Assembly (NCBI RefSeq): GCF_028285715.1 | Contig: NZ_JANQOO010000035.1 | Span: forward strand, 434,001-498,000 | Reading direction: 5' to 3' | From: Ulvibacterium sp. | GTDB taxonomy: Bacteria > Bacteroidota > Bacteroidia > Flavobacteriales > Flavobacteriaceae | DNA: 64,000 nt | Shown: positions 1 to 64,000 of the stretch, piece by piece | Numbering within the stretch: position 1 is the first letter of the stretch | How the letters are laid out: the number at the start of each line of letters is the position of its first letter | Translations under genes and position numbers: made by a program | Notes under the pieces: generated by a model | The model's database searches: none | What the model saw: only the letters and a program-made list of their open reading frames with translations | What the model was told of the DNA's origin: nothing

Positions 1-1
1 C

Positions 2-514
2 AAAGGCCCCCGATCCCTACAAGTTGATTTAAAGGACTTCAATATCCAAGTAGACGATAATTTTATTGCCTCTTTGGAGCTTTTGCAGATTTATGGCCGG
101 GCAGAACTCGGTTTGGTTGTGGCAGGCACCAGAAATATCTCTGCCTCTTACCGCAAATATTCAAGTCAGGATAAATGGGAAGAATTTTCAAATAAGGCAA
201 TGGCCTATCATTTGGAAACTTCCTTTAAGGTGCATAGTAAAGCTGCTGATAAATATGAAACTAGGCAGCAGCGCAAGCTAAAACGACAAAGGACTGTTTC
301 TGGCTTTGTGTTTAAGAATGGAAGAATGGTACCTTCAGTACAAATTTCTAATTTGAGGACAAGGGAACAAACAACCACCGATGAAAAGGGGCGTTATATC
401 ATAAGGGCCAAAAAAGGTGATATTCTCGTGTTCAACAAGAAAGGACATAAAGAGGAAATGAAAAAAGTCAGCGATAGGCCTGTACTCAATGCAGTTATTC
501 AAGCAGTTGAGTGA
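2..514 (+). CDS. Partial protein with C-terminal carboxypeptidase-regulatory-like domain
   Basis: The reading frame is open from base 2, so the gene begins upstream of the window and only its last 170 or so codons are present. The C-terminal part (from RTVSGFVFKNGR onward) has the look of a carboxypeptidase-D regulatory-like beta-sandwich: GFV.K.GR.VP.V.ISN, a TTTDEKGRY turn, then I.A.KGD.LVF...G. In Bacteroidota this fold is common in exported and TonB-associated proteins. The upstream part (LELLQIYGRAELGLVVAG) is not recognised. The gene ends 8 bases before the convergent acyl-CoA carboxylase gene. What the whole protein does cannot be told from this fragment; the domain call is by pattern only. 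Confidence 0.6.
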   Translation, partial: KGPRSLQVDLKDFNIQVDDNFIASLELLQIYGRAELGLVVAGTRNISASYRKYSSQDKWEEFSNKAMAYHLETSFKVHSKAADKYETRQQRKLKRQRTVSGFVFKNGRMVPSVQISNLRTREQTTTDEKGRYIIRAKKGDILVFNKKGHKEEMKKVSDRPVLNAVIQAVE

Positions 515-521
515 TAATTTC

Positions 522-2150
522 TTAAACCTGTAATACGCCCATGTTAAAAGGCTTATGAATAGGAGCATGATTCGCCGCTTCGATGCCCATCGAAATCCAT
601 TTTCTCGTTTCCAGGGGATCGATTATGGCATCAGTCCATAAACGTGCGGCAGCATAGTAGGGTGATACCTGATTGTCATATCGTTTCTTGATTCGGTCAA
701 AAAGTTCCCTTTCCATTTCTTGGGTAATTACTTCACCCTTTTTTTGTAAGGAAGCTTTTTCAATTTGTAACAATACCTTGGCCGCGGAATTACCACTCAT
801 AACGGCTAGTTCTGCACTTGGCCAAGCGACGATTAATCTTGGATCATAAGCCTTCCCACACATGGCATAATTTCCTGCACCATAGCTATTTCCAATGATT
901 ACAGTAAACTTGGGAACCACACTATTTGCAACGGCGTTCACCATTTTGGCTCCATCCTTAATGATACCTCCATGTTCACTTTTGCTGCCTACCATGAACC
1001 CGGTAACGTCCTGTAAAAAAACCAGTGGAATCCTTTTCTGATTGCAATTGGCAATAAAACGCGTAGCCTTGTCCGCGGAGTCTGAATAGATGACGCCACC
1101 AAATTGCATTTCCCCTTTTTTTGTTTTGACCACCTTGCGCTGATTGGCCACGATTCCAACGGCCCAACCATCGATTCTTGCGTAACCGGTTAAAATGGTC
1201 TTTCCGTATCCCTCCTTGTATTGCTTAAATTCAGAATCATCCACCAATCGTTCAATAATTTCCAGCATATCATATTGGTCGGTACGGGAATCTGGAAGAA
1301 TACCGTATATATCTTCTGGATTTTTTTTTGGCTCAAAGGTTTTGGTACGATTGTATCCGGTCTCATTGATACCTCCAATTTTGTCCATGATGCCTTTGAT
1401 CGTATCCAGTGCATCCGAATCGTCCTTGGCTTTGTAATCGGTCACACCACTTATTTCGCAGTGGGTGGTCGCGCCACCCAAGGTTTCATTGTCTATTTCC
1501 TCTCCTATGGCCGCTTTCACCAAATAGCTTCCTGCTAAAAAAATACTTCCTGTCTTGTCAACTATCAGAGCCTCATCGCTCATAATGGGCAGATAGGCAC
1601 CACCAGCTACACAACTGCCCATAACTGCTGCAATTTGGGGTATGCCCATACTACTCATTTGGGCGTTGTTCCTAAAAATTCTGCCAAAATGTTCTTTGTC
1701 AGGGAAGATTTCGTCCTGCATGGGGAGAAACACGCCGGCACTATCCACCAAATAGATGATGGGCAGACGATTCTCCATGGCTATTTCCTGCGCCCTTAAA
1801 TTCTTTTTCCCGGTAATCGGAAACCAGGCACCCGCCTTAACGGTGGCATCATTGGCGACCACCAAACACTGTTTCCCGGATACATATCCCATTTTTACGA
1901 TCACACCTCCGGAAGGGCACCCACCATGTTCCCCATACATATCTTCACCGGCCAAAGCCCCAATTTCTAGGCTGTCCTTCTCTTTGTCCAATAGGTAATC
2001 GATACGTTCGCGCGCGGTCATTTTCCCAAGGGCGCGTTGTTTTTCCAAACGCTTTTTCCCGCCTCCAAGCTTTACTTGTGCCAATCGCCTTTTAAGCTCG
2101 GAAAGCAATAATTTGTTGTGATCTTCATTTTTTGTGAACTTAAGATCCAT
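522..2150 (-). CDS. Acyl-CoA carboxylase beta subunit (carboxyltransferase)
   Basis: 542-residue carboxyltransferase subunit of a biotin-dependent acyl-CoA carboxylase (propionyl-/methylcrotonyl-CoA carboxylase family), which moves carboxyl from biotin to the acyl-CoA. Seen: the N-terminal crotonase-like half with GGGKKRLEKQRALGKMTARERID, the SAGVFLPMQDEIFPD and MGSCVAGGAYLPIMSDEA oxyanion regions, and the C-terminal half with PLVFLQDVTGFMVG and IIGNSYGAGNYAMCGKAYDP. Its layout most resembles the methylcrotonyl-CoA carboxylase beta chain, which would place it in leucine breakdown, but the substrate cannot be fixed from sequence. I chose the ATG at 2150 because it gives the usual family N-terminus (MDLKFTKNEDHNK). 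The longer frame to 2237 would overlap the divergent oxidoreductase gene. No biotin carboxylase subunit is in the window. Confidence 0.92.
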   Translation of the reverse strand: MDLKFTKNEDHNKLLLSELKRRLAQVKLGGGKKRLEKQRALGKMTARERIDYLLDKEKDSLEIGALAGEDMYGEHGGCPSGGVIVKMGYVSGKQCLVVANDATVKAGAWFPITGKKNLRAQEIAMENRLPIIYLVDSAGVFLPMQDEIFPDKEHFGRIFRNNAQMSSMGIPQIAAVMGSCVAGGAYLPIMSDEALIVDKTGSIFLAGSYLVKAAIGEEIDNETLGGATTHCEISGVTDYKAKDDSDALDTIKGIMDKIGGINETGYNRTKTFEPKKNPEDIYGILPDSRTDQYDMLEIIERLVDDSEFKQYKEGYGKTILTGYARIDGWAVGIVANQRKVVKTKKGEMQFGGVIYSDSADKATRFIANCNQKRIPLVFLQDVTGFMVGSKSEHGGIIKDGAKMVNAVANSVVPKFTVIIGNSYGAGNYAMCGKAYDPRLIVAWPSAELAVMSGNSAAKVLLQIEKASLQKKGEVITQEMERELFDRIKKRYDNQVSPYYAAARLWTDAIIDPLETRKWISMGIEAANHAPIHKPFNMGVLQV

Positions 2151-2224
2151 ACTCTCAGTAGTTTCTTTTACCGGTATAAAGATAGGAGTATTATTGATTA
2201 ACTTTGGCAAAATAAAATACCAGT

Positions 2225-3208
2225 ATGGGAGATACAATTCGTTGGGGAATCATTGGTCCAGGCAAGATTGCCCACAGTTTCGCAAAGGACTTAAAATTGG
2301 TTTCGGACGGGGTTTTGACCGCCGTTGCCTCCAGGGATATTACCAAGGCAGAGCTATTTGCAAAGGAGTACAATGCGAAACATGCTTTTGGAAGTTATGA
2401 GGAATTGTTCAATTGTGTTGAGGTAGACGCGATTTATGTTGCCACACCCCATAATTTACATGCCCAATGGAGTATTAGCGCCATGGATCATGGCAAACAT
2501 GTACTTTGCGAAAAGCCTATGGGAGTAAACCTTACGGAAGTTAAGGAAATGATTGCTTCCGCTCTGCAAAACCAGGTTTTTTTGATGGAGGCCCTTTGGA
2601 GCAGGTTTAACCCGACGATTCGTAAAGTGAAGCAATTGATCGATACCGGTGAACTCGGGGATATTGGCTATCTCCATGCGGATTTTGCATTTTATGGATT
2701 GGATCGATCCGAAGAAGGAAGGGTATTAAATCCTTACTTGGCAGGTGGTTCACTATTGGATATTGGGATATATCCCATTTTTTTGGCCTACACCATGTTA
2801 GGGAAACCTAAAGCCATAAAGGCGACCTCCAAATTTTACAAAACCGGCGTAGAAATTCAGACCTCGATGATTTTTGAATATGAAAAGGCTCAGGCCTTAT
2901 TGTATAGTGGACTTACCTCTAATTCTGAAATGAAGGCAGAAATAGCAGGGAGCAAAGGCTCAGTTTTTATCCATCCTCGATGGCATGAGGCACAAGGGTA
3001 TTCCATGGAAAAGGACGGTACTCTGGATAAATTCAATCTGCCCACAAAAGGTAAGGGATATACGTATGAAATCAAAGAAGTGCACTCCTGCTTAAAATCT
3101 GGGAAGCTGGAAAGCGCACTGTGGTCGCATCAAAATAGTTTGGATTTGATCGGGCTATTGGATGAGGTCCGACGACTTGCAGGGATTCTTTTTCCCTTCG
3201 AGGAATAA
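2225..3208 (+). CDS. Gfo/Idh/MocA-family NAD(P)-dependent oxidoreductase
   Basis: 327-residue oxidoreductase of the Gfo/Idh/MocA family. The N-terminal Rossmann fold starts with WGIIGPGKIAHSF, followed by YVATPHNLHA and the family hallmark CEKPMGVN, in which the lysine is a catalytic/cofactor residue. The C-terminal half (from about residue 125) is the alpha/beta substrate domain, with GGSLLDIGIYPI carrying the conserved D...H/Y region. Members oxidise or reduce sugars, inositols or trans-dihydrodiols; the substrate is unknown here. Overall arrangement is closest to the dihydrodiol-dehydrogenase-like subgroup, which is an inference. It is transcribed divergently from the acyl-CoA carboxylase gene with a 74-base gap, so the two share a promoter region. 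Confidence 0.9.
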   Translation: MGDTIRWGIIGPGKIAHSFAKDLKLVSDGVLTAVASRDITKAELFAKEYNAKHAFGSYEELFNCVEVDAIYVATPHNLHAQWSISAMDHGKHVLCEKPMGVNLTEVKEMIASALQNQVFLMEALWSRFNPTIRKVKQLIDTGELGDIGYLHADFAFYGLDRSEEGRVLNPYLAGGSLLDIGIYPIFLAYTMLGKPKAIKATSKFYKTGVEIQTSMIFEYEKAQALLYSGLTSNSEMKAEIAGSKGSVFIHPRWHEAQGYSMEKDGTLDKFNLPTKGKGYTYEIKEVHSCLKSGKLESALWSHQNSLDLIGLLDEVRRLAGILFPFEE

Positions 3209-3282
3209 AGTTACCCGGGCAAATCCCAAAAAATCCCATAAAATTCCGATATTTGGCGTTACCACAAACCAAACTAGAACAA

Positions 3283-3465
3283 ATGGGAATGAATAAAAAC
3301 ACGGTGCTAGCCTGGGCCACATTTATTATGATTGTAGTGGGATGCGCGTTAATAGCCCTAGGAGCTTTTAGATATGATGATGTTGCTGGATGGGGTTTTG
3401 CATCGGTAGGTATCGGTTTTTTTGCCATTGCATGGGTCTTCAACGCCTTAAAGGGAAGAGTTTAA
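3283..3465 (+). CDS. Small two-TM protein, CAL67264 family
   Basis: Small membrane protein of 60 residues with two predicted membrane segments (VLAWATFIMIVVGCALIALG and FASVGIGFFAIAWVFNAL) separated by the short loop AFRYDDVAGWG. I recognise it as the short conserved flavobacterial membrane protein family named after CAL67264; no function is known. A TTG at 3253 would give ten more residues, but the ATG at 3283 (MGMNKNT) or the one two codons later fits homologues better. It sits 74 bases after the oxidoreductase gene and 138 bases before ettA on the same strand; the gap to ettA shows no further gene. Confidence 0.75.
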   Translation: MGMNKNTVLAWATFIMIVVGCALIALGAFRYDDVAGWGFASVGIGFFAIAWVFNALKGRV

Positions 3466-3603
3466 AAGTTTAAGCGCCTATACAAGTACCACTGGTCTAC
3501 TCCTGGCATGCTTACAAATCTGATTCCTATCATCCAAATTTCCTGTAAAAATCCAATCGAATAAAACCATCTCCTTAATACACAATATAAACAAGAATAA
3601 AAG

Positions 3604-5295
3604 ATGAGCGACGATAAGAAAGTCATTTTCTCAATGGCCGGAGTCACCAAGACCTATAAAAATGCGAACACCCCGGTACTTAAAGACATTTACCTCAGTT
3701 TCTTCTACGGTGCCAAAATTGGGATTTTAGGCCTTAATGGGTCCGGGAAATCTACTTTGTTAAAGATAATTGCGGGGGTAGATAAAAACTATCAAGGGGA
3801 TGTTGTCTTTTCTCCTGGATATAAGGTAGGTTACTTGGAGCAGGAACCGCAATTGGATGAGGATAAAACAGTACTTGAAATAGTGAAGGAAGGTGTGGCC
3901 GAAACTGTTGCCATCTTGGACGAGTATAACAAAATTAATGATATGTTCGGTTTGCCCGAAGTATATGAAGATGCGGACAAGATGCAGAAACTGATGGACA
4001 AGCAAGCTGATCTTCAAGACAAGATAGATGCCTCCAATGCGTGGGAACTTGACACGAAACTTGAGATTGCCATGGATGCATTGCGGACTCCGGATGGCGA
4101 CAAAAAAATCGGGGTGCTCTCTGGAGGGGAGCGAAGGAGGGTAGCTTTGTGCAGATTATTGCTTCAGGAACCTGAAATTTTATTGTTGGATGAGCCTACC
4201 AATCATCTGGACGCAGAATCGGTACACTGGTTGGAACATCATTTGGCACGATATAAGGGAACCGTAATTGCCGTTACCCACGACCGTTATTTCCTGGACA
4301 ATGTGGCCGGATGGATCTTGGAGTTGGATAGGGGTGAGGGCATTCCATGGAAAGGTAACTATTCCGGTTGGTTAGATCAAAAGGCAAAGCGATTGGCACA
4401 GGAAAGTAAACAAGCTTCCAAACGGCAAAAGACCTTGGAAAGGGAGTTGGAGTGGGTACGCCAGGGTGCCAAGGGCAGGCAGACCAAACAAAAGGCCCGC
4501 TTAAAGAACTACGATAAACTAATGAGCCAGGACCAGAAACAACTGGATGAGAAATTGGAAATATATATTCCCAATGGGCCAAGATTGGGCACCAACGTTA
4601 TTGAAGCCAAGGGAGTAAGCAAGGCCTATGGCGACAAATTATTGTATGAAAATTTAAATTTTAATCTACCACAAGCGGGTATAGTTGGGATTATTGGACC
4701 AAACGGTGCCGGAAAAACTACCATCTTTAGGATGATAATGGGCGAGGAAACCCCGGATGGCGGGGAATTCGTAGTAGGGGATACGGCAAAAATCGCCTAT
4801 GTAGACCAAAGCCATTCCAATATTGACCCGGAGAAGACCATTTGGCAAAACTTTAGCGATGAACAGGAATTGGTCATGATGGGCGGACGACAGGTGAATT
4901 CACGCGCCTATCTGAGCCGTTTTAATTTTTCGGGCAGTGAGCAAAATAAAAAGGTAAACATGTTATCCGGTGGGGAGCGCAACAGGCTCCATTTGGCTAT
5001 GACCTTAAAAGAAGAGGGCAATGTGCTGTTGTTGGACGAGCCCACGAACGATTTGGACGTAAATACCTTACGGGCTTTGGAGGAAGGTCTGGAGAACTTT
5101 GCGGGTTGTGCAGCTATTATTTCGCATGACCGATGGTTCCTGGATCGTATCTGTACACATATACTGGCCTTTGAAGGTAATTCCCAGGTATATTTCTTTG
5201 AGGGTTCCTTTTCCGATTATGAGGAGAACAAAAAGAAACGTTTGGGCGCGGATATTATGCCCAAGCGTATAAAGTACAAAAAGTTGATACGGTAA
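3604..5295 (+). CDS. ettA: Energy-dependent translational throttle protein EttA (ABC-F)
   Basis: 563-residue cytosolic ABC-F ATPase with two nucleotide-binding domains and no membrane part. Seen: Walker A motifs GLNGSGKST and GPNGAGKTT, signature motifs LSGGERRRVAL and LSGGERNRLHL, Walker B motifs ILLLDEPTNHLD and VLLLDEPTNDLD. The charged linker between the domains (about residues 245-320, AKRLAQESKQASKRQKTLE) matches the P-site tRNA interaction motif region. EttA binds the ribosomal E site and gates the first peptide bond according to the ATP/ADP state. Length and the GYKVGYLEQEP stretch agree with the EttA branch rather than Uup or YheS. It stands alone, convergent with the MBL lipoprotein gene 17 bases downstream. 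Confidence 0.95.
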   Translation: MSDDKKVIFSMAGVTKTYKNANTPVLKDIYLSFFYGAKIGILGLNGSGKSTLLKIIAGVDKNYQGDVVFSPGYKVGYLEQEPQLDEDKTVLEIVKEGVAETVAILDEYNKINDMFGLPEVYEDADKMQKLMDKQADLQDKIDASNAWELDTKLEIAMDALRTPDGDKKIGVLSGGERRRVALCRLLLQEPEILLLDEPTNHLDAESVHWLEHHLARYKGTVIAVTHDRYFLDNVAGWILELDRGEGIPWKGNYSGWLDQKAKRLAQESKQASKRQKTLERELEWVRQGAKGRQTKQKARLKNYDKLMSQDQKQLDEKLEIYIPNGPRLGTNVIEAKGVSKAYGDKLLYENLNFNLPQAGIVGIIGPNGAGKTTIFRMIMGEETPDGGEFVVGDTAKIAYVDQSHSNIDPEKTIWQNFSDEQELVMMGGRQVNSRAYLSRFNFSGSEQNKKVNMLSGGERNRLHLAMTLKEEGNVLLLDEPTNDLDVNTLRALEEGLENFAGCAAIISHDRWFLDRICTHILAFEGNSQVYFFEGSFSDYEENKKKRLGADIMPKRIKYKKLIR

Positions 5296-5312
5296 TTGAT
5301 TTTTGCCCTCAC

Positions 5313-6131
5313 TCAAAAATCGTCGTCTGGATACCAATCCAATTGCACCACTTTTATATCTGGATTCCCTTTGTTGACAAGTTTCTTGAATTTTATAACA
5401 TCACTAACATCCGGATTTCCCCTATAATGATAGGGGTATACCTGTTTTGGCCGGAATTCCAAAACGGCATCAGCAGCACTTTCCACGGTCATGGTGTAGG
5501 GCATGTTCATGCAAATAAAGGCTTTATCAATATTTTTGAGGCTTCGCATTTCCGGGATATCCTCCGTGTCCCCGGAAAAATAGAGTCGTTGGCCGCCCAT
5601 ATTCAAAACATAGCCATTGCCTCGACCCTTTTTATGAAATATTTTGGCCTCTTCCCGTAAGTTGTACATCGGAACGGCTTCCACATGTATTTCGTAGCGT
5701 TCCTTGGAATTCCCATTGTTCAAAACATCGATTTGGGGCGTAAATTCTTCAGGGATTTCATCGGCTACGGCTTGGGGTACCATTATTTTAGCTTTTTTGG
5801 TATCCAACTCTTGTAAGGTTTCCACACTAAGATGGTCACCATGAATATCCGTAATCAGAATTAGATCCGGTTTTTTTTGCCCCTCAAAGACTTTCGCACC
5901 GCCTACGGGATCTACATAAATGGTAATATTGTTCCATTCCAATACGGCCGTGGCATGGGAAATAGGGATAATCTTAATTTCGGAACCCTGTTCGCCATGT
6001 GGAGAAGGTGGAGCTTGTTTTTCCATGGCTTGGAAAGGATCCGAGTCTATGTGAGGTGAAGGCTTTGCTTTTTCCTTACAGCCCAAAAAAGTAAAACAAC
6101 AGCCCAAAAGCCCAAAAAACAATTTTTTCAT
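5313..6131 (-). CDS. Metallo-beta-lactamase-fold lipoprotein (UlaG-like)
   Basis: 272-residue predicted lipoprotein of the metallo-beta-lactamase superfamily. A basic/hydrophobic signal (MKKLFFGLLGCCFTFLGC) ends in a plausible lipobox cysteine and is followed by a short polar linker. The body contains PISHATAVLEWNNITIYVDP and the metal motif TDIHGDHLS, plus YFSGDTEDIPE and YPYHYRGNPD, an order typical of UlaG-like hydrolases. The first histidine of HxHxDH is replaced (D-I-H-G-D-H), as often seen in this subgroup. The start at 6131 places the signal at the very N-terminus and avoids overlap with the upstream acetyltransferase gene, with which it probably forms an operon; 6149 is the alternative start. 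Substrate unknown. Confidence 0.82.
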   Translation of the reverse strand: MKKLFFGLLGCCFTFLGCKEKAKPSPHIDSDPFQAMEKQAPPSPHGEQGSEIKIIPISHATAVLEWNNITIYVDPVGGAKVFEGQKKPDLILITDIHGDHLSVETLQELDTKKAKIMVPQAVADEIPEEFTPQIDVLNNGNSKERYEIHVEAVPMYNLREEAKIFHKKGRGNGYVLNMGGQRLYFSGDTEDIPEMRSLKNIDKAFICMNMPYTMTVESAADAVLEFRPKQVYPYHYRGNPDVSDVIKFKKLVNKGNPDIKVVQLDWYPDDDF

Positions 6132-6135
6132 GAAG

Positions 6136-6609
6136 TCAATTTTTTGCATTGAAGGTTAATTCCATTTTTATATCGCTTCGTTCATAGGGAATCTCTTTTT
6201 CCAATTCTACCTCTACAAAGCCATACTTCCGATAGATATGAAGGGCGGTATCCAATTTGGTACTTGAATACAATACGATACTTTTCCAATGGTTTTCTTT
6301 CGCAAACTCTATGGCAAAGGATAACAACTCTTGACCGATTTTTAAACCTTGATGGTCGGGGTCGACGGCCATTTTTCCCAATTCAAAAACTTTCTCTTCA
6401 TAAGGGATAAAGGAAAAACAACCTACAATTTTACCATTGTGTTCCGCTAAAAAGATAAATCCGCCAACATCGAGAATAGATTCCTGGCAATTTTCAAGCA
6501 ACACTACATCCTTTGCCTCCACTTGAAAATATTTTTTAAGCCAGGCTAGGTTCAAGTCCCTAAAATGGACAGCATATTTAGGTTCAAATGGCAGAATTTT
6601 AATGGACAT
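6136..6609 (-). CDS. GNAT-family N-acetyltransferase
   Basis: 157-residue acetyltransferase of the GNAT fold. The acetyl-CoA pyrophosphate-binding motif appears as MAVDPDHQGLKIGQELL (variant of Q/RxxGxG/A), preceded by the beta strands VGCFSFIPYEEKVFELG and followed by YSSTKLDTALHIYRKYGFVEVE, the usual C-terminal half. The acceptor is not predictable. The ATG at 6609 was chosen because MSIKILPFEPKYA is the common N-terminus in this family; 6633 would add eight residues. It directly precedes the MBL lipoprotein gene (4-base gap), so the two are probably co-transcribed. Confidence 0.88.
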   Translation of the reverse strand: MSIKILPFEPKYAVHFRDLNLAWLKKYFQVEAKDVVLLENCQESILDVGGFIFLAEHNGKIVGCFSFIPYEEKVFELGKMAVDPDHQGLKIGQELLSFAIEFAKENHWKSIVLYSSTKLDTALHIYRKYGFVEVELEKEIPYERSDIKMELTFNAKN

Positions 6610-6776
6610 GCGAAGCTGTAATTTGTGGACCATAAAGTTACTATATGTGAGGATTGGCGAAATGGGATTTTTAATTTTTTTAGATCAAAAAATCTAAAAG
6701 GAAAAAAGAACCGTATATAGACTGATACGAACAAACACTTTAAAAGGTTAAACAAGCTTATTTTAATTTTAACATT

Positions 6777-7664
6777 ATGACTGAAACAAAAAGTAACAAC
6801 GGATTGAAGGTATTAGCAGGTTTGCTAGGTGTGGTACTTCTAGGTACCATCATCTACACCGTTAGTCTTTATCAGGATAAAAAGAAAACGGAGACCGTAC
6901 TTACCGAAGAAAAGGCACTTGTGGTCGAGGATCTCAATAGCCTAAAATCAGAATACGACAAGGCCATTTTGGAGAGCAATGCTACGAATGAGGAATTGGT
7001 AGAGGCACGGGACAATATTGCCAAGTATATCGATTCTGTAAAATCTATGAAGGGGGATATTGCCTCATTGTCAAGGTACAGAAGACAAGTTAGTGTGTTA
7101 AAGGCGGAAAGGGAACAATTGATGAAACAAGTGGATTCATTGACACGTTCCAATACCCTTATCGCCATGCAAAGGGATAGCACTTATAACGAATTGGAGA
7201 AGCAAACAATTTTCAATGACTCCTTAGTTGTACAGAACACCCAATTGGCCGATGCCGTTGAGAAAGGTTCTGCATTGAACTTGTCCAAATTCAATGTTGA
7301 TGCCGTAAAAGAGCGCAACAACGGAAAATTGGTTTCTACTTCTAGAGCCAAAAGAACTGACAAATTCAAAATTTGCTTTACTGTTGCGGACAACGTAATT
7401 GCCGAGGCCGGTGATAGGGAGTTCTTTTTGGAAGTATTGGATCCTCAGGGGAATGTTTTAGGAGAAAGCTTTTCCAAGACCAATGATTCCGGAGCTTCGG
7501 TTACCTACAGCAAAGGAACTAATTTTTACTACGAAAATAAGTCCTTGGACGTTTGTGATTATATCAACAAACCTGCAGGCGATTTTCAAGGAGGAAACTA
7601 CATGGTGAACGTGTATGACGACCGATTGAAATTGTTGGGAACTTCCAAGTTTACACTTAAATAA
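6777..7664 (+). CDS. Membrane-anchored coiled-coil protein, function unknown
   Basis: 295-residue protein not assigned to a named family. It has a short polar N-terminus, one membrane segment (about residues 10-30), a long heptad-like stretch from about 35 to 175 rich in E, K, L, N and S (for example RRQVSVLKAEREQLMKQVDS), and a C-terminal, probably beta-rich domain (about 195-295) containing FKICFTVADNVIAEAGDREF and NYMVNVYDDRLKLLG. The topology suggests a single-pass inner-membrane protein with a periplasmic coiled coil ending in a globular domain. The long upstream region (6634-6776) has no gene, and a strong terminator follows at 7687, so it is probably monocistronic. Confidence 0.75.
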   Translation: MTETKSNNGLKVLAGLLGVVLLGTIIYTVSLYQDKKKTETVLTEEKALVVEDLNSLKSEYDKAILESNATNEELVEARDNIAKYIDSVKSMKGDIASLSRYRRQVSVLKAEREQLMKQVDSLTRSNTLIAMQRDSTYNELEKQTIFNDSLVVQNTQLADAVEKGSALNLSKFNVDAVKERNNGKLVSTSRAKRTDKFKICFTVADNVIAEAGDREFFLEVLDPQGNVLGESFSKTNDSGASVTYSKGTNFYYENKSLDVCDYINKPAGDFQGGNYMVNVYDDRLKLLGTSKFTLK

Positions 7665-7686
7665 TATATACACTATCCATTACTAC

Positions 7687-7723
7687 AAAAAGGGGTCGAT
7701 TCTCAAGAGTCGACCCTTTTTTT
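7687..7723. terminator. Bidirectional intrinsic terminator
   Basis: A 10-bp stem (7693-7702 with 7707-7716, one G-T pair) closed by the loop TCAA, flanked by an A run on the left and seven T on the right. It lies between the coiled-coil protein gene (+) and fumC (-), which converge here, so it can serve both. Confidence 0.85.
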
Positions 7724-7790
7724 GTAAATGCTTATTCAACCCAAACATTTTATAAACTACGGATTAAACTTGGGCTAATAAGTATAAAGG

Positions 7791-9188
7791 CTATTTAAGG
7801 CTGCCCACCATATCCTCTGGTTTTACCCATTCGTCATATTCATCACCGGTAACATACCCCAGATTAATGGCCTCTTCCCTAAGGGTAGTTCCATTTTTAT
7901 GTGCGGTATTGGCAATTTCTGCAGCTTTGTAGTACCCTATTTTGGTATTCAGGGCTGTGACCAGCATTAGGGAGTTGTTCAAAAGAGTTTGGATAGTTTC
8001 GTAATTCGGCTCGATTCCCGAAGCACAATTCACATCAAAACTCACACATGCATCTCCCAATAATTGTGCAGATTGGAGTATATTGGCCGCCATTACCGGC
8101 TTAAATACGTTCAGTTCATAATGTCCTTGTGTTCCACCAATCGATATGGCCACATCGTTGCCCATAACTTGTGCACAGACCATGGTCAAGGCTTCACACT
8201 GGGTTGGATTCACCTTTCCTGGCATGATAGAACTGCCCGGTTCATTGGCGGGTATGATGATTTCTCCGATACCCGATCGCGGTCCTGAAGCCATCATACG
8301 AATATCATTGGCAATTTTGTTTAAAGAAACCGCCAACTGTTTCAATGCCCCATGACTTTCTACAATGGCATCATGCGAAGCTAATGCTTCAAACTTGTTT
8401 TCTGCTGTCTTAAAGGGGAGCCCTGTAAATTCGGCGATATACTTGGCTACCAAAACATCATATCCTTTTGGGGTATTAAGCCCCGTGCCTACTGCCGTGC
8501 CACCTAGAGCCAATTCGCTTAAATGGTCCAATGTATTTTTTAAGGCCTTGAGACCATGGTCCAATTGAGAGACGTAGCCGGAAAACTCCTGTCCCAAGGT
8601 CAATGGTGTAGCATCCATTAAATGGGTACGGCCAATTTTTACCACTTTGTCAAATTCCTGCGCTTTTTTGTGCAGTGTATTCCTAAGTTGGATTACTCCG
8701 GGAATTGTCGTCTCAACTACTTTCTTGTAAGCTGCGATGTGCATCCCTGTAGGAAATGTATCATTGGAAGATTGTGACTTGTTGACGTCATCGTTGGGCT
8801 GAATGGTCTTTTCGCCTTCGCCTATGGTCTTTCCGGCTATTTCATGTGCCCGGTTGGCAATTACCTCGTTCACATTCATATTACTCTGAGTGCCCGAACC
8901 GGTCTGCCAAATGACCAATGGGAATTGATTATTATGTTGACCTTCCAAAATTTCATCACATACTTGGGCTATCAGATTCCTTTTTCCCTCGGAAAGAACA
9001 TCCAACTCATGATTGGCATAGGCCGCCGCTTTTTTTAAATAAGCAAAACCGTATACAATGTCCAGGGGCATTGATCCGGAAGGTCCTATTTTAAAATTAT
9101 TTCTTGAACGCTCCGTTTGTGCCCCCCAATATTTGTCAGAAGGCACCTTTACTTCGCCCATAGTGTCTTTTTCTATTCTAAAGCTCAT
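7791..9188 (-). CDS. fumC: Class II fumarate hydratase
   Basis: 465-residue oxygen-stable, iron-free fumarase of the TCA cycle (fumarate to L-malate), cytosolic tetramer. Seen: the family signature [15 protein letters not shown], the substrate-binding stretches [35 protein letters not shown] and [20 protein letters not shown], and the C-terminal [21 protein letters not shown]. Length matches FumC of other bacteria (about 465 residues). A promoter-like element lies just upstream on the minus strand (9213-9220), giving a short leader. It is monocistronic between two terminator or promoter regions. Confidence 0.97.
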
Positions 9189-9212
9189 TTCTATAGTGAT
9201 TTAGTTTATCAC

Positions 9213-9220
9213 AAAGGTAC
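9213..9220 (-). promoter_or_regulatory. Candidate -7 element for fumC
   Basis: On the minus strand this reads TACCTTTG, a full match to the Bacteroidota -7 consensus TAnnTTTG, 25 bases before the fumC ATG. No clear -33 TTTG is seen. Confidence 0.45.
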
Positions 9221-9295
9221 GTGTTCATGGTTTTATTTCCATTGGGACCCTTTAAAAAAAGCGGAATATCATGAGTTATATTTTTTTGTTTTCAA

Positions 9296-9328
9296 TTTGC
9301 AATATTCCTAATTTTCAGACTATCTTTG
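9296..9328 (+). promoter_or_regulatory. Bacteroidota-type promoter for the 57-codon gene
   Basis: TTTG (9296-9299), 21-base spacer, TATCTTTG (9321-9328): both elements of the Bacteroidota sigma-A promoter at acceptable spacing. The ATG of the small gene follows 19 bases after the -7 element. Confidence 0.6.
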
Positions 9329-9347
9329 TATTGTTAAAATATGAGAT

Positions 9348-9521
9348 ATGTTCGAATTTGACCAATATTTGGGATTCTTAGCTTTTTTGACCATTTTGAC
9401 GATAGGATTCTGGTTGATGATTTTTCTACTGGTCTTTGTTATTCCATATTGGTTGACAGGTAACCTGATAGAACTCTTCAAGGAAAAAAGAGAGGCCAAG
9501 AGGGCCAAAAGGGAAGCATAA
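9348..9521 (+). CDS. 57-residue membrane protein
   Basis: A short frame of 57 codons starting at ATG 9348 and ending with TAA at 9519-9521. The protein has a polar start (MFEFDQYLGF), one or two hydrophobic segments (LAFLTILTIGFWLMIFLLVF and following IPYWLTGNL) and a strongly basic tail (FKEKREAKRAKREA). It is supported as a real gene by a good promoter immediately upstream and an intrinsic terminator that starts at its stop codon. I do not recognise a family. The charge pattern suggests a small inner-membrane protein with a cytoplasmic basic tail; the function is unknown. Confidence 0.65.
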   Translation: MFEFDQYLGFLAFLTILTIGFWLMIFLLVFVIPYWLTGNLIELFKEKREAKRAKREA

Positions 9522-9547
9522 AAAAAGAAGCCGTCTAGGCTTCTTTT
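9521..9547. terminator. Bidirectional intrinsic terminator
   Basis: Stem AAAGAAGCC / GGCTTCTTT (9524-9532 with 9538-9546) with a 5-base loop, A-rich on the left and T-rich on the right. It ends the small membrane protein gene (+) and the secreted-protein gene at 9568 (-). Confidence 0.8.
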
Positions 9548-9567
9548 ATTTTTGTAAACAACTCAAA

Positions 9568-10056
9568 CTATTCCTTGGATTTTTTCTCCTTCCTCTTCTT
9601 CTTTTTTTGTTTCTTTTTCGCCTTTTGGAGGCCCTCCTTCTGAAGCTCAACAAAGGCTTCATATTTCTCAAGAGGCAACCCGGCTTTGAGTTCTTCATCC
9701 TGGTCCTCTGTTATTTTGGACATCCCCTCCCGCATTTTATCCGGAGGAAGCTCCAAAATTCGCAATTCCATACGTTTCTGAAGATATTTTTTAAGAACCG
9801 AACTCAAAACAGCAGTTTCAAATTCGTTAAGCTCTAATGTTTCGGCTATTTTTGGCATTTCGCCATCCACTATTTCTTCGGCTGTCTTAGGCTCAGGTTC
9901 CTTTGGTGTAATATCCGCTTGGGGAATAGCACTTCTGCCCCTTCCATAACCGTAGCCATATCCATTTCTCCTTCCATATCCATATTGTGCCTGCAGTTCC
10001 GCCCCGGCGAGCAAAAACACAAAAAAAACAACTAGAAAGCGCGGTTTGATTTTCAT
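9568..10056 (-). CDS. Secreted protein with Gly/Tyr/Arg-rich and Lys-rich segments
   Basis: 162-residue protein of unknown function. Seen: a signal peptide (about residues 1-23, ending AELQAQ), a short YGYGRRNGYGYGYGRGR segment, a central predicted-helical region (about 60-135, NEFETAVLSSVLKKYLQKRMELR) and a C-terminal run of lysines and glutamates. The helical part resembles the small periplasmic proteins with ELPPDKMREGM-type repeats seen in flavobacteria, but I cannot name the family. It is on the minus strand after the arsC-like gene (116-base gap), and its low-complexity tail should not be over-interpreted. Confidence 0.7.
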   Translation of the reverse strand: MKIKPRFLVVFFVFLLAGAELQAQYGYGRRNGYGYGYGRGRSAIPQADITPKEPEPKTAEEIVDGEMPKIAETLELNEFETAVLSSVLKKYLQKRMELRILELPPDKMREGMSKITEDQDEELKAGLPLEKYEAFVELQKEGLQKAKKKQKKKKRKEKKSKE

Positions 10057-10172
10057 GATGTTCCGTTTTAGAGGTCTTTAACGTCCAAGGTTTCCTAGTT
10101 CCTGGTAAGAACCTTAGGATGCCAATAATCAATAAATATACCAAATTCCTGATTTTTAAACTAAAAGAGTAC

Positions 10173-10514
10173 CTACAAAACCTCTTGGATACGCTCCGCC
10201 GGTCTGCCTACCACCGCCTTATTGCCATTAATTACAATGGGGCGTTCTATTAGCTTCGGATATTGGATCATGGCATCCAAGATGTCCTCATCGGATAGCA
10301 ACCTACCCCGAAACTTTTCTTTCCAAATGGCCTCGTTCTTACGGACAAGGTTTTCTGGGGAAATGGAAAGACAACTTAATATATGGCGAAGTTCTTCCTT
10401 TGTCGGTACGTCTTCCAAATATTTGACAACTTCAAATTCCTTACCGGATTTTTCCAAGAGCTCAAATCCTTCGCGGGATTTACGACATCTTGAGTTATGA
10501 TATATTTTAATCAT
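10173..10514 (-). CDS. arsC: ArsC/Spx-family reductase
   Basis: 113-residue thioredoxin-fold protein of the ArsC (glutaredoxin-coupled arsenate reductase) family. The active-site cysteine lies in YHNSRCRKSREGFELL near the N-terminus, with the family's VKYLEDVPTKEEL, VRKNEAIWKEKF and IERPIVINGNKAVVGRP segments, which include the conserved arginine near the active site. No arsB, acr3 or arsR gene is nearby, so a role in arsenate detoxification is not supported by context; a general thiol-redox role is possible. Length agrees with the family (110-120 residues). Confidence 0.85.
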   Translation of the reverse strand: MIKIYHNSRCRKSREGFELLEKSGKEFEVVKYLEDVPTKEELRHILSCLSISPENLVRKNEAIWKEKFRGRLLSDEDILDAMIQYPKLIERPIVINGNKAVVGRPAERIQEVL

Positions 10515-10913
10515 TCCAACTTGTGTAGTTTGTGAATAAAAAAATTCATGTTCGTTTCATTTTACATCTATTGGCGCTTTTTAGGAGGTATTCCCTTAGT
10601 CTTCGGCAATTTATCACTTTAACAAGAACCCAATAAGGAGCAATTCCACTATGGCCTAAAAGCGTTTAACTTCTTTTTCTTTGCATTTAAATAGGCAAAG
10701 ATACCAAATATCGTATCCCCATTGAAGACCTACCTTGGCAAATTACAGATACATTCTGGAAATTCTGATTTGGCAATGATTGCGATTCATTGTGAATTTC
10801 CCAAAAAACGATACTGTTAATTTATAATGGATAAAAAGTTAGGTAATTGTCACGCAATTGCACATATTTCTTCAAATTAGCCCCTATCTTAGAATATGAT
10901 GAATTTCTAACGT
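10515..10913. other. Intergenic region before the amidoligase operon
   Basis: 399 bases between the divergent arsC-like gene and the DUF2126 gene. No convincing open frame and no tRNA or rRNA was seen. It must contain promoters for both directions. TATCTTAG at about 10888-10895 is one base from the -7 consensus and precedes the DUF2126 gene, but it is too weak to call. Confidence 0.6.
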
Positions 10914-13900
10914 ATGGCCCTAAAAGTTGCAATATCACATAAAACAAAATATACCTATGACCGTAGGGTGAAGTTGTCCCCACATATCTTTCGGTTAAGG
11001 CCTGCCCCCCATAGCAGGACACCCATAGAGGCCTATTCCATTCGAATAAAACCTGAGGAACATTTTTTTAACTGGCAGCAGGATCCCTTTGGAAATTATC
11101 TGGCTCGTATCGTTTTCCCCGAAAAGACGGATGAACTTTCTGTAGAAGTGGAGATTATTGCTGATATGAAGACCATAAATCCCTTTGACTTTTTTGTGGA
11201 AGATACGGTAGAGGATTTTCCTTTTACGTATTCAGAGGCCTTGAAAAAAGAATTGCTGCCGTATTTGGAAATCAATGAGAATGGTCCCTTACTGCAACAG
11301 TGGTTGGGCAATATAGATCGTACCCCACGTCGTACTATCGATTTTCTTACAGAGTTGAATCGCAATCTGTACAACGCCCTGAACTATACCATTCGTATGG
11401 AACCCGGAGTGCAAACCTGTGAGCGGACTTTGGCCGATCATTTGGGCTCCTGTAGAGATTTCGCCTGGCTCATGGTACAGATTTTACGCCATTTAGGTTT
11501 GGCGGCACGTTTTGTTTCAGGGTACTTGGTACAAATGAAGGCAGACGAAAAATCACTCGATGGCCCATCCGGACCTGAAGACGATTTTACCGATCTTCAT
11601 GCCTGGGCCGAAGTCTATTTACCGGGGGCGGGATGGATTGGGCTCGATGCAACGTCCGGCCTGTTGGCTGGAGAGGGGCACATACCCCTGGCCTGTACCC
11701 CCTCTTTTGAGAGTGCCGCTCCTGTTTCTGGATTTACCGAACCTTGTGAGACCCTATTTGAATTCGATAATTCCGTGACCCGAATTTTTGAATCGCCTCG
11801 CGTTACCAAGCCATATACCGAAGACCAATGGAACGCTATTTATAACTTGGGATTTGTTGTGGAAGAAGAACTACAGCAGAATGATGTGCGTCTTACCATG
11901 GGTGGCGAACCTACCTTCGTGTCCGTGGATGATATGGAGTCCGAGGAATGGAATACGGAAGCCGATGGTGAACATAAGCGAAAATTGGCCAGTTCACTTT
12001 CTAGAAGATTACTTGACGCGTTCGGAAAAGGAGGGATGCTTCACCATGCCCAAGGCAAATGGTACCCGGGAGAACCGTTGCCTCGATGGCAAATCGGGGT
12101 TCATTGGCGCAAGGATGGGGAACCTATTTGGAAGGACTCCAAATGGCTGTCTTCGTTTACGAATTCCTATACATTGCCCAAGGGCATTGCCCGTACTTTT
12201 CTTCAAACTTTGGCACGCTACCTCAAGTGTCCTGATGACTCTATCTTGCCCGCCTATGAGGACGCCTTCTATTTTTTGTGGGAAGAACGTAAGTTGCCCG
12301 TGGATATTGACCCCAAAGAATACGACAAAAAGGATTCCGCCCTTCGAAGAAAATTAGGTGAGGTACTGGAACAGGGCCTAGGAAAAGAGGTAGGTTGTGT
12401 TTTCCCGCTGGCCGAAAAAGACGGTCAATGGATAACAAACCCTTGGGAATTCCGAAGTAGGCATCTGTTATTGACACCTGGTAATTCCCCAATTGGATTA
12501 CGGTTGCCATTGGACTCCTTGCCCAAAACCCCCGAAATACCCTCCGAACCAACGGCCCAACCAGAACTCTTTGAACCCAAACCTGCTTTAAAACCTTATG
12601 GTGCTGCACTTCAGGAAAGGATGACCTCGGCTCCAAAGGCTCTAAAAAAACAACCTTATGTACGTACCGCAATTTGTGCCGAAGTCCGTGAGGACAATTT
12701 GTTTCTCTTCCTTCCCCCTTTGGATACTGCCGAGGCCTTTGTGGATTTGGTGGCCAGTATAGAGGCTGCGGCCCAAGAACTGGAAGTTGCTGTGGTCATG
12801 GAGGGGTACGAACCTCCTCGGGACAATCGTTTGGAAATGCTCAAGGTTACTCCAGATCCCGGGGTAATCGAGGTAAATATACACCCGGCCAGGAACTGGC
12901 AAGAGCTAACCGAGAATACCTTAAAATTGTACAACGAAGCCAAAAAATCACGGCTGGGTACGGAAAAATTCATGCTAGACGGTAAACACACCGGTACTGG
13001 TGGTGGAAACCATGTAACCCTGGGTGGGGTTACCCCAGCAGATAGTCCATTATTGCGCAACCCACAGTTGCTACGTAGTTTACTGACCTTCTGGCAGCAT
13101 CATCCCGGTCTTTCCTACTTGTTTTCAGGAGCCTTCATTGGTCCGACCAGTCAGGCTCCCCGGGTGGATGAAACCCGTCTTGAAAATTTGTACGAATTGG
13201 AAATCGCCTTTTCCCAAATCCCGGAGGACAAGGAAGTTCCCTTTTGGTTGACCGATCGCCTATTCCGCCATTTGTTGACCGATGTTACCGGAAACACGCA
13301 TCGCGCCGAATTTTGCATTGATAAATTGTATTCCCCGGATTCTTCATCGGGCCGACTGGGCATTTTGGAATTACGGGCATTTGATATGCCGCCACATGCC
13401 CAAATGAGTTTAATGCAGATGTTGCTGGTGCGTACCCTGGTTTCCTGGTTCTGGAAGAAACCGTATAAGCATAACTTGGTGCGCTGGGGTACCGAACTTC
13501 ACGATAAGTTTTTGTTGGAGCATTACGTTAGGGAGGATATCAAAGATGTAGTTTCTCAACTCAATGAGGCGGGATATCCGTTCCAATTGGATTGGTTTGA
13601 TCCTTTTTTTGAGTTCCGTTTTCCACTTTATGGTATGGTAGACATCGATTCTATGCAATTGGAATTGCGTATGGCCATTGAACCCTGGAACGTACTTGGT
13701 GAGGAAATGTCCGGTAGGGGAACGGCACGCTATGTGGATTCTTCCTTGGAACGGGTCCAAATCAAGGTCAGCAACTTTACGGAAGAACGATATCATATTA
13801 CGTGTAACGGGGTGAAGGTAGAATTGAGCCCTACCGGGGTTAAGGGGGAATATGTGGCCGGAGTACGTTACAAAGCTTGGGAACCTTGGTCCGCCTTGCA

Positions 13901-14234
13901 TCCGACTATTGGAGTAGATACACCTTTGGTATTTGATGTTGTGGACATGTGGAACAAGAAATCCATCGGTGGGTGTACCTACTTTGTAGCACATCCCGGA
14001 GGACGCTCATATGATACCTATCCTGTGAACAGCTATGAGGCCGAGTCCAGAAGAATTAATCGTTTTTGGGACTTTGGTCATACCCAGGGGGAAATCCTAC
14101 CGACAGAAACGGTAGCTTCAACTAATTTTTCAAGTAGAACTGTGGAACCTAAGGACGGTTCGAATACTTTTGTTTATAAGGAGATTCCTATAAACCCGGA
14201 GTTTCCCCATGTCACCGATCTACGAAAGAAATAA
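10914..14234 (+). CDS. Transglutaminase-like plus DUF2126 putative amidoligase, large fusion
   Basis: 1106-residue cytosolic fusion. Residues about 1-130 form the bacterial transglutaminase-like N-terminal beta domain. Residues about 160-260 are the papain-like transglutaminase core with catalytic Cys180 (GSCRDFAW), His229 (DLHAWAE) and Asp245 (GLDATSG). From about 310 to the end is DUF2126, a family predicted (Iyer, Aravind and colleagues) to be a glutamine-synthetase-like COOH-NH2 ligase; here LTMGGEPTFVSVDD, GKHTGTGGGNHVTLGG and ILELRAFDMPPHAQM are striking conserved stretches. It heads a three-gene operon with the ATP-grasp/Alpha-E fusion 11 bases downstream. The inferred job is to make or trim an amide-linked peptide or small metabolite; nothing in the sequence fixes the substrate. 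Confidence 0.9.
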   Translation: MALKVAISHKTKYTYDRRVKLSPHIFRLRPAPHSRTPIEAYSIRIKPEEHFFNWQQDPFGNYLARIVFPEKTDELSVEVEIIADMKTINPFDFFVEDTVEDFPFTYSEALKKELLPYLEINENGPLLQQWLGNIDRTPRRTIDFLTELNRNLYNALNYTIRMEPGVQTCERTLADHLGSCRDFAWLMVQILRHLGLAARFVSGYLVQMKADEKSLDGPSGPEDDFTDLHAWAEVYLPGAGWIGLDATSGLLAGEGHIPLACTPSFESAAPVSGFTEPCETLFEFDNSVTRIFESPRVTKPYTEDQWNAIYNLGFVVEEELQQNDVRLTMGGEPTFVSVDDMESEEWNTEADGEHKRKLASSLSRRLLDAFGKGGMLHHAQGKWYPGEPLPRWQIGVHWRKDGEPIWKDSKWLSSFTNSYTLPKGIARTFLQTLARYLKCPDDSILPAYEDAFYFLWEERKLPVDIDPKEYDKKDSALRRKLGEVLEQGLGKEVGCVFPLAEKDGQWITNPWEFRSRHLLLTPGNSPIGLRLPLDSLPKTPEIPSEPTAQPELFEPKPALKPYGAALQERMTSAPKALKKQPYVRTAICAEVREDNLFLFLPPLDTAEAFVDLVASIEAAAQELEVAVVMEGYEPPRDNRLEMLKVTPDPGVIEVNIHPARNWQELTENTLKLYNEAKKSRLGTEKFMLDGKHTGTGGGNHVTLGGVTPADSPLLRNPQLLRSLLTFWQHHPGLSYLFSGAFIGPTSQAPRVDETRLENLYELEIAFSQIPEDKEVPFWLTDRLFRHLLTDVTGNTHRAEFCIDKLYSPDSSSGRLGILELRAFDMPPHAQMSLMQMLLVRTLVSWFWKKPYKHNLVRWGTELHDKFLLEHYVREDIKDVVSQLNEAGYPFQLDWFDPFFEFRFPLYGMVDIDSMQLELRMAIEPWNVLGEEMSGRGTARYVDSSLERVQIKVSNFTEERYHITCNGVKVELSPTGVKGEYVAGVRYKAWEPWSALHPTIGVDTPLVFDVVDMWNKKSIGGCTYFVAHPGGRSYDTYPVNSYEAESRRINRFWDFGHTQGEILPTETVASTNFSSRTVEPKDGSNTFVYKEIPINPEFPHVTDLRKK

Positions 14235-14245
14235 CCATAAATCGA

Positions 14246-16807
14246 ATGCCGACGACAAAAACAAGCGGGTTAAATAGATATACCACTTTTCATGGGTATG
14301 ATGAAATGTATACCCAGCAAGGTAATCTTAAGCCATATTGGCAAAAACTTCTCGATAGTTTCGACAGGCTAGGAGTCGATGGATTGATCGGTCGCCAAAA
14401 GGATATAGATTGGCTACTTTCCGAAAACGGAGTCACTTATAATGTCTACAACGATCCTAAAGGGATGAACCGTCCTTGGAATTTGAATATTGTTCCCTTT
14501 TTGTTGCATAAAGATGAATGGGAAACCGTTGAAAAAGGCCTTAAACAAAGGGCGGAGCTATTGGATTTGATCTTAAAGGACATTTACGGAGACCGTATGT
14601 TGATTAAAAATGGGATAGTTCCGCCTGAAATCATTTACGGTCATAGAGGGTTTTTGCGACAGTGCTCGGGAATTGAGTATACTATGGAGAAATACCTATC
14701 CGTTTACGCCGCGGATTTGGCGCGTGGAACGGACGGACGACTATGGGTGGTCAATGACCGTACCGAAGCTCCCTCGGGAATGGGGTATACTTTGGAGAAT
14801 CGCTCCACAACGAGCCGAATCCTGCCGGAAATGTACGCCAAAATGAATGTAACCCGTTTATCCGGATTCTTTCAGGACCTAAATCGAATGTTGGTGGAGG
14901 CTTCTCCCATTAAAAAAGAGAACCCCCATATTGTGATCTTAACGCCTGGTTCGCATAACGAGACCTATTTTGAACATGCCTATCTGTCTTCATTTTTAGG
15001 TTATCCTCTGGTCCAGGGTAATGATTTGGTAGTACGTGACGGTTTCCTTTGGATGAAATCCCTAAATGGCCTAAAACAAATAGATGTGGTACTCCGAAGG
15101 GTGGATGATGCATTTTCCGATCCCTTGGAATTGCGTGAGGATTCCCATTTGGGCGTGGCCGGATTGTTAGATGTGGTCCGGAGAAAGAATGTTTCCGTCA
15201 TTAACCCTGTGGGTAGTGGCGTAATGGAAAATCCGGGATTACTTCCTTTTATGCCCAGCATTGCCCAATACTTTTTGGGTCAGGATTTGATATTGCCCCA
15301 AATTGCATCTTGGTGGTGCGGGCAGGAGAAAGAAAAAAAATATGTACTGGAAAACCTATCCAGGTTGGTCATTAAAAGAATAGATCGCACGAATAGGGAG
15401 AGCATTCATTTTGGGGAATTTTTGGATTCCGGAGAGCTGGATAACTTAAAACAAAAAATTATCCAGCGGCCCTATAGGTTCGTTGCACAAGAACGGATTA
15501 GTTTTTCAACGGCCCCCAATCTTGTTAAGGATGCCTTGGAACCCAGGAATTTGGTTACCCGGGCTTTCTGCATCGCATCCGGGTCCGATTACCAGGTCAT
15601 GCCCGGAGGATTGGTAAGGGTAGCCCCGGATCGTAAGACCATAAGGGTTTCCAATCACCGTGGGGGTACTAGTAAGGACTTTTGGATACTGGAGGATGGA
15701 CCGGTTAATGAGGATAAGGTAAGATCTTGGCAAAAAAGGTCTACCAATGCCGTTTCCGGTTTGGATGACCTTCCCAGTTTAACTGCGGAAAACCTATATT
15801 GGGCGGGACGTTATGTAGGACGTACTTTGATCAATGCCCGCTTTATTCGTATGGTCATGCGGCAATTGTCGATGGTGCAAAACCGAAACGAAACACCAGA
15901 TTCCGAGAAACTCCGGACCTTGTTAAGGGCCGTTACCCATTTAACAGGTACTTACCCGGGATTTGCGAAGAAGGCCAAAAAAGGCCCACAGGCCATGGAA
16001 AATCCGTATCAGGAAATGCTCTCTGTTATCAAGGACCCAAAAAAGGTCGGCAGTTTGGCACATACCATTGGTATGTTCAGCAATTCGTATTACTCCATAC
16101 GAAACCTGTGGTCCGCGGATATGTGGCGGGTCTTTGAGGATATCCAACAATTGTGGAAATCATTTCAAGAGGAAGAACAACCTTCAATGACCCGGATTCT
16201 TAGGGTTCTTAACAAACTGATAACCCGTTTGATCGCGTTTATGGGCCTCATTGAGGAAAGTATCATGATCCAACAGGGATTGTTGCTCTATTTTATCGGT
16301 CTGCAACTGGAACAAAGCATGTTGACCATTACCAAATGTCGTTCCCTTTTGACCATTAAGTATGATGCCCATACCGAATATGATCTTCTGGAATATCTGC
16401 TAATCAGTCATGAGAGCTTAAATATCTATCGATACAGTTATCGATCTTACATTCAATTGGAAAATGTGCTGAACCTTGTTGTATTGGATTTGGAATACCC
16501 CCGTTCCTTGGCCTATATGTTGAATCGGCTCCAAAAGGACATAGCACGTTTGCCACAATCAAAACATGACAATCATTTAAACAGTTATCAAAAGTTTGTT
16601 TTTGAGGCTTTTTCCAAACTACGACTGGCAGAAGCGACCTCGTTGGCGAAGACAGGAACGGAGGAAGACTTTACGCGGGAAGCCTTGGAAACCTTATTGG
16701 GACAACTTTCAGAACTTCTATACCAGACCTCACAATCAATAACCAGTTCCTATTTTAACCATACCGATAGACAAAATCAACTATTTACCCAATTCTTCCC
16801 TATTTGA
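14246..16807 (+). CDS. Circularly permuted ATP-grasp ligase fused to Alpha-E domain
   Basis: 853-residue fusion of two domains that are separate genes in the second locus at 19.9-22.4 kb. Residues about 60-475 are a circularly permuted type 2 ATP-grasp domain (VVNDRTEAPSGMGYTLENR, IVILTPGSHNETYFEH, EGNDL-like QGNDLVVRDG, LRRVDDAFSDPLELR, RVSNHRGGTSKDFWIL). Residues about 520-845 are an Alpha-E all-helical domain starting SLTAENLYWAGRYVGRT. ATP-grasp enzymes form amide bonds from a carboxylate, ATP and an amine; Alpha-E is a partner domain of unknown role that is repeatedly linked to this ligase. The GGTSKD segment replaces the usual GGGSKD of the stand-alone copy. The downstream transglutaminase ATG follows two bases after the stop, implying translational coupling. 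Confidence 0.9.
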   Translation: MPTTKTSGLNRYTTFHGYDEMYTQQGNLKPYWQKLLDSFDRLGVDGLIGRQKDIDWLLSENGVTYNVYNDPKGMNRPWNLNIVPFLLHKDEWETVEKGLKQRAELLDLILKDIYGDRMLIKNGIVPPEIIYGHRGFLRQCSGIEYTMEKYLSVYAADLARGTDGRLWVVNDRTEAPSGMGYTLENRSTTSRILPEMYAKMNVTRLSGFFQDLNRMLVEASPIKKENPHIVILTPGSHNETYFEHAYLSSFLGYPLVQGNDLVVRDGFLWMKSLNGLKQIDVVLRRVDDAFSDPLELREDSHLGVAGLLDVVRRKNVSVINPVGSGVMENPGLLPFMPSIAQYFLGQDLILPQIASWWCGQEKEKKYVLENLSRLVIKRIDRTNRESIHFGEFLDSGELDNLKQKIIQRPYRFVAQERISFSTAPNLVKDALEPRNLVTRAFCIASGSDYQVMPGGLVRVAPDRKTIRVSNHRGGTSKDFWILEDGPVNEDKVRSWQKRSTNAVSGLDDLPSLTAENLYWAGRYVGRTLINARFIRMVMRQLSMVQNRNETPDSEKLRTLLRAVTHLTGTYPGFAKKAKKGPQAMENPYQEMLSVIKDPKKVGSLAHTIGMFSNSYYSIRNLWSADMWRVFEDIQQLWKSFQEEEQPSMTRILRVLNKLITRLIAFMGLIEESIMIQQGLLLYFIGLQLEQSMLTITKCRSLLTIKYDAHTEYDLLEYLLISHESLNIYRYSYRSYIQLENVLNLVVLDLEYPRSLAYMLNRLQKDIARLPQSKHDNHLNSYQKFVFEAFSKLRLAEATSLAKTGTEEDFTREALETLLGQLSELLYQTSQSITSSYFNHTDRQNQLFTQFFPI

Positions 16808-16809
16808 AC

Positions 16810-17700
16810 ATGCACTTTAACGTGACGCATACCACCGAATACACTTATGACGCTCCGGTGAGCTATGGCCATAATATCGCAACGCTCAGACCTCGGAAGG
16901 CCATGGGACAAGAATTGTTGGATTACCATATTATAATTTCTCCGGAACCCTCTGAAATAACGGAACGAATCGATTTTTTCGGGAATTTCATTACCCGTTT
17001 CTCCCTACAGACCGAACACAAATCACTCAAGGTAACCACTAAAAGCCACATAAAAAGGGATTATGCCCAATTTCAGGATAGCTTTTTCTCGGGAGCTTGT
17101 AAGTCCATTACTATGAACGAAGCCTTGATTGCATTACAATCCATGGAGTTGGAGATATTGGAAGCTAAACAATATATCCTGGAATCTATCTTTGTCAAAA
17201 AAATGGATGCCGGCATCAGCGAATACGCCCAGAAATCCTTTCAAGGCAATCGTTCCGTATTCGACGCTGCCTTTGAGTTGATGCAGCGGATTTATACAGA
17301 TTTTGATTTCGTTCCTGGATTCACCAGTATTTCTACCCCAATCCATGAGGTAATGGAGCAGAAAAAGGGAGTTTGTCAAGACTTTGCCCAAATTGCGATC
17401 GCCTGCATTAGATCTGTAGGCCTACCTGCCAAATACATAAGCGGTTATATTGAAACGCTGCCGCCTCCTGGAGAAGAAAAACTGGTTGGTGCCGACGCCT
17501 CCCACGCTTGGTTTTCCATTTTTATCCCGGGCTTTGGTTGGGTCGATTTTGACCCCACCAATAACCAGATACCTAAAGACCAACATATTGTTGTGGGGTG
17601 GGGTAGGGACTACTATGATGTACCTCCCTTAAAAGGCGTAGTGTATGGCAGCGGCCAAAGCAAACTTAAAGTCGCCGTAGATATCGTGAGAATCGCTTAA
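16810..17700 (+). CDS. Transglutaminase-like protein (operon A)
   Basis: 296-residue protein with the bacterial transglutaminase N-terminal domain (residues about 1-95, VTHTTEYTYDAPVSYGHN) and a transglutaminase core. The catalytic triad is visible: Cys189 in KGVCQDFAQIA, His232 in ASHAWFSIF and Asp248 in VDFDPTNNQ, with the GLPAKYISGY stretch between. Such proteins may be cysteine peptidases or amide-exchanging enzymes rather than true cross-linkers. The ATG at 16810 is preferred to the TTG at 16804, which overlaps the preceding stop. It is the last gene of the operon that starts at 10914 and ends 27 bases before the convergent prfB. It is related to, but clearly diverged from, the paralogue at 18961. 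Confidence 0.9.
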   Translation: MHFNVTHTTEYTYDAPVSYGHNIATLRPRKAMGQELLDYHIIISPEPSEITERIDFFGNFITRFSLQTEHKSLKVTTKSHIKRDYAQFQDSFFSGACKSITMNEALIALQSMELEILEAKQYILESIFVKKMDAGISEYAQKSFQGNRSVFDAAFELMQRIYTDFDFVPGFTSISTPIHEVMEQKKGVCQDFAQIAIACIRSVGLPAKYISGYIETLPPPGEEKLVGADASHAWFSIFIPGFGWVDFDPTNNQIPKDQHIVVGWGRDYYDVPPLKGVVYGSGQSKLKVAVDIVRIA

Positions 17701-17727
17701 TAATTGCGGCAACCACTTGTTAAACTT

Positions 17728-18823
17728 CTATTCTTCCTTTTGCCCCATCATCATAAGATAGGCCTTAAGGAAGGCATCCAGCTCCCCATCCATCACCGCA
17801 TCCACATTTCCGGTTTCCTCTCCGGTACGTACATCCTTTACCAGCTTGTAGGGATGCATAACGTAATTACGGATTTGAGACCCCCATTCTATTTTCATTT
17901 TGGAGGACTCGATTTCCTGCCTCGCCTGCATTTTTTTGCGCAATTCAATTTCGTATAACTGTGATTTCAACATTTTTAAGGCAGTGGCACGGTTGTCGTG
18001 CTGGCTTCGGGAGTCTGAACAGGAAATTTGAATTCCGGTAGGTTTGTGGACCAGTTGTACCTTGGTCTCAACCTTGTTGACATTCTGCCCACCCGCCCCG
18101 CTGGAGCGTGCTGTAGTTATTTCGATATCGGCCGGATTCACCTCTATTTCAATACTGTCGTCCACCAAGGGATATACATAGACCGAAGCAAAAGAGGTGT
18201 GGCGTTTGGCATTGCTATCAAACGGGGAGATACGCACTAGGCGATGTACGCCATTTTCTCCTTTTAGCCAACCAAACGCGAAATCGCCCTCTATTTCCAA
18301 GGTAACCGTCTTTATACCGGCCACATCGCCTTCCTGGTAGTTCAGTTCCCTAACTTTGTAGCCGCTCTTTTCACTCCACATCATGTACATACGCATGAGC
18401 ATGGAAGCCCAATCACAGCTTTCGGTCCCACCGGCACCGGCTGTAATCTGAAGCACTGCGGTAAGTTCGTCGCCCTCTTCCGAAAGCATGTTCTTAAACT
18501 CCAAGTTCTCCAAGGCATTTAGGGCCTTTTGGTGCTGGGTATCTACTTCCGTCTCGGTAACTTCCCCGGCCTCCATAAATTCCAATAGCACCTCCAAATC
18601 CCCTACTAGCGTTTCAGCTTCGGTATAATCGTCCACCCACTGTTTCTTGGATTGGATGAATTTCATATGGGCCTGTGCCTCTTGAGGATTGTCCCAAAAA
18701 TTTGGGGCAAGCGTCTTTTCTTCCTCGTTCTCTATTTCTATACGTTTGGCATCGATGTCAAAGATACCTCCTTAGCGCACCAAGGCGCTCAATAAGATCT
18801 TTGGATTGATCTGTTGTAATCAT
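17728..18823 (-). CDS. prfB: Peptide chain release factor 2, with programmed +1 frameshift
   Basis: RF2, which recognises UGA and UAA stop codons and releases the finished peptide. The main frame (GAC at 18759 to the stop at 17728) gives 343 residues with the tripeptide region [13 protein letters not shown] and the catalytic GGQ in [14 protein letters not shown]. The first 21 codons lie in a different frame: ATG at 18823 ([21 protein letters not shown]), then CTT TGA C at the shift point. Joining the two by a +1 shift gives 364 residues, matching the family length. The frame that opens at the ATG at 18666 is only an internal fragment and would lack the N-terminal helices. The gene separates the two convergent amidoligase-type operons. 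Confidence 0.96.
18757..18773 (-). promoter_or_regulatory. prfB: prfB programmed +1 frameshift site
   Basis: On the minus strand the bases read AAGGAGGTATCTTTGAC. This is the classic arrangement: a Shine-Dalgarno-like AGGAGG, three spacer bases, the slippery CTT, the in-frame stop TGA and a following C. RF2 shortage makes the ribosome pause at TGA and slip by one base, so the protein controls its own synthesis. The strong AGGAGG stands out in a genome where gene starts generally lack one. Confidence 0.93.
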
Positions 18824-18839
18824 GGGTTTCAATTTCCAA

Positions 18840-18873
18840 CAAAAATAGGTTTCTTTTTTTGAAGTGGGCCAAA
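18840..18873 (-). promoter_or_regulatory. Candidate prfB promoter
   Basis: Minus strand TTTG (18873-18870), 22-base spacer, TATTTTTG (18847-18840), both matching the Bacteroidota consensus; the prfB ATG lies 16 bases downstream of the -7 element. Confidence 0.5.
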
Positions 18874-18960
18874 AATCAATCGTTTCGTCCAGTTCTTTCC
18901 ATGCAAGAAAAATAGTTCTACAATTCCGTTTTGTACAAGCAACTTAGTAGTATAAATCGT

Positions 18961-19818
18961 TTACTGTTGCTGTTCTGACAGTACCTTTACGGAATGGATG
19001 GTGGTATTTTCCCCAGGGGCATAAACCACACCTTTTAAAGGCGAACAGTCGGTATAATCCTTACCATGGCAGACTTTGACGTGATTGGTATTAGCCAGAA
19101 GATTATTTGTAGGGTCAAAGCCCAACCAACCTACATCTGGGATGTAAGCCTCGGCCCAGGCATGCATTTGGGAATCGCCAAAATACCCATGACCCTGATG
19201 AAGGTAGCCCGAAACATACCTGGCAGGGACTTTGTTTTTCCGGGCCAACGCGCAAAACAAATGCGTAAAATCTTGGCAAACACCCTGTTTTTCCTTAATT
19301 ATTGTGTCCAAGGGCGTATTTACATCAGTGACCCCAGGTTGAAAGGAAAGATATTTGGAAATCCATTTGTTAAGCGACTGAATATTTTCAAAAATGGTCT
19401 TGTCCCTATCAAAGGGGAAGATATTGGTATAGGACTCTGAAAGGCTGGTGAACCTCGTCTTTCTAAGAAAGGGTTCAAAATCTATTTGAAAGTTTAGATC
19501 GTCCAACTTTGCACAATCGGCCGTGGAGTCCTGTGGCAAGGAAAAATCAAAAGGATTGACTTCCTTTTTAATCACGGTGAAAGAAGCCTCAAACGAAATC
19601 TCATTGAATTTTTGGCCGGGATGCACCCGAATAGTTTTAAAACCAAATCCATTGATGGAGGTTTGGTGGATATCATTGAGTGAATTTGCGAATTCCCAAG
19701 ATACCAGCTGTTGACTTTTATTATCCTCTGGAATGATCAGAAATTGCCAATACGCATCGTTTACTAAGGTTTCATACCGATTTTTTGCACTATACTTAAT
19801 AGAATACTCTTGGTACAT
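18961..19818 (-). CDS. Transglutaminase-like protein (operon B)
   Basis: 285-residue transglutaminase-like protein. The N-terminal beta domain (about 1-115, YSIKYSAKNRYETLV) is followed by the core with Cys181 (QGVCQDFTHLF), His219 (MHAWAEAYIP) and Asp235 (GFDPTNNLL), the expected catalytic triad. It is last in the minus-strand operon B, 40 bases after the Alpha-E gene. The ATG at 19818 (MYQEYSIKY) is preferred because the longer frame adds a non-conserved leader and would crowd the Alpha-E stop. Like its partners, it is predicted to act in the cytosol on an amide-linked product, but this is inference from gene neighbourhood only. Confidence 0.9.
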   Translation of the reverse strand: MYQEYSIKYSAKNRYETLVNDAYWQFLIIPEDNKSQQLVSWEFANSLNDIHQTSINGFGFKTIRVHPGQKFNEISFEASFTVIKKEVNPFDFSLPQDSTADCAKLDDLNFQIDFEPFLRKTRFTSLSESYTNIFPFDRDKTIFENIQSLNKWISKYLSFQPGVTDVNTPLDTIIKEKQGVCQDFTHLFCALARKNKVPARYVSGYLHQGHGYFGDSQMHAWAEAYIPDVGWLGFDPTNNLLANTNHVKVCHGKDYTDCSPLKGVVYAPGENTTIHSVKVLSEQQQ

Positions 19819-19858
19819 ATTGGAAGTTGAGAACAGTAAATATAACAAAGAAAAAACG

Positions 19859-20806
19859 TCAATAATTAAAAAACTCCTTTTCCATTTTTTTACTGATCTG
19901 TATCAATTCCTTTAACAGCGTGTCGATAAAATTCTTGATATTGCTTTCTATCTCTTCGATGTATTTGTACTCATACTCCGAACGTACCCGCCCTACCAAA
20001 AAGGCCGTAGAATTTTTATTATACTTTTTACTTGGGTCCAACACCCTAATGTGCTTATAAACTTGATTAAGACTGTTCATTATGGACCTGGGACAATTGG
20101 GGTTCAATATCAGAAATTCCAAAGTAGTGATACTGGTTGGGGTCTTTTTATAGAACCTGCGCATCATATCATAGGACTCTGCGCATTTTAATAGCGTACT
20201 CCATTCAAAACTATGGCTAAACTTGTCGCCGTAGCTCCCCTGCGCTTTGAGGGCATCGTTATATTTTGCGTTGATTATCCGTATGATTTGGTTGGCACGC
20301 TCCATATTTATACCCATCATAATGATAGCATAGACCTCATCGTGGAGTAGGGTACCCCTTATTTTTCCCCGTAAAATAGCGGTCATTTCGGTAACGTTTA
20401 TGGTGAAATCATAAAGTCCCCTTTTTACAAATACATCCACGGGATAGTTAAGGATAAAATGATAGAATTTGTTAATGGCCTCGTAAAGTTCCGTAGAAAT
20501 GAGATCACGGGCGCTATTGGCATTTTCCCGGGCATATTTCACATTGTTAATTATGGAATATCCACATTCATGGTCCAGGGCAATTTTCTGTAGCACTTCA
20601 TCCTCATTTAGCTCAACGCTTTCATCTTCTTCGGCATCCCCGACCATAAACAACATGGAACGTAATACGAATTGACGGGATTGGGACAACTGGTTAGGCG
20701 CATCAAGAGAAGAAAAATAATTGACATTGAGGTATCTGGCCATATGTTCGGAACGTTCAATATATCGTCCCATCCAGAAGAGGTTGTTGGCTACTCGTGC
20801 TAGCAT
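19859..20806 (-). CDS. Alpha-E domain protein
   Basis: 315-residue, almost entirely helical protein of the Alpha-E family, beginning with the typical MLARVANNLFWMGRYIERSEHMARYL and containing the conserved arginine/tyrosine pattern and AMTEMTAILRGKIRGTL-like segments. No catalytic activity is known; the family is found almost always beside or fused to circularly permuted ATP-grasp ligases and transglutaminase-like genes, as here. It corresponds to the C-terminal half of the fusion protein encoded at 14246. It lies between the ATP-grasp gene (115-base gap) and the transglutaminase gene (40-base gap), all in the same direction. Confidence 0.9.
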   Translation of the reverse strand: MLARVANNLFWMGRYIERSEHMARYLNVNYFSSLDAPNQLSQSRQFVLRSMLFMVGDAEEDESVELNEDEVLQKIALDHECGYSIINNVKYARENANSARDLISTELYEAINKFYHFILNYPVDVFVKRGLYDFTINVTEMTAILRGKIRGTLLHDEVYAIIMMGINMERANQIIRIINAKYNDALKAQGSYGDKFSHSFEWSTLLKCAESYDMMRRFYKKTPTSITTLEFLILNPNCPRSIMNSLNQVYKHIRVLDPSKKYNKNSTAFLVGRVRSEYEYKYIEEIESNIKNFIDTLLKELIQISKKMEKEFFNY

Positions 20807-20921
20807 ATGGTTTTTGTTTTATTTTTTTAGGTTTGATTTTAGTGCTATAACCCTACCTTGATCTTAATAGAATGAATTCATAGCTCTACTTTTTAAATCC
20901 CAATCGCATAGAATCCGCCCC

Positions 20922-22385
20922 TCAATCTTTTAGGACCCAAGTATCCTTGGAACCGCCACCTTGTGAGGAGTTGACGATTAAGTTCCCTTTTTTGAGGGCC
21001 ACTCTGGTGAGCCCTCCCTTAAGCACAAACTCCCGATCCTTGCCCAATACGGTAAAGGTCCTTAAATCGATATGTCTTTGTTCAAATGATTCGTTTTCAT
21101 CAATATAGGTAGGATGTACCGAAAGGGACATAATAGGTTGGGCCACATATTTTCTTGGGTTTTGGGCCACTTGTTTTTTTACCTCCTCAACTTCTTCCTT
21201 TGATAATCTGTTCCCTATGGATATACCGTAGCCACCAGCTTCATCAACAGGTTTTATCACCAGCTCGGAAATATGTTCCAGAACATATTTTAGTTCATCG
21301 GGTCGACTACAGTGGTACGTGTGCACATTTTTAATAATAGGCTCCTCATCCAGGTAATACTTTATGATTTCGGGCATATATGTATATACCGCTTTGTCAT
21401 CGGCAACACCTGTACCGGGAGCGTTGGCCAACGTTACGTTTCCTTTCTTGTAGGCCGCGAACAAACCGGGGACCCCTAGGGCCGAATCTGGACGAAATTC
21501 CAACGGATCAATAAATAGGTCATCTATGCGACGATAAATTACGTCTACCCGTTCCGGACCTTGAATGGTCTTCATGTAGACAAAATCGTTTTCCACGAAA
21601 AGATCGCGACCTTCTACGAGCTCTACGCCCATAGTCTTGGCCAAATAGGAATGTTCATAGAAAGCGGAATTGTACATGCCAGGCGTAATAACCACTGTAT
21701 TTGGGATGTCGATGCCCTTAGGCTTTACCGTTTCCAGAAGATCCAAGAGATTTTCGGCATAGTTGGTGACCGTATGGGTCTGATAGTGATTAAAAACACC
21801 AAAAAGGGCTCTTTTAAGCGCAGTTCTATTGCAGATAACATAACTCACCCCGGACGGACATCTGATGTTATCCTCCAATACATAATAGTTGCCATCGGTA
21901 TGTTTTATGACATCCGTACCGGAAATATGGTTGTAAATTCCGCCTGGCGGATTTACGTTCATCATTTGATGAAGATAGTTATCGGATGAGCTCACAAGTT
22001 CCAATGGCACGATACCTTGCTTAAGTATTTTTTTATCATGATAAATATCCCATAGAAATAGATTGAGTGCCCTGCTTCGTTGTATAGACCCTCTTTCTAT
22101 AATGTCCCACTCCGCTGTATCTATAATGCGTGGAAAAAGGTCAAAAGGAAAAATCTTCTCTTTGGCATCCTTTTCTCCATATACTTGAAATGTAATCCCC
22201 TGGTTAAAGAATGAAGATTTGGCCTTCTCGTTCAAACGGACGTAATCTTGAATGGAATGTCCTCCATATAGATTGAACAAGGTTTTGTAGACATCCTTAA
22301 CAACACCATTTTCATCGAATATTTCATCGAACAGATCAGGGTTTCTTTGGTACGATGCGAAAATCTGGTTTTCGAGGTTGTCCAT
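20922..22385 (-). CDS. Circularly permuted type 2 ATP-grasp ligase
   Basis: About 487 residues, a stand-alone circularly permuted ATP-grasp protein. Conserved stretches: YVLEDNIRCPSGVSYVICNR (nucleotide and metal region), VVITPGMYNSAFYEHSYLA, LVEGRDLFVENDFVYMKT, YRRIDDLFIDPLEFR, KPVDEAGGYGISIG and the C-terminal NSSQGGGSKDTWVL. It is expected to form an amide bond using ATP. It is first in operon B. The start is uncertain: the frame runs to an ATG at 22433, but the ATG at 22385 (MDNLENQIF) gives the more usual length and N-terminus. The paralogous domain in operon A is only moderately similar, so the two loci are likely to make different products rather than being redundant copies. Confidence 0.88.
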   Translation of the reverse strand: MDNLENQIFASYQRNPDLFDEIFDENGVVKDVYKTLFNLYGGHSIQDYVRLNEKAKSSFFNQGITFQVYGEKDAKEKIFPFDLFPRIIDTAEWDIIERGSIQRSRALNLFLWDIYHDKKILKQGIVPLELVSSSDNYLHQMMNVNPPGGIYNHISGTDVIKHTDGNYYVLEDNIRCPSGVSYVICNRTALKRALFGVFNHYQTHTVTNYAENLLDLLETVKPKGIDIPNTVVITPGMYNSAFYEHSYLAKTMGVELVEGRDLFVENDFVYMKTIQGPERVDVIYRRIDDLFIDPLEFRPDSALGVPGLFAAYKKGNVTLANAPGTGVADDKAVYTYMPEIIKYYLDEEPIIKNVHTYHCSRPDELKYVLEHISELVIKPVDEAGGYGISIGNRLSKEEVEEVKKQVAQNPRKYVAQPIMSLSVHPTYIDENESFEQRHIDLRTFTVLGKDREFVLKGGLTRVALKKGNLIVNSSQGGGSKDTWVLKD

Positions 22386-22588
22386 GCTGTTTTCTTTTCC
22401 CTTAATATAGCGGTTTTCGACGGATCTTACCATGTGAAATCCCTAATAATAGTATTGTTTTTTAGATATACGCTTAAAAATAAAGCGCGATTTCTGTCAT
22501 TTTTATTTTTAGGCTAGAATGACAAAGGAGCATCCGAATTTGAGGTTTTTTCCATATTTTTAGATGTCCAACGCAGTACCCCAATCCT

Positions 22589-24991
22589 ATGAAGTATCTT
22601 TTCTTTATTTGTATTTCAATATGTTTTGTTCATCCCCTAATTGCCCAATTTGACGAAACGAACACAAACTATAAAAAATTCGATGGGTTCTTTGACTTTT
22701 ACTATGACGAAACCCATGGAAAAGTGTATTTGGAGGTTGATGCTTTGGAAAAGGAATTCCTCTACGTGTACTCCCTTAGTAGTGGCATTGGTAGCAATGA
22801 TATTGGACTGGACCGCGGACAACTGGGCAATGAACAGGTGGCTTATTTTAAAAAGACCGGGAACAAGCTTTTTTTGATACAGCCCAACCTTAAGTTTCGA
22901 GCTCTTACGGATAATACCCAGGAAAGGCAATCCGTTGGACAAGCCTTTGCAAAATCGGTGCTTTATGGTGCTGAAATTGAAAAAGAAATCGATGGCGGTT
23001 ACATTATTGACCTTACCGATTTTTTGATGCGCGATGCACATGGAGTTTCGCAACGATTAAAAAAAAGTGAACAAGGAGCCTATAAGTTGGATAAGTCTAG
23101 AAGCGCGGTGGATTTGGACCGTACCAAGGCCTTTCCAAAAAATGTGGAGTTTGATGTTATGTTGACTTTTGAAGGAGATTCCGAAGGCGATTGGATCAGG
23201 TCAGTTACTCCGAATCCCTCTCTGGTTACCGTAGCCCAACACCATTCCTTTATTGAATTGCCGGATGATGGATATCAAAAACGGGAATTTGATCCCCGTT
23301 GTGGTTCCTATCCTTTTTCCTATTACGATTATGCCACTCCAATCCAGGAACCTATCTTAAAACGTTTCATTACCCGACATCGGTTACGTAAAAAAGACCC
23401 TTCCTTAAAAGTTAGTGAGGCCGTTGAGCCCATAATATATTATTTGGACAATGGTACTCCGGAACCGGTCCGTTCCGCCTTGTTGGAAGGTGGAATGTGG
23501 TGGAACGAGGCATTTGAGGCCATTGGATATAAAGATGCCTTTCAATTGAAAATATTACCTGACGGTGCAGACCCTCTGGATGTACGTTATAATGTGATTC
23601 AATGGATACATCGTTCCACTAGGGGGTGGAGCTATGGAAGTAGCATTACAGACCCGCGTACCGGGGAGATTATGAAAGGACACGTAAGTTTGGGCAGCTT
23701 GCGTATCCGCCAGGATTTCTTAATAGCACAGGCTTTGATGAACAAACCCTTTGCCGAAAGGGATGATAACTATGAGCCTATGTTGGAATTGGCCTTTGCC
23801 CGGATTCGACAACTTTCCGCACACGAAATTGGCCATACGCTGGGGTTTGCCCATAATTTTGCCGCTAGCACCAACGATAGGGCTTCAGTAATGGATTACC
23901 CTCACCCCCAATTTTCGGTCAAAAAAAAGGAAATTGATTTTTCGAATGCTTACGCCACGGGAATCGGGGAATGGGACAAGGTAACGGTTGCTTACTCCTA
24001 TACGGATTTTCCGGAAGGTACCGATGAAAAAAAAGGACTCGGCCAAATTTTGAAGAAAGCGAACCAAGATGGCCTGCATTACATTACCGACCAGGATGCG
24101 AGGCCGCCGGGGAGCTCCCATATCTTGGCGCATTTGTGGGATAATGGAACCAATGTAAGCGAGGAATTGGATAGGGTACTTGAAGTGAGGAAGACGGCGA
24201 TTTCCAACTTTTCACTGGATAATATCCGTGCCGGCGAACCAAATACCGTTTTGGAAGACGTATTTGTTCCGTTGTATTTCTTTCATCGCTATCAAACTGA
24301 AGCTGTAGCCAAAGTAGTAGGTGGAATGGAATACAATTATGCGGTAAAGGGCGATGGGCAAACCGCAGTTGAAACGGTAAATTCAGCTATACAGCAACAG
24401 GCCCTGGTGGTCTTGTTAAAAACCTTAAATGCATCCGTAATCGCCGTTCCCAAGGAAAAATTGTCTTTGTTTCCCCCGAGGGCTTTCGGCTATCCACGAA
24501 CCAGGGAATCCCTTAAAGGAAAGACCGGAATTTCTTTTGATCCGTTATCCGCTGCCGAAACCGCCGCCGATATGACATTGGGTTTTTTGTTGCATCCGGA
24601 ACGGGCATCCCGTTTGATACAACAAAAAGCGCTGGATCCGAAAAGCTTGGGTCTTGAAAGGGTATTGGACATGGTAATCGTAAATACCTTGGGAAGAGTC
24701 CATAAAGATCCCTATTTGTTCGAGGTACAAAACAGTATCAATTTTAAGGTACTGGATCACTTGATGAATTTGGCCGCCAGCAAAAATGTACACCCCGGTG
24801 TAAATGCTTTGGCCAATGATAAGATCAAAAGTATAAACGAGACCAATTTTGGCAAGGCCCTGGAACAGATCGATGCGTTGGAAATGTTACGCCGTATTCG
24901 TAATTTCTATGAGCACCCGGACAAATTCAAAATGGATCCGGCTCCTAAAATACCAGATGGCTCTCCTATAGGAATGGACTGTTTTCACTAA
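22589..24991 (+). CDS. Secreted zinc-dependent metalloprotease (DUF5117/DUF4953 type)
   Basis: 800-residue exported metalloprotease. A signal peptide (MKYLFFICISICFVHPLIAQ) is followed by an N-terminal beta-rich region and a zincin domain in which the extended zinc motif HEIGHTLGFAHNF (HExxHxxGxxH) is clear at about residue 412. The Met-turn is likely the ASVMDYPHPQ segment about 20 residues later. The C-terminal part (about 530-800) is helical and family specific. Substrates are unknown; this family is abundant in marine Bacteroidota. It is divergent from the ATP-grasp gene of operon B, with a gap of about 200 bases, and has no obvious operon partner. Confidence 0.92.
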   Translation: MKYLFFICISICFVHPLIAQFDETNTNYKKFDGFFDFYYDETHGKVYLEVDALEKEFLYVYSLSSGIGSNDIGLDRGQLGNEQVAYFKKTGNKLFLIQPNLKFRALTDNTQERQSVGQAFAKSVLYGAEIEKEIDGGYIIDLTDFLMRDAHGVSQRLKKSEQGAYKLDKSRSAVDLDRTKAFPKNVEFDVMLTFEGDSEGDWIRSVTPNPSLVTVAQHHSFIELPDDGYQKREFDPRCGSYPFSYYDYATPIQEPILKRFITRHRLRKKDPSLKVSEAVEPIIYYLDNGTPEPVRSALLEGGMWWNEAFEAIGYKDAFQLKILPDGADPLDVRYNVIQWIHRSTRGWSYGSSITDPRTGEIMKGHVSLGSLRIRQDFLIAQALMNKPFAERDDNYEPMLELAFARIRQLSAHEIGHTLGFAHNFAASTNDRASVMDYPHPQFSVKKKEIDFSNAYATGIGEWDKVTVAYSYTDFPEGTDEKKGLGQILKKANQDGLHYITDQDARPPGSSHILAHLWDNGTNVSEELDRVLEVRKTAISNFSLDNIRAGEPNTVLEDVFVPLYFFHRYQTEAVAKVVGGMEYNYAVKGDGQTAVETVNSAIQQQALVVLLKTLNASVIAVPKEKLSLFPPRAFGYPRTRESLKGKTGISFDPLSAAETAADMTLGFLLHPERASRLIQQKALDPKSLGLERVLDMVIVNTLGRVHKDPYLFEVQNSINFKVLDHLMNLAASKNVHPGVNALANDKIKSINETNFGKALEQIDALEMLRRIRNFYEHPDKFKMDPAPKIPDGSPIGMDCFH

Positions 24992-25058
24992 AAAGTTGGA
25001 AAACAAGTTTTATATTCGAACGAGAGTTTTACCAAAAATTTTGTAAAAGCACATCCTT

Positions 25059-26081
25059 TTGAGAATAAACCTTATCAGTGATACGGTAACTAAACCCACG
25101 CCTGGGATGTTAGAAGCCATGATGACCGCGGAGGTCGGAGACGATGTCTTTAAGGAAGACCCATCGGTTAATGCCCTGGAAGCCAAAGTAGCGAATCTTT
25201 TTGGCAAGGAGGCGGCCCTATTTTTCCCATCAGGCTCAATGACCAACCAAACCGCCATAAAGCTGCATACCAATCCTGGGGATCAACTCATTTGTGATAA
25301 ATATGCCCATGTCTACAACTATGAAGGGGGAGGAGCAAGTTTCAATAGCGGGGTCTCATGCAAGCTTGTGGATGGTATGCGTGGAATGATGACTGCTGCA
25401 CAAGTAGAGGCAGCCGTAAATCCTCCCGATTTCTATCACAGTCCATTTACCTCCCTGGTCTGTATTGAAAATACCACTAATAAAGGAGGAGGTGCCTGTT
25501 GGGATTTCCGGGAATTACAGCGAATAAAAAAAGTGTGTGAGAAATACAATTTAGGATACCACTTGGATGGTGCACGACTATGGAATGCGTTGGTTGCAAA
25601 AGAAGAGCTCCCAGAAGATTACGGTGGCCTTTTTGATACAATTAGCATATGCTTCAGCAAAGGTTTGGGCTGCCCGGTCGGCTCGGTCCTTGTCGGGAGC
25701 GAAGAAAAAATCGATAGGGCCCTTAGGATTCGCAAAATATTGGGTGGAGGAATGCGACAAGCCGGATATTTGGCGGCAGCCGGTAGCTACGCCCTAGATC
25801 ATCATCTCCAAAGACTAGTGGAAGATCATGACAAGGCCAGGGAAATCGGAGAAGTCCTGCAAGGATTGCCCTATATTAAAAAAGTTGAGCCCATAGAGAC
25901 CAATATCGTCATTTTTGAAATCAATGAAGAGGTAATGTCCTCAGAAATGTTTGTTCGAAAATTGGAGGATAGAAATGTGTATATTATCGGTATGGGCCAA
26001 GGAAAATTGAGGATTGTAACCCATCTGAATTATACTGACGAGATGCATAATGTTTTCCTATCCACTTTGGAAGTGCTATAG
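25059..26081 (+). CDS. Low-specificity L-threonine aldolase, TTG start
   Basis: 340-residue PLP-dependent fold-type I enzyme that cleaves L-threonine or L-allo-threonine to glycine and acetaldehyde. Seen: [17 protein letters not shown], the HVYNYEGGG region, [12 protein letters not shown] (Asp that pairs with the cofactor) and [16 protein letters not shown], containing the PLP-binding lysine. The gene appears to begin with TTG: an in-frame stop (25044-25046) lies five codons upstream, no ATG occurs before the conserved LISDTVT block, and the first internal Met is too late. It ends overlapping the convergent YegP-like gene by 6 bases. Confidence 0.92.
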
Positions 26082-26399
26082 TTCGCCCAAATCGGACAAT
26101 TTGTGTATTCTATTTTTCAAATTTTTTATGCCGTTTTCCATTCCGGCCTCGGAAGTATAAAGCGAACTATGTCCGATAAGACTTCCCGCATTGTCCTTTA
26201 AGTTAAAGAGAAACTTGCCCTCATGGTCCGTTTTTCTTTCAAAACCAATGGGCTTGTTTCTGGCGTTCCCAAGTGTTTTCAAGGACTTCCGGACCTCTGA
26301 TCTATTTGAAAATGGGACACTGCTCAAAAGAGTCTGCCCGCTTTCTGACTTTACTATGAATCGGTATCCCTTGCCATTGTTTTTCTCAATTGCAATCAT
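26076..26399 (-). CDS. YegP/DUF1508-family protein
   Basis: 107-residue protein made of two copies of the DUF1508 unit: first YRFIVKSESGQTLLSSVPFSNRSE, second KFLFNLKDNAGSLIGHSSLYTSE, each with the family pattern F.L....G..L..S..Y....... . The role is unknown; related proteins in other bacteria are small and cytosolic. Here the canonical F-x-L-K-A-x-N-G of the unit is altered in copy one (ESGQT). Its stop overlaps the end of the threonine aldolase gene by 6 bases on the other strand. Confidence 0.85.
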   Translation of the reverse strand: MIAIEKNNGKGYRFIVKSESGQTLLSSVPFSNRSEVRKSLKTLGNARNKPIGFERKTDHEGKFLFNLKDNAGSLIGHSSLYTSEAGMENGIKNLKNRIHKLSDLGEL

Positions 26400-26506
26400 T
26401 CTCTAGCTTTTCCTAAAGTTACATCTTTTGTATTTGAAAGACCACAAAAGAATCACTTAAAAAAAGCAAGGTTTCTCTATCAGTTTCGCATTTGGCCGGA
26501 ATCAGG

Positions 26507-26833
26507 TCATTTGAAGAAGCGATCCATTCCTGGAATATTGGGCATACCTTCCTTAGCCACGGCGGCCAGTTCGGTTTCATTGACTTGTGTTGCGCTTTCA
26601 ATAGCCTTATTCAACGTTGTAACAAGATAATCTTCCAACTTTTCCCTGTCCATCAATAGCGTACTATCAACCCGAATCTCTTTAATTTTGCGGTTAGCCG
26701 TGATGGTAACGGCTAGCAACCCATCCGAAGTCTTTTCATCCAGTGTTACCGTATCCAGGCGTTTTTTGGTTTCCTCCACTTTTCTTTGGGTTTCCTTGAG
26801 TTTTCCCATCATGCCCATCATATCTCCGAACAT
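26507..26833 (-). CDS. YbaB/EbfC-family nucleoid-associated protein
   Basis: 108-residue member of the YbaB/EbfC family of small DNA-binding proteins that form tweezer-like dimers. Seen: [23 protein letters not shown] (N-terminal helix), then the beta sheet [23 protein letters not shown] and the C-terminal helix with [13 protein letters not shown]. The ATG at 26833 ([11 protein letters not shown]) is the start seen in relatives; the longer frame adds ten residues and runs through the likely promoter. Usual partners dnaX and recR are not adjacent here. Confidence 0.87.
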
Positions 26834-26860
26834 ATCAATGTAATTAGAATTAGTTAGCTT

Positions 26861-26868
26861 CAAAATTA
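26861..26868 (-). promoter_or_regulatory. Candidate -7 element for the YbaB-like gene
   Basis: Minus strand reads TAATTTTG, a match to TAnnTTTG, 27 bases before the chosen ATG; the divergent S9 peptidase gene starts at 26897, so this is a shared regulatory interval. Confidence 0.4.
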
Positions 26869-26896
26869 CTAAATTGTGCGAAATAACTGTATTTAC

Positions 26897-29032
26897 ATGT
26901 TTAGCAAAGCGGAACGCTCAATAGTTTTTTTGGGATATATTACTTTTGCCTTTTCCTGTACACAGCAAAATAAAAATATGACGGACATAACAGCTCCAGT
27001 AGCCAAAAAAATACCTAAGGAATTGGTGGCACATGGTGAAGTTAGGGTAGATGATTATTATTGGCTCAACGAAAGGGACAATAAGGAGGTAATAGCCCAT
27101 TTAGAACAAGAAAACGCGTACTATTCCGGATTAACGCAACATACTGCGGATTTTCAAGAAAAGTTGTTCAAGGAAATGAAGTCACGGATTAAGGAAGATG
27201 ATTCTTCGGTGCCATACAAGCGCAATGGTTATTGGTACGTCACCCGCTATGAGACAGGAAAGGAATACCCTATTTATAGTAGATTTAAAGGTTCCTTGGA
27301 CGCCCAGGAAGAGATTATGTTCAATGGCAATGAAATGGCCGAGGGTCTGGACTATTTCAACATAGGAGGAATCAGCATTAGCCCGGACAATAAAATGGCG
27401 GCCTTTGGGGTGGATACGGTTTCTAGAAGACAGTACACCCTAAGAATCAAAAATTTGGAGACCGGGGAAATATACGGTGATAAGATTGATAATACCACTG
27501 GTGGATCCGTTTGGGCAGATGATAACCAAACGCTTTTCTATGTAAAGAAAGATACCGTTACCTTGCGGGCCGATAGCATTCTGAAGCATAAATTAGGAAC
27601 GGCGTCCTCTATGGATATAGAGGTTTTTCGTGAGCAGGACGAGACCTTTGGCACCTATGTATATAAGACAAAATCCAAAAAATATATAGTAATTGGATCC
27701 TATAGCACGTTAACCTCGGAATTTAGAACGCTCAGGGCCGACGAACCGGATGGTGAATTCAAGATTTTTTCTCCACGGGAAAGAGGATTGGAATACTCAA
27801 TAGTCCATTACGAAGATGCCTTTTACGTGTTGACCAATAAGGATAGGGCAACTAACTTTAAATTGATGAAGGCCAGTGAAAAAGACACGTCTTCAGAAAA
27901 ATGGGAAGAGTTCATTCCACATAGGGAGGACGTCCTTTTGGAGGATATTGAGATATTCCAGGATTACTATGTGCTTTCTGAGCGTGAAAATGGACTAAAT
28001 CGGATCAAAATTACGCGATGGGACAATTCGGATATGTATTATCTTCCTTTTGATAGTGAAACCTACACGGCCTACGTTAGTAGAAATCCAGAATTCGATA
28101 CGGATACTTTGCGATATGGGTATAACTCCATGACCACTCCAAGTTCAGTAATTGATTTTGACATGAAGACCAAGGGAAAGGAAGTCAAAAAGGAGCAGGA
28201 GGTCCTTGGAGGCCTATTCAAGAAGGAGAATTATTTGGAAAAACGAATATGGGCCGATGCCAAGGACGGCGCAAGGATCCCAATGTCCATTGTGTACCAT
28301 AAGGACACTCCATTAAGCCGGAACACTCCCATTTTGCAATATGCCTACGGTTCCTATGGCGTTACCCTGGACCCCAATTTTTCAACAGTGCGTTTAAGCT
28401 TATTAGATCGTGGCTTTGTATTTGCGCTGGCCCATATCCGTGGAGGGGAGTATTTGGGCCGGCCTTGGTACGAGGATGGCAAACTCTTAAAGAAGAAGAA
28501 CACCTTCACGGATTTTATAGATTGTTCCCGCTATTTGGTTGAGAAGGGATATACATCGCCCGACCATTTGTATGCAATGGGCGGATCGGCAGGAGGACTA
28601 CTTATGGGGGCAGTGGCCAATATGGCCCCGGAACTCTATAATGGCATTATTGCGCAAGTCCCTTTTGTGGATGTAATCACCACTATGTTCGATGATTCCA
28701 TACCCCTTACCACCGGAGAGTACGATGAATGGGGTAATCCGAATGAAAAGGAGTACTACGACTATATGAAATCCTATTCCCCCTATGATAATGTTAAGGC
28801 AATGGCATATCCCAATATGTTGGTGACAACAGGACTTCATGATTCTCAGGTACAATACTTTGAACCCGCCAAATGGGTAGCGAAGCTTCGTGAACTCAAG
28901 ACGGACGATAATCTTTTGTTGTTCAATATTAATATGGAAGCAGGTCACGGAGGGGCTTCGGGCCGCTTTGAGGCATTGAAGGAAACCGCTAAGGAATATG
29001 CCTTTCTATTGGATTTGGAAGGGAAAATTTAA
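26897..29032 (+). CDS. S9-family prolyl oligopeptidase-like lipoprotein
   Basis: 711-residue serine peptidase of the S9A group (oligopeptidase B-like). The N-terminus ([21 protein letters not shown]) is a likely lipoprotein signal with cysteine at about 21. Then comes a seven-bladed propeller region (about 80-420) and the alpha/beta-hydrolase domain with the nucleophile motif [10 protein letters not shown], the Asp in [15 protein letters not shown] and the His in [10 protein letters not shown]. It would cleave short peptides after basic or proline residues in the periplasm; specificity is not fixed by the sequence. The start at 26897 is chosen over the GTG at 26876 because only the former begins directly with the signal peptide. 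Confidence 0.92.
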
Positions 29033-29049
29033 TAATTCAAAAAAAAATG

Positions 29050-29057
29050 TAATTTTG
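29050..29057 (+). promoter_or_regulatory. Candidate -7 element for the cysteine-synthase-like gene
   Basis: TAATTTTG matches TAnnTTTG and lies 59 bases before the ATG at 29117, just after the S9 peptidase stop. Confidence 0.4.
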
Positions 29058-29116
29058 CCCAAGAATTTTAGGGACTTTTCAATGGTTCATTTGATTCAAA
29101 AATTTATACCGCCTTT

Positions 29117-30157
29117 ATGGAACATGAGATTAATGCTTGCAACAATGTCCTGGAACTCATAGGAAATACCCCACTTATAAAATTAGATAGAATAACCTCC
29201 AATCTCAAGGGAAATTTCTATGCCAAGGTCGAAGCTTTCAATCCTGGCCATTCTTCAAAAGATCGCGTGGCTGCCTATATCATAGAGGAAGCGGAGAAAA
29301 GAGGAATTCTTTCCGAGGGTAGCACTATAATCGAAACCACTTCGGGAAATACAGGTTTTAGTTTGGCTATGGTAAGCATTATCAAAGGATATGAATGTAT
29401 TCTTGCGGTAACCTCCAAATCCTCAAAGGATAAGATCGATATGCTTCGGGCCATGGGTGCCAAGGTTTATGTTTGTCCGGCACATGTAAGTGCGGATGAT
29501 CCAAGATCTTACTACCAGGTGGCCAAAAGATTACACGAGGAGACCAAGGGTTCCATCTATATAAATCAATATTTCAATGAACTGAATATAGATGCCCATT
29601 ACAATACTACCGGACCAGAAATTTGGAAACAGACTAATGGCAAAATAACGCACTTGGTCGCCTGTAGTGGTACAGGGGGAACAATTTCAGGCGCAGCCCG
29701 GTTTTTAAAGGAACAGAATCCCGCTATCCGAATTATAGGAGTGGATGCCTATGGTTCGGTATTAAAAAAATATCATGAAACGGGCGAATTTGATTCCAAG
29801 GAAATCTATCCCTATAGAATTGAAGGTTTGGGAAAGAACCTCATTCCCGCGGCTACCGATTTTGAAGCCATTGATGAGTTCATTAAGGTTACCGATGAAC
29901 AAAGTGCACATACCGCACGGGAGATTTCCAGGACTGAAGGCCTGTTCGTAGGTTATACCAGTGGCGCCGTAATGCAGGCCATAAAACAATTGAGTACAAA
30001 GGATATCTTTGATAAGAACAGTAATGTAGTGATGATTTTCCCAGATCACGGATCACGCTATATGAGTAAGATATATTCGGATAAGTGGATGGAAGATCAA
30101 GGCTTCTTTGATAGCAATACGGTTGAGGAAACACAGGAAATCCAATTTATAAAATAA
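29117..30157 (+). CDS. Cysteine-synthase-family PLP enzyme, candidate cysteate synthase
   Basis: 346-residue fold-type II PLP enzyme. The PLP lysine lies in [13 protein letters not shown], the phosphate-binding loop is [11 protein letters not shown], and [13 protein letters not shown] and [10 protein letters not shown] are the other family blocks. These place it near cysteine synthase/cystathionine beta-synthase. The usual NPGxSxKDR has the variant HSSKDR. It is upstream of an alpha-oxoamine-synthase acyltransferase and a BcerS-like N-acyltransferase. Together with the known occurrence of sulfonolipids in flavobacteria this suggests it makes L-cysteate from O-phosphoserine and sulfite for capnine synthesis. 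Ordinary O-acetylserine-dependent cysteine synthase is the alternative; motif reading cannot separate them. Confidence 0.85.
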
Positions 30158-30182
30158 TCGTATTGTTCTAATAATGGTAATT

Positions 30183-30216
30183 AAAAGGCAATGCCCATAC
30201 GGTATTGCTTTTTTGT
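30183..30216 (+). terminator. Intrinsic terminator between the two PLP enzyme genes
   Basis: AAAAGGCAAT (30183-30192) can pair with ATTGCTTTT (30204-30213), with one G-T pair, an 11-base loop and a run of T. It suggests that the acyltransferase gene downstream is not simply read through from the cysteine-synthase-like gene. Confidence 0.6.
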
Positions 30217-30255
30217 TTACAGGTCAAAAATTTATGAATCCAAGGTAAAAATCCA

Positions 30256-30263
30256 TATTTTTG
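30256..30263 (+). promoter_or_regulatory. Candidate -7 element for the acyltransferase gene
   Basis: TATTTTTG matches TAnnTTTG, 23 bases before the ATG at 30287 and after the terminator, supporting independent transcription. Confidence 0.5.
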
Positions 30264-30286
30264 CAGTTAAAATCAACCCAAGCTAC

Positions 30287-31546
30287 ATGAGAGACTTATT
30301 TGATAGAATAATCGAAAATAAGGGCCCTCTGGGAAAATGGGCCTCACAGGCTGAAGGCTATTTTGTATTCCCTAAATTGGAAGGCCCTATCTCCAACCGA
30401 ATGAAGTTTCAAGGAAAGGAAGTCATTACTTGGAGTATTAATGATTACCTAGGTCTGGCGAACTTACCTGAGATTAAAAAGATTGATGGTGAGGCGGCCA
30501 TGGAACATGGTGCGGCCTACCCAATGGGGGCTCGCATGATGAGCGGCCACACGGATTACCATGAACAGTTGGAGCGGGAGCTGGCCGATTTTGTAGATAA
30601 AGAATCTGCGTATTTATTGAATTTTGGCTACCAAGGTATTATGTCCGCGATCGATGCTTTGGTCTCCAAAGACGATATTATAGTATATGACGTGGATTCA
30701 CACGCCTGTATCATTGATGGGGTGCGTCTGCATATGGGGAAACGATTTACGTTTAAACATAATGATGTTGATAGCCTAGAAAAGAATTTGGAGAGGGCGA
30801 CCAAGATGGCCGAACAGACCGGAGGAGGCATTCTCGTTATTTCCGAGGGTGTTTTTGGTATGCGGGGAGAACAAGGTAAATTAAAGGAAATAGTTGCCCT
30901 GAAGCAAAAATTTAAATTCAGGTTGTTGGTGGATGATGCCCATGGCTTTGGAACTTTGGGAGCTACCGGTGCAGGTGCAGGGGAAGAGCAGGGGGTTCAG
31001 GACGATATTGACGTATATTTTGCCACTTTTGCCAAGTCTATGGCGGGTATTGGTGCGTTTTTGGCGGCAGATAAGGAAATTATAGACTATCTCAAATACA
31101 ATTTGCGGTCCCAAATGTTCGCCAAGTCCCTACCTATGATTTATGTGAAGGGGGCTCTTAAGCGGTTAGAAATGTTACGGACCCAACCTAAACTTAAGGC
31201 CAAGTTGTGGGAAAATGTAAATGCATTGCAAAACGGACTTAAGAACAGGGGTTTTGATATAGGTAACACCAATACCTGTGTAACACCGGTTTATTTAAAC
31301 GGAAGTATTCCTGAGGCGATGGCATTGGTAAAAGACCTTCGAGAAAATCATCGAATATTCTGTTCTATAGTGGTTTACCCTGTAATACCTAAAGGATTGA
31401 TTTTATTAAGAATGATTCCGACAGCTACCCACACTATGGAGGACATTGAGGAAACCCTTGATGCTTTTTCCGCCATTCGGGAACGACTTCAGAAAGGTGT
31501 GTATAAGAAATTATCCGCCGCCGTGGCGGCAGCAATGGGGGAATAA
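30287..31546 (+). CDS. Alpha-oxoamine synthase-family acyltransferase, candidate cysteate fatty acyltransferase
   Basis: 419-residue PLP enzyme of the BioF/Kbl/serine-palmitoyltransferase family, which condenses an amino acid with an acyl thioester. Seen: SINDYLGLANLPE, AYPMGARMMSGHTDYHEQLE, VDDAHGFGTLGATG (Asp and His that position PLP) and FATFAKSMAGIGAFLAAD with the Schiff-base lysine. The ATG at 30287 gives the N-terminus MRDLFDRIIENKGPLGKW that I recall for flavobacterial members; the frame continues 32 codons upstream through the promoter region and is not used. A cysteate-fatty acyltransferase of this family is known from Flavobacterium johnsoniae. The neighbours (cysteate-synthase candidate, BcerS-like transferase) make that role likely, but serine palmitoyltransferase or Kbl-like activity remains possible. 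Confidence 0.88.
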   Translation: MRDLFDRIIENKGPLGKWASQAEGYFVFPKLEGPISNRMKFQGKEVITWSINDYLGLANLPEIKKIDGEAAMEHGAAYPMGARMMSGHTDYHEQLERELADFVDKESAYLLNFGYQGIMSAIDALVSKDDIIVYDVDSHACIIDGVRLHMGKRFTFKHNDVDSLEKNLERATKMAEQTGGGILVISEGVFGMRGEQGKLKEIVALKQKFKFRLLVDDAHGFGTLGATGAGAGEEQGVQDDIDVYFATFAKSMAGIGAFLAADKEIIDYLKYNLRSQMFAKSLPMIYVKGALKRLEMLRTQPKLKAKLWENVNALQNGLKNRGFDIGNTNTCVTPVYLNGSIPEAMALVKDLRENHRIFCSIVVYPVIPKGLILLRMIPTATHTMEDIEETLDAFSAIRERLQKGVYKKLSAAVAAAMGE

Positions 31547-31613
31547 ACTTGATTTTTCAGTAGGTCTTGCCAAACCTTTATTATAGTTAAGGGGGTTTGT
31601 CTTCAAGATTGTA

Positions 31614-32732
31614 TTATAAATTCTTGCGATAGGTTCTTCTGCGCTTGTAGATAGTCGGGTTAAAGTGTTTCCACATTTGGCGAATGGCTATATTTTCCTC
31701 CAGCTCCGGGGTGCGATAGCACATCTCGATGTCCTTTTCCATAAAGGTTTTGTAGTATTCATTGAAAATAATGGCCGTAACCCCTTTATTTTGATATTCG
31801 GGATGTATGCCTATCAGGTAAAACAATACATCCTTACTGTTCCTTTTGGCGTTTAAAAGATGAAATATTCCAAAAGGTATTAACTTACCCTTAGCCTTTT
31901 GCAACGCTTTCGAAAATATGGGCATAACAATGGCAAAGGCGATGAGGTTGTTATTTTTGTCCACAATGAATTTAATGTACTCGGGATCCACAAAACCGAT
32001 GTATTTCTTTTTAAAATAAGATTTTTGAATCTCCGTGACTGGTATAAAGGAAGAGAGCTTGGCATATGTGTCGTTGAACAGATCGAACATCCGATCTATC
32101 ATGGGAAGAATATCCTTTGTTTTTGAGAAATTAACTTCCTTAAGACCATATCTACGCTTTACCAGTTCGTTCAATTTGGTGAAAATTTCAGGATTTGCGT
32201 TGCTGATGGGAAATTTGTTTTCCATATATTCCTTCTCCTTAACAAACCCCAAATTTTCATAATGCTCTTTATAGTAAGGATAATTGTACCATGTGACCAT
32301 AGATCCAATATGGTCAAACCCTTCGGTCAACACCCCAACCTTGTCCAAATTAGAAAAACCCATAGGCCCTTCCATATGCTCCAATGCCTTTTCAGCGCCT
32401 ATCTCCTTCACTTTGTTCAACAGCGCCTCTGAAACTTCTATATCATCGATAAAGTCAAACCAACCGAAACGGATTTTCTTGATTTTTTTTTCGTTGACCT
32501 CCATCCAGTTAATAATGGCGGCCACACGTCCTACGATTTCCTCATTTTTATAAGCTAAAAAAAGCCAACTCTCGGAAGTTTCAAATGCGGGATTTTTGGT
32601 CTTGTCAAAAGTTTCCAATTCTTCTTTGATGATAGGCGGCACCCAATAGGGGGAATTCCTGTACAAGGAAAAGGGAAACTTTACAAAGTTCTTAAGGTCG
32701 GATTTGGATAAGACCTCTTTGAGGGTGACCAT
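31614..32732 (-). CDS. BcerS/YghO-like N-acyltransferase (GNAT-related)
   Basis: 372-residue protein. The N-terminal pattern FVKFPFSLYRNSPYWVPP, KNPAFETSESWLFLAY and IVGRVAAIINW is the signature of the YghO/bacterial ceramide synthase-like group, which has a duplicated GNAT-type fold. The second half holds IIDFAIVMPIFSKAL-like and FYLIGIHPEYQNKGVTAIIFNEYY, the latter resembling the acyl-CoA-binding loop. In Caulobacter a relative N-acylates the sphingoid base. Here it converges with the acyltransferase gene at 30287 (67-base gap), so it may N-acylate capnine. This is an inference from family and location; a plain acetyltransferase is the alternative. Confidence 0.8.
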   Translation of the reverse strand: MVTLKEVLSKSDLKNFVKFPFSLYRNSPYWVPPIIKEELETFDKTKNPAFETSESWLFLAYKNEEIVGRVAAIINWMEVNEKKIKKIRFGWFDFIDDIEVSEALLNKVKEIGAEKALEHMEGPMGFSNLDKVGVLTEGFDHIGSMVTWYNYPYYKEHYENLGFVKEKEYMENKFPISNANPEIFTKLNELVKRRYGLKEVNFSKTKDILPMIDRMFDLFNDTYAKLSSFIPVTEIQKSYFKKKYIGFVDPEYIKFIVDKNNNLIAFAIVMPIFSKALQKAKGKLIPFGIFHLLNAKRNSKDVLFYLIGIHPEYQNKGVTAIIFNEYYKTFMEKDIEMCYRTPELEENIAIRQMWKHFNPTIYKRRRTYRKNL

Positions 32733-32851
32733 ACGGTTGTTTTTGTAGGGTCAATATTAGGGATATTTAACTAGGGAATAAAATCCTTGCCCTGTAAATT
32801 GTCAATGATGGATTAGAACTACTTCCAAAAGGATAAAACCATAGAATACCC

Positions 32852-33910
32852 CTATCCCTGTTTTTTCCTTTTCTGTTCCTTTCTTAATTTCCGCAGTTGC
32901 TTTTTGGAAGGTCCGAGATCAACGTCCTCTGCGCCGAGTCCATTTTTCTGCCTTTTTAGTTTCTTCCTTTCCTCACGTTCCTTTTTCTTCATGGAGTTCT
33001 TTTGAATTGGACCTCCATTTTCTCCAGCTTTTTGTTCGTCAATCGGTTTAAAGGTATCCTTATGAAAATCGAACCGGTAGGATGCTCCCATGGTCACAAA
33101 TATTCGGGAAGGGTTGTTTTTAAAGCTGGCCCCAAGATTGATATCCGCCTGTAAATTTTCGCTGAACAAATGGGCCACACCACTTCGTAAAAGAATATCG
33201 GAATATCGGTCGCTATCGATACCTTGATTCTCTACAAAAACACTCCATTTCGGGTTTCTAAAAGCATGGGATAGCGAAACCAAATAACTCCACTCCGGAA
33301 AGTCGGTACCTATCCGATCGTAGGCGATATTGGAAATCAATACAAACCTTGGGGTAAGCCTGCTTTGTGTTGCTACCATAACACGGGGTGATACTGTGGG
33401 GTCTCCCACGAAGAATGGATTGTCCCCTAGGACAAAATTGGCACCGGCATAAACCGAAACCGAGGGAATAAGATTTTTTAACTGAAATAGATTGTTGGCG
33501 CGCCAGCTGTACAAATTGGGCTTGTTACGTTCCGGAGCCTTATAACGATCATAGATCAAAAATTTGAGGCCTAAACGATTCATGCCAAAATTGGTGCGTG
33601 ATTCTTCGATTCCAAAGTTTACGAATGTAATGTTCTGGTTTTGAAAGGTACCTTCCCAATGCAGTTCCAATTCTTCGAACAAAAGTCCATATCGTAAGGC
33701 AATGTCGGTTCCCCAGATATTGGATTGGGTATTCAGTAGGGTATGGTCCCGTTGTTCGAAAAAGACACCCATCTCAGCTTGAACCACATTTTTTCCTACG
33801 GCATAGGCGCTTACGGAAAGTCCCGGCCTGTTGGAGTTTATGACATCGGTATACTGCGAAAATGAAGAAATTGAAAAGCTAAATACAATCAAATAAACGA
33901 GTTGCTTCAT
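32852..33910 (-). CDS. Outer-membrane beta-barrel protein, phenol-degradation meta-pathway-like
   Basis: 352-residue exported protein with signal MKQLVYLIVFSFSISSFSQ, followed by DVINSNRPGLSVSAYAVGKNVVQAEMG and repeated amphipathic strands ending in F/Y, typical of the transporter-type barrel (Phenol_MetA_deg-like fold). The last 60 residues are an odd extension rich in lysine and arginine (MKKKEREERKKLKRQK) with no barrel character. The tail could be periplasmic or bind an acidic partner; no function is assigned. No operon partner is apparent; it is divergent from the DUF4834 gene. Confidence 0.75.
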   Translation of the reverse strand: MKQLVYLIVFSFSISSFSQYTDVINSNRPGLSVSAYAVGKNVVQAEMGVFFEQRDHTLLNTQSNIWGTDIALRYGLLFEELELHWEGTFQNQNITFVNFGIEESRTNFGMNRLGLKFLIYDRYKAPERNKPNLYSWRANNLFQLKNLIPSVSVYAGANFVLGDNPFFVGDPTVSPRVMVATQSRLTPRFVLISNIAYDRIGTDFPEWSYLVSLSHAFRNPKWSVFVENQGIDSDRYSDILLRSGVAHLFSENLQADINLGASFKNNPSRIFVTMGASYRFDFHKDTFKPIDEQKAGENGGPIQKNSMKKKEREERKKLKRQKNGLGAEDVDLGPSKKQLRKLRKEQKRKKQG

Positions 33911-34006
33911 CTTTGAACTGCTGATTAATGGTCTAAATGGGCATATCGTTTAATGGTTTTATCATTATTTTAGCACTTTTGCCCTGATAATACAACGTTA
34001 GAATTG

Positions 34007-34014
34007 TACTTTTG
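34007..34014 (+). promoter_or_regulatory. Candidate -7 element of the glycan operon
   Basis: TACTTTTG matches TAnnTTTG, 21 bases before the ATG of the DUF4834 gene that opens the operon running to 39514. Confidence 0.5.
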
Positions 34015-34035
34015 ATATAACGCAATTAAAATAAT

Positions 34036-34299
34036 ATGGGGTTTTTAAAAGCAATCTTAATACTTCTGCTGATTTACTATCTTGTAAAGATGCTCTTCAG
34101 AATGTTTGCTCCAAGGCTTTTTAGCTATGCCGCTAAGAAAACAGAAGCCCATTTTAAGGAAAGGTTTGACGAGTTTGCAAGACAGAACGGGCAGCAAGAT
34201 GAATCTATTGGGGATGTTATCATTGACAAGAAACCTTCCAAAAAATTCAACTCCTCCAAAAAAGTAGGGGAATATATTGACTTTGAGGAAATTGATTGA
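34036..34299 (+). CDS. DUF4834-family small membrane protein
   Basis: 87-residue protein with one N-terminal membrane helix (FLKAILILLLIYYLVKMLFRMF) and a charged soluble tail that ends EYIDFEEID. I recognise the DUF4834 family, small Bacteroidota proteins of unknown function that are often found directly upstream of YfhO-family genes. It is the first gene of the operon, 33 bases before the YfhO gene. Confidence 0.82.
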   Translation: MGFLKAILILLLIYYLVKMLFRMFAPRLFSYAAKKTEAHFKERFDEFARQNGQQDESIGDVIIDKKPSKKFNSSKKVGEYIDFEEID

Positions 34300-34332
34300 T
34301 TATCTTGCCTTGATCAACTTTCGCATTGACCA

Positions 34333-36777
34333 ATGAAGAACTCGCTTAAAGCTCTTTTTACCCATTTTTTTGTCACCGTTTTTTTTGTTGTAGTTGCCTT
34401 GACGTATTTTCATCCGGTTCTACAAGGAAAGGTCATAGAACAATCGGATATCATTCAGTTTACGGGTATGGCCAAGGAACAGAATGATTTCAGAAAACGA
34501 ACAGGGGAGGAGCCCTATTGGACCAACAGTGCCTTTGGGGGGATGCCCACCTATCAATTGGGTGCGTACTATCCACACGATTACGTAAAGAAACTGGATA
34601 GATTAATTCGCTTTTTGCCGCGTCCGGCGGATTATCTTTTTCTATACTTTATAGGATTTTATATACTGCTATCTTGTTTAAAAGTAGAGTATCGTCTTGC
34701 TATTTTGGGAGCTTTGGCCTTTGGTTTCTCTACCTATTTAATCATTATTCTCGGAGTGGGGCATAATGCCAAGGCCCATGCCATGGGATACTTACCTATA
34801 CTTTTGGGAGGAATCGTATTGACCTTTCGAAAAAAGTACCTTTGGGGCTTTGTGCTTACTGCTATTGCCATGGCCTTGGAGGTTGTGGCAAACCATTATC
34901 AAATGACATACTACGGTATGTTGTTGATTCTGATATTGGGCCTCGTATATCTTGTTTATGCCATAAAAAAGAAGCAGGTAAAACACTTTTTTGTTTCCGT
35001 CGGAATTTTGGTCATGGCAGTAGTCTTAGGTATTGCGGCCAATGCAACCAGTCTAATGGCTACCAAGGAATACGCCGATTGGAGCACCCGCGGAAAATCT
35101 GAATTGACCGTGGACTATCAAGGCAATCCTAAGGAGAATCTAGATGGCTTGGATAAGGAATATATTACCCGTTGGAGTTATGGAATTTCGGAATCCATGA
35201 ATTTATTTGTACCCCGCCTTTTCGGAGGCTCATCCCAAGAAAATCTAGGAGAAGATTCCAAGACCTATGGTTTTCTGATAGATCAGGGAATTCCACGTGG
35301 CCAGGCCCTTGCCTTCTCCAGTGGAATAGCGTTATATTGGGGCAATCAACCAGGTACCTCAGGCCCTGCCTATATTGGGGCCATTGTCTTTTTTCTTTTC
35401 GTTCTAGGTCTCATTTTGGTTAAAGGAAAGTCAAAATGGTGGCTTTTGGGAGCTACCTTACTGTCTTTATTCCTTTCTTGGGGAAAGAACCTTAGTTTTT
35501 TGACCGATTTTATGATCGACTATTTTCCGCTTTATGACAAATTTCGGGCGGTATCTTCCATTCAAGTAATTTTGGAACTCTGTGCCCCGATTTTGGCAAT
35601 TTTGGCCCTACAGGCAATTTTTAAGGATACAATTTCAAAGGCTGATAAGATAAAAGCCTTAAGGACTTCATTTTTTATTGTTTTCGGGTTTGGTATCCTG
35701 TTGTTTCTGGTAAAGGGAATGTTTGATTTTTCTGGTTATCATGATGACACCTTAAAACGATATTATGGGGAAGAAATGTTAGATCTTATCCAGTCCGACA
35801 GAAAAGCTGTATACACCAGTGACCTTTTGCGCTCCCTTATCTATGTGTTTTTGGCTGCTTTGACCATTTGGCTATTTCTGAAAGAAAAAGTCAAGCAAAA
35901 CATTATGGTTATTCTACTTGGGCTATTCTTGGTATCCGATTTAGTCGGTGTAAACCTCAGATATGTTAACGCAGAAAATTTTGTTGCCAAAAGGCGCATG
36001 ACGCGGCCATTTCAGGAAACTCCGGCAGATATGGAAATTCTTAAGGATACGACCTATTTCCGGGTATTTGACCAAACCCAGGGTTTTGAGGGTGCGCGTA
36101 CCTCTTATTTTCATAAAACCATATCCGGTTATCATGCGGCCAAACCTGCTGGTATGGAGGATTTGTTCTACTTTCATATAGCTCAGGGAAACATAGGGAT
36201 TCTTAATATGTTGAACATTAAATATGTTGTTCAACAAGATGAAGAGGGTAGGAGTTACCCGGTATTGAATCCTGATGCCCATGGCAACGCATGGTTTGTT
36301 GAAAAATTGTTGCCCGTAGAGCATTCCAATGCTGAAATTCTAGCTTTGGACAGCTTGGATACAAAAAGAAGGGCTGTTGTCAACTCTGCCAAATTCCCCA
36401 ATGTTAACCGCTTTAATTTTATTGTAGATTCAACTGCTTCCATTACTTTGACGGATTACGAGCCCAATCATTTAACCTATAAATCCAAAAACTCCAGGTC
36501 AGGGGCCGCTGTTTTTTCGGAAATGTATTATCCCTGGGGTTGGAATGCCTATGTAGATGGAAAACGCAAAAAGCATTTTAGGGTTAACTATGTTTTAAGG
36601 GCGCTGATGCTTCCGGAAGGGGAGCATACCATTGAGTTCAAGTTTGAACCGGAAATAGTTGCTGTGGGAAGTCAAATTACCCTAGCAAGTTCTATCCTCC
36701 TGGGATTGGTAATTCTAGGTGGACTAGGATTTACCTTTTGGAGCTCCCGAAAGAAGGAAAATATAACCACCCAATGA
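34333..36777 (+). CDS. YfhO-family membrane glycosyltransferase-like protein
   Basis: 814-residue polytopic membrane protein of the YfhO family (GT-C-like). Many hydrophobic segments cover about residues 10-560; the large loop after the first helix contains DIIQFTGMAKEQNDFRKRTGEEPYW with the acidic motif expected of GT-C enzymes, and the C-terminal part (from about 580 to 780) is a soluble periplasmic domain before a last helix. In Gram-positive bacteria YfhO adds sugars to lipoteichoic acid using a lipid-linked donor; in Bacteroidota the role is unknown, but the following glycosyltransferase and flippase genes suggest envelope glycan assembly. Its stop overlaps the next ATG by four bases (ATGA), so the genes are translationally coupled. 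Confidence 0.88.
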   Translation: MKNSLKALFTHFFVTVFFVVVALTYFHPVLQGKVIEQSDIIQFTGMAKEQNDFRKRTGEEPYWTNSAFGGMPTYQLGAYYPHDYVKKLDRLIRFLPRPADYLFLYFIGFYILLSCLKVEYRLAILGALAFGFSTYLIIILGVGHNAKAHAMGYLPILLGGIVLTFRKKYLWGFVLTAIAMALEVVANHYQMTYYGMLLILILGLVYLVYAIKKKQVKHFFVSVGILVMAVVLGIAANATSLMATKEYADWSTRGKSELTVDYQGNPKENLDGLDKEYITRWSYGISESMNLFVPRLFGGSSQENLGEDSKTYGFLIDQGIPRGQALAFSSGIALYWGNQPGTSGPAYIGAIVFFLFVLGLILVKGKSKWWLLGATLLSLFLSWGKNLSFLTDFMIDYFPLYDKFRAVSSIQVILELCAPILAILALQAIFKDTISKADKIKALRTSFFIVFGFGILLFLVKGMFDFSGYHDDTLKRYYGEEMLDLIQSDRKAVYTSDLLRSLIYVFLAALTIWLFLKEKVKQNIMVILLGLFLVSDLVGVNLRYVNAENFVAKRRMTRPFQETPADMEILKDTTYFRVFDQTQGFEGARTSYFHKTISGYHAAKPAGMEDLFYFHIAQGNIGILNMLNIKYVVQQDEEGRSYPVLNPDAHGNAWFVEKLLPVEHSNAEILALDSLDTKRRAVVNSAKFPNVNRFNFIVDSTASITLTDYEPNHLTYKSKNSRSGAAVFSEMYYPWGWNAYVDGKRKKHFRVNYVLRALMLPEGEHTIEFKFEPEIVAVGSQITLASSILLGLVILGGLGFTFWSSRKKENITTQ

Positions 36778-38045
36778 AAAAGGTGCTTATCATCACCTAC
36801 TATTGGCCGCCAGCTGGTGGGCCTGGAGTACAACGATGGTTGAAATTTGTAAAATACCTACCCGATTTTGGAATAGACCCTATTGTCTTTGCACCCGAGA
36901 ACCCACACTATCCTATTAAGGACAATTCCTTATTGGATGAAGTTCCCGAAGGGGTTATTGTGCATAGAAAACCTATTTTTGAACCTTATCGTTTTGCGGA
37001 AATCCTTTCCTCAAAAAAAACCAAACGTATCAGTTCGGGCATTATTAGAACCAAAAATCAATCCGCTCTGGAAAAAGCTATGTTATGGGTCCGGGGTAAT
37101 TTTTTTATTCCGGATGCCAGGAAATATTGGGTGAAACCCTCGGTGCTTTACCTATCTCAATTACTGGAAAAGGAAGACATAAAGTCGGTCATAACAACAG
37201 GCCCTCCGCATAGTGTTCATTTAATCGGGCAGCGGTTAAAGCGGAAGCACCAGGTGAAATGGATTACCGATTTTAGAGATCCTTGGACCTCCATTGGGTA
37301 TCATAAAAAGCTCAGACTTACAGTATCTTCCCAACGAAAGCATAGGGCTTTGGAACGTTCGGTGCTTAATACAGCCGATTTGTTGTTGACCACAAGTGAT
37401 ACTACGCGGAAGGAGTTTAAAGCCAAAACAAAGAAGCCCATAGAGTTGATAACCAATGGTTTTGATTCCAGCTATTCGGGAGGTGCCAATTTGGATGGGA
37501 AATTTACCATTTCCCATATTGGATCTTTGCTTACGGGTCGGAACCCCGAGAATCTATGGAAGGTAGTATCGGAAATGGCGAGGGAAGACGAAATTTTTAG
37601 AAAGGAGTTGCAATTGGAATTCGTAGGCGTAGTAAGTGAGGATGTTTTGGATAGCCTTCATGAGCATGAACTGACCCCTTATATTCATCTTAGGGGCTAT
37701 GTACCCCATGACCAAGCGCTTCAAAGACAGAGAGAAACGCAGATTTTACTTTTGGTAGAAATAGATTCCGAAGAGACCAAAGGGATTATTCCAGGAAAAT
37801 TATTTGAATACATGGCGGCTAGGCGTCCTATTTTGGCTATTGGTCCCGAGGGTTGGGATGCAAGCACGATCATTTCTGGGACAAATACGGGCAAAGTGTT
37901 ACTTTACCAAGATTATTCCCGACTGAAAAATGTACTTTTAGAATGGTTTGCCCTATATAGGAAAGGAGAACTAAATTTAGCGTCAAAAGGTATTGAAAAA
38001 TACAGCCGTAAGGCCTTGACCAAACAACTGGCCGAATATCTCTAA
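36774..38045 (+). CDS. Glycosyltransferase, GT4-like
   Basis: 423-residue GT-B-fold glycosyltransferase. N-terminal Rossmann domain opens with KVLIITYYWPPAGGPGVQRW, the glycine-rich start typical of family 4 enzymes, followed by the D-F-R-D-P motif in WITDFRDPWTS. The C-terminal donor-binding domain has SHIGSLLTGRNPENL and the E...GKLFEYMAARRPILAIGP stretch. It is probably cytosolic or membrane-associated and transfers a nucleotide-sugar unit. The ATG at 36774 overlaps the YfhO stop (ATGA), preferred over the longer frame that reads into that gene. The stop overlaps the flippase ATG by one base. Confidence 0.9.
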   Translation: MKKVLIITYYWPPAGGPGVQRWLKFVKYLPDFGIDPIVFAPENPHYPIKDNSLLDEVPEGVIVHRKPIFEPYRFAEILSSKKTKRISSGIIRTKNQSALEKAMLWVRGNFFIPDARKYWVKPSVLYLSQLLEKEDIKSVITTGPPHSVHLIGQRLKRKHQVKWITDFRDPWTSIGYHKKLRLTVSSQRKHRALERSVLNTADLLLTTSDTTRKEFKAKTKKPIELITNGFDSSYSGGANLDGKFTISHIGSLLTGRNPENLWKVVSEMAREDEIFRKELQLEFVGVVSEDVLDSLHEHELTPYIHLRGYVPHDQALQRQRETQILLLVEIDSEETKGIIPGKLFEYMAARRPILAIGPEGWDASTIISGTNTGKVLLYQDYSRLKNVLLEWFALYRKGELNLASKGIEKYSRKALTKQLAEYL

Positions 38046-39514
38046 TGGGTATAGTATTAAGACAGTCATTGAGCAACACCGTAATTACCTATGTAGGTTT
38101 TGGTATTGCTGCCATGAATACTCTTTTCTTATACACCCGGTTTTTAACCGATGAATACTACGGTCTAGTAACGGTAATTCTCTCTACCTCTGCCATCTTA
38201 ATGCCTCTATTGGCCTTTGGTGTACCCAATACCCTGGTTAAATTTTACAGTACGTTTGCAGACCGCCGCAACTCTGATGGTTTCCTGAGCCTAATGTTGC
38301 TTTTACCCTTATTACTGATACTTCCTCTTGCCGTCATTTCCTTCTTGGCCTATGATGTCATTGGTAGTTTTTTATCAAGGGAAAATCCTATGGTCCGGGA
38401 ATACGTATGGTATATCTTTTTGATTGGAATGGCGATGGCGTATTTTGAAATATTCTATGCTTGGGCCAAAGTACAGATGAAATCGGTTTTTGGCAATTTT
38501 ATGAAAGAGGTATTCAATCGGATTGTCGTTATGGTGCTTTTAGTCATGGTCCATTTTGAATTCATTTCAGTACCTGTTTTTTTGAAGGCGCTGGTGGCAC
38601 TTTATATGCTTCGGGCAATTCTTATGAAGGTGTATGCCTATCGGTTGCGGATGCCTAAACTGTCTTTTAACTTTCCATCAAATACCAAAAGTATCCTTTA
38701 CTACAGTACCCTTATTATATTAGGTGGATCTGCGGCCATAATCATTCTGGAAATTGATAAGTTTATGATCAACCAATTTGTTCAGATTGAAAATGTGGCG
38801 TATTATGGAGTGGCCGTCTATATTGCAACGACCATAATCGTACCTTCCCGATCTATGCATCAGATTACCTATCCGATTACCGCTGAATTGCTAACAAAAA
38901 ATGATAGAGCAGGACTAAAAAGCCTTTATCAAAAAAGCTCTTTAACGTTATTTATCATTTCGGGATTATTGTTTTTGCTAATTATACTTAACCTGAACGA
39001 CTTGTACCTATTGCTTCCCGAAGAATACCGAAATGGCTTTATAATTGTCTTTTTTGTTGGGTTGGCCAAAGTCTACGATTCGGTTTTGGGAAATAACAAT
39101 TCAATTCTTTACAACTCCGAATACTATCGCTCGCTATTGGCTATGGGAGTATTACTTGCCCTTTCGATAATAGTATTCAATCTTTGGCTCATCCCGACCT
39201 ATGGTATCGAAGGAGCTGCATTTGGAACTTTTTTGGCCATTTGTCTCTACAACACTATTAAACTTTTTTATGTAAGATTAAAATTCAATATGCTACCTTT
39301 TACCCGGGAAACCCTTAAGGTGTTGGTGTTTTTGCTTTTCATGGGCTTGGTCTTTTATTATGTGCAGTTTTCCTTTCATCCCATCATAAACATTGTACTC
39401 AAGGGTGTACTGATAACGGCCATTTATACGGTAGGGCTCTATTGGTTCAAACTATCCGAAGACGTTTTTAACTTGATTTCCAAAATTCTGGGAAAGACTC
39501 CTCCGAAATTATAA
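38045..39514 (+). CDS. Oligosaccharide flippase-family membrane protein (Wzx-like)
   Basis: 489-residue protein with about 12-14 membrane segments, of the polysaccharide-biosynthesis/MOP flippase superfamily. The start MGIVLRQSLSNTVITYVGFGIAAMN and repeats of R...TEYY.L..VI-type helix caps are typical. It would move a lipid-linked saccharide across the inner membrane, using the product of the preceding glycosyltransferase. No polymerase (Wzy) or priming transferase gene is in the operon, so it is either one branch of a larger pathway or serves a short glycan. The ATG overlaps the upstream stop by one base (TAATG). Confidence 0.87.
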   Translation: MGIVLRQSLSNTVITYVGFGIAAMNTLFLYTRFLTDEYYGLVTVILSTSAILMPLLAFGVPNTLVKFYSTFADRRNSDGFLSLMLLLPLLLILPLAVISFLAYDVIGSFLSRENPMVREYVWYIFLIGMAMAYFEIFYAWAKVQMKSVFGNFMKEVFNRIVVMVLLVMVHFEFISVPVFLKALVALYMLRAILMKVYAYRLRMPKLSFNFPSNTKSILYYSTLIILGGSAAIIILEIDKFMINQFVQIENVAYYGVAVYIATTIIVPSRSMHQITYPITAELLTKNDRAGLKSLYQKSSLTLFIISGLLFLLIILNLNDLYLLLPEEYRNGFIIVFFVGLAKVYDSVLGNNNSILYNSEYYRSLLAMGVLLALSIIVFNLWLIPTYGIEGAAFGTFLAICLYNTIKLFYVRLKFNMLPFTRETLKVLVFLLFMGLVFYYVQFSFHPIINIVLKGVLITAIYTVGLYWFKLSEDVFNLISKILGKTPPKL

Positions 39515-39606
39515 TCATATATTGGATAGTACGGTTTATTTCGGTATGGGTGGGGCACACTACTTTTTGTTTAATAAGGTTCCATGGGATTCTGCAATGG
39601 ACCAAA

Positions 39607-39643
39607 TTAAAAAACCCCGTAGCGGACGAATCCAACTACGGAG
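39607..39643 (-). terminator. Intrinsic terminator for the Arg-rich protein gene
   Basis: Minus strand: CTCCGTAG, 13-base loop, CTACGGGG, then a T run; one mismatch in the stem. It lies about 30 bases after the stop of the Arg-rich protein gene. The A run is on the left on the plus strand, as expected for a minus-strand terminator. Confidence 0.7.
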
Positions 39644-39673
39644 CTAAACAACTAACCAACCTAAAAACTATTT

Positions 39674-40978
39674 TTAATATCTTCTGGAACTTCTGGATTG
39701 TGATCGAGCTCCATTACTTCTTGTACTTCTGGAAGTAGCTTTACTTACTGTTTTTCTTGAGTTCCCACCCGAAGCAACGTTGTTGCTTCTATTTCGTGTC
39801 GGCGCCGCTTTGCGTACCGACCTATTAGTTGTTGCCCTTTGTGGGCTTTTATAGGTTTTGGTACTACGCGTTACCGTTCTTTTGGTCACTGCGCTCCTTT
39901 TGGGATTGCGTACCGTAGTAGAACGCTGCGTAACCGTTTTTTGTCTTTCGGGCCGTGCATCTGCTTTACGGATGTTAAGGTTCTCTATTTTTCGAGATCG
40001 ATCTACTGCAGTTCCCCGCGTATTGTTGGAACGTATGGCAGCATCCCTGCGTACCGTTCGGCTGTCATTACGGGTAATGTTACCTCTTTGATTGGTACGT
40101 GCTAGGGTATTATTCCTCCTAGTAACGTTCCTTTCTGTCCTAACGGCTTCGGTCCTCCGAGCATTGCTCCTGGAAACATTACCTCTTTGGGTTACAGTAC
40201 GATTGGTACGCGCCACGTTGTTGTTCCTTCGGGCGACACCCCTGTCCGTACGAATAGCTTCTGCTCTCCTTGTATTCTGGCGTACGGCCACCCTTCGGTC
40301 ATTTCTATAAATTCGGGCACGTTCCCTACGGACCCGGTTGAACCTGTGTTCCCTTCCAATTCTGGCAAAGGCCCTACGCGTATTGTATCGGTATGGTCTG
40401 TACCAAGTATATCGGATAGGGTTGTAAAACCTTCGATAGGGTCTATTGTACACCAAACAGAATCCTAATGCAGGCCGCACAAAAAACCTGTGGAAGGGCC
40501 TAAAGATATAGCGTCTGTTAAATACATTAATAAAACCGGTATGATAGGCATATACGCCATTATTGTAAAAAACGTTCATGCCGCCTAATCGGGATACAAA
40601 CCCATTTCGGTAGTTTATAAAAATGCCACCGATTTGTGCCACGCGCCCAAAGTGGTCATAAAAGACGGGTACGTTCTCAACTTGTATCACCGCACCATAA
40701 TCATCATACTGAACAAAAGGATTATAATCGAATCCCGAGTTGAAGGTAAAATTGGTACGACCAATGTTGACATTGGCGCCAAAATTGGCTCGGTTGTCTA
40801 TATAAAAATCAAATTCGCCATCGGGATACACTGAAAATGTAATACCGTCCTCTACAAAGATGAAGGAGTTATTGAATCGATAGGCGCTGCTGATTGCAGT
40901 GCTATTTTCCGTGCTTACAGCTTGGGTACCCGTGGTTCCCAAGACTAGGGCTGTAAATAAGAGTACTAACTGTTTCAT
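39674..40978 (-). CDS. Secreted Arg/Asn/Thr-rich repeat protein, function unknown
   Basis: 434-residue protein with a signal peptide (residues 1-20, ending GTQA). Residues about 21-195 form a Phe/Tyr/Asn-rich, probably beta-structured domain (IFVEDGITFSVYPDGEFDFYID). From about 200 to the end the sequence is extremely basic and of low complexity, mostly R, N, T, S and K, with an internal duplication at residues 237-273 and 274-306. The predicted net charge is very high for an exported protein. It could bind DNA, polysaccharide or other polyanions at the cell surface; no family was recognised. The open frames on the other strand in this region are shadows of its biased composition. Confidence 0.75.
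   Translation of the reverse strand: MKQLVLLFTALVLGTTGTQAVSTENSTAISSAYRFNNSFIFVEDGITFSVYPDGEFDFYIDNRANFGANVNIGRTNFTFNSGFDYNPFVQYDDYGAVIQVENVPVFYDHFGRVAQIGGIFINYRNGFVSRLGGMNVFYNNGVYAYHTGFINVFNRRYIFRPFHRFFVRPALGFCLVYNRPYRRFYNPIRYTWYRPYRYNTRRAFARIGREHRFNRVRRERARIYRNDRRVAVRQNTRRAEAIRTDRGVARRNNNVARTNRTVTQRGNVSRSNARRTEAVRTERNVTRRNNTLARTNQRGNITRNDSRTVRRDAAIRSNNTRGTAVDRSRKIENLNIRKADARPERQKTVTQRSTTVRNPKRSAVTKRTVTRSTKTYKSPQRATTNRSVRKAAPTRNRSNNVASGGNSRKTVSKATSRSTRSNGARSQSRSSRRY
40061..40270 (-). repeat. Internal repeat in the Arg-rich protein gene
   Basis: Two related units of about 110 and 100 bases encode residues 237-273 (RRAEAIRTDRGVARRNNNVA...) and 274-306 (RRTEAVRTERNVTRRNNTLA...). The similarity is clear at protein and DNA level, pointing to a tandem duplication within the gene. 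Confidence 0.7.
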
Positions 40979-41355
40979 AATAAGCGATTTTTAAACCCGT
41001 CTCCCGACAGGCAGGTTCTGGAAGCAACTATTTGCATTCCGATTATGAGGAATCAAACAGCGTGCCAAAATATTTCAAAAGAGTATAACTATTTGATTTT
41101 GAATTACTTAAATCAAATCATAACAAATTCATAAAACTTAGTTATTAACTTCATGTTTGGGTTTCCAACACTGTAAGTGCAATTTTTTATGAGCTGGAAA
41201 TCGGAACTAATGAAAGGAATTCTTAAGCCTTTAAGAGGGGGAATTGTGAGTTAATAGTCATTGATGCAATGGGGAGAGATGTTCAATTCATTTCCGAAGA
41301 GGTACTACTAAAAATGTAAACTTTGACAATTCAAAAGACTTCCGTGGCCTCTACG
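40979..41355. other. Intergenic region between Arg-rich protein gene and uvrA
   Basis: 377 bases with no intact gene. The left part is A/T-rich and must hold the promoter of the Arg-rich protein gene. The right part contains a possible degraded coding remnant described separately. Confidence 0.6.
41227..41355 (+). pseudogene. Possible remnant of a T9SS C-terminal sorting domain
   Basis: One frame reads GNCELIVIDAMGRDVQF-ISEEV; after a shift of frame near 41305 the next reads TKNVNFDNSKDFRGLYVI. Joined, they follow the pattern of type IX secretion sorting domains (V.V.D..GR.V........NV..S...GLY.V). No start codon or upstream coding sequence remains. This is pattern reading of about 40 residues and may be chance. 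Confidence 0.3.
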
Positions 41356-44133
41356 TCATAATTTCTCCCGTAAATACCTGGCGGTATGGGATTTTTGGTT
41401 TTGTATTACCTTTTCTGGTGTTCCCTGGACCATAAGGTTCCCACCGTTTTCCCCACCCTCGGGCCCAAGGTCAATGATATAATCGGCACATTTTATGAGT
41501 TCAATATTGTGTTCGATGACCACTATGGAATGACCACGATCTAATAGGGCGTCAAAAGATTTCAAGAGTTTCTTAATATCATGGAAGTGGAGGCCCGTGG
41601 TGGGCTCGTCAAAAATGAACAAAGCTTTGTCCTTCGTGGTACCTTTCACCAAAAAAGAGGCAAGCTTAATTCGTTGTGCCTCTCCTCCGGAAAGCGTGGA
41701 AGAGGACTGCCCCAAGGTTACATAGCCTAGACCTACATCCTGCAAAGGCCTCAATTTGGCAACAATTTTTTGTTGTTTTCCATGCTCAAAAAAAGCAATG
41801 GCATCGTCTATGGTCATATCAAGGACATCGCTAATGGATGCGCCATTAAATTTTACCTCCAACACTTCTTTTTTGAACCGCTTGCCGCCGCAGGCATCAC
41901 ACTCCAAATGCACGTCGGCCATAAACTGCATTTCTACTGTAATTTCTCCTTCGCCCTTACATTTTTCGCAGCGACCCCCATCGACATTAAAGGAAAAGTG
42001 CTTGGCCTGATATCCGCGAATCTTGCTCAATCTTTGTACAGCGAAAAGAGAACGTATATCGTCGTAGGCCTTAATGTAGGTGACCGGGTTTGAGCGAGAC
42101 GAGCGCCCAATGGGATTCTGGTCAACAAATTCTACATGTTTAATGTTTTGGTACTTCCCATCAACCGATGTGTGCTGTCCTGCTTTTTCTCCATAACCGC
42201 CCACTTTTTTTAGAACAATGGGGTATAGCAGTTTTTTAACCAAGGTGCTTTTGCCACTCCCGGAGACGCCGGTAACCACGGTGAGCATATTTAAGGGAAA
42301 GGAAACATCAATGTTTTTCAGGTTATTTTCCCGTGCTCCTGTAATGTCTATAAAGTTCTTTGAGGTCCTTCGTTCCTTGGGTATTGCTATTTCCTGTGAA
42401 CCGTTCAGATAGCTTGCGGTAAGCGATTGTGATTTTAGTATTGTATTTAGAGGGCCATAGGCAACCACTTCACCGCCATGGGTTCCTGCTTCCGGACCGA
42501 TGTCGATTACTTCGTCCGCAGCCTTCATAATGTCCTCATCATGTTCTACCACGATTACCGTATTGCCCAAATCGCGCAGAGATTTTAGTACTTCGATTAA
42601 ATTCTCCGTGTCCTTGGGATGTAGGCCAATACTTGGTTCGTCCAAAATATACATGGACCCTACTAAACTACTCCCGAGCGAGGTTGCCAGGTTAATACGT
42701 TGGCTTTCACCTCCGGAAAGGGTATTTGATTTACGGTTAAGGGTAAGGTAACTTAAACCTACCTTTTTCAGAAAACCCAGGCGCGTATTGATTTCCTTTA
42801 ATAAGCGGGAAGCGATTTTTTGATCATGTTCCGACAATTCCAATTCCTTGAAGAACACCACCAATTTTTCTATGGACAATTCTACCAGGTCCGAGATTGA
42901 TTTTCCATCCACCTTTACATAATCGGTCTCCTTGCGCAATCGTCTTCCTTTACAGCTATTGCATTTGGTCTTCCCCCGATAACGCGAAAGCATTACCCTG
43001 TTCTGGATTTTATAGCTTTTCTCTTCAAGTTGCTCAAAGAATTTGCTCAGTCCCGTAAAATATTCATTCCCGTCCCAGACCAATTGTTTTTGTACTTCGG
43101 ATAGCTGAAACCAAGGTTTATGTATCGGAAAATCGAATTTATAGGCCGTATTCACCAATTGATCTCTATACCATCCCATACTCTCTCCACGCCAAGGGAA
43201 GATTGCATTTTCATAAACGGACAAAGAAGTGTTGGGAACCACCAAATCCTCATCTATACCTATAACATCACCGTACCCTTCACATTTTGGACAGGCTCCA
43301 TAAGGGTTATTAAAACTGAACAGGTGTACATTAGGCTCCAGAAACTGCATCCCATCCAATTCAAAGGAATTGCTGAACTTCACTTGTTTTCCTGAAGGGA
43401 GCTCCTGGATGATACACTCGCCCTTTCCTTCAAAGAATGCCGTATCCACCGCATTGGCCAATCGATTGTAGAAATCCTCATCATCTTTTGTGATAATGCG
43501 ATCCACTACCAAATGGAATTCCCTTCCAATATCGCTAGGCGCATTGTCTATACGTAAAACCTCTCCCTTATGTTGTATACGGGCGTACCCTTGCTTGGAA
43601 AAAAGTTGCAGGGATTTTATAGGATCTCTTTCAGGTTTAATCTTTACTGGAGCCAATAACAATAGCTTTTCTCCTTCGTCATAACTTTTCACATGTTGTA
43701 TTACATCCGTAACCGTATCTTTTTTAACCTGTCTTCCCGAAATTGGGGATATGGTCTTGCCGATGCGGGCATAGAGCAATTTTAGATAATCGTAAATCTC
43801 GGTAGTAGTACCTACGGTTGACCTGGGGTTGGTAGAGTTCACCTTTTGTTCTATGGCAATGGCGGGAGCTATTCCCTTTATATAATCTACTTTTGGTTTG
43901 TCCAATTTCCCTAAAAACTGACGCGCATAGGAGGAAAGGCTTTCCACATATCTGCGTTGCCCTTCAGCATATAGCGTATCAAAAGCCAAACTGGATTTTC
44001 CCGAACCTGAAAGGCCTGTAATTACAACCAACTTATTTCTGGGGATTACTACGTCTATATTCTTCAAATTGTGCAACTTGGCACCTTTGATAATGATGTT
44101 TTCCTTTGGGTTGATATCTAAAAGAGTCGCCAT
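41356..44133 (-). CDS. uvrA: Excinuclease ABC subunit A
   Basis: 925-residue DNA damage sensor of nucleotide excision repair, which loads UvrB at lesions. Two ABC ATPase halves: Walker A GLSGSGKSS and GVSGSGKST, signatures LSGGESQRINLA and LSGGEAQRIKLA, plus zinc-finger cysteine pairs CPKCEGYG, CNSCKGRR, CEKCKGEGE and CDACGGKR. Length is close to the usual 940. The ATG at 44133 (MATLLDINPKENI) fits; the open frame to 44223 adds 30 unconserved residues. No other repair gene is in the same operon. Confidence 0.96.
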   Translation of the reverse strand: MATLLDINPKENIIIKGAKLHNLKNIDVVIPRNKLVVITGLSGSGKSSLAFDTLYAEGQRRYVESLSSYARQFLGKLDKPKVDYIKGIAPAIAIEQKVNSTNPRSTVGTTTEIYDYLKLLYARIGKTISPISGRQVKKDTVTDVIQHVKSYDEGEKLLLLAPVKIKPERDPIKSLQLFSKQGYARIQHKGEVLRIDNAPSDIGREFHLVVDRIITKDDEDFYNRLANAVDTAFFEGKGECIIQELPSGKQVKFSNSFELDGMQFLEPNVHLFSFNNPYGACPKCEGYGDVIGIDEDLVVPNTSLSVYENAIFPWRGESMGWYRDQLVNTAYKFDFPIHKPWFQLSEVQKQLVWDGNEYFTGLSKFFEQLEEKSYKIQNRVMLSRYRGKTKCNSCKGRRLRKETDYVKVDGKSISDLVELSIEKLVVFFKELELSEHDQKIASRLLKEINTRLGFLKKVGLSYLTLNRKSNTLSGGESQRINLATSLGSSLVGSMYILDEPSIGLHPKDTENLIEVLKSLRDLGNTVIVVEHDEDIMKAADEVIDIGPEAGTHGGEVVAYGPLNTILKSQSLTASYLNGSQEIAIPKERRTSKNFIDITGARENNLKNIDVSFPLNMLTVVTGVSGSGKSTLVKKLLYPIVLKKVGGYGEKAGQHTSVDGKYQNIKHVEFVDQNPIGRSSRSNPVTYIKAYDDIRSLFAVQRLSKIRGYQAKHFSFNVDGGRCEKCKGEGEITVEMQFMADVHLECDACGGKRFKKEVLEVKFNGASISDVLDMTIDDAIAFFEHGKQQKIVAKLRPLQDVGLGYVTLGQSSSTLSGGEAQRIKLASFLVKGTTKDKALFIFDEPTTGLHFHDIKKLLKSFDALLDRGHSIVVIEHNIELIKCADYIIDLGPEGGENGGNLMVQGTPEKVIQNQKSHTARYLREKL

Positions 44134-44251
44134 ATTTATTTTTAGGGCTATAAAGATAAGATATGCATTTTGCAATCCACAATATTGTATAAGTTGCATC
44201 AAAAATTGTATGCGCGGCCGCACATTTTTTTTTCAGTCACTTAATTTTTTC

Positions 44252-44259
44252 TATATTTG
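44252..44259 (+). promoter_or_regulatory. Candidate -7 element for the first sigma factor gene
   Basis: TATATTTG matches TAnnTTTG; it would give a leader of about 115 bases before the ATG at 44380. No -33 TTTG at good spacing. The leader contains CTAATTTTAACTA shortly before the ATG, similar to CTAATCTTAACCA before the second sigma gene. Confidence 0.45.
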
Positions 44260-44379
44260 AACTCAACAAAATGTTAAAACGCCTATTGTAACAACACTAC
44301 TTTTTTAGAATTAGAGCAAAAACCCACAAGGCCTTTTCCCCATATAGGTCGCTAATTTTAACTAATAAAAGTAGTCGTT

Positions 44380-44961
44380 ATGGAACATCAAGTTGAAGAC
44401 TCCCTACTCATTAAAAGATACATAGACGGAGACGAAAGGTCTCTGGCCACGTTAATTGAACGTTATAACCAACGCATCAGTAGTTTTATATACTCCAAGG
44501 TAAACGATAGGGAAGTAACAGAGGATATTTTTCAGGATACCTTTATGAAGGTGATAAGAACTTTGAAAAGAGGTGCGTACAATGAAGAGGGTAAATTTTT
44601 ACCTTGGGTAATGCGCATATCACATAACCTCATCATAGACCACTTCAGAAAAAACAGGAGGTTGCCCATGTTTGAAGGAGCGGATACTTTTAACATTTTC
44701 TCAGTAATCGGAGATGAAAAGCTCAATATAGAAAGGCAGATTATCAAAGATCAGATAGATAGTGATCTAACCTTACTTATCGAAGAACTTCCCAATGAGC
44801 AGAAAGAAGTTTTGCTGATGCGCATTTATAGGGATATGAGTTTTAAGGAAATATCCGAAAATACGGGGGTAAGTATTAATACCGCTTTGGGCCGCATGCG
44901 CTATGCGCTTATCAACCTTAGAAAGCTAATAGACCAGAATAACATTGTTTTAACGAATTAA
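44380..44961 (+). CDS. ECF-type RNA polymerase sigma factor, copy 1
   Basis: 193-residue sigma-70 family protein of the extracytoplasmic-function size. Region 2 is seen as LATLIERYNQRISSFIYSKV...ITEDIFQDTF-like (REVTEDIFQDTFMKVIR, PWVMRISHNLIIDHFRK) and region 4 as LPNEQKEVLLMRIYRDMSFKEISENTGVSINTALGRMRYALINLRK, the -35-binding helix-turn-helix. No anti-sigma gene with a membrane segment follows; instead a 47-codon gene lies 74 bases downstream, then a terminator. It is about 70-75% identical by eye to copy 2 at 45542, so the region arose by tandem duplication. Confidence 0.92.
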   Translation: MEHQVEDSLLIKRYIDGDERSLATLIERYNQRISSFIYSKVNDREVTEDIFQDTFMKVIRTLKRGAYNEEGKFLPWVMRISHNLIIDHFRKNRRLPMFEGADTFNIFSVIGDEKLNIERQIIKDQIDSDLTLLIEELPNEQKEVLLMRIYRDMSFKEISENTGVSINTALGRMRYALINLRKLIDQNNIVLTN

Positions 44962-45035
44962 TAGGCCATAGGTCGAGCGTATTGACTATATTTATTTCCG
45001 TTTCGTTCTTCAATTGAAACAAACGGAAAAATAAT

Positions 45036-45179
45036 ATGGAAAAACTTTACACAAAAAACCGCGACAAGTGTAAACTTGTCAAAGCCAAACCAGAAACGGT
45101 GGAATTTTTACTGAATTATTCCAAATCGTTAAAAATTACAAAAGCGAAAGGAATGTCTTTCGAAAGTAATATGAACTAA
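45036..45179 (+). CDS. 47-residue protein paired with sigma factor copy 1
   Basis: A 47-codon gene, ATG 45036 to TAA 45179, not otherwise annotated because of its size. Protein: basic, Lys-rich, beginning MEKLYTKNRDKCKLVKAK, with the core TVEFLLNYSKSLKI and the end MSFESNMN. It aligns residue for residue, without gaps and over its whole length, with the protein encoded after the second sigma gene. About half the positions are identical, including MEK-Y-K, VKA, TV-FLL-YSK-L and FES--N. Such a conserved pair with preserved reading frame is strong evidence that both are real. It lacks a membrane segment or signal, so it is cytosolic; a role as a regulator of the sigma factor is a guess. Confidence 0.85.
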   Translation: MEKLYTKNRDKCKLVKAKPETVEFLLNYSKSLKITKAKGMSFESNMN

Positions 45180-45197
45180 GTAAAGTAAACAACAATG

Positions 45198-45235
45198 AAA
45201 AACCCCCAAGGTATTTTTGGCCTTGGGGGTTTTTC
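45198..45235 (+). terminator. Strong intrinsic terminator after the first sigma pair
   Basis: AAAAACCCCCAAGG pairs with CCTTGGGGGTTTTT (stem of nine GC-rich pairs plus A-T pairs, nine-base loop) and is followed by T-rich sequence. It closes the unit of sigma copy 1 and its 47-codon gene. Confidence 0.9.
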
Positions 45236-45541
45236 TTTTGGTGTTATTCCCTAAACCGCCCAATTCATTTAGAGTCCCCTTTGAAAACGTATATAGTTAG
45301 CACCAGTCTGTTTCTATAGCGCAACTGTGAATATTTGGTTTTATTGTGGCCAAAACTAAAAAAGTGCGATTTCACATCAAAAAGAGAGTGTTTGACAACA
45401 TAGTTTTTTCAGCTCTGACCGATTTATCTAGTTTTAGGTCATAATTAAAAAACAAGAGTTGAACAATACTCAAAAACTATTCTAACAACCTAAAAGCTTA
45501 CTACTCGTAAGCCCCTAATCTTAACCAAAAAACAATCTTTC
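45236..45541 (+). promoter_or_regulatory. Leader and promoter region of the second sigma gene, with hairpin
   Basis: 306 bases without a gene. Near the end is a perfect 6-bp hairpin, GCTTAC (45496-45501), TACTC, GTAAGC (45507-45512), 29 bases before the ATG at 45542. It has no T run and could affect translation. No exact TAnnTTTG is seen. The bases immediately before the ATG resemble those before the first sigma gene. Confidence 0.45.
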
Positions 45542-46126
45542 ATGGAAGTACAAATAGAGGATTCAGTACTAGTAAGAGACTACATCAGTGGAGACGAGAA
45601 GTCTTTGGAGATATTGATTAACCGCCACAACCAGAGGGTTACTAGTTTTATTTATTCTAAAGTATTGGACCGGGATATCACCGAGGATATTTTTCAGGAC
45701 ACTTTTATTAAAGTAATCAAGACCCTTAAAAAAGGCACCTATAGTGAGGAGGGCAAATTTCTACCTTGGGTAATGCGTATAGCGCATAACCTTATCATCG
45801 ATCACTTTAGGAAGAATAAAAGAATGCCCATGTTCGAAGGAAGTGATGATTTCAACATTTTTTCCGTAATAGGGGACAGCAAACTCAATGCCGAAAAGCA
45901 AATTATACAGGACCAAATCACCTCGGATCTAAGGCACCTTATCGAGGAATTGCCAGATGATCAAAAGGAAGTTTTGGTTATGCGAATATATAAGGATATG
46001 AGTTTTAAGGAAATATCGGAAAACACGGGAGTAAGCATCAATACAGCGTTGGGAAGAATGCGCTATGCCTTGATAAATCTCCGGAAAATTATAGACAAGC
46101 ACAATATTGTTTTAACAAATCAATAG
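45542..46126 (+). CDS. ECF-type RNA polymerase sigma factor, copy 2
   Basis: 194-residue sigma factor, same architecture as copy 1: region 2 (EILINRHNQRVTSFIYSKVL, ITEDIFQDTFIKVIKT, PWVMRIAHNLIIDHFRK) and region 4 (LPDDQKEVLVMRIYKDMSFKEISENTGVSINTALG). The recognition-helix region is identical to copy 1, suggesting that the two read the same or very similar promoters. The divergence lies mostly in the linker and N-terminus. It is followed after 65 bases by its own 47-codon gene and a terminator. Confidence 0.92.
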   Translation: MEVQIEDSVLVRDYISGDEKSLEILINRHNQRVTSFIYSKVLDRDITEDIFQDTFIKVIKTLKKGTYSEEGKFLPWVMRIAHNLIIDHFRKNKRMPMFEGSDDFNIFSVIGDSKLNAEKQIIQDQITSDLRHLIEELPDDQKEVLVMRIYKDMSFKEISENTGVSINTALGRMRYALINLRKIIDKHNIVLTNQ

Positions 46127-46191
46127 ACTTAAGACTGCATAAACAATATTTCCATTTTAGTTGCGTTATTTATGATAACAATACATCTAAT

Positions 46192-46335
46192 ATGGAAAAA
46201 ATCTACTCTAAACACGAAAAAGACTATCGCATTGTAAAGGCCTGTGCCAGTACAGTAAAGTTTTTACTTGACTATTCCAAGGCCCTGCACGTAGTAAAAC
46301 ACAAGGAACTGACGTTCGAAAGCATTCTAAACTAG
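46192..46335 (+). CDS. 47-residue protein paired with sigma factor copy 2
   Basis: A 47-codon gene, ATG 46192 to TAG 46335, paralogue of the one at 45036. Protein: MEKIYSKHEKDYRIVKACAS, core TVKFLLDYSKALHV, end LTFESILN. Same length, no gaps in the alignment. The ATG context is also the same in both copies (TAATATGGAAAAA). Third-position differences with conserved amino acids point to selection on the protein. No known domain recognised. Confidence 0.85.
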   Translation: MEKIYSKHEKDYRIVKACASTVKFLLDYSKALHVVKHKELTFESILN

Positions 46336-46337
46336 AT

Positions 46338-46364
46338 AAAGGCCTGCTATTTGCGGGCTTTTTT
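46338..46364 (+). terminator. Intrinsic terminator after the second sigma pair
   Basis: GCCTGC (46342-46347), five-base loop, GCGGGC (46353-46358), one G-T pair, then six T. It starts three bases after the small gene and overlaps the 3' end of the convergent nth gene. Confidence 0.75.
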
Positions 46365-47012
46365 GGTTTTATAGTATTCGTCCAAAACCTTTTTTCGTCC
46401 AACTGTTCTGGTAATGACGTCTTTTTCTAGGTCCCAACCCCGAGCAGGGGAGTAGTCACGACCATACCAAATTATCTGCAAGTGCAAATTGTTCCACAAT
46501 TCCTTGGGAAATAACCTCTTAGCGTCCTTTTCTGTTTGCACTACATTTTTTCCATTGGAAAACCCCCATCGATACATAAGTCTGTGAATGTGTGTGTCTA
46601 CCGGAAAAGCAGGTATTCCAAAAGCCTGGGATACCACTACACTTGCCGTTTTATGCCCTACTGAAGGAAGTTCTTCCAAAAGCGCAATATCTCTTGGAAC
46701 CTGTCCTCGATATTTTTCGATTAGAATTTTGGAGAGTCCATGGATTCCCTTGGATTTCATGGGTGAAAGCCCTACGGGCTTTATAACCCCGCGGATTTCC
46801 TCCACGGTTAATTTTACCATGTCATAAGGGTTATCAGCCCTTTCGAACAACAAAGGGGTAATTTGATTTACCCGGACATCCGTACTTTGAGCGGACAACA
46901 AAACCGCAATCAATAAGGTATAGGGATCTTTGTGCTCCAAGGGAACAGGTATTGTTGGATATAGTCGGTTCAGTGTGTTTATGGCAAAATTTACTTTTTC
47001 CGTTTTCGTCAT
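46347..47012 (-). CDS. nth: Endonuclease III-like DNA glycosylase lacking the iron-sulfur cysteines
   Basis: 221-residue helix-hairpin-helix base-excision DNA glycosylase. The HhH and catalytic residues are present: LPSVGHKTASVV with Lys121 and PAFPVDTHIHRL with Asp139. In E. coli the C-terminus carries four cysteines that hold a 4Fe-4S cluster; here the corresponding stretch reads WYGRDYSPARGWDLEKDV and the whole protein contains no cysteine. It is therefore a cluster-free member, a variation that seems usual for Flavobacteriaceae by memory. It converges with the second sigma unit and is divergent from bcp. Confidence 0.9.
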   Translation of the reverse strand: MTKTEKVNFAINTLNRLYPTIPVPLEHKDPYTLLIAVLLSAQSTDVRVNQITPLLFERADNPYDMVKLTVEEIRGVIKPVGLSPMKSKGIHGLSKILIEKYRGQVPRDIALLEELPSVGHKTASVVVSQAFGIPAFPVDTHIHRLMYRWGFSNGKNVVQTEKDAKRLFPKELWNNLHLQIIWYGRDYSPARGWDLEKDVITRTVGRKKVLDEYYKTKKARK

Positions 47013-47020
47013 TTTTTGTT

Positions 47021-47028
47021 TAACTTTG
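47021..47028 (+). promoter_or_regulatory. Candidate -7 element for bcp
   Basis: TAACTTTG matches TAnnTTTG, 37 bases before the bcp ATG in the nth-bcp divergent interval. Confidence 0.45.
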
Positions 47029-47065
47029 TTTAAAAATATTTAAACATAAATACATAATTATTTCG

Positions 47066-47521
47066 ATGAACACATTACAAGTAGGGGATAAGGTACCCGC
47101 ATTCAACGCTAAAGATCAAGATGGCAATACTATTAATTTATCCGATTACAAAGGAAAAAAATTGATTGTTTTTTTCTACCCAAGGGCCAATACACCGGGC
47201 TGCACCGCCGAGGCCTGTAATTTACGGGATAACTATGCGGAATTGCAGGCACAAGGCTATGAGCTTTTGGGGGTAAGTGAGGATTCACAAAAGAAACAAT
47301 CCAATTTCAAGAAAAAATTTGATTTCCCTTTCCCTTTGTTAGCGGATGAGGATCATACCGTAATCAATACCTTTGGTGTTTGGGGTCCTAAAAAGTTTAT
47401 GGGGCGCGAGTTTGATGGTATACATCGTAAAACTTTTGTAATCAACGAAGAAGGAAGTGTTTCCAGGGTCATTGACAAGGTAAGGACCAAGGATCATGCC
47501 GCCCAGCTGCTGGACGGCTAA
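47066..47521 (+). CDS. bcp: Thioredoxin-dependent thiol peroxidase (Bcp/PrxQ)
   Basis: 151-residue peroxiredoxin of the Bcp type, reducing hydroperoxides with electrons from thioredoxin. The peroxidatic Cys46 and resolving Cys51 are in NTPGCTAEACNLRDNY, five residues apart as in PrxQ/Bcp; FFYPRANTPGCT and the GVWGPKKFMGREFDG segment agree. Cytosolic, no signal. A hairpin terminator follows immediately, so the gene is monocistronic. Confidence 0.96.
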   Translation: MNTLQVGDKVPAFNAKDQDGNTINLSDYKGKKLIVFFYPRANTPGCTAEACNLRDNYAELQAQGYELLGVSEDSQKKQSNFKKKFDFPFPLLADEDHTVINTFGVWGPKKFMGREFDGIHRKTFVINEEGSVSRVIDKVRTKDHAAQLLDG

Positions 47522-47534
47522 TCTTCACAAACAG

Positions 47535-47559
47535 AAAAGCCCTTAAAAAGGGCTTTTTT
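47535..47559 (+). terminator. Intrinsic terminator of bcp
   Basis: AAAAGCCCTT (47535-47544) and AAGGGCTTTT (47548-47557) with a 3-base loop, followed by T. Confidence 0.85.
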
Positions 47560-47688
47560 ATGGCCCGCACCACAAAGCTCAGACCTCGGAAATATTAACC
47601 AAAAAAACATGTTATTTAGTTTTCTGGTTTAGGTTTTTCCTTTACTTTTCCCATTATAAGTTTTTACCCTCAGCAAGTTGGTTTGCCA

Positions 47689-49494
47689 ATGATGAACAAG
47701 GAAGGAATACCGGAAATGATTACGCTTTTAGAACGCATTATAGAGGCTACAAAGCAATTGGAAAAAAAGTATGCCGATCAGCTTTCCAAAGTACACCCCA
47801 AATTTGAAAAGAGCGCTATTAATCTTTTGCATTACAGGGCATTTCGTAGGTTTGACATTAAGGATTTGCAAAACGGACTATCCCAATTGGGTTTGTCCAG
47901 GCTTGGTAAATCAGAGGCCCACTTATTGGCAAGCCTCAATGTTACCAAAAGTGTTCTAAAGAGCTTTTTGGAGCCTAGGAAAATTACGGTCAAAGATGCG
48001 TTTCTCAGCATTGAACAGGGTAATGGGTTGTTGCCTTTGAATACTGACGCCCTCCTAGGGGAAAAACCCAAGAAAAGACCGGTACGTATCATGGTGACCC
48101 AACCTACGGAAACTGCTCAAAATATGGATTTGGTCCAGGAAATGGTACAATCAGGAATGGACATGGCCCGGGTGAACTGTGCCCACGACGTACCTGAAGT
48201 TTGGGAAAAGATTATCAAAAACATAAGACTTGCCAGTCGAAATTCTTCGAAGTCCAGTAAGGTTTGTATGGATTTGGGAGGTCCAAAAATTAGGACAGGA
48301 ACTATTTACAATGGATCCGATATAGTGAAATACAAACCCTCAAAGGACAGGAATGGCAAGGTTTCAAGCCCTTTACGGATTTCCTTGGTATCGGATTTCT
48401 TGACGGTTCCCAAAAGCACACAAAATTGTTTGCAACTACCCCAGGATTGGATAGAACGTCTTGAAACCGGGGATACTATCAAATTTTTTGATGCTAGAGG
48501 GAAGCATCGAAAATTTATTGTCCGTGCCATTTTTGAGAATGGGGTGGAGGTATATGCCCATAAGACCTGTTATCTAAAAAGAGGTATGGAAGTCTCAGTT
48601 TACAAGGAGGCTAAGATGTATGCTGCAACCATAAAGGAGGTTCGCTCATCATCGGACCGCTTTCTGGCACTCAAGCGCGGGGACACCGTTATACTGGAGA
48701 AGAAAGGGAACAGGGAGCAAAAATTGGAAAGTACCAAAAAGGCCAGGGTTTCATGTACTTCGGATGCGGTTTTTGAACATGTAAGGATAGGGGAGCGGGT
48801 TTTATTTGATGATGGTAAGATAACAGGGGAAATAATCGGTCTTTCATTATCAACAATGGATATTTTAATTACCTATGCCAAGACAACCGGTAGTATTTTG
48901 CGAGAGGATAAAGGCATAAACTTTCCGGATACCGATCTTAAGATCAGCGGGCTTACTGAAATCGATAAAAATAACCTCCCGTTTATTGCCAAACATGCCG
49001 ATGTGGTAAATCTGTCCTTTGTAAACCGAAAAGATGACGTTCAGGAACTTATTGAGGAACTTGGTAAATTACCTGAGGGAGACCAATTGGGTATAATTCT
49101 AAAAATAGAGACCAAATCGGGTTTCGACAATCTCACCGAAATACTTTTGACGGCTATGCAGGTTTATCCTATTGGGGTAATGATTGCACGGGGCGATTTG
49201 GCCGTGGAATGTGGTTGGGAAAATATGGCCATGATCCAGGAAGAAATCCTCTCCTTATGTATGGCCTCCCATATCCCAGTTATATGGGCCACACAGGTTT
49301 TGGAGAATCTTGCAAAAAAAGGCATTCCCTCAAGACCGGAAATTACCGACGCGGCCATGTCCCAAAGGGCAGAATGTGTAATGCTCAACAAAGGACCCCA
49401 CATTGTTCAAACCATTAAAATGCTAGATCATATCCTAGCGGGTATGAGTCATTATCAGTATAAAAAATCGCCTATGTTCCCTTTATGGACATAA
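47689..49494 (+). CDS. Pyruvate-kinase-like protein with N-terminal extension and no C-terminal domain
   Basis: 601-residue relative of pyruvate kinase. A helical N-terminal region (about residues 1-125, ERIIEATKQLEKKYADQLSKV) has no counterpart in normal pyruvate kinase. The barrel is recognisable: DMARVNCAHDVPEVWEKII, MDLGGPKIRTG, the lysine in LGIILKIETKSGFDN, and IGVMIARGDLAVE with the Mg ligand pair, followed by WATQVLENLAKKGIPSR. The B-domain between is longer than usual. The chain stops soon after MLNKGPHIVQTIK, so the allosteric C-terminal domain is absent. RLNFSHG of true pyruvate kinases is altered to RVNCAHD. It may have another substrate or a regulatory role. Start: ATG 47689 (the TTG at 47683 is also possible). 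Confidence 0.8.
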   Translation: MMNKEGIPEMITLLERIIEATKQLEKKYADQLSKVHPKFEKSAINLLHYRAFRRFDIKDLQNGLSQLGLSRLGKSEAHLLASLNVTKSVLKSFLEPRKITVKDAFLSIEQGNGLLPLNTDALLGEKPKKRPVRIMVTQPTETAQNMDLVQEMVQSGMDMARVNCAHDVPEVWEKIIKNIRLASRNSSKSSKVCMDLGGPKIRTGTIYNGSDIVKYKPSKDRNGKVSSPLRISLVSDFLTVPKSTQNCLQLPQDWIERLETGDTIKFFDARGKHRKFIVRAIFENGVEVYAHKTCYLKRGMEVSVYKEAKMYAATIKEVRSSSDRFLALKRGDTVILEKKGNREQKLESTKKARVSCTSDAVFEHVRIGERVLFDDGKITGEIIGLSLSTMDILITYAKTTGSILREDKGINFPDTDLKISGLTEIDKNNLPFIAKHADVVNLSFVNRKDDVQELIEELGKLPEGDQLGIILKIETKSGFDNLTEILLTAMQVYPIGVMIARGDLAVECGWENMAMIQEEILSLCMASHIPVIWATQVLENLAKKGIPSRPEITDAAMSQRAECVMLNKGPHIVQTIKMLDHILAGMSHYQYKKSPMFPLWT

Positions 49495-49562
49495 GATTGG
49501 GAGAAAGAAAAAGATTCGTATTCCTTTTCTGAAAAGGGTTTGTAATATAAATGGCTTTGGAG

Positions 49563-51026
49563 TTACGTTTTGGCCTCTTCCTTTTGAATTACCATTTTTC
49601 GGGTAAACAAATTTTTCTCCTTAATGGTCTCGGCGATTCCTTCCGGAAGCATGTCCTCCCAACCATCTTCGTTGTTGATTAGCTTTTTAAGGACGTCCCT
49701 TGAGAAGATATGCATGATTTCCGGGTCATAATCAATAATATCCATAACTTTTCCATTGTACTTAAAGAATTTGTACAATTCTTTCATTCGGGGGTGTACC
49801 TTAATGTTGTTGCTAGTCATGATTTGGCCGGTCTCCGCATTCTTCATAGGATACAGATATACCTGTAGTTCCTTAAAGAATAGCTTTCCAAAAGCTTCCA
49901 GAATACCACCGCTTAGATGCCTATAATACTTTTCATCAAAAATATCCACCAGGTTATTTACACCCATCGTTAAGCCGATATGTTCCTTGGTGTAGTTATT
50001 TAAATACTCCACCAAACGATAATATTCCTGAAATTTGGATATCATTACCGTATGTCCCAAGGAACAAAGTAATTCCGCCCGATCCATAAAATCCTGTTCA
50101 TCTATCTCCCCGGACGCCTTAAGGTTGGAAAGTGTAATCTCGAATATGACAATGGCCTTATCAATATCCACGGCCGGATCTCTGACGAAAATATCATAAG
50201 ATTTCTCGAACATATCCATATTCACCTTGGTAACGGGCCTAAAACTTCCCCTCAATGCCAAAATGTTCTTTTTGTAAAGGATGGTAGCGGGAAGAAGGTT
50301 GTTGCCATCCGGACCGAACATGACGGCATCGGTCATATCATTGCGAATGAGCTGCAAACTCATCAATCTATTGTCTACATCCTTGAAATTGGGACCCGAA
50401 AAGTTTACCATATCAATTTCAATGGTATCCTTATCTATGTGGTCATACAAGTATTTTAGAAGTTTCCTTGGTTTGTGATACTTATAGAATGCACCATAGA
50501 TAAGGTTCACACCAACAATACCTAAGGTCTCTTGTTGTAAGCGTGCCTCATTTTGTTTAAATCGTATATGCAGGATTATTTCGTCAAATTCCTTTTGATG
50601 TGCATCCAATTGAAATCGAATTCCCACCCAGCCATGGCCTTTGTAGCGTTTTGAAAAATCTATCGTTGCTACGGTGTTGGCATATGAAAAAAACAAACGT
50701 TCCGGATGTGTGTCACGACTGATCCGTTCTTCCATAAGCCGCATTTCATGCGAGAGCATCCTTTTGAGTCTGGCTTGGGTAACATACCTGCCATCTTCCT
50801 CAACCCCATAAATGGCATCGCTAAAATCCTTGTCATAAGCACTCATTGCCTTAGCAATGGTACCCGAGGCACCACCGGATCGAAAGAAATGACGTGCCGT
50901 CTCCTGGCCAGCACCTATTTCGGCAAAGGTTCCGTAAATATCCGGATTCAAATTAATTCTTAGGGTCTTTGCCTTTATGGAAGGAATATTTTCAAATGCG
51001 GTGTCCCTTTTTAGAACTGAAGCCAT
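49563..51026 (-). CDS. Conserved soluble Bacteroidota protein of unknown function
   Basis: 487-residue protein that I recognise as a strongly conserved family in Bacteroidota without known activity. Seen: LRINLNPDIYGTFAEIGAGQETARHFFRSGG near the N-terminus, SYANTVATIDFSKRYKGHGWVGIRFQ, LGIVGVNLIYGAFYK, and GVNNLVDIFDEKYYRHLSGGILEAFGKLFF. Database entries often label it TonB-dependent receptor, which is wrong: there is no signal peptide, plug or barrel. The start at ATG 51026 avoids the hydrophobic leader of the longer frame, which would also overlap the next gene. It is divergent from the PhnP-like hydrolase gene. Confidence 0.82.
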   Translation of the reverse strand: MASVLKRDTAFENIPSIKAKTLRINLNPDIYGTFAEIGAGQETARHFFRSGGASGTIAKAMSAYDKDFSDAIYGVEEDGRYVTQARLKRMLSHEMRLMEERISRDTHPERLFFSYANTVATIDFSKRYKGHGWVGIRFQLDAHQKEFDEIILHIRFKQNEARLQQETLGIVGVNLIYGAFYKYHKPRKLLKYLYDHIDKDTIEIDMVNFSGPNFKDVDNRLMSLQLIRNDMTDAVMFGPDGNNLLPATILYKKNILALRGSFRPVTKVNMDMFEKSYDIFVRDPAVDIDKAIVIFEITLSNLKASGEIDEQDFMDRAELLCSLGHTVMISKFQEYYRLVEYLNNYTKEHIGLTMGVNNLVDIFDEKYYRHLSGGILEAFGKLFFKELQVYLYPMKNAETGQIMTSNNIKVHPRMKELYKFFKYNGKVMDIIDYDPEIMHIFSRDVLKKLINNEDGWEDMLPEGIAETIKEKNLFTRKMVIQKEEAKT

Positions 51027-51114
51027 TTCATGCGGTTTGCTATAAACAAAGTTAAAAAGAATGGGTAATCTAATAAATAAATAAGTTATAAATTTGAAAT
51101 AAATAGACCAAGGG

Positions 51115-51879
51115 TTGAGAATCACATTTTTGGGTACGGGAACATCACAGGGAATCCCGGTAATCGGGAGTAACCATCCTGTGTGTCTCAGTAAGGATTA
51201 CAAGGACAAAAGATTGCGTGTCTCTGTACTTTTGTCTTGGAACGGTTATAATTTTGTCATAGACTGCGGCCCTGATTTTAGGCAACAGATGCTTGCCCAT
51301 GAGGTTTCCAGGTTGGACGGTATTCTTTTTACCCATGAGCACGCTGACCATACGGCCGGAATAGATGATATACGGCCTTTTTTCTTTCGACAGGGAGATA
51401 TCCCTATTTATGCCCATGAACGTGTCATTTCTTCCTTGCGGCAACGATTTGATTATATTTTTGCCGATGCCAATAGGTACCCCGGAGCTCCGGCCGTCGA
51501 AGTAAATCTTGTTGAAAAGGATAAGCCCTTTAAAATTGGGGATACTAGGGTAATGCCCATTGAGGCCCAGCACAATCGATTGCCCGTATTGGGGTATCGT
51601 ATAAATGATTTTACCTACTTAACGGATGTTAAGACAATTGCAAAGGAAGAACTGGAAAAAATAAAGGGTTCCCAAGTTTTAGTGGTCAACGCCCTTAGGG
51701 AAGAACCCCATCATTCCCATTTTAACCTCAGGGAAGCAATCGCCTTTTCGGAAGAGGTAGGTGCCCCAAGAACCTACCTTACCCATATTAGCCATTTATT
51801 GGGTTTTCATGAAGATGTGGAAAAAAAATTGCCAAAAGGTGTACTTTTGGCCTATGACAATCTGGTCATAAACCTTTAA
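51115..51879 (+). CDS. Metallo-beta-lactamase-fold hydrolase (PhnP/RNase-Z-like), TTG start
   Basis: 254-residue MBL-fold enzyme. It opens with RITFLGTGTSQGIPVIG; metal motif FTHEHADHTAG (HxHxDH), a later H in MPIEAQHNRLPVLGYRI and H in LTHISHLLGFH. PhnP-like phosphodiesterases and tRNase-like enzymes share these. The start is TTG 51115 because the protein would otherwise lack its conserved first strand. It precedes by 8 bases a membrane protein gene with which it is probably co-transcribed. Confidence 0.87.
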   Translation: MRITFLGTGTSQGIPVIGSNHPVCLSKDYKDKRLRVSVLLSWNGYNFVIDCGPDFRQQMLAHEVSRLDGILFTHEHADHTAGIDDIRPFFFRQGDIPIYAHERVISSLRQRFDYIFADANRYPGAPAVEVNLVEKDKPFKIGDTRVMPIEAQHNRLPVLGYRINDFTYLTDVKTIAKEELEKIKGSQVLVVNALREEPHHSHFNLREAIAFSEEVGAPRTYLTHISHLLGFHEDVEKKLPKGVLLAYDNLVINL

Positions 51880-51887
51880 TTCCAAAG

Positions 51888-52382
51888 ATGAAAAATAAAA
51901 TCTTTCTCTATTTGTTTGTTTTTACAGCTTTGATCGGTCTATATCTTTTTGTAAGCAGCGGAAATATGCAGAAAACAAAGGACGCCCAAATTGAAAGGCT
52001 AAATGCAGGAATGGCCCGGCTCCAAGATTCCGTTCAAAAATTGAATATTAAAGTTTTGGATGTACAGCATTTCTCTTTGGAGAACAACGATTACGCCTTG
52101 GAGTACTATGACCATTTAAATCTTGAAAACCCTGAACGCTATATTGCGGATAAATTATTGGAAACCAATGAAAGAAAAGGCGATAACCCACTAATACCCT
52201 ATGAAGGAATGGAGGGTGATTTTAAAATAAACAAAATCAATGTCTTGAACCACCGTTGGATTTTGGCCGAGTTTACAGATGGGAAACATTGGGGAGAAAT
52301 AATACTGGAATATGAACTAAAGGATGATCTGGGTGTAGACTTTACGCTGTCCAATCACTTGCTATACTCAAGCACCTTTTAG
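51888..52382 (+). CDS. Single-pass membrane-anchored protein, function unknown
   Basis: 164 residues: one N-terminal membrane helix (NKIFLYLFVFTALIGLYLFV), a short charged coil (about 30-55, DAQIERLNAGMARLQDSVQKL) and a C-terminal, probably periplasmic alpha/beta domain with LENNDYALEYYDHLNLENPERYI and HRWILAEFTDGKHWGEIILEYEL. Relatives are sometimes called hydrolase in databases, but no catalytic motif is visible. It follows the MBL hydrolase gene by 8 bases and overlaps the convergent esterase gene by 4 bases. Confidence 0.72.
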   Translation: MKNKIFLYLFVFTALIGLYLFVSSGNMQKTKDAQIERLNAGMARLQDSVQKLNIKVLDVQHFSLENNDYALEYYDHLNLENPERYIADKLLETNERKGDNPLIPYEGMEGDFKINKINVLNHRWILAEFTDGKHWGEIILEYELKDDLGVDFTLSNHLLYSSTF

Positions 52383-53038
52383 ATTTTATCATTCACCCAT
52401 TTCCGGAATGAATGAAAATTCTGGGGAGACACCCCGTGCCCCACCGGAAATTCCTCGTAAACATGTTCCACCCCAAGTTTTTTTAAAAAATCAGGCACTT
52501 TTTGGGCCCATTCCGGCGGAATTACCTGATCCACCTGCCCATGGGAGGCATAGATTTTCAAATGGTCGAATTTCTTTTCTTCATAGGCCTCGGCCAAAAT
52601 CCTTTCGTTGATATATCCGCTGAGTGCAACCACATTTTTTATTCGTTCCGGATAGGATAGGGCTACCGCATAACTGAGGATGGTACCTTGACTAAATCCC
52701 AATAAACTTACGTTGTCCGTATCCAGACGATACGTTTTACAGGCTTCCTCAATGAAATACAGGATTTTTTCACGAGAAGCCCTAGCTTGGTCGTCATCGC
52801 TCCATTTACCCTGTTCGGCATCAAAATTAATGGCATACCAGGCAAAACCAAAAGGTTGTAGGGTATACGGAGCCCTGGCAGAGATAACACAGAACTCTTG
52901 GGGAAGTTCCGATGCAAAGGAAAACAAATCTTCTTCGTTGCTTCCATAGCCATGGAACATAAAAAGTACTGGCGGCTTACCCTCCGTTACAGAAGAGGGC
53001 CTAATGAGATGTTCCAGTGATAAGGGGGCGGTAGTCAT
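52379..53038 (-). CDS. Alpha/beta-hydrolase, carboxylesterase/phospholipase type
   Basis: 219-residue esterase of the alpha/beta fold. The nucleophile motif GFSQGT (Ser), an Asp in HGQVDQVIPPEWA and His in FPVGHGVSPQNFHS make up the triad, and LFMFHGYGSNEEDLF contributes the oxyanion hole. Such enzymes hydrolyse short-chain esters or lysophospholipids. It is the last gene of the minus-strand operon that begins at 56956, starting directly after the stop of the preceding small membrane protein gene (TAG followed by ATG). Confidence 0.88.
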   Translation of the reverse strand: MTTAPLSLEHLIRPSSVTEGKPPVLFMFHGYGSNEEDLFSFASELPQEFCVISARAPYTLQPFGFAWYAINFDAEQGKWSDDDQARASREKILYFIEEACKTYRLDTDNVSLLGFSQGTILSYAVALSYPERIKNVVALSGYINERILAEAYEEKKFDHLKIYASHGQVDQVIPPEWAQKVPDFLKKLGVEHVYEEFPVGHGVSPQNFHSFRKWVNDKI

Positions 53039-53362
53039 CTAGGGAATAAAAGTAAACCATTTTTGAAAATAAAGACCAAAGATCGGTATCGTTTTTTCCT
53101 CTCCTTTTAAGGCGCCCAAAAATCCGTAAAACCAGAGCGCAAGATAGGAGATATAGAGCCCATACCAAGCATAAGGGTTGAACCAAACACTTAGGAAAAG
53201 GGCAAAACCCAAAAAGCACAAATGGAGACCAAATGCTTGCCTTGTATGAAACCTTGCAAAGCTATTCTTGGGTTCTATATTCATGGTTATGGCGATCAAG
53301 GCACCTACCATGGTCAAATAGGCCACGATGGCCGTGGTCTTTCCTTCATTCTTTTCTTTCAC
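53039..53362 (-). CDS. Small membrane protein, DUF4870-like (copy 1)
   Basis: 107 residues with three or four membrane segments (TTAIVAYLTMVGALIAITMNI, AFGLHLCFLGFALFLSVWF, LYISYLALWFYGFLGAL) separated by FARFHTRQAFG, a motif shared with the next protein (FAKFHIGQSFR). Both resemble DUF4870-type proteins; no activity known. Part of the BatA-to-esterase operon. Confidence 0.75.
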   Translation of the reverse strand: MKEKNEGKTTAIVAYLTMVGALIAITMNIEPKNSFARFHTRQAFGLHLCFLGFALFLSVWFNPYAWYGLYISYLALWFYGFLGALKGEEKTIPIFGLYFQKWFTFIP

Positions 53363-53429
53363 CTCTTAATATGTTCGTGGTAATAAGTAAGATTCAATGA
53401 TACATTCAATTCAAGGAAAAGAAATTGGG

Positions 53430-53741
53430 CTATCCTATTTTACCAATAATGGGAACGGGCTCCTCCTTTAAATTAATGGCGTTGATGAGTCCAAGTATCC
53501 AAAGGACCAATACGCCCAATCCGATAATAGTGGACACAATGGACAATGAAGAAGGTAATATAGCACCGAGGGCAGAGTTGGCAATTCCCAAAACCGCAAT
53601 TCGAAATGATTGCCCGATATGAAACTTGGCAAAGGGATGATTTTTGGAATTGTTCATAATAAAGGCGATAATCAATCCGATTATGGTGATGTAGGCAATT
53701 ATGGCTATTGTCCTTCCATCTTCTTTTGTTTGCTGACCCAT
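53430..53741 (-). CDS. Small membrane protein, DUF4870-like (copy 2)
   Basis: 103 residues, membrane segments RTIAIIAYITIIGLIIAFIM and LSIVSTIIGLGVLVLWILGLI with PFAKFHIGQSFRIAVLG between. Paralogous to the next gene in the operon (motif F-A-x-F-H-x-x-Q-x-F). Its ATG lies 42 bases after the degenerate dihydroorotase stop. Unknown function. Confidence 0.75.
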   Translation of the reverse strand: MGQQTKEDGRTIAIIAYITIIGLIIAFIMNNSKNHPFAKFHIGQSFRIAVLGIANSALGAILPSSLSIVSTIIGLGVLVLWILGLINAINLKEEPVPIIGKIG

Positions 53742-53783
53742 TTTTTGAAAATTAAGGTTGGTGATTTAGTCGATTAAAGGTAA

Positions 53784-55037
53784 TCAAAAAATCAATTGGC
53801 CATTGTTGATAATTCCGTATACCTTGCCCTTTAATTCCCTGTTCAAAAAAATACTGTTTTTGGAAGTAGAATAGATATGTTCCTTGCCAAAAACGTAAGT
53901 TTCGTCCGGATCGAACAAAGAGATGGAAGCTATTGCCCCTTCTTTTATTTCATGACTTTCCAAGGCATAATGCTTCCGTCCACGGGTCAATATATCAACC
54001 GTGACCTCGGCCCCAAAAAGGGTGTTTAAGGCTCCAAAAGCACTTTCCAGACCAATGGTACCATAAGCGGCATGATCAAATTCCACTTTTTTCAGCTCTA
54101 TGTTTGTTGGCATATGATCGGTGATAACAAAATCTATGATGCCGTCCTTGACCCCTTTGACAAGCGCTTTAACATCTTTAGAAGTTCGAAGTGGCGGGAT
54201 GGTCTTATAGTTGGAATCAAAATCCCCCAATGTAGCATCGGTATACCAAAGATTGTGAATGGCAGTACTGCAACTCACATTCAAGCCCTTTCTTTTTGCA
54301 TCTGATATGAGTTTTACGGCATTGGCGGTGGATATGGTCGGGATATGTAATTTTCCCCCTGTGTATTCCAATATAAAAAGATCTCGAACGATCTGAAGTT
54401 CCTCGGCAAGGGAAGGAATTCCCTTAAGCCCCAATTTAGTGGATATCTCACCCTCGTTTACAACTCCTTTTCCCGCAATTTCAAGGTCCAGCGGAAAAGA
54501 ATAAACCAATCCGTCAAAACCCTGAACATACTGGAGTGCGATCTTAAGAAGATTACCATTGATCAAAGGCTTCTTAAAATCATAAAACCCTTTGGCACCG
54601 GCATTTTTCATATCGTAGAGCTCGGCCAAGTTTCGTCCTTCGCTTTTTGCGGTCAAAGACCCTAATGGATGTAAATTAGTGGCCCTTCCCTTACCGGCAT
54701 TTTTTAAGAATACAATATCGGAACTACTATCGGGAACAGGGTTGGTACCCGTATGTAAGACCACGTCGGTAAAACCGCTTTTCGCGGCAACGGAAAGCCC
54801 ATGGTCTATGGTTTCCCTTTCCTCAAATCCGGGCTCCCCAAAATTCACCCCACCATCAAACCAACCGGGGGAAACATGCAGGTTTTTTTTATTTATGACC
54901 GTAGCTCCTTTCCCAGCATCTATTCTAACCGCTATTTTTTCAATTTTGCCATTTTTTATAAGGATATCCCTCTTTTTTGAATGAAGACCTACATTGTTGG
55001 GATCCAGTATTTTGACGGACTTTAAAAGTATGTTCAT
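53784..55037 (-). CDS. Degenerate dihydroorotase homologue
   Basis: 417-residue member of the amidohydrolase superfamily in the dihydroorotase group. The normal metal motif in VDxHVHLREPG reads here FDGGVNFGEPG: both histidines are lost (Gly63, Asn65) and the arginine that binds the carboxylate of dihydroorotate is Gly67. The later HVST histidine is also changed (HIPTIST), while TDHMP is kept. It therefore should not be able to bind the metal centre, and it may be structural, as are the inactive PyrC-like partners of aspartate carbamoyltransferase in some bacteria. It overlaps the BatA-like gene by four bases (ATGA) and is co-transcribed with it. Confidence 0.85.
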   Translation of the reverse strand: MNILLKSVKILDPNNVGLHSKKRDILIKNGKIEKIAVRIDAGKGATVINKKNLHVSPGWFDGGVNFGEPGFEERETIDHGLSVAAKSGFTDVVLHTGTNPVPDSSSDIVFLKNAGKGRATNLHPLGSLTAKSEGRNLAELYDMKNAGAKGFYDFKKPLINGNLLKIALQYVQGFDGLVYSFPLDLEIAGKGVVNEGEISTKLGLKGIPSLAEELQIVRDLFILEYTGGKLHIPTISTANAVKLISDAKRKGLNVSCSTAIHNLWYTDATLGDFDSNYKTIPPLRTSKDVKALVKGVKDGIIDFVITDHMPTNIELKKVEFDHAAYGTIGLESAFGALNTLFGAEVTVDILTRGRKHYALESHEIKEGAIASISLFDPDETYVFGKEHIYSTSKNSIFLNRELKGKVYGIINNGQLIF

Positions 55038-56956
55038 GGAAAGTATTTTTGGATGAGTACTTCAACCAATAAAAATAGCATTGCTAAAATAACAAACCAT
55101 TTCCAAAGCTCTGTTACGCTGTTGTCTTTTTCCATTGTATCGAAAAAAGAACGTACGGAATAGGTATCGGAACTTTTGCCGAAGGCTTTCAAATCTAGAT
55201 AATTCAGTTCACTTTCCACCCTTCCATAGTTAAAACTAATATGCTTTATAGTCTCACCATTTTTATGGATTCGATAGATTCCGTCTGTTTTGGGGTTTTC
55301 TTGAAACAATATGGAGACTTTGTTGGCGGATGATCTTTGTAGGGGTATAAACTCGTAGTTGCTCTTGGAAACTTTTAAGATTTCATCTTTTTGTAGGACC
55401 AAGGGGATATCTACCTGTATCTGCTCGTCCATGCGCATATAGAGTTCAGCCAGTTTTAAGCTGTTATTTCCCATATTATAGAGTGTGGGCACAATTAGGG
55501 GAGAATTCCTAAAGTTGGAGTTTTCGGAAGCGATGGATGCGGCGAAGAAGAAAGCGCCGCCTCTGCCAAATAAAAATGGCGTATTGTCCTCAAAGCTCAG
55601 AATGTGTGGACCTAACGTATTAATTTTATAGAATGAACTTACTTTTGGGTATTGAAAATTGGTGGCATCCTTTTCAAATACATTTCGGTATAATGGATGG
55701 GAAAAAGAAATTGTGGTAATGTTCCGGGGCAAATTGATTTTCTGGCCATAATTGGTAGAGAAGTAACCCATGGACAACAGGTTGTAGGAATCCAAGTCCA
55801 TGTCAGGGGCCGGGATTACGGTCAACCATCCGCCGTTATCGGTAAACGCTCGTAAACCTGTGGATAGTGCAGACGGGATTTCTGTTATTTCATTGAGGAC
55901 GATCAAATTTTGTGCTTCCAAAATACTATAATCCAAGGTCCTCAAAGTAGCGGATGTAAAAGCAAACTCATCATCCGTATAAATACGTTCCAAAAACTGG
56001 CTGTCCCCGGGACCAATGGCCAGAACTTTTATTTTTTCTTTTTTATCGATGTTGAAGAAGAGCTGGTTGTCATAGATAAGACCGGAATCCACAATTTCCA
56101 ACTTTCCTTCTATAATCTCATTGTTGCCTATGGTAAAGTTTACTGTGGCCTGGCCATTGTCATCGAATAGCGCAGCTGTTTTTGCCACAAGCTCACCTTT
56201 GTTAAAGAAGGAAACGGGAATATCCTTGGTTTCCTTATCCGCGGTAAGTGTTGCCACTAGCTCCAGATTCTCGGAACCCTCATTTGCCACATATATCGAA
56301 TCCAAGGATACATTCTTTACATTGTCCGGCAACGTTTGTATCCAGGATGTTGTGGTATTGCCGAGGGAATCTAGACTGGACGATGCCATTCTTTGTTGAA
56401 AATCCGAAATAAGAATGGTGTTCTGGACGGTTTCCCCACCGGGTTGGAAAAAAGCCCCGGCCTTTAGGAAAATTTCATCCAACTGAAGCTGTTTTGGCGA
56501 ATAGGTACTGGTCAATAAATCATTTTGGATGGCAGATATTGTTGCGTTCTCAAAGACCTTTTCATTGGTAAAAAGTGTAATGCTATACTCTTCCGGGATC
56601 GATTTAATCAATTCTTGTACGGCATTGTTCAATAGGGAATTTCCATCCTTTTTGGCCTGCATACTAAAGGAATCGTCCAAATAAATGACGATTTCCTTTT
56701 TTAGGAATGCGGTCTTTTTTGCGAAAAAGGGTTGTGCAAAGGCCAAAATCAAAGCAATGAAAAGCAATAGTCGGGTAAGGAGCAACAACCATTTTTTCAG
56801 CGTCCTACTTTTACGGGATTTGGCTACTACCCGGCGCAAAAGTTTTACATTGGTAAAAGGTGTTTTTTTAAACCTGCGTAGCTGAAGAAGGTGGATGAAA
56901 ATTGGAATCAGTAGTAAAAATAGGGCCCAAAGGAGTTCTGGAAACTTAAACTGCAT
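55034..56956 (-). CDS. BatA-domain/VWA membrane protein
   Basis: 640-residue inner-membrane protein. N-terminal BatA domain with two helices (FPELLWALFLLLIPIFIHLLQLRRFKKTPF and LLLLTRLLLFIALILAFAQPFF), then a von Willebrand factor A-like domain from about residue 90 with YLDDSFSMQAKKDG (the MIDAS D-x-S-x-S) and a C-terminal helix. Related proteins belong to the Bat (aerotolerance) group, though a batB/batD/batE neighbourhood is not present. It heads the minus-strand operon BatA - pseudo-dihydroorotase - two DUF4870-like - esterase. Confidence 0.87.
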   Translation of the reverse strand: MQFKFPELLWALFLLLIPIFIHLLQLRRFKKTPFTNVKLLRRVVAKSRKSRTLKKWLLLLTRLLLFIALILAFAQPFFAKKTAFLKKEIVIYLDDSFSMQAKKDGNSLLNNAVQELIKSIPEEYSITLFTNEKVFENATISAIQNDLLTSTYSPKQLQLDEIFLKAGAFFQPGGETVQNTILISDFQQRMASSSLDSLGNTTTSWIQTLPDNVKNVSLDSIYVANEGSENLELVATLTADKETKDIPVSFFNKGELVAKTAALFDDNGQATVNFTIGNNEIIEGKLEIVDSGLIYDNQLFFNIDKKEKIKVLAIGPGDSQFLERIYTDDEFAFTSATLRTLDYSILEAQNLIVLNEITEIPSALSTGLRAFTDNGGWLTVIPAPDMDLDSYNLLSMGYFSTNYGQKINLPRNITTISFSHPLYRNVFEKDATNFQYPKVSSFYKINTLGPHILSFEDNTPFLFGRGGAFFFAASIASENSNFRNSPLIVPTLYNMGNNSLKLAELYMRMDEQIQVDIPLVLQKDEILKVSKSNYEFIPLQRSSANKVSILFQENPKTDGIYRIHKNGETIKHISFNYGRVESELNYLDLKAFGKSSDTYSVRSFFDTMEKDNSVTELWKWFVILAMLFLLVEVLIQKYFP

Positions 56957-57091
56957 TCCTTAATTTGATTTGGCAAATATAATGAATCCAAGGTTTAAAA
57001 ATCAAAGTTTAAGTTTTATTTAAATCTGTATTTCTATGATGAAACTGCTCCACTAGGAGAATCGTATGCGTTCTTTCGATTGAGGGAATTC

Positions 57092-58099
57092 CTAACAGAA
57101 GAAGAAGTAATCGGACCCACTTTTTTGACCTAAACCCAAAAAATAGTCCCTGATCATTTTTTGTGCTTCTTCATTGGCAACCGTAACAATACTTTGGGGG
57201 TTTTTTAAATGTTGTAATGCCGTATAACGTAACATTTTCTGCCCGTAGATCGTTTTCCCTATTTTCTTGGGATTGTCACAAAGCCAAGAAAAATTGACTT
57301 TTCGCCCTAAAAGACCTTTGGCAATTTCCTTGCCTTTATGGCCTGCGCCCCATATGGTCAACGGGCGATCGGCATCATACTCTAGTTTTATAAAATAGTG
57401 CAATTTGATTTCCAGAAAGTAATTTTGGGCATAATGCTCACTGGTTCGGGAAGTCCGGCTATCGTAATCACGCCAATAATGCAAAACCTGATTACAGGGA
57501 ATACACTTCAGCCCTTTTTCATAAAACCGGAAGGTAAGATCATAATCCTCCGGATATCGGTTCGGTTCAAAGGCGCCACAGGCATCCAAATCTTCGCGAT
57601 ACACCATCCAACAGGGAGAGGGTATTACACATTCCTTATAGATTTCGGAGTAATTGCTGCCTTTTAAGGTAAGGCCATTAAGCCATTTTTCATAACGTTC
57701 GTAACCATCGCTGATACCTCTATCTGAAAAATAGCGTACCTGTCCGACCGCCAGGTGTCCTTTTCCGCTATTGACCAGAGATTGTACAAATACCTGAAGT
57801 TTATTAGGGCACATAACATCATCGGAATCCATTCGGGTTATCAATGCGCCATGACTTTCGGTATAGGCCGTTCGCAAGGCTTCAATGATACCTTTGCCCT
57901 TGTTCTGAAGGACCTTGAACCGCGAATCCTTTTGTACATATGCATTTACTACTTGCCGACTGTCATCCGTAGAATGGTCGTCTACGGCCAAAACCTCCCA
58001 TTGTGTATAGTGCTGCTTCAAAATTGAATCTAGGCATTCGGAAAGAAAGCAGGCCGTGTTTTTAAATGGAATCAATATGCTCACCAAAGGATGCTGCAT
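57092..58099 (-). CDS. Glycosyltransferase family 2
   Basis: 335-residue GT-A glycosyltransferase: PLVSILIPFKNTACFLSECL, the VDDHSTDDS nucleotide-binding stretch, and the metal-binding MDSDD motif (ITRMDSDDVM), then PEDYDLTFRFYEKG with the catalytic E/D. Usual length for this family. The C-terminus has an additional Rossmann-like segment (LTIWGAGHKGKEIAKGLLGRKVNF), which resembles a nucleotide/sugar-binding module and is unusual for a simple GT2. The ATG at 58099 starts MQHPLVSILIPF, preferred over the frame's first Met at 58117. Confidence 0.88.
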   Translation of the reverse strand: MQHPLVSILIPFKNTACFLSECLDSILKQHYTQWEVLAVDDHSTDDSRQVVNAYVQKDSRFKVLQNKGKGIIEALRTAYTESHGALITRMDSDDVMCPNKLQVFVQSLVNSGKGHLAVGQVRYFSDRGISDGYERYEKWLNGLTLKGSNYSEIYKECVIPSPCWMVYREDLDACGAFEPNRYPEDYDLTFRFYEKGLKCIPCNQVLHYWRDYDSRTSRTSEHYAQNYFLEIKLHYFIKLEYDADRPLTIWGAGHKGKEIAKGLLGRKVNFSWLCDNPKKIGKTIYGQKMLRYTALQHLKNPQSIVTVANEEAQKMIRDYFLGLGQKSGSDYFFFC

Positions 58100-58136
58100 G
58101 GGATGCAATTTATACAAAATCCTTTTAGGGGTTCAT

Positions 58137-58550
58137 TTATGGGAAGGGGAGAAGGTCCGGTTGCAAAAATTGGGCTTTGGCTTTTTGGGATGTCAAAATT
58201 TTGATGCTGTAATGGCGATTTAAAAGTTCTTTGAATGCCGTTTTTAGCTTGGGGAATTCCTGAATAAAAGATTTGAAATCCCTTGATTCTGATTTACCTA
58301 TAAAATGACCAACTACTTTTATCGAGGCAATGGTAATCGTTTTATGAAAGGTATCGCCACCACCATGCAACTTGTCAAATTGTTCTATTTCACAACCGAT
58401 TTTCTCTGCCGCTTCTTTCTCCCCATATTTTTTTATGTACATCCACGCCAACCTTAGATGTGCCTCATGGGTAAAAAGGGTAGGAGGTAGCTCCCCTTTT
58501 TCAAAACTAATTTCGAACATCGTATCATTGAGCTGAAAATGATTTACCAT
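58137..58550 (-). CDS. Small conserved protein with HEAHLR motif, unknown function
   Basis: 137-residue cytosolic protein of no assigned function. A short N-terminus is followed by LPPTLFTHEAHLRLAWMYIKKYG, a helical motif that I recall from a small family in several phyla, and ends KAKAQFLQPDLLPFP. The H-x-x-H pair could bind metal. The alternative start is the ATG at 58520 (MFEISFEK). It is upstream of the GT2 gene in the same direction (37-base gap). Confidence 0.7.
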   Translation of the reverse strand: MVNHFQLNDTMFEISFEKGELPPTLFTHEAHLRLAWMYIKKYGEKEAAEKIGCEIEQFDKLHGGGDTFHKTITIASIKVVGHFIGKSESRDFKSFIQEFPKLKTAFKELLNRHYSIKILTSQKAKAQFLQPDLLPFP

Positions 58551-58608
58551 AGTTTGTTCTGTTGATGATTCGATTTTGAATAGGACATGATTACGTATTT
58601 TTCTTTTC

Positions 58609-59541
58609 TTATGGATTCTTTAGTGCAATGCTCCGAGTTAGGGCGTTACGACCAGTATGATTCTTAAGGACATAGTGCATTCTTGCAATTTGATCATGGG
58701 TAAATATATTCATTACGTCATCGTGCGTATAGTTCATATAGTTTCCTATCATTACGGTTTCCCCATTACAACCTTTGAATGCTTCACGACCAAAGACTTC
58801 CCGATCCACTGCCGGGGTATCATCACAATAGTCGTTCAAAGCACAATCCTTGGCGCCCCAGGTGTGCAATAGTCCCAGGTAGTGACCCATTTCATGGGTC
58901 AAGGTACGTCCATATCTGGCATGGCAATCGATATTAGACTCCCCAAAATGAATCCAATTGACCAAGATGCCCTCGGCATCGTTAGGGCCGGGCAACGCTA
59001 AATGTTCAGTTCCCGGAAGGTCGGTCTTTGGCCCTGTGGCATTCCCTAAAACCATACATTCCGTGGATTCGGGTAATGGGGTAGTCCAAATGTTGATATA
59101 TTGGCTTGGGTTCCAATAGGCGTATTGTGCATAATGGGTTTGATTGTATCCTAATTCGCGAGTTTTGATTTGCGTGGTATCGATTCTATTTACACCGTTT
59201 GTAGGTTTACCTTCCGGGGTCTGTTTGGCCAAAACAAATTCAATTTTTGTATCTCCCCCGTCTGGATCGTTGTTGTGACCCCTGGATCCTTCCTTTCTTC
59301 TGAAATCTTCGTTAAGTATTTCTATCTGTCTAACAATACGTTCCAAGGAAAGGTTGGGACCCGTGCCTAGCGGTTCGCCGGAATGGACCACATGGATTAC
59401 CAATGGAAGAAATACAATATCCTCTCCAGGTTCCGGTATTTCTGGAGTTGTCATAGCGCTATCCTTAGTACAAGAAGAAGTTAAAATCCAGATGCAAAGC
59501 GCTATTTGCAACTGGATTTTTTTACTTGCTAGCAGCCCCAT
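58609..59541 (-). CDS. Secreted M43-type zinc metalloprotease lipoprotein
   Basis: 310-residue protease of the pappalysin/cytophagalysin (M43) group. Signal region MGLLASKKIQLQIALCIWIL ends in TSSC, a likely lipobox. The zinc site HEMGHYLGLLH and the Met-turn in IGNYMNYTHDDV are clear; several cysteines (KDCALNDYCDD) suggest disulfides. The start at ATG 59541 follows the stop of the upstream sterol-desaturase gene; the long open frame to 59751 adds 70 residues that overlap that gene and lack any signal at the end. A calcium-dependent collagenase-like or gelatinase activity is known in the family. Confidence 0.87.
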   Translation of the reverse strand: MGLLASKKIQLQIALCIWILTSSCTKDSAMTTPEIPEPGEDIVFLPLVIHVVHSGEPLGTGPNLSLERIVRQIEILNEDFRRKEGSRGHNNDPDGGDTKIEFVLAKQTPEGKPTNGVNRIDTTQIKTRELGYNQTHYAQYAYWNPSQYINIWTTPLPESTECMVLGNATGPKTDLPGTEHLALPGPNDAEGILVNWIHFGESNIDCHARYGRTLTHEMGHYLGLLHTWGAKDCALNDYCDDTPAVDREVFGREAFKGCNGETVMIGNYMNYTHDDVMNIFTHDQIARMHYVLKNHTGRNALTRSIALKNP

Positions 59542-59548
59542 AGGTTGT

Positions 59549-60322
59549 CTAACGGGTTTTATTGACATCCTTAAATCGTACCATATCCCAAACTTTTGCC
59601 GATGCACCGTGATAGAACCCGGTCTCATGTGAATAGTCCTTTGGATTTTTAAAGGTGCCAAAGAGCATATCGAATAGGGGGATATCCGAATAGTTATAAG
59701 CATGTATCCCTTTGGCATGGTGCACGGTATGTGCTTCCGGTCTTTGCACAATATACCCCAACCAGGTGGGGGTCTTTATATTGCTATGTTGAAAAATACC
59801 CAAGAAAGTAGTAATCAAGATAAACAAAGTCGTTGCCTCAGGGGTAAAACCGGCTATTACCACTAGGCAGAGACTGCCCAAAAAGGTAAACCCGATCATA
59901 TCCATTGGGCTAAAATAAAATGCGCCATAACTATCCATTCGCTCTGCGCTGTGGTGCATTTGATGAAATATTTTCCAAAGTAAGGAATTCTTGTGCATAC
60001 CTCTATGCCAAACATAAAGCCCAAATTCATAGATCATTACACCTACGAAGGCGCCCCAAACCGTGCCAAGGGCGGTCAGGTCAAAAACTTGGTATTCGAT
60101 CAAGTAGGCGTCCCAAATCAAAGGCAGGTATGAGGACAAGTAGAAGAATATGGCAAAAGAGGTTAGGCCCCTAAGCTTCCAATACTTCATGTGAGGTAGT
60201 TTTCTGGCCGGAAAAATAGCTTCCCAAAGCATTAATGCACCGTACATACCCAACACAATAAGTGAAATGGGATCAATAAGGATTTCCCATGGGGTGGGCA
60301 TGTTTTTTAAAATAGTTTCCAT
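59549..60322 (-). CDS. Sterol-desaturase/fatty acid hydroxylase-family membrane protein
   Basis: 257-residue integral membrane di-iron oxygenase. The histidine clusters are visible: HRGMHKN, HQMHHSAERMD and HTVHHAKGIHAYN, together with HSNIKTPTW, giving the set expected for two iron ions. Five or so membrane segments. In bacteria such proteins hydroxylate sphingoid bases, fatty acids, sterols or carotenoids. With a candidate sulfonolipid pathway elsewhere in the window a role in lipid hydroxylation can be imagined, but the genes are 27 kb apart. Confidence 0.88.
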   Translation of the reverse strand: METILKNMPTPWEILIDPISLIVLGMYGALMLWEAIFPARKLPHMKYWKLRGLTSFAIFFYLSSYLPLIWDAYLIEYQVFDLTALGTVWGAFVGVMIYEFGLYVWHRGMHKNSLLWKIFHQMHHSAERMDSYGAFYFSPMDMIGFTFLGSLCLVVIAGFTPEATTLFILITTFLGIFQHSNIKTPTWLGYIVQRPEAHTVHHAKGIHAYNYSDIPLFDMLFGTFKNPKDYSHETGFYHGASAKVWDMVRFKDVNKTR

Positions 60323-60399
60323 TTGTTTGTTTTTAATAGGGTTACATGGTATAAGGCAAAAGTTTTTACCTTACAATGTAAGTTTTGAGTGTAAGTGGC

Positions 60400-62346
60400 T
60401 TAAATGGACCAACTATGGGCAGATTCCGGGACGTAGCTACAAAATGTTCCTGTCTTTATGGAATTTGAGAGATGTTTCCCCAGTTGTGGATTGGCTTTTT
60501 CAATTTTTTTAATGGTACTGCGAATCCGCCAAGTAACGGCGGACCTAGCCTTTTCTAGGGAAGATCCTATTTTTCGTGCCTTTCCCCCTGTACCCATGGC
60601 TTTGGAAAAATGGGCCAATAGAGATTCATATTCCTCGCGGATTTCAATATACGACTCATTGTTCCCGACATCTTCCGCTTCTCCCATCTGCGATTGTAGC
60701 TCGAGGATTCTTTCTTTATATGCCTCAATTGATTTCTTATCCAATGTAGTACTACCCGTACTATCCAAAAGGGTACCCATTAATTCGGTGCAATGGATTT
60801 GTCTTTCAGGCTCTTGTAATAGCTTTGCGATATCGTGAAGTCCCTTGGCATCCTTAAGAATAATGGACTGGTTTGCATATTCAAGATTCCACAGCTCTCC
60901 GTTATGTACAAAACTTCCAGTAGTAATTTGTTCCGGGGATCGGGACTCTCGTGGAATGGAAGTGTTTTTGTCCATAAACCTCCAGAACGGTTCCAAATGA
61001 GACTTTCCCTTATATGGATTAACCGTTATTTGCCAGTCCAGGGCCTCCTTGTCCGTGGCCTGTTTTCCACTATTGATATTTTTGATAAAGAGCACCAGAT
61101 ATTTTTGCCAATAGTGGTGCATTTTATCCCATTCGCCAAGGTGATAATATGCGGCTGCCATATAGGCCGAAAAATCGGTCCAAACTGAAGCGTCCTTTAC
61201 TTTTTCGCCTAAGGCTACGGACTTTTTAAAATCGCCCAATTCAAAATAAATAAAAGAGCCATAGGGGAAATATATCTCCGGATGTAGTGGATTCAAGGTC
61301 TTGGCCCTAAGGTATAATTGTTCACCCTCATTGGTATGGCCCAAGTAGACCAAATAAAAAGCAATTTGGATCAGATTATCGGCATCGTTGGGGTTCATTC
61401 TAAGGGATTTCCTTAGAAAAAGTTCGGATTTGTCATAATCCCCCAAATACAAATAAGTCCTTCCTAGGACGGTAAGTGAAATGTAATCGTTCTCATCCAG
61501 TTCTATGGCCTTTAGTGCAAATTCATGCGCTCCTTTCTGACTTACTTCCCAACGATCCCAGAGTTGGCAGCTCCATTCATTAAAATAGGATAAGGAAATT
61601 CCGGAGTAGGCCCTGGCAAAACCTGGGTCTATGCGCAACGCAGCCTCAAAGTGCTTGCGGGCGGCATCATCGCTTTCAACGGTACCTTTTTTCAGGAGAT
61701 GTTTTCCCAAAAGCCAATTTTCATACGCGGCCAAATCGACGGAAGATTTCTTGTACGAGTAGGAAAGCAGGTCATGGTCTATCTGTCGTTGCAGTACACT
61801 TACCATTTGTTGGGTTATGGCATCCTGGGTACTTAAAATTGACTCCAAGGTCTCATCATGGTTTCCAGCAAAAATCACTTTATTATCCCGTGTTCTGATC
61901 AGTTGTACACCAATTCGGAATTCATCGCCCAAAGGCCTAAAAGTACCGGTAATGATATAATCCGCCCCTAAACGCGATATGGCCCCTATATCAGTGGCAT
62001 CTGCTATAAGTTGTGTGGAATATTGGGAAATCACCGAAAGACCTATGAATTTCGAAAAATTGATAATAAGATCTTCGGTGAGCCCATTAATAATGGGGCT
62101 CATGTCTTGGATATCTCCCAAAAATCGAAAAGGCAGTACGGCAATGGTCGTTTCTTTGTGGCCTATTAATTCCACGATTTCTAGGTTATTGATTAAAATT
62201 CGGATGCCCAGGAAATTTAAAGATACAAAAATGAACCGCTTTTGACGGATTTGGGCATGAGTTGAATTAGAGATACACCTAGCCTGTTTTGGTTGCCTAA
62301 AATTCTGGATTTTCTGATTGTGCGGGCTGATTATATGACAGGTCAA
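60400..62346 (-). CDS. FlgO-like plus TPR plus C-terminal conserved domain protein, start uncertain
   Basis: Long frame of up to 648 codons. Residues about 65-185 resemble the FlgO/adenylate-cyclase-associated domain (TIAVLPFRFLGD, GLTEDLIINFSKFIGLSVIS, GADYIITGTFRP, VQLIRTRDNKVIFAG). About 200-430 are TPR repeats (ALRIDPGFARAYSGI, LRMNPNDADNLIQIA, KTLNPLHPEIYFPYG). The last 170 residues form a domain (LEYANQSIILKDAKGLHDIA ... KARSAVTWRIRSTIKKIE) found at the end of diverse signalling proteins. No ATG precedes the FlgO-like block: the frame starts with TTG at 62346, and a GTG at 62175 is the better start. Proteins of this type usually have a catalytic or HTH domain in front, so the gene may be truncated. 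Confidence 0.72.
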   Translation of the reverse strand: MTCHIISPHNQKIQNFRQPKQARCISNSTHAQIRQKRFIFVSLNFLGIRILINNLEIVELIGHKETTIAVLPFRFLGDIQDMSPIINGLTEDLIINFSKFIGLSVISQYSTQLIADATDIGAISRLGADYIITGTFRPLGDEFRIGVQLIRTRDNKVIFAGNHDETLESILSTQDAITQQMVSVLQRQIDHDLLSYSYKKSSVDLAAYENWLLGKHLLKKGTVESDDAARKHFEAALRIDPGFARAYSGISLSYFNEWSCQLWDRWEVSQKGAHEFALKAIELDENDYISLTVLGRTYLYLGDYDKSELFLRKSLRMNPNDADNLIQIAFYLVYLGHTNEGEQLYLRAKTLNPLHPEIYFPYGSFIYFELGDFKKSVALGEKVKDASVWTDFSAYMAAAYYHLGEWDKMHHYWQKYLVLFIKNINSGKQATDKEALDWQITVNPYKGKSHLEPFWRFMDKNTSIPRESRSPEQITTGSFVHNGELWNLEYANQSIILKDAKGLHDIAKLLQEPERQIHCTELMGTLLDSTGSTTLDKKSIEAYKERILELQSQMGEAEDVGNNESYIEIREEYESLLAHFSKAMGTGGKARKIGSSLEKARSAVTWRIRSTIKKIEKANPQLGKHLSNSIKTGTFCSYVPESAHSWSI

Positions 62347-62406
62347 AATCTGGATAGGGATTTAAATAATAAAGGAACAAACCTTTAAAGAACGAAAAAA
62401 GGTTTT

Positions 62407-62414
62407 TATATTTG
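62407..62414 (+). promoter_or_regulatory. Candidate -7 element for tRNA-Ser
   Basis: TATATTTG matches TAnnTTTG, 129 bases before the mature tRNA start. Distance is long for a tRNA gene but no other match was seen. Confidence 0.4.
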
Positions 62415-62543
62415 CACCCGCCTACGCAAAAGCTTTGGCGGACAGGCCTGCCTTGTGGATTAAAACCAAAACTTTGGCAGAGGCTGGAAAAAAGATAACT
62501 AGTTTAAATCAGGTTGGGGCCGGAAAAAGCTCAAATCGATTTT

Positions 62544-62628
62544 GGAGGAATGGCAGAGTGGTCGAATGCGGCAGTCTTGAAAACTGTTGAGGGTCACACC
62601 TCCGGGGGTTCGAATCCCTCTTCCTCCG
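62544..62628 (+). tRNA. tRNA-Ser (anticodon TGA)
   Basis: 85-base class II tRNA. The acceptor stem pairs GGAGGAA (62544-62550) with TTCCTCC (62621-62627), discriminator G. The anticodon loop CTTGAAA gives TGA at 62578-62580; a long variable arm (GTTGAGGGTCACACCTC region) and the T arm with GGTTCGAATCC are present. The CCA end is not encoded. It decodes UCA and probably other UCN codons. Confidence 0.95.
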
Positions 62629-62630
62629 CT
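62613..62630 (+). repeat. tRNA-Ser 3' end, first copy of a direct repeat
   Basis: AATCCCTCTTCCTCCGCT, the end of the T-arm and acceptor plus two bases. It recurs at 62779-62796 with one change (C to T). Such an arrangement is typical of integration sites of mobile elements in tRNA genes. Confidence 0.7.
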
Positions 62631-62636
62631 TAGGGC

Positions 62637-62672
62637 AAAGCTCGATTTTCGTTAAATCGAGCTTTTGTTTTT
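62637..62672 (+). terminator. Intrinsic terminator after tRNA-Ser
   Basis: AAAGCTCGATTT (62637-62648), 5-base loop, AAATCGAGCTTT (62654-62665), a 12-bp perfect stem followed by a T-rich tract. Confidence 0.85.
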
Positions 62673-62778
62673 GGTAGCGTTGAAAGGATTTTCATAAGCG
62701 GACAAAAACAAAAGATAGAAATTGCACCGCAATTTGAGTTTTATTGTCAGGTGCGGATAGTGTGGGATATTGGTAAAA

Positions 62779-62796
62779 AATCCCTCTTCCTCTGCT
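62779..62796 (+). repeat. Imperfect copy of the tRNA-Ser 3' end (att-like)
   Basis: AATCCCTCTTCCTCTGCT, 17 of 18 bases identical to 62613-62630. The 148 bases between the two copies contain the terminator but no gene. Reads as a possible remnant attachment site; no integrase gene is seen in the window. Confidence 0.55.
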
Positions 62797-63038
62797 CGAT
62801 AATGTGAAAACACATTTTAGCACAAATCGGTATTTATGTTATTTTCCAAAATGGCTTGCAACGAAGGCGGTTTCATAGCCATTTAACCTGAACTCTTATT
62901 AATTTGATTCCTTTACCTCTTCGATGATTTTGATATTTAATATAAAAAGGACTTCAATCATCGGTTTTATTCCTATTTTGGGACATATCAATGCATTTTA
63001 CATCCATATGGACAAGTTGTAGGCAAGCTGAAAAAATC
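62797..63038. other. Region between the att-like repeat and the AraC-family gene
   Basis: About 240 bases with no gene. AATGTG-AAAA-CACATT at about 62801-62816 is a small hairpin. The A/T-rich right part presumably holds the promoter of the regulator gene. Confidence 0.5.
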
Positions 63039-63836
63039 ATGAAATTCCAAACATTTAAACCTTCTAGACAACTCACAACCTTTGTAAAGTCATTTTGGAC
63101 TCTTGAGAGTGACCAACCGTATACGCATTATTCGATGGCAGACGTTTGTCCCGAGCTTTTATTTCATTTTAGAGGACAGTTTGATGAACTTCATGACAGT
63201 GGCAAAAAGGAAAAGTCATTTACGGCGGGTATTCATGGACAGACACGAATAACACGAAAATTTCAAATAAGCCAAGGGTTTGGTATTTTTGGAGTCAGTC
63301 TTTACCCTCAGGCAATTCCGCTTCTCTTTGGAATCCCAACAAAGGAAATCAGCAATTACATGCCTCACCTAAATATTCTTTTGAAAGCTGAAGGCGATGA
63401 ATTAGAAGAAAAAATAGCTACTGCTTCCGACAACTTCCGGAGGAAAAAAATTATCGAAGATTTCATTGAAACTAAACTTTCCCATTATCATAAAGAGCAA
63501 TTACCTGTCTTCAGTTGTATCAATGCCATCATAGAAAACAGGGGACGGACTAAAGTCAGGCAACTGGCAAAAGATTGTTTCATTTCCGAAAGGCAGTTTG
63601 AACGGCAGTTTCTTAAGTTTTCAGGGTTTACTCCCAAATTATTTTCGAGAATAGTTCGCTTCCAATCTGTTCTTTCCAAATACCAAGATGTTGAAAAATC
63701 GCTAACAGTAATTGCCCTTGATGCCGGATATTATGACCAGTCACACTTTGTCCATGATTTCAAAGAATTTTCCGGGCATCTTCCCAAAGATTATTTTTCC
63801 GGCAATTCTGACGTAACAAAATGGCGTAATCAATAA
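63039..63836 (+). CDS. AraC-family transcriptional regulator
   Basis: 265-residue regulator. The N-terminal sensor (about 1-150, FQTFKPSRQLTTFVKSFWTLE, DVCPELLFHFRG) resembles the DUF6597-type domain; the C-terminal part is an AraC HTH pair, with VRQLAKDCFISERQFERQFLKFSGFTPK and ALDAGYYDQSHFVHDFKEFSGHLPKDY. Start at ATG 63039; an ATG at 62991 would add 16 residues. It precedes a VOC-like gene in the same direction, a frequent pairing. The codon and base use look slightly different from the left part of the window, but this was not measured. Confidence 0.9.
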   Translation: MKFQTFKPSRQLTTFVKSFWTLESDQPYTHYSMADVCPELLFHFRGQFDELHDSGKKEKSFTAGIHGQTRITRKFQISQGFGIFGVSLYPQAIPLLFGIPTKEISNYMPHLNILLKAEGDELEEKIATASDNFRRKKIIEDFIETKLSHYHKEQLPVFSCINAIIENRGRTKVRQLAKDCFISERQFERQFLKFSGFTPKLFSRIVRFQSVLSKYQDVEKSLTVIALDAGYYDQSHFVHDFKEFSGHLPKDYFSGNSDVTKWRNQ

Positions 63837-63939
63837 TGTCGGATTTTTCCAATTTTTTGAAAGTCGGTTAGAATATTTTTGTTCTAATTGTTAAACTTAA
63901 AAAATAGATAATAAAATTCCAGAAGGATATCAAGGCGTA

Positions 63940-64000
63940 ATGCCATACCTGATCGTTAATGGTGCAGTTAAATTTATTGAGTTCACATCAAAGGTTTTTG
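63940..64000 (+). CDS. Start of probable VOC/glyoxalase-family gene, cut by window end
   Basis: The frame reads KIPEGYQGVMPYLIVNGAVKFIEF..., the typical start of PhnB-like VOC-fold proteins. The normal homologue start would lie a few codons before KIPEGYQ, but the only in-frame choices there are ATA (63904) and ATT (63916) after a stop at 63898-63900. The first ATG is 63940, within the conserved block. Gene 3' end is outside the window. Confidence 0.5.
   Translation, partial: MPYLIVNGAVKFIEFTSKVF

Follow-up and report, generated by a model that had tools for sequence, protein, structure and literature searches.

In the window, a stretch of 64,000 nucleotides from Ulvibacterium sp., the ATP-grasp half of a fused ATP-grasp/Alpha-E protein appears, as judged from alignments, to have lost the active site kept by its unfused relative, which is encoded by a second locus nearby. 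On balance, we favour the reading that both loci belong to one module, comprising an active ATP-grasp ligase, a putative DUF2126 ligase, transglutaminases and a non-catalytic fused partner, and are not two parallel systems. A simple signature separates the two ATP-grasp types, and thereby distinguishes the protein in which ligase activity should be assayed from the one better regarded as a partner; both loci look like parts of one unstudied amide-joining machine.

Layout and conserved residues of the two loci

According to Pfam, locus A (10914-17700, + strand) consists of three genes, for a transglutaminase-DUF2126 protein, for an ATP-grasp/Alpha-E fusion and for a transglutaminase. The first, P0001 (10914..14234, +; 1106 aa), matches Bact_transglu_N, Transglut_core and DUF2126 (1273.7 bits for DUF2126), and its transglutaminase-like domain occupies residues 1-275. 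The second, P0002 (14246..16807, +; 853 aa), which is likely a pseudo-ligase, matches CP_ATPgrasp_2 (493.9 bits, cut-off 32) over residues 1-485 and Alpha-E (181.9 bits) over about 509-837. The third, P0003 (16804..17700, +; 298 aa; TTG start, with an ATG two codons further), matches Bact_transglu_N and Transglut_core. A gap of 11 nt and then an overlap of 4 nt separate these genes.

In locus B (18961-22433, - strand) the ATP-grasp, Alpha-E and transglutaminase proteins each have their own gene. P0007 (20922..22433, -), a circularly permuted ATP-grasp ligase whose motifs are intact, matches CP_ATPgrasp_2 (522.9 bits, cut-off 32) and has 503 aa as listed, its true start being possibly further inside; it is followed by the Alpha-E protein P0006 (19859..20806, -; 315 aa; 243.8 bits) and by the transglutaminase-like P0005 (18961..19848, -; listed start TTG, ATG at 19818), which matches Transglut_core and, under the cut-off, Bact_transglu_N. 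The intergenic spacing is about 115 nt, and 10-40 nt depending on the start chosen. Coordinates, strands, domain content and family names of the original prediction were thus correct, and the gaps and overlaps bear out the tight packing that it described. Between the gene sets lies prfB, which shares the strand of locus B and is downstream of it (17728..18823, -; TIGR00020; first ATG at 18823), with a programmed +1 frameshift at CTT TGA C (TGA 18760-18758; sequence AGGAGGTATCTTTGAC); this gene is outside the module. A scan of ten more of the window's longer open frames gave no regulator and no obvious substrate gene.

All three transglutaminase-like proteins carry the Cys/His/Asp triad that had been claimed for them (C180/H229/D245 in P0001, C191/H234/D250 in P0003, and C191/H229/D245 in P0005). 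When P0001 was aligned with DUF2126 proteins from 44 of the best 80 of 581 loci, its triad was invariant in 45/45 rows, as were E332, E653, N655, N699, H700, R797, E799, E819 and R821; its DUF2126 domain has both a family profile match and a conserved polar core. The model of this domain (pLDDT 77.1) matched glutamine synthetase 9n4x weakly by Foldseek (rank 46, E=0.17, prob 0.80). Furthermore, the fused gene is followed by a codirectional transglutaminase gene in 44/45 loci, the 45th being cut by a contig end.

P0006 presents the Alpha-E ER motif (E17-R18) and had no sequence relative in the PDB up to E=1. In an Alpha-E alignment of 46 fused and 44 unfused rows, the Alpha-E half of P0002 has G525-R526 at this motif, and the Glu is missing in 12/46 fused rows. 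The proposal of a joint action of ATP-grasp and Alpha-E as one unit receives only indirect support, since the two are neighbours or fused and since residues invariant in the unfused proteins are lost from both fused halves.

Active-site motifs of fused and unfused ATP-grasps

The ATP-grasp alignment comprised 124 rows, 62 fused and 62 unfused, with pieces shorter than 400 aa excluded (the unfused piece of L132). E-x-N (E187, N189) was present in 62/62 unfused and 0/62 fused proteins, and the glycine-rich GGYG loop in 62/62 unfused and 0/56 ungapped fused rows, with six more fused rows gapped there. P0007 keeps E187-x-N189 and G400-G-Y-G403, whereas P0002 reads N-D-R at residues 170-172 (14753..14761, +), where unfused proteins have E-D-N, and N-R-E-S at residues 383-386 (15392..15403, +) in place of G-G-Y-G. 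The counts are not made by near-copies, as clustering of the 124 rows at 80% identity still left 56 clusters of fused and 51 of unfused proteins. P0007 therefore unites the family profile match with both motifs, while P0002 is a family member by descent and, since E-x-N and the glycine-rich loop are absent, is not filed as an active ligase. The statement that ATP-grasp motifs were intact in both loci stands for locus B and fails for locus A, which has N170-x-R172 and N383-R-E-S386 at these places and whose whole sampled clade is likewise without the motifs; the disruption of ATP-binding residues that was to speak against the original prediction was thus found in locus A, by alignment.

P0007 matched PDB 3n6x at E=1.5e-154, and the AlphaFold2 model of P0002 (pLDDT 86.3, pTM 0.85) matched 3n6x first and then glutathione and glutathionylspermidine synthetases in Foldseek. 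The metal ligands of glutathionylspermidine synthetase (GspS) are presumably D318, E330 and N332, residue letters that we confirmed in its sequence, and the spacing of E187 and N189 fits these positions. Two profile alignments of the ATP-grasps with E. coli GspS gave no significant match. The second put E330/N332 off the motif in its best placement, but was a weak test, as three of its six added reference frames (L143, L144, L148) were pieces of only 46-136 aa; E187/N189 are hence putative metal ligands, named from the fold and the spacing of the motif. The spacing also fits Asp330/Glu344/Asn346 of trypanothione synthetase (TryS), as given in the portion of the source available (PMC3581523).

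In a tree of 103 ATP-grasp rows longer than 400 aa, a single split with support 100 separated 50 fused from 53 unfused proteins, and it persisted with 124 rows. P0002 was aligned with all 45 fused references and P0007 with 32/43 unfused ones. The ATP-grasp parts of the two types share about 32% identity; in view of this value and the deep split, we rejected the idea that either locus arose from the other by a recent duplication. Being old paralogues with one tree split between them, the two types are not versions of a single active enzyme.

Besides the two motifs, R191, S197 and D456 are altered in the fused type, and the unfused signature E-D-N-x-R-x-P-S-G becomes mostly D-R-T-Q-A-P-S-G; P193, G195 and R203 are kept in 50/50 fused rows, and K394 in 46/50. 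It is conceivable, although we judge it improbable, that the fused protein performs a different, metal-independent or unusual chemistry with conserved residues of its own: Asn189 is replaced by Arg in 57/62 fused rows and Arg191 by Gln in 42/50, and W32, G180, L276, R312 and E328 are each invariant (50/50) in the fused clade and not common to most unfused rows. However, the residues at the place of GGYG are scattered within the fused clade (one Gly retained at place 401 in 20/50 rows), which would not be expected of a new catalytic loop, and evolution is faster in the fused ATP-grasp, with a mean distance of 0.545 versus 0.425 for the unfused one (398/435 pairs, 30 organisms).

Co-occurrence and gene order in other genomes

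Among 395 Bacteroidota genomes, 12 carry DUF2126, and all 12 have an unfused copy. Fused-length Alpha-E frames occur in nine, all among these 12; fusion was read directly from the sequence in four (G000, G126, G091, G137) and assumed from frame length in five (G210, G257, G281, G245, G338). These counts refer to the listed matches of the scan, the weakest (G207, G335, G429 and the second in G366) lying outside. An 844-aa frame in G090 was rejected as a fusion, since it overlaps a separate ATP-grasp gene in another phase. In 60 close relatives, the same four carry both the fused gene and DUF2126. The genes therefore co-occur in related genomes, as opposed to the absence of co-occurrence that was to speak against the original prediction.

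Gene order was studied in the best 80 of 581 confirmed loci, a sample in which distant families are consequently under-represented and 30 of 80 loci have less than 9 kb on one side; three loci (L050, L057, L073) with only cut ATP-grasp pieces at a contig end were counted as having neither type. Adjacent fused and unfused copies recur across phyla. Both types lay within the retrieved stretch in 28 of the best 80 loci, and 10 of these 28 have the unfused pair, DUF2126 and the fused gene in a single codirectional run of 8.4-8.9 kb. Azospirillum brasilense, too, carries DUF2126 and the fused gene. The fused partner is not indispensable, since DUF2126 is found without it in 3/12 genomes (G064, G214 and G218, of one family) and in 15 of the best 80 of 581 loci, where only an unfused ATP-grasp is nearby (8 of the 50 loci that have at least 9 kb on either side). 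Plasmid records were taken for 14/117 matches, chosen for variety. One plasmid bears five genes of these families consecutively on one strand, where the annotation 'circularly permuted type 2 ATP-grasp protein' names both types; three records (L133, L134, L141) have the fused gene and a transglutaminase, with no DUF2126 within the retrieved stretch.

These arrangements bear on the suggestion that the loci are two independent amidoligase systems, both active and making two related products, which we regard as quite unlikely. Two complete operon-like sets with intact transglutaminases would agree with it, as would the separate occurrence of the types (14 fused only and 8 unfused only nearby, among the 50 of the best 80 of 581 loci that have 9 kb or more on each side) and a relative (G163) in which about 197 kb of the same contig separate them. 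Nevertheless, E-x-N is missing from every fused ATP-grasp sampled, an unfused copy is present in every fused-bearing genome (9/9 in the 395-genome set, 4/4 among close relatives), and both types often stand in one run. Two related products, as originally envisaged, are unsupported given the 10/28 codirectional runs and the five consecutive plasmid genes.

Locus B could also be a proteasome-like (Anbu) tagging operon of the kind known from Proteobacteria, to which locus A would be an add-on; the same ATP-grasp, Alpha-E and transglutaminase genes make up the Anbu operon in the available parts of PMC6376114 and PMC5666114, and in G064 a proteasome-family gene adjoins an Alpha-E gene. This is very doubtful, however, as neither the PF00227 profile nor the G064 proteasome-family protein used as query matched the window's genome, and both gave no match in eight same-family relatives with Alpha-E. 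The protein query is the weaker test, since it found only G064 itself and missed the profile match of G137. Anbu is thus largely excluded in this genome.

Finally, a decaying pseudogene would explain lost motifs and faster evolution, but can practically be dismissed in view of the comparison with a same-genus relative, which gave a pN/pS of about 0.11 (pN 0.082, pS 0.728, the latter close to saturation), and of one old clade present in several phyla; the open frames add no independent evidence, as a frame over 700 aa was itself the definition of the fused type in the 80-locus scan. In this one same-genus comparison the fused gene is under purifying selection, and it is therefore probably a maintained pseudo-ligase.

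Proposed module and known systems

In the single module that we favour, locus A and locus B would be parts of one machinery for forming and editing amide bonds. From its fold and motifs, the locus B ATP-grasp, with an intact predicted active site, may act with its Alpha-E partner to convert a carboxylate into an acyl-phosphate that is joined to an amine. Ligase chemistry in locus A would fall to the putative glutamine-synthetase-like DUF2126 domain, and the transglutaminase/protease-like domain coupled to it could cleave or transfer the product. The fused ATP-grasp/Alpha-E protein would be a conserved non-catalytic partner, either as a scaffold or regulator of DUF2126 or in a pair with the active ATP-grasp/Alpha-E. 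More tentatively, a widespread bacterial amide-ligase module may possess a dedicated pseudo-ligase, an old and possibly once-only fusion devoid of ATP chemistry, with a conserved Arg at the presumed metal site. Linked to DUF2126, it would serve as a receptor or allosteric subunit, sensing or holding what its active paralogue makes, an acyl-phosphate or a peptide; we hold this for possible, not for probable. In the literature searched, we found no paper reporting a product of this family combination and none on an inactive or degenerate ATP-grasp, the broader pseudoenzyme matches having been inspected in part.

In 2009, Iyer, Abhiman, Burroughs and Aravind reportedly predicted a peptide-tagging system composed of an ATP-grasp, a glutamine-synthetase-like ligase, Alpha-E and an NTN-hydrolase. 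The same families are found here: locus B consists of its ATP-grasp, Alpha-E and transglutaminase genes, and locus A likewise has the DUF2126-type ligase with an N-terminal transglutaminase. Unlike the predicted system, no NTN hydrolase (Anbu) was found in this genome, and one of the two ATP-grasps is without the predicted active site. The separation of fused and unfused types turns this open prediction, cited in the portions available of PMC6376114 and PMC5666114, into a defined binding test.

As far as the accessible text of PMC6376114 goes, the Anbu operon of Yersinia has four genes and no fused protein, its ATP-grasp releases phosphate from ATP, and Anbu presented no specific interaction with the other operon proteins. 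At the family level, the Anbu operons of Yersinia bercovieri and Pseudomonas, as partly described, have ATP-grasp, Alpha-E and transglutaminase genes together, as here; in contrast to them, the present genome has DUF2126 and a fused copy, and no Anbu was found. In Burkholderia cenocepacia, the cluster I35_5080-5083 contains the same families as the window's loci, namely DUF404/DUF407 and DUF403 together with a large and a further transglutaminase-domain protein, and is listed among common targets of sigma54 and NtrC in the section available (PMC5491218); this is nitrogen control in a Proteobacterium, described there for the Burkholderia cluster.

Glutathione, glutathionylspermidine and trypanothione synthetases resemble the fused model by Foldseek match, although their identity with the fused clade is about 10-14% and this clade is without E-x-N. 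The gene next to mycobacterial Rv2566 presumably encodes, as in locus A, a fused ATP-grasp/Alpha-E protein. Rv2566 itself combines a transglutaminase-like domain and a carboxylate-amine ligase in one protein (PMC2588565, in the excerpt available), and from this description it has, at the domain level, the same fusion as P0001.

Gene content and layout of the two loci

The two gene sets originally predicted around prfB were borne out in the window. Locus A (+) encodes a transglutaminase-DUF2126 protein (P0001, 10914-14234), a fused ATP-grasp/Alpha-E protein (P0002, 14246-16807), and a transglutaminase (P0003, 16804-17700); and locus B (-) encodes an unfused ATP-grasp (P0007, 20922-22433), Alpha-E (P0006, 19859-20806), and a transglutaminase (P0005, 18961-19848). 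Together, they hold every Alpha-E match (two) and every Bact_transglu_N match (three, one below cut-off) of the genome. The triads predicted as intact were so in all three transglutaminases, that of P0001 also in 45/45 aligned rows. Between the loci, prfB (18823-17728, -) has the sequence AGGAGG TAT CTT TGA C, a classical site of programmed +1 frameshifting (TGA at 18760-18758). The gene immediately follows the locus B transglutaminase, with which it shares a strand, both in the window (17728-19848) and in loci L027, L029, L037, and L038 of four relatives (G149, G163, G150, and G160).

Among the best 80 of 581 loci from a DUF2126 profile search, the fetched stretch held the fused gene in 45, the unfused pair in 42, both in 28, and neither in 20 (35, 29, 21, and 7, respectively, in the 50 loci with at least 9 kb on each side). 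A transglutaminase follows the fused gene in 44 of the 45, the remaining one being at a contig end. Where both types occur, ten loci have the one-direction order unfused, DUF2126, fused within 8.4-8.9 kb, seven the window's own layout, five an upstream unfused pair on the opposite strand, two another codirectional order, and four other layouts. On a 90.7-kb plasmid of Enterobacter roggenkampii, genes for ATP-grasp, Alpha-E, transglutaminase-DUF2126, the fused protein, and transglutaminase follow one another. Therefore, fused and unfused copies side by side are a common layout of the family.

That plasmid module (L129, NZ_CP116251.1) comes from a clinical isolate and has genes for arsenate reductase and the IS26 transposase close by, a context that points to mobility or to an odd assembly. 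Locus A likewise has an ArsC-family gene upstream (10173-10514), and this shared neighbor is probably due to chance. Sinorhizobium, Sphingomonas, and Tsukamurella plasmid records (L133, L134, and L141) have the fused gene and transglutaminase with no DUF2126 within 6-7 kb, the Tsukamurella record also having alaS and aspS, which plasmids do not usually carry. DUF2126 genes with 65-68% identity to that of the window are present on contigs labeled as Helicobacter pylori and Sulfurospirillaceae MAGs (L048 and L047), possibly by mis-binning. The unfused ATP-grasp is broken over several frames in L110, as are DUF2126 and the unfused ATP-grasp in L132 (Halomonas sp. PA16-9), through either decay or sequencing error.

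Divergence of the fused ATP-grasp

The original prediction that ATP-grasp motifs are intact in both loci held for locus B and failed for locus A, since P0002 has neither E-x-N (N170-D-R172 in that place) nor GGYG (N383-R-E-S386 in that place). In a first alignment of ATP-grasp domains (53 unfused and 50 fused; numbering of the unfused type), the strictest-kept residues of the unfused type were those missing from the fused type. E187 and N189 were present in 53/53 unfused vs. 0/50 fused sequences (Arg at 189 in 46); R191, in 52/53 unfused, was Gln in 42/50 fused; G400, G401, Y402, and G403, each in 53/53, were replaced by scattered residues (Gly at 401 in 20/50); and D456 (52/53) mostly by hydrophobic ones. 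The alignment is firm around E-x-N because neighboring residues were kept in the fused rows (P193, G195, and R203 in 50/50; S194 in 47; Y198 in 48). With 21 sequences added from genomes and plasmids of Bacteroidota, alpha-, beta-, and gammaproteobacteria, Acidobacteriota, Actinomycetota, Deinococcota, and Bacillota (62 unfused and 62 fused; 51 and 56 clusters at 80% identity), E-x-N was found in 62/62 vs. 0/62, and GGYG in 62/62 vs. 0/56 ungapped rows, another six fused rows being gapped there. Of the unfused type's Alpha-E residues, R93, E94, N95, R176, and W202 have mostly disappeared from the fused type, and W11, R14, R18 (46/46), and E169 (45/46) are retained.

A FastTree tree of 103 ATP-grasps had a single fused/unfused split (support 100), retained with 124 rows; inner placements of the fused half are unsure because branches there are long. 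Purifying selection was observed in a single comparison, with a same-genus relative, where the fused gene had pN 0.082 and pS 0.728 with synonymous sites near saturation; the remaining five genes of both loci had pN 0.036-0.117. Furthermore, the fused gene evolves faster than the unfused one in 398/435 pairs among 30 organisms.

The predicted P0002 model (pLDDT 86.3, pTM 0.85) retrieved 3n6x as top Foldseek match, followed by glutathione and glutathionylspermidine synthetases; its Alpha-E half had no convincing relative among the 50 matches listed. The metal ligands of GspS are D318, E330, and N332, letters that were confirmed in E. coli K-12 gss. In a TryS model, two magnesium ions are held by Asp330, Glu344, and Asn346 (PMC3581523). 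D174, E187, and N189 of the unfused type have similar spacing; since the profile alignment of these ATP-grasps to GspS was not significant, we infer that these residues may be metal ligands. That the fused type has lost residues invariant in its own family holds whichever residues bind the metal.

Co-occurrence across genomes

Among 60 relatives, Alpha-E was detected in nine and DUF2126 in four (G000, G149, G151, and G163), exactly the bearers of the fused copy. The unfused copy was present in all nine Alpha-E-bearing relatives, these four included. In 395 Bacteroidota genomes, DUF2126 was found in 12 and Alpha-E in 143. Among the Alpha-E matches listed (all but four weak ones), a fused-length frame occurred in nine genomes, 9/9 of them inside the DUF2126 set of 12, all 12 also having the unfused copy; the hypergeometric chance of this overlap is 3.7e-16, with kinship ignored (eight genera, five families). 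G064, G214, and G218, of one family, have DUF2126 and no fused-length frame. A same-genus genome (G148, locus L035) lacks DUF2126, and its single Alpha-E match sits in a different three-gene unfused set, whose ATP-grasp is 49% identical to P0007.

Proposed working and related systems

The locus B ATP-grasp would form an acyl-phosphate and then, together with Alpha-E, an amide; DUF2126 could act as a second ligase, as described for a mycobacterial relative of the transglutaminase-DUF2126 protein (PMC2588565); the transglutaminases may perform cleavage or transfer; and the fused protein may serve as a non-catalytic subunit. That the two loci make two products, as first proposed, is possible but less likely.

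Anbu, a proteasome-like protein, is described as a frequent partner of these gene families (PMC6376114; PMC5666114). A search of the window's genome and of eight others from its family found no Anbu gene. In Pseudomonas putida (PMC8050072) and Burkholderia (PMC5491218), genes related to these are reported to be responsive to the nitrogen supply or to nitrogen regulators.
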